Of a stretch of 35,000 nucleotides of DNA, positions 1-35,000 are shown piece by piece. The stretch is from Anaeromyces robustus (lineage: Eukaryota > Neocallimastigomycota > Neocallimastigomycetes > Neocallimastigales > Neocallimastigaceae), in assembly GCA_002104895.1 (NCBI GenBank), contig MCFG01000234.1, positions 1-35,000 on the forward strand. The letters run 5' to 3'. Positions within the stretch are counted from its first letter, which is position 1; each line of letters opens with the position of its first letter. The notes beneath the pieces are model-generated. The model did not search any database. It saw only the letters and a list, made by a program, of their open reading frames with translations, and was not told the origin of the DNA. The position numbers and the translations under genes were made by a program.

Positions 1-223
1 AATATCAAAGTTTGAAAAAAAAATTCACTAGTATTCATGAACGAAAAAAAAAAAGTTAAATGTGGTAGTAATTTTGAGTTAAAAACGATTAAATTAAGAT
101 GTTCAACTTATTAATATAAATTAATCTTAACAAACTATTTAATTTGGTATTTAAAAAAATTTTTTTTCTTTAAATTCTATAACATTTTAAAATTTAAATA
201 AAAAAAATTTATATAATAACTTT

Positions 224-273
<50 letters not shown>

Positions 274-892
274 AATAATTAAATTCAAAAAAATTAATTT
301 AAAAGTATGAATAATTAAAATTAAAAAAATTAAATATAATAATGTTAAATTACTATTTAGATGCCTACCAAATAATTTAACCAAAATAAAAAAAAAAAAA
401 AATTTTTATATATAATATATGTAATAATAAAAATAATTTTTTTCTTATATAATAATAGTTTTTTTTTTTTTTTTTTAAATATACACACAAAAAAAAATTA
501 TATGTGTACATGTAGTTTTTTTTTATATATAATAATAATTTTTTTTTATATGATAATATTCTTTTTTGTATATGTACTTGTACATATATCTAGGTTAATA
601 TTACTTAAAACTAATAATCCTATAATGGATTGAAAATTAAATTAATTATAAAATCTCTCGAGTATGTATACAAGACATTTTACATATAATTTTAATTTGA
701 AATATAAGTAAAAGTAACCAAAAAAAAAAAATAAAATTAAAAAAAAAAAATTTTTTTTTTCTTTATTTTCATCTACATATATCTATCTATATATATATAA
801 TCTAAAAAAATTATATATATATTTAAAATTAATAAAATATAAAGCGAGAGATACTAAAAAAAAAAATGGAAAAAAAAAACGTAAAAAATAAG
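1..892. repeat. 3' flank of tRNA-Ser copy 1; part of the 1.5-kb tRNA unit
   Basis: AT-rich, no credible gene. The stretch from the window start recurs, in the same order, near 4016-4330, 8995-9710 and 10570-11204: a block with ACTAGTATTCATGAAC, then TTATTAATATAAATTAATC, then a run of homopolymers, and (in the copies before tRNA copies 1 and 3) AATCCTATAATGGATTG with a CTCTCGAGTAT block. It is therefore the distal part of a tandem unit whose other end lies left of the window. A poly-T tract of about 30 bases lies near 239-269. Nearest the tRNA, on its sense strand, a T6 run about 8 bases past the gene end is the likely Pol III terminator. Confidence 0.75.
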
Positions 893-974
893 CGACAGCT
901 GCAGGGTTTGAACCTGCGCAGGCAGAGCCTATTAGATTTCAAGTCTAACTCCTTAACCACTCGGACAAACTGTC
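893..974 (-). tRNA. tRNA-Ser(UGA), copy 1
   Basis: 82-nt class II tRNA with a long variable arm. The acceptor strands GACAGTT and AGCTGTC pair with discriminator G. The anticodon loop CTTGAAA carries UGA, which reads UCA. The T arm contains GGTTCAAACCC, a good B box. No intron. The gene is one of five near-identical copies in the window. It has no class I LTR at its 14-bp site, so its native 5' flank is still joined to it; the first foreign element (LTR F) starts 65 bp upstream. Confidence 0.97.
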
Positions 975-1039
975 TTTCCTTGTTTCAAAATTTTTTAGTA
1001 ATTATATAATTATAATTTGGGTATTTATGTGTTTTTTTT
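975..1039 (-). promoter_or_regulatory. Native 5' flank of tRNA-Ser with TATA-like box
   Basis: This block precedes tRNA-Ser copies 1 and 3 directly and recurs, separated by an insert, behind copies 2, 4 and 5 (8302-8357, 12341-12397, 24939-24993). It reads, from the gene outward, GTTTCAAA, a T-run, a TATATAATTATA block and TGTGT plus a T9 tract. TATATA at 1003-1008 lies 29-34 bp upstream of the mature tRNA, the place expected for a TFIIIB-binding box. The T9 tract is the class II insertion site. Confidence 0.7.
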
Positions 1040-1733
1040 TGTCAAGACATCAAGTGCAATTGAAATTAGAATTTATAATTTCAATTATTTTGATATATAA
1101 TATTATTATTTATTATAATAATTATTAATAATTTTTTATAATAATTATATATAATAATTATTATTATAATATTTTATTTTAAATATTATAATTTAAGATT
1201 ATTTAAATAATCTAATAATATATTTTAATATATATATTATTTATATATATTCAATTATATTGAATAATATATTAATTTTATTACTATTTAATATCGATAT
1301 TAATAACTTATTATATTACAAATTATTAATTATATTATACGTTAACGTATCACTTTAAATTAATGTATTAAATTAATGTATTAATATTTTATATTATATT
1401 TTATATTATTATTATCAAACTTACAAAGTATAAAAGAACATAACATAAAGTTATATTTAATGTTCTTTGTAAGGTTATTAACACCTGAATTATATAGTTA
1501 TATTAATATTATCAATATCTTATTTTTAAATAAAATTTACTATTAAAAAGTTAATCTTAAAGTGTTATTATTATTATTAAATAAATATTGTGTTATTTGC
1601 ATTACAATTAATTTAGTTATTATTTAAATATTATTTAATTATAAAAACTATTTAATTATAAAAACTATATAATTAGTCATTCGACCTAGTAGACTTATTT
1701 AAATTAGAAAATAATCCAGTTGGAAACTTAACA
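1040..1733 (+). mobile_element. Solo LTR, family F (694 bp)
   Basis: The block begins TGTCAAG and ends CTTAACA, the TG...CA form of LTRs, with T5 on both sides (1035-1039 and 1734-1738). It separates the tRNA 5' flank from LTR B. A 10-bp inverted repeat, AATTGAAATT at 1058-1067 and AATTTCAATT at 1077-1086, lies just inside the left end. A block near 1420-1480 containing TTACAAAG resembles one in families E and B, so these LTRs are probably related. No internal coding region, so a solo LTR fossil. Transcription direction is not known. Confidence 0.7.
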
Positions 1734-1738
1734 TTTTT

Positions 1739-3079
1739 TGTCGCGAATATTAGTGGATTTAAAATTGAAATTCACTAATAGATCAATTACATTTAAATTT
1801 CGTTATTGACTAAATCACTTAAAATTCGATTTTCAATAAAATAAACAAATATTAAAAAGTAATTAAATTGATATTGTAAAGGGTTTGGACAAATTAAATA
1901 AATATTAATCAACTTAATTTAACCCTTAAGATATTAATAAAAATAATCAGAAGAAAAATAACGATAACTCACCAAATATTGAAGATTTCCGCCGCTTCGC
2001 TTTGATTTTATGCTCATTGAGAAGCTCTGCTCGAGAGCTACAACATATCTGAATTTCAGCCCATTTGGACCACTGGTTGGCGAGATATTGGACTTTAAAG
2101 GTTTACACAATATAAAAATATAATTAAATATTTACAAGGATCCATAAATAAATAATTATAAAATTTATATAGATAAAATCTTTTTATTTCAATAATTATA
2201 TTATAATTTATAATAATAATAATTATTCAGATATACAGAAAACGCCTTCAAATAATTTATAAAATATTAATTAGAATAATAATAATAATTTATATAATAT
2301 ATTATAATAATTGTTAATTATTTTTATAAAAAATTAGAATAGTTGATTATTATATTAATTTACAGAAATTCTTAGAATTCTAAAAAAAATCTCAAAAAGA
2401 TTTAAAATTTACTTAAGATCTTAAATAATTAAAAATATCCCATTTTATCTATAATAATTAATTATACAGAAAAGATCATAAAAATCCAAAGATAAAAATA
2501 ATTAATATATAGATAAATAATTAAATAGTATACTAAATAATTAAATAATTAAATAGTTAACTAGTTAGATAATTAGAATAGTTATAAATCTAAATCTTAG
2601 ATTATGATTCTTATCATTAAATTTATTAATAGTTTATATAGTTTTATATTAGTTTTATATAGTTAGATTTTTATCAATATTATTTTATTCATATATTTTA
2701 TTTAAAATTATACATGTATAAATATGTTATCAATAGATTATAATAATTAAATGTATTAATAATTATTAGATTTAGAAAAAGTATAAATAAGGATTGAAAT
2801 TACAATTCCTTTTAATCTTTGTAAGATTATTAACTAATCTAAAATTGAATTAACGACTTAATAATCTAATTATTATTTAAACTTTTCTTAATTAATTATT
2901 AATAAAAAATATTATTATAAAACTTAATTATTTTAAAAAGTGTTCTTTAATTAATTAATTTCTTGTGTATTAATAAATAAATTTGCCTATTAATTATATA
3001 TTTGTTTAATTAGTTATTTTGTTATTAATTAAACATCTTGACCTGACCATTATTAAACCAAAACTACCCACATTTAACA
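1739..3079 (+). mobile_element. Solo LTR-like element, family B (1341 bp), near-complete
   Basis: The block begins TGTCGCGAATATTAG and ends CATTTAACA, flanked by T5. A copy of exactly the same length lies inverted at 23598-24938 and reads nearly identical, so both are young. Features from the left: a hairpin at 1749-1779 (ATTAGTG/CACTAAT arms); the pair AAGGGTT...AACCCTT spanning about 1879-1929; and a strikingly GC-richer 120-bp core at about 1980-2100. No open frame. TG...CA ends and a 5-bp repeat favour an LTR over a DNA transposon, although 1.3 kb is long for an LTR. Confidence 0.65.
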
Positions 3080-3085
3080 TTTTTT

Positions 3086-4015
3086 CCTAACATTATGAAT
3101 AACTAATGAATTTAAATATTAAACTCATTAAAATAAAAAATTCAGTTAAAATTATACTTTGAAATTGATAATTTTTAAAAAAAATTCAATTTTTATTATA
3201 TAAATCAATAATAATTAAAAAATAATATATTTATTAGAGTTTAAAAATTTAAAGGGTTTGGACCAAAACATAAATTAGGGAGGTGTCCCATTTCGCCAAG
3301 TCACTATTTATTATTTATTATTTATTATTTATTAAAATAAAATAATTTTTTAATATGGCGTATTTTTTAAAAAGTATAAATTTTTGTATATTAAGTTGGT
3401 GAAATGGGTCACATCCCATAAATTAATAATAATAATTTAACCCTTTTTAATTAATTAAGAAATGGAATATACACAAAAAAAAAAAATTAATTTATAAAAA
3501 CATTAATTGTCAAATACAAAAAATGAGTATTAGCTATGGTTCCTTTAGATTTTTATATTAATTGAGAAACTCTACTCAAAATCTACAATATATCAATTTT
3601 CTCAGTTATTTATAATTACTATTTCAAGAGATATTATACAAAAAAAAAATTATCATCTATAAAAAATTAGATAAATGATTTAAAAGGTCTCTTTAAATTA
3701 AGTATCTAATATATTGATAAAATATATCATCTTTTTTGTTTTAATATATAAATATTAATACTAAAGTAAAAAGAATTATTAGTATTTTATTAACTTTTTT
3801 AATTTTCAGTATTCTTACTTTTAAATAATAATAATAATATTATTATTCATTTATTTATTAAATAAAACCATTAATATTAAAAAAATCATAAAACAAATTT
3901 TAAAACTTATTTTTTATTATTATTATATAAATTTTAAAGTATTATAAACTTTAAAAGAAAATTCAATTTTAAATAAATTGGTTAATATCAAAAAAGAAGT
4001 TTCATTTAATTTTTT
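3086..4015 (+). mobile_element. Family D LTR relic (diverged cousin of B), hosting a MITE
   Basis: Same architecture as B but more diverged: a hairpin near the left end (AATGA...TCATT), the AAAGGGTT...AACCCTTT pair, then a core recognisable as B's (GAGAAACTCTACTCAAAATC and CAAGAGATATT). Other copies start near 8358 and 9858, each directly after the T9 tract of a tRNA-Ser flank, which shows D occupied the class II site before B and F. The right boundary is not sharply visible; 4015 is where the tRNA-distal block begins. A 140-bp MITE sits inside it. Confidence 0.5.
3278..3417. mobile_element. 140-bp hAT-like MITE with 8-bp target duplication
   Basis: The terminal inverted repeats are 22 bp, GGGAGGTGTCCCATTTCGCC at the left and, on the other strand, GGGATGTGACCCATTTCACC, matching at 19 of 22 positions. 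ATAAATTA flanks both sides (3270-3277 and 3418-3425). The empty site survives in the sister unit at 10005-10020, where a single ATAAATTA joins the same neighbours, and a near match lies at about 8518. This proves insertion. An 8-bp duplication fits hAT-type elements. The interior is a TTTA microsatellite with no coding capacity, so movement would have needed a transposase from elsewhere. Confidence 0.85.
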
Positions 4016-4091
4016 AAGAAATATCATAGTTTGAAAAAAAAATTCACTAGTATTCATAAAAAAAAAAAAGTAAAATGTGGTAGTAAATTTA

Positions 4092-4262
4092 AAAAAAAAA
4101 TTAATAAAAAAGTTATTATATAAAATTATTTTTTTATTTAAATTTTAAAATGTTATAGAATTTAAAGAAAATTTATTTTTTTTAAATATTTAATTAAATA
4201 GTTTGTTAAGATTAATTTATATTAATAAATTGAATATCTTAATTTAATCGTTTTTTTTTTTT
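4092..4262 (-). repeat. Inverted segment within the tRNA-distal unit
   Basis: The roughly 170 bases between the GTGGTAGTAAATTT block and the AAAGTATGAATAATTAAAATT block are the reverse complement of the equivalent segment at 79-245 and 10692-10855. Here one reads TTGTTAAGATTAATTTATAT followed by TTAATTTAATCG; in the other copies the same words appear on the opposite strand in the opposite order. The ends are A- and T-runs, which could have acted as short inverted repeats. Confidence 0.7.
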
Positions 4263-4330
4263 AATAATTAAATTAAAATTATTATTTAAAAGTATGAATA
4301 ATTAAAATTAAAAAAAAAAAAAAAACGCAT

Positions 4331-5275
4331 GATTTGAAACATTTGCATTGATATTAAAATATATATATATATATATAATAAAATAAATAAATAAATATAC
4401 GGAAATTAGAAATTTGATTAGGATTCATATAATAAATTTTATAATACTTCAGAATATCAAGAATATTAGGAAATTTTAAAATTTCGGATATTCTAGAATA
4501 TGAAAATTTTTAATATTAATATTGTTATGGCAATGAATTATTATACTGAATTAACTAGTTTAGAAATAAATGAAAAACTCTTTGTAATTTACTGAAAGTA
4601 CGGTTTCTAAACCTGCTTATAAAAATCAAAATGATGCAATTTATGGAGGTCTTAAATGAAACTTGAAAATCTAAAAAAAAAAAAAAAATGTACTAAAAAC
4701 TTGATAAACTTTTTCTAATTTTTGACTTTATAAATAGATTTAGTAAAGAATATAATGAAATAATTAATAAGAAAAATATTATCTATATCAAATGGTAATA
4801 CAAATAAATAAATATTATTAAGAGGGATTTCTTTTTTCTTTACTATAATATCAAATAAAATAATAATATTATTATTTTATTTTAATTTTTTTTTAGAAAT
4901 AAATTCTATAAGACATTCTATTTGTACTAATCTCTCAAAAAAATAATGAAATGAATATTACTGTATTACTTCAGGAAAAAATAATAAAATTAATCCTTTA
5001 GATATCAAAAAAAAAAATAAATATTTTTAGATGATCTATCATATTACTTATACTTATACATCAAGTTCTTTACATTATTGGAATATTGGAAAACCACATA
5101 AATAATAAATGAAATATGACAAATATATATGAATATGAAAATGATATTGATTACATTGAAACACTTTTAAATCAAACTTACTGAGTAAGTTTCGATAATA
5201 AAAATGAAAATAAATTTAATGATGATGATCCTTTGAGTAACTTTGATATTTCAAATTTTTATTAATAATAAAAAC

Positions 5276-5306
<31 letters not shown>

Positions 5307-5735
5307 TATAATGAATTTTTAAATGATATCACTAAAACTTTAAAATTAAAAAAAAAATATTTCACAAGCTATAAAAAAGGATTTTAAAAAATAAAAAAAA
5401 ATTTTTTTCATTTTATTATTATTATTAAAATAAAATATATATATATAATTTTTATATATATAATTTTTTTCATTTTATTATTATTATTTTATAATATATA
5501 TAAATATTTATAAAAAAAAGAAAAAGAAAAAGAAATAAAATATTAAATAAAAAATAAAATAAAATAAAAATTATAAATTATAAATTAAAAATTAAATATA
5601 TATTATATATAAAAAAGAGACTTGAAATATTTTTAAAATTTAATATATTTTTCATTTTAGATATATATATATATATAACATAAGAACTGTTTTTTTTTTT
5701 TTTAATGATACTAAAAAAAAAATGGAAAAATTAAG
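4331..5735 (+). pseudogene. AT-rich insert with possible decayed coding remnant (about 4515-5270)
   Basis: This stretch replaces the usual tRNA-distal sequence and is absent from the sister units. Short protein-like runs are visible on the plus strand but are separated by stops and shifts, for example an acidic tail at about 5117-5266 (NIYEYENDIDYIETLL, then FNDDDPLSNFDISNFY before a stop) and an earlier run around 4530-4580 (YYTELTSLEINEKLF). I do not recognise the family; a lost DNA transposase or an unknown host protein are both possible. The rest, 5280-5720, is TA and A-rich simple sequence. Confidence 0.3.
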
Positions 5736-5817
5736 CGACAGCTGCAGGGTTTGAACCTGCGCAGGCAGAGCCTATTAGATTTCAAGTCTAACTCCTTAAC
5801 CACTCGGACAAACTGTC
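5736..5817 (-). tRNA. tRNA-Ser(UGA), copy 2
   Basis: 82 nt, identical in the mature region to copy 1, with anticodon UGA in a CTTGAAA loop, a long variable arm and an intact B box. T5 follows a few bases beyond the 3' end. Its 5' side carries the deepest stack in the window: 10 unique bases, TCAT, H1, TCAT, C, TCAT, G, then the native flank. Confidence 0.97.
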
Positions 5818-5831
5818 TTCGCTTGTTTCAT

Positions 5832-6501
5832 TGATACGAACCTCATAGAAATATAGCTTTAAAGTAGATTATGATAATTATATACCTATGTAAATAAATA
5901 TAAATTTACAATATTAATAATGTAAAATTGTATTATACACATATAATTAATTATTATAATCAATTTACCAATAGTATTAAAGGAAATTAATATAGAATAA
6001 GACTATAAAATAATAAATTTTAATAAATAAAAATAAATTAAGAGAAAAAAAAAAAAAAAAAAAAATAATTAAGAAAATATAGAGAAATAAATATTTAAAT
6101 AGTTATCAAATAGTGAATAATTATATAAAATTTTAAATATATTACTAAGGTAATTAAGCTAAATATTAGGAATATATTAAGAAAATAATATTTATCTTAG
6201 AGAATTACCTTAATAATAATAGTAATAATAATAATAATTAGAACTTAATATTAAACTTATTATAAGAATACAAACATTGTAAAAGATAATTATTATTAGT
6301 GTAGAAAGACTAATAATTAAATAAAATAAATAAACATTACGACTTTAAAACATAAATTCATTTTAGTTATTGTTTATAAAATAATAACATGTTTAAGTAT
6401 ATTTTTATAAATCTTTATACTAGAATATATTATTTTATATTTAACAACTTGTAGTTTCCCTAAATAAATAAAAATTGATACTATTTGAAAAAGTTGTATC
6501 A
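5832..6501. mobile_element. Solo LTR H1 (670 bp), class I site, 14 bp from tRNA-Ser copy 2
   Basis: The block begins TGATACGAACC and ends GTTGTATCA, so the ends form the inverted pair TGATAC/GTATCA. TCAT flanks both sides (5828-5831, 6502-6505), a 4-bp target duplication. The ends match those of the tandem LTR array at 24994-27622. A small stem (ATTAGT...ACTAAT) near 6298 recalls the tetraloop hairpin of element C. No coding region is seen. By position it is the last arrival in this stack. Confidence 0.65.
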
Positions 6502-6505
6502 TCAT

Positions 6506-7724
6506 TGATACAATATTCCCTTATATACACATTATTTCTAAACCCATATTTTTAAACCTTTTATCCCATATAAACTAACATTTAATAAAACTTCTTTATA
6601 ATATTATTAATATCTTAAAACATAATAATTTTATCTATATTAAAAATTATTTTTATATTATCAATATTTTATTAATATCTTAAAATAAATTATAAATATT
6701 TTATTAATATCAAATAAATTTTATTAATACTTTATAATTAATATTCTTATAATAAATTTTATCAATATTCTTATAATAAATAAATATTATTAATATTTTA
6801 TATTAAATAAATCCTATTAATATCTTATAATAAATTCTATATCTTTATTAATATTTTAAATAAATCTTATTAATATTTTATAATAAAACTTTATATATAA
6901 TAAATAATATTTTAAATAATATTTTATCAATATCAAATATTTTATAACACTTTATTAATACATTTTATTTATATTCTTATAACAATAATTATTAATATTT
7001 CTAATTCTAACCTTTAATAAATTTAATACTTCAATATAATTATAATAATAAATATTTATAATAATAAATATATAAATAATTATAATTAAATAATATTATC
7101 CACTCCTTTCCCTTTTTCCCTTATCCTTTCCCTCCAACTTAAAAACCCTGGACAAATACAGAAAATAAATATTCTGTATAATATTAAAATAAAATAAAAT
7201 AAAAATAATAATAAAAATTAATTATAAAATAAATGAATTATTTATAAAATGTATAATACAGAAGTTAAATGTATTTCTGTATAAAAGTATAATATTTATT
7301 TTTAATTTTTATTTAAAACACTAAATAGATTAATAAAAATATTTAATAATTAGAATAGAAAATATTAATAAATAATAATAACAATAATAATTAATATTAA
7401 AATAAATCTTAGAATATAATATTTAGAATAGAGAATTATATTATAAAATAAATAATAATAATTAGATTAATTAAATAAATAATAATAATAATAATAGTCG
7501 AAAGACTATAATAATAAAATTCATGTATTATAAAAGGAGGATAATTTTTCTTTCTTTTATAAAACGATCAATAATTTGTATTTAAAAATAAGAATAATAA
7601 AAATAAAAGAAGAGTTAAACAAAAGATTATTTTATTTTTAATTTTATTGATTCATTAGTAATAATTATTTAGTATATAAGTTAATTATATTTATTGTTTA
7701 TGAATATACATGTTTCCTGCATCA
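6506..7724. mobile_element. LTR-like element C (1219 bp)
   Basis: The block begins TGATACAATATTCCC and ends TTTCCTGCATCA, flanked by TCAT on both sides. Other copies are 22027-23597 (inverted) and a partial one at 13694-14383. Conserved inner features include a CT-rich stretch near 7105-7140, two hairpins with arms ATACAGAA/TTCTGTAT (7156-7179, 7256-7284), a GAAA tetraloop hairpin (7494-7509) and an AAAAGGAGGATAATTTTTC box just after it. No open frame of note. Confidence 0.6.
7494..7509 (+). other. GAAA tetraloop hairpin in element C
   Basis: ATAGTC-GAAA-GACTAT is a 6-bp perfect stem with a GNRA-type loop. It is preserved at 14148-14161 (5-bp stem) and, on the other strand, at 22241-22256, while the surrounding AT sequence drifts. 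This suggests a structured RNA within the element. Confidence 0.6.
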
Positions 7725-7727
7725 TCA

Positions 7728-8301
7728 TGATAAAGAATGAAATTTATAAAAATATAATTAATACTTGCTGAATTTCAAAATATTATAAAATTATTTAAAA
7801 TATAAATTATAAAATATTTAATTATTTAAATAATATTTAATATAAACAAATTATTTATTTTAACTATTTAATGTTCTTAATTTTAATAAATTAATATTTT
7901 ATTTATAAACAAACTTAAAAATAAGAAAATAATATAAAAAGAAAATGAAAAATTAATATTTTTAAAAATTGTTACTAATTATCCATAAAAATTAGAATAA
8001 TAATAATAATAATAATTAGAATAATAATATTTAAAATAACTACTAGATTAATAATAATTAAAGATTATAATAATAAATTTTATAATGTTTTTAATAACTA
8101 GATTTTAATATTTTTAATACATAAACGAGATGTATTAAATAAATTTATAATTTTAATAAAAGTAATTTTAAAACTAAAATATTAAACTTAATAAATTTCT
8201 TTTAAATTTATAACTAAATATGATTTAGACAATCATATATTTGAACAATGAAGTTATCACTTTCTATTTAATAGAATTAAGATAATTTCAACATTGTTTC
8301 A
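7728..8301. mobile_element. Solo LTR, family G, older member of the stack
   Basis: The block begins TGATAAAGAATGAAATTTAT, homologous to 11302 onwards (TGATAAATAATGAAATTTTT), and ends GAATTAAGATAATTTC...TTGTTTCA. TTCA lies at 8302-8305 and, before later insertions, at 5827-5830, giving a 4-bp target duplication one base off the TCAT used by H1 and C. It is shorter than the other G copy, so the two differ internally. Its outermost position makes it the oldest class I insertion here. Confidence 0.5.
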
Positions 8302-8357
8302 TTCAAATTTTTTTAGTGGTTATATAATTATAATTTGGGTATTTTATGTGTTTTTTT
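8302..8357 (-). promoter_or_regulatory. Displaced native flank of tRNA-Ser copy 2
   Basis: This is the same TTCAAA, T-run, TATATAATTATAATTTGGG and T9 block that touches tRNA copies 1 and 3, but here it is separated from its gene by about 2.5 kb of LTRs. It marks the left edge of the first 1.5-kb tandem unit. Confidence 0.7.
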
Positions 8358-8994
8358 TTCTCTAACATTATGAATAACTAATGAATTTAAATATTAAACT
8401 CATTAAAAATAAAAATTCAGTTAAAATTATACTTTAAAATTAATAATCTTTAAAAAAAATTCAATTTTTATTATATAAATCAATAATAATTAAAAAATAA
8501 TATATTTATTGGACCAAAATATAAATTAATAATAAAATTTAACCCTTTTTAATTAATTAAGAAATGGAATATACACAAAATAAAAAAAAAAAAAATTAAC
8601 TTAAAAAAACATTAATTTGTCAAATACAAAAAATGAGTATTAGCTTTGGTTCCTTTAGATTTTTATATTAATCGAGAAACTCTACTCAAAATTACAACAT
8701 ATCAAATTTTTCAGTTAATTATAATTTCTACTTCAAGAGATATTATACAAAAAAAAAAAAAAATTTTTTTCATCTATAAAAATTATATAAACGATTTAAA
8801 AGGGCTCCTTAAAATAAGTATCTAATATATTGATAAAATATATCATCTTTTTTGTTTTAATAAATAAATGTTAATATTAAAGTCAAAAGAATTATTAATA
8901 TTTCATTAATCTTTTAAATTTTCAGTATTCAATTATTATTATTTAAATTTTAAAATTCAATTTTAAATAAATTACTTAATATCAAAAAAATAGT
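8358..8994 (+). mobile_element. Family D LTR relic, first tandem unit
   Basis: Starts immediately after the T9 tract of the tRNA flank with CTCTAACATTATGAATAA. The AATGA...TCATT hairpin and the B-like core (about 8632-8745, GAGAAACTCTACTC and CAAGAGATATT) are present. It contains TATAAATTA, the empty target of the MITE seen in the 3086 copy. Its right boundary is uncertain. Confidence 0.5.
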
Positions 8995-9710
8995 TTCGTT
9001 TAATTTTTTAAGATATATCAAAATTTGAAAAAAAAAAATCATTAGTATTCATGTCCATTTATTAATATAAATTAATCTTAACAACTATTTAATTAAGTAT
9101 TTAAAAAAAAAATAAATTTTCTTTAAATTTTATAACATTTTAAAATTTAAATAAAAAAAATAATTTTATATCATAACTTTTTTATTAATTTTTTTTTTTA
9201 ATAAATAATTAAATTAAATTATTATTTAAAAGTATAAATAATTAAAATTAAAAAAATTAATATAATAATGTTAAATTTTAGATGTCTACCAAACAAAATA
9301 AAAAATAAAAAAATTATTTATATATAATAATAGTTTTTTTTTCGTTTTTTTTTAAAAAATAATATTTTTTTTTGTTTGTATGTGTACATATATCTAGGTT
9401 AATATAACTTGAAATTAATAATCCTATAATGGATTGAAAATTAAATTTATTATAAAATCTCTCGAGTATATACGAGTATATACACAAGATTTCCTCCATA
9501 TAATTTTAATTTGAAATATAAGTAAAAGTAACGAAAAAAAAAAAAATAAAATTAAAAAAAATGAAAAAAAAAATTTTTTTTTTCTTTATTTTCATCTATA
9601 TATATATGTAATTAATCTAAAAAAAAATAATTTATATATATTTAAAATTAGCAAAATATAAAACGTCAGATACTAAAAAAAAAAAATGTAAAAAAAATTT
9701 AAAAATTAAG

Positions 9711-9792
9711 CGACAGCTGCAGGGTTTGAACCTGCGCAGGCAGAGCCTATTAGATTTCAAGTCTAACTCCTTAACCACTCGGACAAACTATC
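9711..9792 (-). tRNA. tRNA-Ser(UGA), copy 3
   Basis: 82 nt, the same as copy 1 except that acceptor position 3 is U (GATAGTT), making a U-G pair with G70. Copy 5 at 27637 shares this variant. The native 5' flank is intact, with TATATA at 9821-9826, 29-34 bp upstream. No class I element is inserted here. Confidence 0.97.
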
Positions 9793-9857
9793 TTTGTTCA
9801 TTTCAAATTTTTTTAGTGGTTATATAATTATAATTTGAGTATTTTATGTGTTTTTTT

Positions 9858-10570
9858 TTCCCTAACATTATGAATAATTAGTGAATTTAAATATTAAACT
9901 CATTAAAAATTATACTTTGAAATTAATAATCTTTAAAAAAATTAAATTTTTATTATATAAATCAATAATAATTAAAAAATAATATATTTAAAGTGTTTGG
10001 ACCAAAACATAAATTAATAATAATAATTTAACCCTTTTTAATTAATTAAGAAAAGGAATATCCACAATAAAAAAAAAATTAACTTAAAAAAACATTAATT
10101 TGTCAAATACAAAAAATGAGTATTAGTTTTTGTTATAGTTCCTTTAGATTTTTATATTAATTGAGAAACTCTACTCAAATCTACAATGTATCAAATTTCT
10201 CAGTTATTTATAATTACTATTTCAAGAGATATTATACAAAAAAAAAATTAGATAAACGTTTTAAAAGGGCTCCTTAAAATAAGTATCTAATATATTGATA
10301 AAATATGTCATTTTTTTTTAATATATAAATGTTAATATTAAGTTAAATGAATTATTAGTATTTTATTAATCTTTTTTAATTTTCAGTGTTCTTACTTTTA
10401 AATAATAATATTATTATTATTATTCATTTAATAATTATTAAATAAAACCATTAATATAAAAAAAAAGTTGTTATAAAACAAAATTTTGAAAGTTTTTTTT
10501 TATTATTATTATTTAAATTTTAAAATTCAATTTTAAATAAATTGGTTAATATCAAAAAAATAGTTTCATT
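9858..10570 (+). mobile_element. Family D LTR relic, second tandem unit
   Basis: Begins CCCTAACATTATGAATAA after the T9 tract, 66-68 bp upstream of tRNA-Ser copy 3. It carries the AAGTGTTTGGACC...AACCCTTTTT pair and the B-like core at about 10118-10235. ATAAATTA within it is the clean empty site that demonstrates the MITE insertion at 3278. Confidence 0.5.
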
Positions 10571-10622
10571 TAATTTTTTAAGAAATATCAAAATTTGAAA
10601 AAAAAACACTAGTATTCATGAA

Positions 10623-10666
<44 letters not shown>

Positions 10667-11204
10667 AAACATGGTAGTAAATTTGAATTAAAAACGATTA
10701 AATTAAGATGTTCAATTTATTAATATAAATTAATCTTAACAAACCATTTAATTATTTAAAAAAAAAAATAAATTTTCTTTAAATCTTATAACATTCTAAA
10801 ATTTAAATAAAAAAAATAATTTTATATAATAACTTTTTTATTAATTTTTTTTAATAAATAATTAAAAATAAAAAAATAATATAATAATGGTAAATTATTA
10901 TTTAGATACCTATCAAATAATTTAACCAAAATAAAAAAAAAAATTTTTTTATATAAAATATGTAATAATAATTTTTTTTTATATAATAATAGTTTTTTTC
11001 TTTTTTTTTATAAAATAATTTTTTTTTATATAATAATAGTTTTTTTTCTTTTTTTATAAAATAATATATATATATATATAATTTAAAGTATAAGTAAGAG
11101 TAACGAAAAAAAAAAAAAAAATAAAATAAAATAAAAAAAAATAAAAAAAATTTTCTTTTTTTTTTTCTAAAAAATTATATATATATAATTAATAAAATAT
11201 TAAG

Positions 11205-11286
11205 CGACAGCTGCAGGGTTTGAACCTGCGCAGGCAGAGCCTATTAGATTTCAAGTCTAACTCCTTAACCACTCGGACAAACTGTC
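11205..11286 (-). tRNA. tRNA-Ser(UGA), copy 4
   Basis: 82 nt, identical in the mature region to copies 1 and 2. On the sense strand only T4 follows closely, a weaker terminator than in copies 1-3. A family G LTR starts 15 bp upstream of its 5' end and pushes the native flank to 12341. Confidence 0.97.
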
Positions 11287-11301
11287 TATGATTGTTTCAA
11301 A

Positions 11302-12340
11302 TGATAAATAATGAAATTTTTATAGTACTTTTAATTATAATATTAACTTTTAAAAATTCTAATTAGTTTTATTTATTATTATTCTCTATAATTTATTATT
11401 AATTTACTTTAATTATAATTATTTTCTAAACTTCAAATAATTAATAAATTTTAATATTATATTGAATTATCATTTAAAATAATTAATAACATTAATAAAA
11501 AAATAATAAGATTATTAAATTATATTTTAAAACAATATCTTTATCATTATTATCTTAAACTAAATCAATTCTTAAAAATATTATTGAATATTAAATTTAT
11601 ATAAATTATAAACAATTTATAATTAATATTATAAAAATAATAAACGATTCTAAAATATTTTAATTAAATAATATGACTCGAAAATAGTTTCTAAAAACAC
11701 TTTTAAAATACCTTCTAAATACTTTTTAAATATTCTTTACACTTAAACATTTCTAAATTAGAAATAACAACTAATTTTATTTACTTTATAAATAAATAAA
11801 CAGTTTATCTTTATAATTTTATTAATAATATTATTTATTTTTATTATTTATTTTATTATTATTTTTATACATTTTTACTTATTTTATTCAATAATTTTTA
11901 ATTATTTTATTTATATTTTTATAAATACTTGTATTATTTTATTTATTATTGTAAATAGTTTAATTTTAAAGAAAAATATAAATACATGTAAATATTTTTA
12001 TGTAAATTAATTCTTTACTACTATTTTTAATAATAGCTTAGTCATAAATATAATGAATTAATAATTATTAGAATAAATTACTAAATTAAAATATATAATC
12101 AACATAAAATAGTTTAGTTAAGAATAAAACTACTATTTAATAAATAATAATAAATTTAATAAAATTTTAATAAATAAATTTTATATTTTAAACTTAATAA
12201 TAAAACTGTGTTTTTATAAAACAATTTTAGTGTTTAAATTTACAATCTACTGGAAAATAACTTAGACAGTTATTCTGAAAATACATAGGTAATATCACTT
12301 TCTTCCCTATAAAGAATTAAGATATTACCATTTTGTATTA
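11302..12340. mobile_element. Solo LTR, family G (about 1039 bp), class I site
   Basis: The block begins TGATAAATAATGAAATTTTT and ends TTTTGTATTA, flanked by CAAA on both sides (11298-11301, 12341-12344). The right end aligns with that of the copy at 7728-8301 (TATCACTTTCT...AAGAATTAAGATA). Its end nearest the tRNA puts TATAAAAA, read on the tRNA strand, at 31-38 bp upstream of the gene. The terminal dinucleotide is TA rather than CA, so that boundary is less certain. No open frame. Confidence 0.5.
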
Positions 12341-12397
12341 CAAAATTTTTTAGTAATTATATAATTATATTTTTGGTATTTTATGTGTTTTTTTTTC
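12341..12397 (-). promoter_or_regulatory. Displaced native flank of tRNA-Ser copy 4
   Basis: CAAAATTTTTTAG, the TATATAATTATA block and TGTGT plus a T-run match the flank that touches copies 1 and 3. The T-run ends in TTTTC, which is duplicated around the E LTR that follows. Confidence 0.7.
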
Positions 12398-12873
12398 TGT
12401 AAAGTTTTAGTTTGGTTTAAAGTTTAACATGGTCGAAATGCTCAATAATCTAATACGTAGGGTGTTCACTAATATTAATTTTATTATAAGTTTTATTATA
12501 AATATAGTTTCTTTATTTAAATTTGTTTAATTATTTTATAATTATATTTTATTAGATTATTATTAGGTTAATAATCTTACAAAGAATGTAAGAATACATA
12601 TTTCATCAATCTTTTATACATTTTCATTGAACAATACAATAATATAAGTAAATTAATATTTATATTAATTATAATAATATATATTAAAAATAATATAAGA
12701 TAAGAATATAATTTGTTAATAAAATAAAAGTATAATTTATATTCAACTGTATTATTAATAAAATTAATAATAATTAAATTGTATAAGGATTTGGGGCGCA
12801 TAAACATGCTGAATAATAAATATTTAATAGATATAATGTGGCTTATATCTATAATCCATTCAAATCCTTAACA
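12398..12873 (+). mobile_element. Solo LTR, family E (476 bp), class II site
   Basis: The block begins TGTAAAGTTTTAGTTTGG and ends AATCCTTAACA, flanked by TTTTC (12393-12397, 12874-12878). A copy of the same length, in the same orientation and with only a few differences, lies at 32823-33298 with a different target duplication. Two same-length copies with distinct duplications confirm the ends. The open frame on its minus strand is discussed under rejected items. Confidence 0.85.
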
Positions 12874-12878
12874 TTTTC

Positions 12879-13693
12879 GTTGCGAATATTAGTGGATTTA
12901 AAATTGAAATTCACTAATAGATCAGTTGCAATTAAATTTCGTTAATGACTAAATCACTTAAAATTCGATTTTCAATAAAATAAACAAATATTAAAAAGTA
13001 TTTAAATTATGAAAGTAGAAAGTAAAGGGTTTGGACAAATTAAATAAATATAATTTAACTTAATTTAACCCTTAAGAATTTAGTAAAAATAATCAGAAGA
13101 AAAATAACGATAACTTTCCAAATAATTGAGATTTTCCATCGCTTCGTTCTGACTTTATGATCATTGAAGTTCTGTTCGAGAGCTACAACATATCTGAATT
13201 TCAGCCCATTTGGACCACTGGTTGACGAGATATTGTACTTTAATGATTTTAAACATATAAAAAAAAATTTAATTATCTATATATATATAAAATTATAATT
13301 TTATATAGATAAAATCTTTAAATCAATAATTATTTTATAACTTATAATAATTCAGAAATTACAGAAAAACGCATTAAATAATTATAAATATTAATTAGAA
13401 TAATAATAATAGTTTTATATAATTTATTATAATAATTATTAATTTTTTTTATAATTATTAGAATAGATTGAATATTATATTAAAAATTTTTAAAGATTTA
13501 AAAATTACTTTTAAGATCTTAAATAATTAAAATAGCCATTTTATCTATAATTAATTATACAGAAAATATTATAAAATTCAAAAGATAAAAACAATTATTA
13601 TATAGATAAATAATTAAATAGTATACTAAATAATTAATAGTTAATTAGTTAGAATAGTTATAAATCTAAAATCTTAGATTATAATTCTTTAAA
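12879..13693 (+). mobile_element. Family B LTR, partial
   Basis: Begins GTTGCGAATATTAGTGG next to the E target repeat and follows B (1739-3079) through the hairpin, the AAAGGGTT...AACCCTT pair and the GC-richer core at about 13126-13245, up to a point equivalent to about 2610 in B. There it meets a partial element C. It is more diverged than the 1739 and 23598 copies. Confidence 0.6.
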
Positions 13694-14383
13694 AAATTAA
13701 TACTTTAAAATATATTTATAATAATAAATATATAAATAATTATAATTAAAATAAAAAATAATTTTATCCATTCTTTTCCCTTATTCTTTCCCTCCAACTT
13801 AAAAACTCTGGACAAATACAGAAATAAATATTCTGTATATTATTTTAATAAAATAAAATAAATAAAATAATAAAAATTAATTATAAAATAAAGAAATTAT
13901 TTATAAAATGTATAACACAGAAGTTAAATGTATTTCTGTACAAAAGTATAATATTTATTTTTAATTTTATTTAAAACACTAAATAAATTAGGAACAATAT
14001 TTAATAATTAGAATAGAAAATATTAATAAATAATAATAACAATAATAATTAATATTAAAAAAAAATCTTAGAATATATTATTTAGAATAGTGAATAATGT
14101 TATAAAATAAATAATAATAATTAAATTAATTAAATGATTAATAAATTTAGTCGAAAGACTATACTAATAAAATTCATGTATTATAAAAGGAGGATAATTT
14201 TTCTTTTTTTTATTCTACATTAATTTTATTATTATAGTCTTATAAAAACGAACAATAATTTTATATTTTAAAATAAGAATAATAAATAAAGAAAAGTTAA
14301 GAAAAGATTATTTTACTTTTAATATTTATTGTATTCATGTAGTAATTTTTATATATTTATTGAATGTACTGTTTCCTGCATCA
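13694..14383 (+). mobile_element. Element C, partial (right half)
   Basis: It matches 7016-7724, starting at the TTAATACTT block and ending GTTTCCTGCATCA. The CT-rich stretch, both ACAGAA...TTCTGT hairpins, the GAAA tetraloop (14148-14161) and the AAAAGGAGGATAATTTTTC box are retained. The abrupt B/C junction at about 13694 matches neither element's natural end, so it arose by recombination. Confidence 0.6.
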
Positions 14384-16140
14384 AAAATTATTACAAAACG
14401 AACAAATAATGTAATTTACATTAGAATTAGAATTGCGTAAATTTATTTTAACCCATTAATAAATTATTCTATTTTATATTTTAGAACTTTCCTATATTCT
14501 AAAAATATTATTATTATTATAAAATCAAAATAAAATTATTAATATCAATTTACATCCCAAATTGAATTATTATTAGTACTTATAAAATCAAATTATGCAC
14601 TATTCTATATTATTATTATAATTATTTATAATATTATATATTATATCAAATTCTTCTTTTAATTCTATTAAATATAAAAATTTATATTAACAATTCAAAA
14701 CTGCTTTTACTGATTTTTCAATTACCAATATTCAACTAAACCACAACAAAATATTTTATAATTTTTTTTTTTTTTTTTTTATTTTATTTAAAATTTCAAT
14801 TAAAACAAAAATAAAAAAAAAGTTAATAGTTATTACCATTAAAATTAGCCTGTAATTAAAATTTAAATTATCATTTTTATAATGGTAATAGTAAATAATA
14901 ATATGTAATATTTTGTAATATATTATTAAAAGTAATAAGAAAGAAAAAAAGAAAAAATGAAGGATGATTTATTAAAAAATGGGAATCTCTCTGACATACA
15001 ATGAAAAGAGAACATTTAATATTTTTTAATTGATTATTTTTTATTATTAATAAAATAAAAAAATGAATGTAAAAATAAATAAAGAAAATGGTTTGAAAGA
15101 ATTGCTATTTAGATTATTGTTTTATTTAAAAATTGATTAGTTAATTTGTATTTTTTAATTTAAAATATTATATATAAATTTGTATATTTTTTTTATTATT
15201 TTTTATTTGTTTTCATTTATTTTTATTTTGTTTATTATTCATTATTATTATTTTTATTTATGATTCCTTAAATATATTATTATTTATTAATATTACTATT
15301 TAAATAATTATTATTATAATTATTCATTATTATTATTATTATTATTATATTGTCATTTCAGTGTACCTAAAGTGATGTAATATATGAGAATTTAAATCTG
15401 GATTGTTTTTTTAATTATTCATTTTCTGGAACATTTTGATATTTGATTTAATAAAATACTAACAGTCAAATGTAAGTGAAATTATTTTTATTTTTGTATA
15501 TATATATCTTAATTAATTAATGGTTTTTATTATTTAAAAAAAAAAAAATAAATAAAAAAAAAATAATTAAATACTATATAAAATAATATTATTAAGAATT
15601 AGTTAATCCAAATTAGATATTACTTTACATTTTAAGATAATATCTTAAAAAAATATTTTTTTAACAAGTTCTAGTCTAATGAAATTATTACTATTTTTAA
15701 TTCATAATTCCATTGAACTTATAGTACTACAAATTATTTTATTATAACAGTACTTATAATAATTTCAAATATTGTCATAGTATTACTTTTATAGTATTTT
15801 AATTATTGTTATAATAATAAAACTTTTTGTAATAATATAATAAATAAACTTTTATTATGTGTATTAGAATATTTAATATTAAATATTTTATACATTGTAT
15901 GTCCATTTTTTATGTGTAAAATATATATATAGATAAATTAACTTTTATTATGTATATATTATAATATTAAATATTAAATATTCTATAAATGGTATGTCCA
16001 TTTTTTTATATAATATATATATATATATAGATAAATTAAACATTCCCTGTTCATTGTTGAATTTTTTTTTATATTAATAAATAAAAGTATTAAAAGTATT
16101 TTAAGACTAGGTTTATATTAAAAAAAAAAAAAAAAAAAAA
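14384..16140. other. Intergenic spacer upstream of the ankyrin-like gene
   Basis: Almost pure A/T with poly-T (about 14761-14780) and ATT microsatellites (about 15320-15350). I see no gene. A roughly 97-bp imperfect tandem duplication lies at 15843-16037, and an A-run of about 20 leads directly into the ATG at 16141. It presumably holds the promoter of that gene; no single box stands out. Confidence 0.6.
15843..16037. repeat. Imperfect tandem duplication, about 97 bp x 2
   Basis: Both halves read AACTTTTATTATGT..., then GTATGTCCATTTTTT, then a TA run and ATATAGATAAATTA. They lie 100 bp upstream of the ankyrin-like start codon, so this could be a duplicated promoter element. Confidence 0.75.
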
Positions 16141-18447
16141 ATGGAAAACACAAGAAATATTTTAAAGAAAATACTTTCTTGTTTGGTAAAAAGGGATATC
16201 GATGGTTTAGAAAAGTATATTAATAATAACAACATTGATATTAATATTGTTAAAGAATATATTAAAGATAATCATTATTTATCATCAGAGTTAAATAAAA
16301 TTTTGATTTCGTATGTTAGCAGTCATAATACGGAAAAAATAATATTTATTTTAAGTTTATTAGATTCACCACCAAATGAACTACTCTATGCTACAATGAA
16401 AAAAAATAATCATGATATTGCTGATATTTTAATAAACCAAGGAATGACTTTTTCAAAAAGTATTATCAAAGATTTATATAATAATAATGATCTTAATTTT
16501 TATAATCTAAAGCATATTTTAAGTATAAGATATAATGATAATAATCTTGATAATAATAGTAATAATAATAATAGTAGTAGTAGTATAAAAAGTTATGAAG
16601 ATGACCTCATTGTTTAATGGATTAAATCTTTTAATAATAAGTTTTTAGAAATTTATATAAAATATAATAATAATAAAAAACATACAAAATTGAACATAAA
16701 AAATGATTATTATAAATTAGCCATAAAAAATGAAAATTTCGATGGATTTATAATTTTATTTGATAATGATGATAAAAATATAAATGATATTACAGGTACT
16801 ATCTTAAATTTGGTTCATTTTGATGAAAATGGGGGATTTACAGGGAAAAAATTTAACAAATTTATTAATTATCTTGAAGATACTAGTAAACCTTTTCAAG
16901 AAATGAATTTCTATTATAATGGAACTTTTGGTAATGAAGATAAAGATGTCTATTCATTTATAAATGAAAATAAATATGAATCAATTAAGTTACAGATAAA
17001 TAATTATATAAAATCATTTATGAATTCCATACAAGTATTAACAAGTACCTTAAAAACTGATAAATCAAATTTTGAAAAATATATTAAAGAAAACGATTCG
17101 GTATTGAAGAAGCTAAAAAGCAAAAAATTTGATATTTTAATCTATGCTCTAGAAAATGGTGCCTCAAAAGAAATTGTTGAATATATTATTCAAAACTATT
17201 CTTATAAAAATCTAAATTATGGAATTAAAATGAATGTTAAAGATGAAGCTTGTGCAGAATTTTTAAAGGTTTCTGAACGCTATAATGAATACATAAAAAT
17301 GTTCAATAATAATGAACGAACACTTGAAAATTTAAAATATCATTATGAGAATTTGAATGAACAGTTATCTGTTGAACCAAATCGTTTTAAGAAACAATCC
17401 AAATTTACATATCATAAAACACCCTTATTTTCAGCACTCTCTAAAAACAATTTTGAGATAGGTGATATGTTAATAGACATGGGTTCAAATATAAATTATA
17501 ATAATGAAGATATTATTTATTATTTATATATTGAAAACGCATTAAACAGTGAAAATTTGAAGTATATATTAAATCATGGATATACTGTTCCAAAGTGGGA
17601 AGAAAATGATAATAAGATTTATCATTGGATTAAATCCTTTCATCATGAATATTTACTCATATATTTAACCCATTTACAATCGGTATCTGGCAATGTTCAA
17701 GGTAATACCATCATTTCAGGACGTTTATATACTCCAGTCTCTTCCAGTGAAGCGTTGAAGACTTTTTTAATCAATCGTAAAATTAGTAAAGACAAAAATA
17801 TGAATGTATCTGGATCGGAGGATAAAATTTCAGTACAAGAAAAAAATATAAATAAAAATAATCAAAATCAATTAAATCAAATAATAAAATATCAGTATTA
17901 TTTATTTTCTGTAAATTATGAAAACTATATATCAATTATTATTCTGTATAATTTTGATTGTATTAAGAGTAATGAAGATAGTATTTTATACAAATTATTT
18001 ATAGCTTTCAATTTTAACGATTCCAAATATAAAGCATTTATGGAAAAGCTAAGTAATAATGAATTAATATATTCAATGGAAAATAGCAACGACCTTAATA
18101 AAAATAATGCAATATCTGCAACCACCAATTATTCATTGATAAATGAATCAAAGTTTAACCAGACCATAAATAAAATAAATGAATCTTTTACCAAATTTGA
18201 TATCATATCTAAACGAAGTAAAAAATATATTGTAAAAAATGTTATGGATATTATTGAAGAGGGAAATATCAAAAAATTACAAAATTTTATTGAAAACAAT
18301 TATGTTTCATTGAATGAATTATCTTTTTGTGATGTGAATAGTTTTGATATTTTAATTCATTCCATTCAGGAAAAATCATCCATAGAAATCATCAAATATA
18401 TTATTAGTTTATATGATAATAATGTAAATTATATTAATAATTATTAA
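16141..18447 (+). pseudogene. Ankyrin-like Asn-rich protein gene, interrupted by one in-frame TAA
   Basis: One continuous reading frame of 768 codons with a single TAA at codon 159 (16615-16617). Coding character resumes at once: WIKSFNNKFLEIYI at codons 160-173 parallels WIKSFHHEYLLIYL at codon 496 onwards. I see two and a half diverged repeats of 300-400 residues. N-terminal KKILSCLVKRDIDGLEKYI resembles VKNVMDIIEEGNIKKLQNFI near the C terminus, and FDILIYAL (codon 330) resembles FDILIHSI (735). Helical pairs such as NNFEIGDMLIDMGSNINYN look like ankyrin hairpins. The third repeat stops early, so the C terminus may be truncated. No signal peptide is seen. Either a young pseudogene or a gene needing read-through; a short spliced-out segment around the TAA is a weaker option. 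Function unknown. Confidence 0.75.
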
Positions 18448-18959
18448 AAATAAAAATTAAAATATTTATTTTTAATAATTGATATATGTAATATATGTAA
18501 ATAATTTTAAAACTATTTTTTTTATAAAGAAAATGTAAATAAAAAATTGAAAAGTAAAAATTTTTAAATCTTATGTTTAAAAACTATAATGTATTGTATA
18601 TCTCTATCTATATCTATTATTAATAATTTGAAATTCCATTAATAAAAATTTTATAATAAAATATCTTTATATAATAATAAAAAATAAATGTTGAATAAAA
18701 TAATATGATTTTATTTATTAATATTATAAACATATAAATTAAAAAGAAAAAGAAAAAGAAAAAAATAAGGAAAAAAATAGGTTAATCTATATATTTTATA
18801 AAAATATATTTTTATTTTTATTTTAGTTTTTTTTTAAAAATTAAATAAATAATATATATAATTTTTATTAATTATATCTCAAAAAAAAAAAAAAAGCATG
18901 TGCTTATATTATATTAGACATTAGAAGAGTTATTTTTGAGTTCTTTATCTTTAACTTTT
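18448..18959. other. Intergenic spacer
   Basis: AT-rich downstream region of the ankyrin-like gene with poly-A tracts. Nothing else is supported. Confidence 0.6.
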
Positions 18960-19835
18960 TTTTTTAATTTTCATGAATTTTAATATTTTACATGGTTCTA
19001 AATATATTTATATTTCTAAAAAAAAAAAGATTCATATAACAACTAACAATATTTTTATGAGCGTCATTATTTCTTCTGTATTCAATTCCTTGATTCACGT
19101 TATTAAATTTGTTATAGTTTGAATCAATCATGTTAAAATTTCTATTAGCTTTACTACTGCTACCGTTATTATTGTGATTATAATAATTCCTGTTAGCATT
19201 AGAAACTATTTCTATTGAAATTGTTATGATTCCCATTATAAGATTTCTAGTTATTATTTTCAAAATAATTTCTGTTCGAATTATTTTGGAAGGGTCTAGT
19301 TTTTGTTTTATTTGATCCAACTAAATTATAGATTTTCTCCTTTTTAGTAGTAATTTTCTTAGTTTCTTCTAAATTATTTGGTTCTACCTCTAGTAAGGAT
19401 TCATAATTTTTTTTAAAATTGCGGAAGGCATTAATATAGTAAGAAATAATGACTTCGTCGGATAATTAACTTATCATATTTAGTGTTAAATTCTGCTATA
19501 CTTTCATCTCTCTTGATTGTGATAGTAGATAACTCTAGTAATCTTGAATTTTAGGTAAGGCAAATTTATAATATTAAGTTTGATTATAGTAGTATCATAG
19601 TCATCCGGATTTGGTTTATTTAAAGAATTTATTACTATTGTTTTGGCAACACCGTCTGTTATTGATATTAAACATTCTAAATTTTTATCTTCTGTTATTT
19701 TGTTGGATAAACACCAACGTTCGTAGGAAAACTTCCAATTTTCGAATTCTACACGAGATTTACCTATAGGTTACCTAGGTTAGGTAATCTATTAAATATG
19801 ACGTCTTTTGTGTTACTCATTTTGTATTATGTATG
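18960..19835 (-). mobile_element. Decayed retrotransposon gag fossil
   Basis: On the minus strand the region opens with MSNTKDVIF near 19820 and has gag-like character in several frames: a tryptophan-bearing core (about 19700-19740), helical runs such as ISITDGVAKTIVINSLNKP (about 19620-19680) and, to the left, an Asn/Arg/Ser-rich linker (about 19080-19260) of the kind that precedes a nucleic-acid-binding tail. It is clearly broken, with several interruptions, and no pol is visible. Higher GC than its surroundings supports former coding. Ty3-like or copia-like origin cannot be decided. Old. Confidence 0.5.
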
Positions 19836-20204
19836 ATAAATTATTTAAAATATATAATAAACCGTTGACTTCAGTGATAGATGTTCCGTCATCTTAATTT
19901 CTTGTTGTTGTCAGGCTTTAGGGATCTTACTATCACTCCTGCTATACCTTGAAACAACGACGCTTGTTTGTTTCTGATATTTTTTGTTTAAGTATTGCTA
20001 ATAAGAAAAGTAAACTTCAATTATCAACGTCAACAATATTTTTAATTTATATAATTTTATTCATTTATCATATTATTTATTTAATTTAATAATAAGATTT
20101 ATTTATTTATTTATTATATATTTATATATTTATTATACACTTAATTTAATTTTACTTTTAATTTCTTTTTAATTATTTCTTTTCCGTACTGTTCATTTAG
20201 TTTA
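19836..20204. other. Leader-like region of the gag fossil, then AT-rich spacer
   Basis: 19836-20030 is moderately GC-rich and lies just upstream of the gag start on the minus strand, so it is probably the old element's leader. 20035-20204 is simple AT sequence. No LTR ends were recognised. Confidence 0.35.
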
Positions 20205-20430
20205 TCAACCGAAAAGCTGTATGCAGGTCTTACGTCTGTCTCTACCAGCGAGGTTCAGTACCTAGATAAGAAATAAAAGAAAAGAAAAGAAAAATTAAAT
20301 TTAATTTTACCTCTAGAACCGTTTTCTCTTTGAAAAGAGCTACAGGTTCTACTGGTGATGTAGTTTTACCTGGTCTAGAACCAAATCTATTTGCCAGGTA
20401 AAGGATTAAGCAAATATCGCTTGCAAACAT
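20205..20430 (-). pseudogene. Two-exon coding scrap, faint histone H2A-like C-terminal part
   Basis: Minus strand: exon 1 at 20430-20311 (40 codons from ATG), a 49-nt intron at 20310-20262 with GTAAAA donor, long pyrimidine tract and TATCTAG acceptor, then exon 2 at 20261-20205 ending in TGA; phase 0, 58 residues in all. The spliced product reads LANRFGS near residues 12-18, then SPVEPVAL, then VLNLAGRDRRKTCIQ. This loosely tracks the histone H2A stretch APVYLAAV...ILELAGNAARDNKKTRII with small gaps. The N-terminal half and docking tail of a histone are missing, so if it is one it is a fragment. Base composition is far less AT-rich than the flanks. Another origin is quite possible. Confidence 0.35.
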
Positions 20431-20879
20431 TATATATGAGCTCTAATTGCTCCTATAAACGCTTTTTGTTTTTTAATACTTTTTGTACACAAAAATTAAA
20501 AATAATTTTTCAGAATTGTACAAAGTTTTCTTGCTATTATTTTAAAGTCATGCTATATAATAATTAAAGTGTTATTAATAATTTTATAATAATTATTAAT
20601 AATAATATTTGTTTTAATAAAAATATTGAAAATATTGTCTAAAATACTCAATTTGTGTTACTTGTTTACTTTAAGGTGTAATTTATTAGTTTTATTAATA
20701 ATAAAAGGAATTTTTCGAAGTTATAAATTTTATTTAATAATAATTATTAATTTTGTTTTTAGATAAATTATATTTTATTATTTCTATCTAGAAATAAAAA
20801 TTTATTTGATTGAAAATTTTTGGTAAATTATTTAATTGATTCTTAATAAATTTTAGATTATTCTTGATTTAACCTAAAA
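20431..20879. other. AT-rich spacer
   Basis: A somewhat less AT-rich strip at 20431-20470, then simple AT sequence up to family B. No gene or repeat is recognised. Confidence 0.5.
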
Positions 20880-21988
20880 TGTTAAGTATGGGTAGTTTAA
20901 ATAATGGTCAAATCAAGATGTTTAATTAATAACAAAATAACTAATTAAATATATATAAATAATATTATAATCACACAAGAGTTTTTATAATATTTAATTA
21001 AACACCTTTAAATAATTAAGTTTTATTAGAAATATTTTAATTAATAATTAATTAAGAAAAAATTAAAATAAGTAAATAGATACTAGATTAATAATCTTAC
21101 AAAGATTATAAGAATTTGTAAATTTAATTTCTTTTTATACTTTTTCTAAAACTAATTACTAATACATTTAATTATTACAATTTAATCTTAATATATATAT
21201 ACATGTATAAAATTAAAATAATATTTGAATAAATTAATATTGATAAAATTCTAATAATAAAAACTAATATATAATTATTAAGAATTTATAAAATAATAAT
21301 ATTATTAATTAATTATTTACATAATAATTATTTATATCTATAAATTTTATATTATTTCTGTATAATTATATATAATAAAATAGCTATTTGAATTATTTAA
21401 GACCTTAAAAGCATTTTTAAATCTTTAGAAAATTTTAGGGTTCTTTATAATAATATAATGATTATTTATTCCAATAATTATAATGAATTAATAATTATTA
21501 TAATAATTTATTTAAAACTATTATTATTTTAAATAATATTTAAAAATATTATTAATGTTTTTCTATATTATTATGATTAATAAAATAATTATTGATTTAA
21601 AGATTTATTTATTATAATTTTCTAATTAGGGCCCTTCTAAATAATTAATTTATATTTTATATATTTAAATTTCTTTAAAGTCCAATATCTCGCAAACTAG
21701 TGGTCCAAATGGGCTGAAATTCAGATATGTCGTTGTTCTTGAGTAGAGTATGAACATTAAATCAGAGCGAAGAGGCGGAATATCTCAATTACTGAGCAAA
21801 TTATCGTCATTTTTCTTCATATTATTTTTGCTAAATTATTAAGGGTTAAGTTAAATTATATTTATTTAATTTGTCCAATCCCTTTACTTTCATAATTTAT
21901 ATACTTTCTAATATTTGTTTATTTTATTGAAAATCAAATTTTTATTGCAATTGATCTATTAGTGAATTTTAATTTTAAATCCACGACA
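20880..21988 (-). mobile_element. Family B LTR, inverted, diverged copy (about 1109 bp)
   Basis: On the plus strand it runs from TGTTAAGTATGGGTAG to ATCCACGACA, that is, both natural ends of B in reverse, flanked by TAAAA and AAAAA. The GC-richer core is at about 21678-21800 and AAGGGTT/AATCCCTT-like arms are near 21840-21890. It is more diverged and shorter than the 1341-bp copies, so older. Confidence 0.6.
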
Positions 21989-22026
21989 AAAAAAAAACAA
22001 ATAAAATACCCAAACTAAAAAAATTT
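21989..22026 (+). promoter_or_regulatory. Orphan tRNA-Ser 5' flank (no tRNA attached)
   Basis: A-run, ACCCAAA, then CTAAAAAAATTTGA: a shortened version of the native tRNA-Ser flank, ending exactly where a class I element (C, inverted) begins with TGATGCAGG. A tRNA-Ser gene should lie beyond that element but does not, suggesting it was lost. Confidence 0.5.
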
Positions 22027-23597
22027 GATGATGCAGGAAACAGTATATTCATAAACAATAAATATAATTAACTTATACTAAATAATTATTACTAATGAAT
22101 CAATAAAATTAAAAATAAAATAATCTTTTGTTTTAACTCTTCTTTTATTTATTATTCTTATTTTTAAATACAAATTATTGATCGTTTTTATAAAAGAAAG
22201 AAAAATTATCCTCCTTTTATAATACATGAATTTTATTATTATAGTCTTTCGACTATTATTATTATTATTATTTATTTAATTAATCTAATTACTATTATTT
22301 ATTTTATAATATAATTCACTATTCTAAATATTATATTCTAAGATTTATTTTAATATTAATTATTATTGTTATTATTATTTATTAATATTTTCTATTCTAA
22401 TTATTAAATATTTTATTAATCTATTTAGTGTTTTAAATAAAAATTAAAAATAAATATTATACTTTTATACAGAAATACATTTAACTTCTGTATTATACAT
22501 TTTATATTTAATTCATTTATTTTATAATTAATTTTTATTATTTTATTTATTTTATTTTACTTTAATAATATACAGAATATTTATTTTCTGTATTTGTCCA
22601 GGGTTTTTAAGTTGGAGGGAAAGAATAAGGGAAAAAGGGAAAAGAATGGATAATATTATTATTTAATTATAATTATTTATATATTTATTATTATAAATAT
22701 TTATTATTATAATTATATTGAAGTATTAAATTTATTAAAGGTTAGAATTAGAAATATTAATAATTATTGTTATAAGAATATAAATAAGATATATTAATAA
22801 AGTATTGTAAAATATTTAATATTAATAAAAATTGTTATAATATATTAATTATCAATGTGTTTAAGTAATTTAATTTATGTGTTTAAGTAAATAAATAATG
22901 TAAATAAGTAAAATAATATATGTGGAAAAGTCATAATATATTCATATGATAAAAATTTATATTTTACTACGCCACATTATTTTATATAAATATGTAAAAA
23001 TTTATTTCCATTAATCTATGTAATTACCTATTTATTTTAATAATAAATAAACTTAATATATATTAATAAAACTATTTATAACAAAAATAATTATTATATA
23101 TTAATAAAATATTATTTAAGATATTATTTATTATATATATAAAGTTTATTATAAAGTATTAATAAGATTTATTTAAAATATTAATAAAGATATAGAATTT
23201 ATTATAAGATATTAATAAAATTTATTTAATATAAAATATTAATAATATTTATTTATTATAAGAATATTAATAAAATTTATTATAAGAATATTTATTATAA
23301 GAATATTTATTTATAAGAATATTGATAAAATTTAATAAAAGAATTTTTATTATAAAGTATTAATAAAATTTATTTGATATTAATAAAATATTGATAATTT
23401 ATTATAAGATATTAATAAAATATTGATAATTTATTATAAGATATTAATAAAATATTGATAATTTATTATAAGATATTAATAAAATATTGATAATATAGGA
23501 ATAATTTTTAATATAGATAAATTATTATGTTTTAAGATTTTAATAATATTATAAAGAAGTTTTATTAAGAGTTGGTTTATATGGAATAAAGGTTTAA
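22027..23597 (-). mobile_element. Element C, inverted, partial with extra internal sequence
   Basis: On the minus strand it ends TTTCCTGCATCA followed by TCAAATTTTT, the class I target. The tetraloop hairpin (22241-22256), both TTCTGTAT/ATACAGAA hairpins and the CT-rich stretch (as GA-rich, about 22600-22650) are present. About 350 bases near 22800-23150 have no match in the 6506 copy. 23390-23480 holds a short tandem repeat of AATAAAATATTGATAATTTA. Its other end is replaced by family B at 23598. Confidence 0.6.
23390..23490. repeat. Short tandem repeat, unit about 33 bp
   Basis: Three to four near-perfect copies of TTATTATAAGATATTAATAA plus ATATTGATAA within element C (inverted copy). It is a local slippage expansion. 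Confidence 0.7.
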
Positions 23598-24938
23598 TGT
23601 TAAATGAGGGTAGTTTTGGTTTAATAATGGTCAGGTCAAGATGTTTAATTAATAACAAAATAACTAATTAAACAAATATATAATTAATAGGCAAATTTAT
23701 TTATTAATACACAATAAATTAATTAATTAATTAAAAGAACACGTTTTAAAATAATTAAGTTTTATAATAATATTTTTTATTAATAATTAATTAAGAAAAG
23801 TTTAAATAATAATTAGATTATTAAGTCATTAATTCTAAGTTATTTAATAATCTTACAAAGATTAAAAGGAATTGTAATTTCAATCCTTATTTATACTTTT
23901 TCTAAATCTAATAATTATTAATACATTTAATTATTATAATCTATTGATAATATATTTATACATGTATAATTTTAAATAAAATATATGAATAAAATAATAT
24001 TGATAAAAATCTAACTATATAAAACTAATATAAAACTATATAAACTATTAATAAATTTAATGATAAGAATTTATAATCTAAGATTTAGATTTATAACTAT
24101 TCTAATTATTTAACTAGTTAACTATTTAATTATTTAATTGTTTAGTATACTATTTAATTATTTATCTATATATTAATTATTTTTATCTTTGGATTTTTAT
24201 AATCTTTTCTGTATAATTAATTATTATAGATAAAATGGGATATTTTTAATTATTTAAGATCTTAAGTAAATTTTAAATCTTTTTGAGATTTTTTAGAATT
24301 CTAAGAATTTCTGTAAATTAATATAATAATCAACTATTCTAATTTTTATAAAAATAATTAACAATTATTATAATATATTATATAAAATTATTATTATTAT
24401 TATAATTAATATTTTATAAATTATTTGAAGGCGTTTTCTGTATATCTGAATAATTATTATTATTATAAATTATAATATAATTATTGAAATAAAAAGATTT
24501 TATCTATATAAAATTTTATAATTATTTATTTATGGATCCTTGTAAATATTTAATTATATTTTTATATTGTGTAAACCTTTAAAGTCCAATATCTCGCCAA
24601 CCAGTGGTCCAAATGGGCTGAAATTCAGATATGTTGTAGCTCTTGAGCAGAGCTTCTCAATGAGCATAAAATCAAAGCGAAGCGGCGGAAATCTTCAATA
24701 TTTGGTGAGTTATCGTTATTTTTCTTCTGATTATTTTTATTAATATCTTAAGGGTTAAATTAAGTTGATTAATATTTATTTAATTTGTCCAAACCCTTTA
24801 CAATATCAATTTAATTACTTTTTAATATTTGTTTATTTTATTGAAAATCGAATTTTAAGTGATTTAGTCAATAACGAAATTTAAATGTAATTGATCTATT
24901 AGTGAATTTCAATTTTAAATCCACTAATATTCGCGACA
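23598..24938 (-). mobile_element. Family B LTR, inverted, 1341 bp, near-identical to 1739-3079
   Basis: Plus-strand ends TGTTAAATGAGGG and TTCGCGACA. It has the same length as the copy at 1739-3079 and, read by eye, differs at only a small number of positions over the whole length. It occupies the class II site of tRNA-Ser copy 5: removing the LTR array leaves it about 65 bp upstream of that gene. Its left side abuts element C without a matching 5-bp repeat, pointing to recombination there. Confidence 0.65.
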
Positions 24939-24993
24939 AAAAAAAACACATAAATACCCAAATTATAATTATATAATTACTAAAAAATTTTGA
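24939..24993 (+). promoter_or_regulatory. Displaced native flank of tRNA-Ser copy 5
   Basis: A-run with CACATAAATACCC, TATAATTATATAATTA, CTAAAAAATTTTGA: the reverse complement of the block at 985-1039. The LTR array that follows separates it from its gene by 2.6 kb. Confidence 0.75.
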
Positions 24994-25507
24994 TGATACT
25001 GATATTTATTTTGTATCTTTAATATATTTTAGGAACGCGACAGTTGGGGAACACGACAATATAATATTTTCATAATAAGATATTTATTTTATGTTTTAAT
25101 AGACTATTTATTTATTTAAAAATAATTAATTACATTTAAATTATAATTATAAATAAAATATATTTATTCCAATAATTAAATATAATATTAATTCTATTTA
25201 AAACATGTTTATAATGACAATAATAACTATTTCTGAAAATTAATATTGAAAACCTTGTGTTGAAAATAATAATTCTTTTAAATTATAAAATATTGATAAT
25301 AAAATTCTTCTAAAAATTCTTTTATACTTATCTGAAGCAATTCCCTAACTCAGGAAAAGTCCTCGTTTAATTTTATTATTATTATTTTTCTTTTATATCT
25401 ATATTTTAATTATTTATCCAATCATTTACATATTATTATCCAATAATATGATTGAATATTTATTTATAGAACCATATACTCATTCTTTATATAACTATCT
25501 TGTATCA

Positions 25508-25527
25508 TAACGCCCCCACTTAAGTTA
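25508..25527 (-). other. Polypurine tract of the Ty3-like element (first unit)
   Basis: On the minus strand AAGTGGGGGCGTTA ends directly at the LTR, where plus-strand DNA synthesis would start. An identical tract lies at 26565-26584. Confidence 0.7.
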
Positions 25528-25788
25528 TGACTTCGTCCCTTGAAGTCATTCAAGCTTAGAATTTGTCAAAATTTGTATATATTTCTTAATAAAACTTCAC
25601 AAAAATATTAATTATTTCACTCGTAATTAATAAAAGTCCACCTTTTCTCTTAAACTCTACGGTAGATAAAAAAAAATAAAAGATAATCCACAAAAATCTA
25701 TAGCCGGTAGTTAACCAAATTCATAAGTTAAAAGATATTTCTTTAGCATCCACAATTAGCAGTAGAAATTTCCTTGAGGCAGTGAAAA

Positions 25789-25823
<35 letters not shown>

Positions 25824-26028
25824 ATTATTTTAAAAATTTTTTAAAAATATTTAAAAATATATAATTATATAAATTTTTTTATATATATATATATATAATA
25901 ATTATATAATAAAGGATTTATATATATATAATTCTACATTTTTTTTTATACGCAGATATAAAAAGATAATAATAATATTTTTAATAAATAAATATTTTAT
26001 TATTTTTCATATTATAATGTCACTGTCA

Positions 26029-26046
26029 CGCCCGGATTCTCCACCA
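26029..26046 (-). other. Primer-binding-site-like sequence (first unit)
   Basis: Minus-strand TGGTGGAGAATCCGGGCG, four bases inside the LTR, is the complement of a tRNA 3' end ...GGATTCTCCACCA. The identical sequence is at 27086-27103. None of the tRNAs in this window (Ser, Arg, Glu) ends this way, so the primer is not identified. Confidence 0.6.
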
Positions 26047-26845
26047 TTTTTGATACTGATATTTATTTTGTATCTTTAATATATTTTAGGAACGCGACAG
26101 TTGGGGAACACGACAATATAATATTTTCATAATAAGATATTTATTTTATGTTTTAATAGACTATTTATTTATTTAAAAATAATTAATTACATTTAAATTA
26201 TAATTATAAATAAAATATATTTATTCCAATAATTAAATATAATATTAATTCTATTTAAAACATGTTTATAATGACAATAATAACTATTTCTGAAAATTAA
26301 TATTGAAAACCTTGTGTTGAAAATAATAATTCTTTTAAATTATAAAATATTGATAATAAAATTCTTCTAAAAATTCTTTTATACTTATCTGAAGCAATTC
26401 CCTAACTCAGGAAAAGTCCTCGTTTAATTTTATTATTATTATTTTTCTTTTATATCTATATTTTAATTATTTATCCAATCATTTACATATTATTATCCAA
26501 TAATATGATTGAATATTTATTTATAGAACCATATACTCATTCTTTATATAACTATCTTGTATCATAACGCCCCCACTTAAGTTATGACTTCGTCCCTTGA
26601 AGTCATTCAAGCTTAGAATTTGTCAAAATTTGTATATATTTCTTAATAAAACTTCACAAAAATATTAATTATTTCACTCGTAATTAATAAAAGTCCACCT
26701 TTTCTCTTAAACTCTACGGTAGATAAAAAAAAATAAAAGATAATCCACAAAAATCTATAGCCGGTAGTTAACCAAATTCATAAGTTAAAAGATATTTCTT
26801 TAGCATCCACAATTAGCAGTAGAAATTTCCTTGAGGCAGTGAAAA

Positions 26846-26880
<35 letters not shown>

Positions 26881-27636
26881 ATTATTTTAAAAATTTTTTA
26901 AAAATATTTAAAAATATATAATTATATAAATTTTTTTTTATATATATATATATAATAATTATATAATAAAGGATTTATATATATATAATTCTACATTTTT
27001 TTTTATACGCAGATATAAAAAGATAATAATAATATTTTTAATAAATAAATATTTTATTATTTTTCATATTATAATGTCACTGTCACGCCCGGATTCTCCA
27101 CCATTTTTGATACTGATATTTATTTTGTATCTTTAATATATTTTAGGAACGCGACAGTTGGGGAACACGACAATATAATATTTTCATAATAAGATATTTA
27201 TTTTATGTTTTAATAGACTATTTATTTATTTAAAAATAATTAATTACATTTAAATTATAATTATAAATAAAATATATTTATTCCAATAATTAAATATAAT
27301 ATTAATTCTATTTAAAACATGTTTATAATGACAATAATAACTATTTCTGAAAATTTAATATTGAAAACCTTGTGTTGAAAATAATAATTCTTTTAAATTA
27401 TAAAATATTGATAATAAAATTCTTCTAAAAATTCTTTTATACTTATCTGGAGCAATTCCCTAACTCAGGAAAAGTCCTCGTTTAATTTTATTATTATTAT
27501 TTTTCTTTTATATCTATATTTTAAATATTTATCCAATCATTTACATATTATTATCCAATAATATGATTGAATATTTATTTATAGAACCATATACTCATTC
27601 TTTATATAACTATCTTGTATCATCGAAACAATGAAA

Positions 27637-27718
27637 GATAGTTTGTCCGAGTGGTTAAGGAGTTAGACTTGAAATCTAATAGGCTCTGCCTGCGCAGGTT
27701 CAAACCCTGCAGCTGTCG
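27637..27718 (+). tRNA. tRNA-Ser(UGA), copy 5
   Basis: 82 nt on the plus strand, with the same body as the four minus-strand copies and the U3 acceptor variant of copy 3. Anticodon UGA; intact B box GGTTCAAACCC. The terminator is weak: short T4 runs at about 27723 and 27731. The LTR end upstream places TATATA at 27603-27608, 29-34 bp before the gene, exactly where the native flank has it in copies 1 and 3. Confidence 0.97.
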
Positions 27719-28915
27719 CTTGAATTTTCTATTTTAAATAAATAATCTTTCTTTTTTATTATTTTTGGTATTTTATAAAAAGTAAAAATATTTTCATATT
27801 TAAATAAAATATTTGAAATTAGTAATATTTTTTAAATAATGAAATTTTAATAAAATAATAATAAAAAACGTACATACAAATAAATAAATAGACAAATAAA
27901 TAAATAAATAAAAATAAAAATAAAAAATAATAAAATATATAATTAAGTAGAAATAGAATAAATAAAAAAAGGAGTAGAAAAGAATTTTTAATTATTAACT
28001 AAAAATTATTAAATTCATTAATAGAAATCATGTATCATATGCTTTTTTATATTTCTAATTATAAATAATAATAGTAATAATAATAATATTAAATTTTTTA
28101 AAAAAATTAATATATATATATATAATAAATGAAAAAAAAAAAAGAAAAAGAAAAAAAAAATTTTTTTATTATTATAAATAAGAAAGATATAGAATATACT
28201 TTGAATAATAATAATAATACAAATAATTTTTTATAATTATTAAATAATAATTAATACAATTATATAATGTAAATAATAATAAAATTATATTAATGGAATG
28301 CTTTTTTTTATTAATATGTATTATTATTTACTAGTTACTTATATTACTGATATAAATTTTAATATTATTAATGAATTTAGTATTTATTATTATGTCTTAT
28401 TTAAGATTTTTTATATTTTGATTAGTTTTTTAATATCATATCATATGTATTTTTAAAATATTAATTATAAAAGTAAATTGAAAATTATATTTTATAGGTT
28501 GTCCATTTATAATAATTAATATAGAGTACAATTAATAACAATAATATTAAAAATTAAATTCAATAATTAATAAAAATATTAGAAAAGAAAATAACAATAA
28601 ATAAGTTATTATTATTTGAATATTAATTCAAAGATTTATTTAATTGATTTTTATTTTTTTTTTTTTAATTTATTTATTTATTTAATTATTAGGTTATATT
28701 TTATAATTTAATTTTTCTGTTTCATCACTTTGTTGTTGTGATGATTAAAAGTAATTTACTTTTAAATATTAATTATTTTTATGAAAATTATATAAATTTA
28801 AAATAAATAATATAGAACATTTGTATCATTCATTCTTTTTTTTCCATAAAACTTAATTATGGCTCTAATAAATTAAAAAAAAAAAATTTTTGGACTTTTT
28901 TTTTTATTTGATTAA

Positions 28916-28991
28916 TTTATTATCAGTTATAATGATCAACTTTATTTGGTTAATTTATTATCAGTTATAATGATTAACTTTATTTGGTTAA
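28916..28991. repeat. 38-bp tandem repeat, two full copies
   Basis: Units 28916-28953 and 28954-28991 differ at one base; a partial third copy precedes them. Each contains CAGTTATAATGATYAACTTT. They lie about 450-520 bp upstream of the beta-glucosidase ATG and could be a duplicated activator site. Confidence 0.75.
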
Positions 28992-29312
28992 TTTAAATCA
29001 GACTATAATTTAAATTCATTTGGTATAATTAATTCATTTTATATTATTTATATATTAATATAATAGAATATATATATATGTTAAATTAAAAGTATATACA
29101 TGGATAAATTTTTTTACGATTTAAGATTTTATAATTAAATTTAAAAAATTAAAATATAAAATTTTTGCATTTATAATTTATTATAATTGGCTTTTTATAG
29201 TTATTTTAATTATCAATAAATAAAAATTATTTAGATAATTCTTTAATATGGTGGAATAATATTTAATTAATTAAAATAGAAAAAGATATATATTATAAAA
29301 AATTTTTTTCAG

Positions 29313-29320
29313 TATAAATA
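29313..29320 (+). promoter_or_regulatory. TATA box of the beta-glucosidase gene
   Basis: TATAAATA followed by GACC stands out from the surrounding AT sequence, with a CAGTCAAC motif about 30 bases downstream that could mark the transcript start. The start codon is 117 bases further on. Confidence 0.5.
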
Positions 29321-29436
29321 GACCAAATTATCCCTTATTGGAGCAGTCAACAAAAAAAAAATTATAATATAATCATAAAAGAAAAATATAATAAACAGAA
29401 ATATAATATATATATATATAGAAAAAAAAATATAGT

Positions 29437-32131
29437 ATGAAATTTCTAAATTTAATTACAATTTCAATTGCCATATTATTTATTAATTTGGCATTTGCTT
29501 CTTCCGTGGAAAAAAGATGTAATTTTTATTGAAATATATAATTTAATTATTTTATATATTGATTTATTCTTATTGTTTTAATAAATAAAAAAAAACATAA
29601 TAAAATGAAGCATAATTAAATTTTAATCAATCAGTTAATTATTTATTTTATTTTAATTTTAAAAAAAAATTTAATTATAATATATAGGTTTTAAAAAAAA
29701 GAATAAAGGATTTACTAGATTTTCAGGGGATGAAGTTTATTCATATGAAAAAGAACATATTAAAACTTTAGCTAGTTATTCTTCGGAATGTACTGTTTTA
29801 TTAAAAAAGAATGGTGATTTCCCTCTTACTAAAGAAGACACTAGAAAAGTTTATTTATATGGTAATGCTGTAAGAAAAACTTTAAAAGGTGGTACAGGTT
29901 CTGGTGATGTTAATTTACGTGAATTCGTCAATATTGAAACTGCTTTCACTAATGCAGGTTTTGAAGTTTTAACTAAAGATTTCATTGATGCTTATGATGA
30001 AGTTTATGAAAAAGCTAATAAAGAATTCCAAGAAGAATTAAATAATAATGGTGGTGGTATTTTAAATATGGGTGCTATTATGTCTGAACCAGAATATGAT
30101 CTTCCTTACGTTAAAGAAGGTGATCTTGCTATTTATGTTTTAGGTAGAGTTTCAGGTGAAGGTACTGATAGAAAACCAATTAAGGGTGATCTTTTCCTTA
30201 CTGATACTGAAAGAAAAATGATTAATGATTTAGCTAAAGGTTTCAAAAAATTCATGCTTGTTTTAAATACTGGTGGTCCAATTGATTTATCAGATCTTGA
30301 TGATGTTAAAAATATTTTAATTTTATCTCAACTTGGTGTTAATACTTCTAATACTTTAGTTGATGTTATTACTGGTGCTAAATATCCATCTGGTAAACTT
30401 GCTACTACTTGGACTAAATATGAAGATTATCAAACTATTGGTGATTTTGCTGAAAAAGATGATACTAATTATAAGGAAGGTATTTATGTTGGTTATCGTT
30501 ACTTTGATACTGTTAATACTGATGTTATGTATCCATTCGGTTTCGGTTTAGGTTACACTGATTTTGAATATGAAATTAAATCTTCAAAATTAAATGGTGA
30601 AACTTTCGAAGTTAAAACTAATGTTAAGAATGTTGGTAAATACAAGGGTAAAGAAGTTATGGAAGTTTATTTATCTAAGCCAAACACTACTTTAGATGAA
30701 CCATACCAAATTTTAGTTGGTTTCGCTAAAACTGATGAATTAAAACCAAATAAAAAGCAAACACTTACTATTAAATTCAAATTATCTGACTTTGCTAGTT
30801 ATGATACTAAGACTGCTACTTACATTTTAGATAAAGGTGATTATGTTGTTCGTGTTGGTAATTCTAGTAGAAATACTAAACCATGTGGTGTTATTAAAGT
30901 TGAATCTAGAATTGATGTTAGAAAAGTTGAAAATAAATTAGGAGATCCAGGTTTTGAAGATTACGTTCCAAAAATAAATAGTAAGAAAGAAGATTTAAGT
31001 AATGTTAAAACATTTACACTTAATGCTAAAAAAGTTAAGAAAGAAACTGTTGATTATGATTATTCATATCCAATTGCTAAGGAAGTTAAAGCTTTAACTC
31101 TTGAAGAAAAAGCTAAATTAGTTATTGGTGGTTATGTTGAAGATTTTATTGAAAGTCTTATTGGTGCAGCTGTTACTACTGTTGCAGGTGCTGCTGCTGA
31201 AACTAATACACTTGATGGTAAATTAAAACCAATTATTATGGCTGATGGTCCAGCTGGTGTAAGAATTGCAAAAAGTTATTTCCTTGATAGTGATGGTAAA
31301 GCTCATAATCTTGAAGGTAATTTACCAGAATCTATGATGAGTTTATTACCACCAGAAATGTTACAATTAGTTGATGCTAGTATGCCAAAACCATCAGTAA
31401 ATGATACTATTTATCATCAATATGCTTCTGCTATTCCAATTGGTACAGCTCTTGCTCAAAGTTGGAATAAAGAATTTGCTGAAGCTTGTGGTGATATCGT
31501 TGGTAGTGAAATGGTAATGTTTGGAGTTAATTTATGGCTTGCTCCAGCTTTAAATATTCATAGAAGTATTTTATGTGGTAGAAACTTTGAATATTATTCT
31601 GAAGATCCATTTATTAGTGGTATTATGGCTAGTGCTATTACTAATGGCGTTCAAGAACATAAGAATGCTTTTGTTACTCTTAAACATTTTGCTGCTAACA
31701 ATCAAGAAACTAATCGTTATCTTAATAGTAGTAATGTATCTGAAAGAGCTATGAGAGAAATTTACTTAAAAGCATTTGAAATGGCTATTAAAGAAGCTGA
31801 TCCAAAAGCTATTATGACATCATTTAATTTACTTAATGGAGTTCACACTAGTGAAAGTAAAGAATTAACTAATGATATTTTAAGACATGAATTTGGATTT
31901 GATGGTCTTGTTATGACTGATTGGGTTATAGCAATGGAAGGTGAATATAAATATCCAAACCCATCTGCTTCTAATGTTATTAAAGCTACTGGTGATCTTT
32001 TCATGCCAGGATCTCAAGCTGATTATGAAAATGTTCTTGAAGCTATTAAAAATAAAACATTAACTATGGAAGAATTAGAAATGGCTGTTACTAAAATTTA
32101 CAAATTATCTAAACAAATTGAAAAGAAATAA
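29437..32131 (+). CDS. Secreted GH3 beta-glucosidase, permuted domain order, one intron
   Basis: Splits beta-linked gluco-oligosaccharides such as cellobiose to glucose outside the cell. Exon 1 is 29437-29518, the intron is 29519-29687 (169 nt, GTAATT...TATAG, inside codon 28), exon 2 is 29688-32131; 841 residues. Residues 1-21 form a signal peptide (AILFINLAFA), followed by a Kex2-type KR at 26-27. Then come the domains in order: GH3 C-terminal domain (about 50-317, GGTGSGDVN at 95-103, putative acid/base E185 in SGEGTDR, YPFGFGLGY at 309-317), an Fn3-like domain (about 324-434), and last the GH3 barrel (about 489-841) with D547 in MADGPAGVR, R659, KH at 693-694 and nucleophile D772 in GLVMTDW. 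This reversed order is known for Ruminococcus albus and Butyrivibrio enzymes. No dockerin, so not cellulosome-bound. GGT/GCT-rich codons set it apart from its surroundings. Bacterial origin with fungal signal and intron is inferred. Confidence 0.93.
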
Positions 32132-32604
32132 ATATATATATATATTAAATAATAGAGAAATTATAAATATACCTTTTTAGAAATAGTAAAAAAAAAATGT
32201 AAAAAGAAAAATTCTTTTTCTATATTAAAAAAAATATTGTTTACTTAATTATTAATAAAATTTCATTTATAATAAAAATTATAAAAAAAAATATATTTAA
32301 TGTATTGAATATTAATTATAAATTTTTTTATTATTTTTTTTTTTCATTCTATATAGATATTTTTTAAAAAAAAATTTTTTTAGATAATATTAAAAAGTTG
32401 AAATATTTGAAAAGAAAAATAAAAAAGCAATATAAAATTAATTAATTATATCAAATAAATAATAATAAAAAGAAAGAAATAAAAATATTGAAAATATTGA
32501 TTGAAAATATTAATTTAATATAGTAAAAATATTAATAAATAAAAAAATAAAATAAAATTAGTATTATTCATTTAAAATTCAAAAAAAAAAAGTAAAAATA
32601 CGAG
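32132..32604. other. Spacer between beta-glucosidase and tRNA pair
   Basis: AT-rich 3' region. On the minus strand it contains T5 and T12 runs just past tRNA-Arg (about 32580-32600), the probable Pol III terminator. Confidence 0.6.
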
Positions 32605-32678
32605 CACTCACGGCGGGACTTGAACCCGCAATCTTCAGATTAGAAGTCTGACGCCCTATCCGATTAGGCTACGCGAGC
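32605..32678 (-). tRNA. tRNA-Arg(UCU)
   Basis: 74 nt. Acceptor GCTCGCG pairs with CGTGAGT, including G-U pairs. The anticodon stem TCAGA/TCTGA has loop CTTCTAA with anticodon UCU, reading AGA. T arm GCGGG-TTCAAGT-CCCGC. It lies 6 bases downstream of tRNA-Glu, too close for its own upstream promoter, so it is probably the second gene of one transcript. AGA is the main Arg codon in the beta-glucosidase. Confidence 0.95.
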
Positions 32679-32684
32679 TTTACA

Positions 32685-32756
32685 TTCCGCATCGGGGAAT
32701 CGAACCCCGGCCGCCACGGTGAAAGCGTGGAATCCTAGCCACTGGACCAATGCGAA
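32685..32756 (-). tRNA. tRNA-Glu(UUC)
   Basis: 72 nt. Acceptor TTCGCAT pairs with ATGCGGA, discriminator A. Anticodon stem CCACG/CGTGG, loop CTTTCAC, anticodon UUC. T arm CGGGG-TTCGATT-CCCCG. It is first in the Glu-Arg pair; no T-run separates the two. Its 5' flank has a TATATT-like box about 29-36 bp upstream, and LTR E begins 66 bp upstream. Confidence 0.96.
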
Positions 32757-32822
32757 TTTCTTTAATTTCAAAAAAATAGCTGTAGAATATAATTAAATTT
32801 TGGCGTAAACCACTTTTTTTCA

Positions 32823-33298
32823 TGTAAAGTTTTGATTTGGTTTAAAGTTTAACTTGGTCGAAATGCTCAATAATCTAATACGTAGGGTGTTCACTAATAT
32901 AAATTTTATTATAAATTTTATTATAAATATAGTTTCTTTATTTAAATTTGTTTAATTATTTTATAATTATAGTTTATTAGATTATTATTAGGTTAATAAT
33001 CTTACAAAGAATGTAAGAATACATATTTCATCAATCTTTTATACATTTTCATTGAACAATACAATAATATAAGTAAATTAATATTTATATTAATTATAAT
33101 AATATATATTAAAAATAATATAAGATAAGAATATAATTTGTTAATAAAATAAAAGTATAATTCATATTCAACTGTATTATTAATAAAATTAATAATAATT
33201 AAATTGTATAAGGATTTGGGGCGCATAAACATGCGGAATAATAAATATTTAATAGATATAATGTGGCTTATATCTATAATCCATTCAAATCCTTAACA
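32823..33298 (+). mobile_element. Solo LTR, family E (476 bp), upstream of tRNA-Glu
   Basis: Begins TGTAAAGTTTTGATTTGG and ends AATCCTTAACA, flanked by TTTCA on both sides (32818-32822, 33299-33303). Nearly identical to 12398-12873. Its start lies 66 bp from the mature tRNA-Glu 5' end, the same spacing seen at tRNA-Ser genes. Young. Confidence 0.88.
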
Positions 33299-33520
33299 TT
33301 TCATTCTCACAAATATTAATGAATTTAAATATTATGTTCATAAGAAAACCAATTAAATTATTTTTCTAATATTAATAATTAAATTTTTTTGATATTTCTT
33401 ATATTTAATTATATTAAAAAATGTATATAATATAATTAATTAAAAGGAAAGGGTTTGGACAGCCATTAAATTATAAATCAAAATAATCTAACCCTTTATA
33501 ATTAATAGAAAGTATATAAT
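33299..33520 (+). mobile_element. Family B/D LTR relic upstream of tRNA-Glu
   Basis: CATTCTCACAAATATTAATG, an ATGAA...TTCAT stem, and AAAGGGTTTGGAC...CTAACCCTTTA reproduce the left part of the B/D architecture. It was next to the tRNA-Glu flank before LTR E inserted between them. The right boundary is not visible. Confidence 0.45.
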
Positions 33521-34270
<750 letters not shown>

Positions 34271-34668
34271 TATTAATATCAAATTCAATGTTCAATTAAA
34301 TATTTAATTTATAAATTTTTTCTTGAAAAACTTCAAATAATATGTAGTGTTTTACCATTATCATTGCTTTTTATTAATATCTGAACAATGTTTGATTAAA
34401 TATATATTTCTATAATTATAATTATATATTTATTTCATAATCATCATTTTATATATATGTTCCATACTTAAAATAATTTTTACTAAATATTAAGTTTTTA
34501 TTTTTACATGCTTTAAATAATAATGATTCTCTATTGTTACTTTTTTTATATTTTGCTTCTAATTCAGTTAAACATTTTATTATTTTTTTTTATATTTTTT
34601 ACCAATTTAGTTAATGTAATTATATCTTACTTTTTTTATATTAATATCTACTTCAATTGAACATTAAA
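34271..34668 (-). pseudogene. Decayed ankyrin-repeat gene fragment
   Basis: On the minus strand, ankyrin words recur about 99 bases (33 residues) apart, or multiples of that, in shifting frames: KYLIEH with FDINK (34271-34305), YLIKH with SDINKK (34371-34400), GKTLHII (about 34340-34357), RESLLFKACKNKN (about 34500-34540) and VDINIKK (34632-34652). Stops and shifts between them show decay. The repeats look more canonical than those of the 16141 gene, so this is a different family member. It may continue past the window. Confidence 0.5.
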
Positions 34669-35000
34669 TAATATAAAATATTATTTTTATAATAACTATT
34701 TATAGGTTATTAAAAGTTCATTTTTTTTTTTTACTTATAAATCTCCATTAATCAAAAGAAAAAATTTTTTATTCATTGTTATAACAAAGAACAACTAAAC
34801 ATAAACACAAAACTATAATAAAAACTCTTTAATTAATATTTTTTTTTAAAATTTAAATATTAATTTTATTTTATAATTTTTTTTCATATGAAGAAATAAG
34901 TATTTATTTTTATTTTAAAATTTAAATAGATTTTATTTTATAATTTTTTTCATATATGAAATAGTATGTAATTTTTATTTATTTAATTGTATTTCTTTTT
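34669..35000. other. AT-rich window edge
   Basis: No open frame or clear motif; it may hold the far-decayed start of the ankyrin fragment to its left. A TTTTATTTTATAATTTTTTT segment recurs twice at about 34865-34950. Confidence 0.4.

Follow-up and report, generated by a model that had tools for sequence, protein, structure and literature searches.

Pol III initiation sites as probable shared targets of several LTR retrotransposon families in Anaeromyces robustus

Pol III-directed retrotransposons are listed from budding and fission yeasts, Candida, Yarrowia and dictyostelids (PMC5911963; this and the other papers are cited from excerpts). Ty3 of Saccharomyces cerevisiae has the Ty3/gypsy domain order and inserts just upstream of Pol III genes, in a window a few bases wide, where it makes 5-bp target duplications (PMC8632968); contact with TFIIIC enables its insertion in both orientations (PMC5911963), and TFIIIC is essential for directionality (PMC8632968). 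DGLT-A of dictyostelids, a gypsy-type element without a chromodomain, lies upstream of tRNA genes at distances of 13-33 bp in D. discoideum and 13-16 bp in D. purpureum, with 2-32 listed copies per family and stacked insertions mentioned; the excerpt makes no mention of LTRs with A and B boxes as targets (PMC5006619). For the gypsy-type, self-primed Tj1 of Schizosaccharomyces japonicus, 13 of 17 assayed inserts lay at most 12 bp upstream of tRNA genes and 3 of the 17 at other Pol III genes (PMC4600332). A and B boxes without a tRNA gene have been met as targets of TRE5-A of Dictyostelium, whose insertions there were already read as marking Pol III complexes (PMC5391098). Boxes of this kind also occur inside LTRs, in Helenus/TRIMp3 (Kojima 2024). 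These elements are non-coding, measure 311-1263 bp, make 5-bp duplications in fungi and are known there from Pucciniales and a few Agaricomycetes; their Pol III activity is unproven, and whether tRNA-like LTR boxes are working promoters is an open question (PMC10886601).

The window analysed here is a stretch of 35,000 nucleotides (C151:1-35000 of a 70.17-Mb, 769-contig assembly; 16% G+C). It and the rest of the genome hold insertions that share with Ty3 the domain order (seen for family C) and the few-base window upstream of Pol III genes, and differ from it in four respects: the duplications are 4 bp long, almost every insertion has its 5' LTR end turned to the gene, several families take part, and LTR modules are targets too. 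We put at roughly 0.85 the probability that several families of integrase-type LTR retrotransposons aim insertion at Pol III initiation sites in this genome, which would make it a case of dense, multi-family Pol III targeting in a deep fungal lineage, in another kingdom than DGLT-A. Among top-ranked open-licence PubMed Central papers we found none on Pol III-targeted elements in anaerobic fungi and none on LTR modules as integration targets.

Stacked LTRs upstream of tRNA-Ser genes in the window

The window contains five tRNA-Ser copies and the following features.

892-974, minus: tRNA-Ser copy 1, upstream flank unbroken (empty site)
5735-5817, minus: tRNA-Ser (tga) copy 2, the target gene (ARAGORN)
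5818-5831, no strand: 14-bp spacer whose last four bases (5828-5831) are the duplication TCAT, read from the sequence
5832-6501, plus: LTR H1, 670 bp, the last to insert, with its 5' end facing the tRNA and TCAT behind it at 6502-6505
6506-7724, plus: LTR C, 1219 bp, inserted second; a solo LTR left by a long gypsy-type element
7725-7728, no strand: right copy of C's duplication TCAT, its final base being G's first base, read from the sequence
7728-8301, plus: LTR G, 574 bp, oldest insertion
8302-8305, no strand: right copy of G's duplication TTCA, read from the sequence; native flank beyond
9710-9792, minus: tRNA-Ser copy 3, upstream flank unbroken (empty site)
11204-11286, minus: tRNA-Ser copy 4 (ARAGORN)
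11302-12340, plus: LTR G2, 1039 bp, flanked by the duplication CAAA and lying 15 bp upstream of copy 4
24994-27622, minus: family A array of LTRs at 24994-25507, 26051-26564 and 27108-27622 plus two short internal stretches
27637-27719, plus: tRNA-Ser copy 5, 14 bp from the A array (ARAGORN)

At copy 2, the insertion points of H1, C and G lie 14, 14 and 13 bp from the tRNA. The edges of the LTRs in this pile were set by comparison with other genome copies. For C, 32 places (94-100% identity) start at C base 1 and 29 of the 32 reach base 1219-1221; for G, 23 other copies (84-99% identity) begin at query base 1-4 and stop at 575-578. C's last bases are ATCA at 7724 and G's first bases are TGATAAAG from 7728, so C's TCAT is made up of TCA (7725-7727) and G's first T. 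With the edges fixed, the duplications of all three elements are exact 4-mers (TTCA for G, TCAT for C and for H1). The insertion order is G, then C, then H1, the newer element always being closer to the gene.

A sequence-only reading of this stretch had described three LTR units in series 13-14 bp before copy 2, and we recovered both their order and their coordinates. Its 4-bp duplications proved exact for all three elements after the edges were re-read; the C/G junction is not the plain TCAT/TTCA that it gave, nor does G start near 7650. Its proposal that one spot was re-used by class I insertions with the newest next to the gene is likewise supported. We had considered H1 as a DNA transposon or MITE on account of its inverted ends. 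H, C and A have like ends and are LTRs of longer elements, which have polypurine sequence beside the 3' LTR, and the MITE reading was therefore dropped.

The two other occupied copies had been described as hit by G at 15 bp (copy 4) and by an array at 14 bp (copy 5). The first distance stands and the family does not, as G2 is longer and resembles G only at its 5' end. The second was confirmed, the array consisting of three family A LTRs. Primer-site-like and polypurine sequences give its sense as minus, and its flanks, TTGA and TCGA, differ by one mismatch. The tRNA-Ser loci sit in diverged duplicated segments that are 80-96% alike (519-1183 / 9314-9992, 3417-4115 / 10008-10667 and others).

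LTR ends and Pol III-type genes across the genome

The sequence-only reading had predicted a sharp peak of LTR ends 13-15 bp from tRNA genes throughout the genome. A box B pattern matched 258 places (29 in the control), and ARAGORN identified 50 tRNA genes among the 100 matches listed, which formed our sample. Searched against a library of LTR ends, with only those alignments kept that came within 12 bases of the LTR end, 24 of these 50 genes had an LTR end just upstream of the mature tRNA 5' end, at 13 bp (3 genes), 14 bp (5), 15 bp (8), 16 bp (7) or 21 bp (1), where A's 13 bp is really 14 because the library ends of that family had extra bases. The peak was thus found: 23 of the 50 sampled genes fall in the range 13-16 bp, the remaining match being at 21 bp. 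The matches had E<=1e-5 in 22 of the 24 cases, two being weak (E about 8e-4), and five of the 24 stem from library ends (T, E, U, V and X) taken from sampled loci; these families are known from flanks only, and the ends of T and X recur within the sample, those of E and U elsewhere and that of V nowhere. None of the 50 genes had a library LTR end within 50 bp downstream; farther out, seven downstream matches lay at 54-285 bp. Further matches comprised four tRNA-Arg genes at 93-97 bp, each behind a tRNA-Glu gene bearing the LTR, three matches at 147-266 bp and one (C24) that points away. All 16 of the 24 upstream LTRs that belong to families with two known ends present the 5' end, so that transcription of the element would run away from the gene. 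Close pairs of tRNA-Glu(ttc) and tRNA-Arg(tct) occur in the window (32604-32756) and at C151, C181 and C446 (L009, L010, L012-L014, L032), any LTR present being upstream of the Glu gene.

The predicted peak was also recovered by a pattern search that is not anchored on LTR families. TATCA followed after 5-35 bases (N) by box A matched 166 places in the genome, compared with 23 for the reversed control; of 100 matches listed, 29 native rows of the LTR module S1 (described below) were set aside and 71 scored, tRNA class being assigned by eye from gene-start strings. N was 19-23, corresponding to about 12-16 bp from the tRNA-like +1, in 18 of the 20 tRNA-type matches and in all 25 matches of the S2 type, one of which (C88:3794) belongs to a native S2 copy where TATCA occurs by chance (24 of 24 without it). 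The three S1-type matches had N = 20, 22 and 32, and the 23 matches of no class spread from 6 to 34.

Read from the LTR side, 58 of the 60 outer ends examined for A, C and G have as their immediate neighbour a tRNA gene, a unit with box B or a further LTR. For C (41 main places, 9 of which lacked a terminus and were left out; 32 with a 5' end, minus 3 3' LTRs read from inside), all 29 outer 5' ends were explained, by 11 tRNA genes, 9 S-type LTR modules, 4 other box B-bearing units and 5 LTRs. For G, read in 17 of 40 scored candidates, 15 of 17 were explained (2 tRNA, 6 S-type, 1 other unit, 6 LTR), and two copies (C364:35310 and C364:26431) had no recognised target, longer flanks included. The 14 intact outer ends of A met 4 tRNA genes, 2 S-type modules, 4 other units and 3 LTRs, plus one reversed copy (L045) whose 3' end lies at a box B-bearing unit; L168 also suggests a reversed neighbour. 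C and G were read for targets on the 5' side only, so their counts are no measure of orientation, which was measured by the tRNA sample and family A. Four outer ends of H, outside the 60, met two tRNA genes, one LTR and one off-site position, behind rather than upstream of box B of an S2 unit (L006). Within an H LTR beside tRNA-Ser, L008 (C242) is a further TGTAA...TTACA unit, flanked by the 5-bp repeat TTATA, with a box B-like motif.

Stacking was found repeatedly, for example C on C at C270. Exact 4-bp duplications flank 13 of the 16 C copies read at both ends. Another two of the 16 belong to longer elements as the 5' LTR and precede the same primer-site-like sequence that occurs in the window's A array, and at one (C137; L153/L195) a 20-bp repeat flanks the C insertion instead of a 4-bp duplication. 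The other units (L043/L061/L153/L159, L045/L156/L157, L044, L047 and L170) have box B-like motifs by eye; Rfam at gathering threshold gave no tRNA in L043, L044, L045, L047 or L061. No LTR was found upstream of one nuclear-looking 5S and two U6 genes (n = 3), where the library scan gave scattered A+T-rich matches. A second 5S match (C135:69741-69858, L189) lies beside an N run, with upstream sequence resembling bacterial or organellar rRNA, and is possibly contamination.

At C270, an integrase match lies between same-strand C LTRs at 3955-5171 and 14235-15452; C comes from a Ty3/gypsy-type element some 11.5 kb long. Searched in pieces, its pol frame gave protease (below cut-off), RT, RNase H, H2C2 and integrase core, so that among the landing families (A, C, G, G2 and H) the order protease-RT-RNase H-integrase was seen for C; as in DGLT-A, a chromodomain was lacking (no Chromo match at E<=0.01). 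Compared with solved structures, the integrase part matched foamy virus integrase at 1e-32 and Ty3 integrase at 9e-18. The earlier assignment to a Ty3-like family holds for C by domain order, whereas the duplications, 4 bp in the C copies and in the window pile, depart from the 5 bp of Ty3. Unlike the self-primed Tj1, C and A have a TGG-type primer-site-like sequence after the LTR. G is the LTR of a short element, same-strand G pairs lying about 1.76 kb apart elsewhere.

LTR modules with A and B boxes as a second target

The earlier reading was confined to tRNA sites. Besides tRNA genes, many insertions are placed before A/B-box modules that belong to the LTRs of another gypsy family, one with a chromodomain, again with the 5' LTR end nearly always facing the target. 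S1 is a 572-bp unit (TGTAACG...CGTTACA) that lies within an A element with the 5-bp duplication CAAGC. S2 was seen as a 715-bp copy with an exact ATCAG duplication, as a copy that holds an A LTR and has ATTAT, and as a third copy with one mismatch. We had considered the A/B-box units as SINEs, and rejected this because the S1, S2 and C56 types are LTR units with 5-bp duplications.

The pattern TGTAACG-N10-40-box A matched 338 places in the genome and none in the control. Among 100 matches listed, the module spans 47 bp in 98 and 46 bp in 2, and box B was present in the module sequences read. Same-strand pairs among these 100 are spaced by 1.09 kb (S1), 4.38-4.57 kb (nine pairs), 6.50-6.81 kb (six pairs) or other distances. 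The six pairs at 6.50-6.81 kb (C56, C134, C139, C193, C194, C219) enclose a same-strand integrase match. At C56:94660-101692 (L209, L210, L213) is a 7.03-kb element with two identical 530-bp LTRs, each with an A/B-box module, flanks GGACC and a frame for gag, protease, RT, RNase H, integrase and chromodomain. For C219, the LTR portions compared agree at 99.6%. The nine pairs at 4.38-4.57 kb (C39, C59, C122, C159, C190, C192) are without integrase among the matches listed and perhaps represent a large non-autonomous derivative.

The modules and tRNA genes have two boxes in common. ARAGORN found no tRNA in 13 S1 loci, run as a negative control, and the Rfam tRNA model did not match modules L072, L209 and L211 even at E<=10. 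TGG was absent directly after the S1 and C56 LTRs. In having an A and a B box in the LTR and in their 5-bp duplications, the S1, S2 and C56 types resemble Helenus, and the S1 pair may still count as a relative; they differ from the short non-coding elements described under that name in that the S1 pair measures about 1.66 kb and the C56 element is long and coding. PMC10886601 had considered it improbable that such modules are shared with long coding elements.

How the insertion site may be chosen

We believe the C integrase is most likely guided by Pol III initiation factors, by analogy with Ty3, Tj1 and DGLT-A. TFIIIC on box A and box B would position TFIIIB, which in turn would tether the integration complex. 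Since an element inserts upstream of both boxes, the gene remains a target afterwards and the pile grows outward. The internal boxes are favoured as the cue because every round swaps the upstream DNA, yet the next insertion comes at an unchanged distance.

At the A/B-box LTR modules, a TFIIIB/TFIIIC complex would form too and direct insertion at an equal offset. The insertions thereby suggest that these modules assemble Pol III factors in living cells, on sites that are LTR modules rather than the rDNA hit by TRE5-A, a non-LTR element landing about 50 bp upstream. On a wider reading, to which we give even odds, there is a chain of parasitism in which chromodomain gypsy LTRs carry Pol III-type promoters that are factor-bound in vivo, and a second gypsy-type set lands there and at tRNA genes. 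The insertions provide a natural map of Pol III factor assembly sites, and the question whether tRNA-like LTR boxes work as Pol III promoters is now directly testable.

Pol III itself could instead be the tether, through a Ty1-like contact, and Pol III-linked insertion is expected from either route. Ty1 insertions scatter across about 1 kb upstream, whereas Ty3, Tj1 and DGLT-A are narrow (PMC5911963), as are the insertions here, within a few bases, and C belongs to the gypsy rather than the copia type; we consider this route unlikely. It is highly improbable that the adjacency arose because LTR and tRNA were duplicated as one segment or because the element brought the tRNA with it. The window's tRNA-Ser copies do sit in duplicated segments and some tRNA clusters are repeated between contigs, but one LTR end precedes tRNA-Ser, Arg, Cys, Thr, Val, Gly, Leu, Ala, Trp and Glu genes, empty sites exist and the duplications vary by site. 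For C, different duplications at different genes refute segment duplication. An integrase preference for a DNA sequence present by chance in these flanks is scarcely credible, even in a very A+T-rich genome where S1 and S2 are repeats with fixed flanks, since insertion-point sequences differ among tRNA genes, S1 and S2 at a like offset from box A, 22 duplications have no common motif and each insertion alters the upstream DNA before the next arrives at equal distance.

In a post hoc comparison, TATAWW was found 20-24 bases inside the 5' end in each of the five families for which both ends are known (C, G, G2, A and H; chance expectation 0.11 per family) and was absent 12-30 bases inside their 3' ends. 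In landing 5' ends it would fall near -34 to -38 of the gene. By eye it is lacking in families T, E, V and X, and native flanks have no clear common TATA position (4 of 26 at -30 to -34). Landing elements may thus rebuild an upstream promoter, and a rebuilt TATA would account both for the 5' end facing the gene and for the gene's survival through repeated insertion.

The dockerin model CBM_10 has at least 150 matches in the genome (150 of 683 candidates were scored, and all of them matched), a content that fits an anaerobic gut fungus (Neocallimastigomycota). Elsewhere in the window, a 687 aa open frame at 30068-32131 resembles a GH3 glycoside hydrolase by eye.
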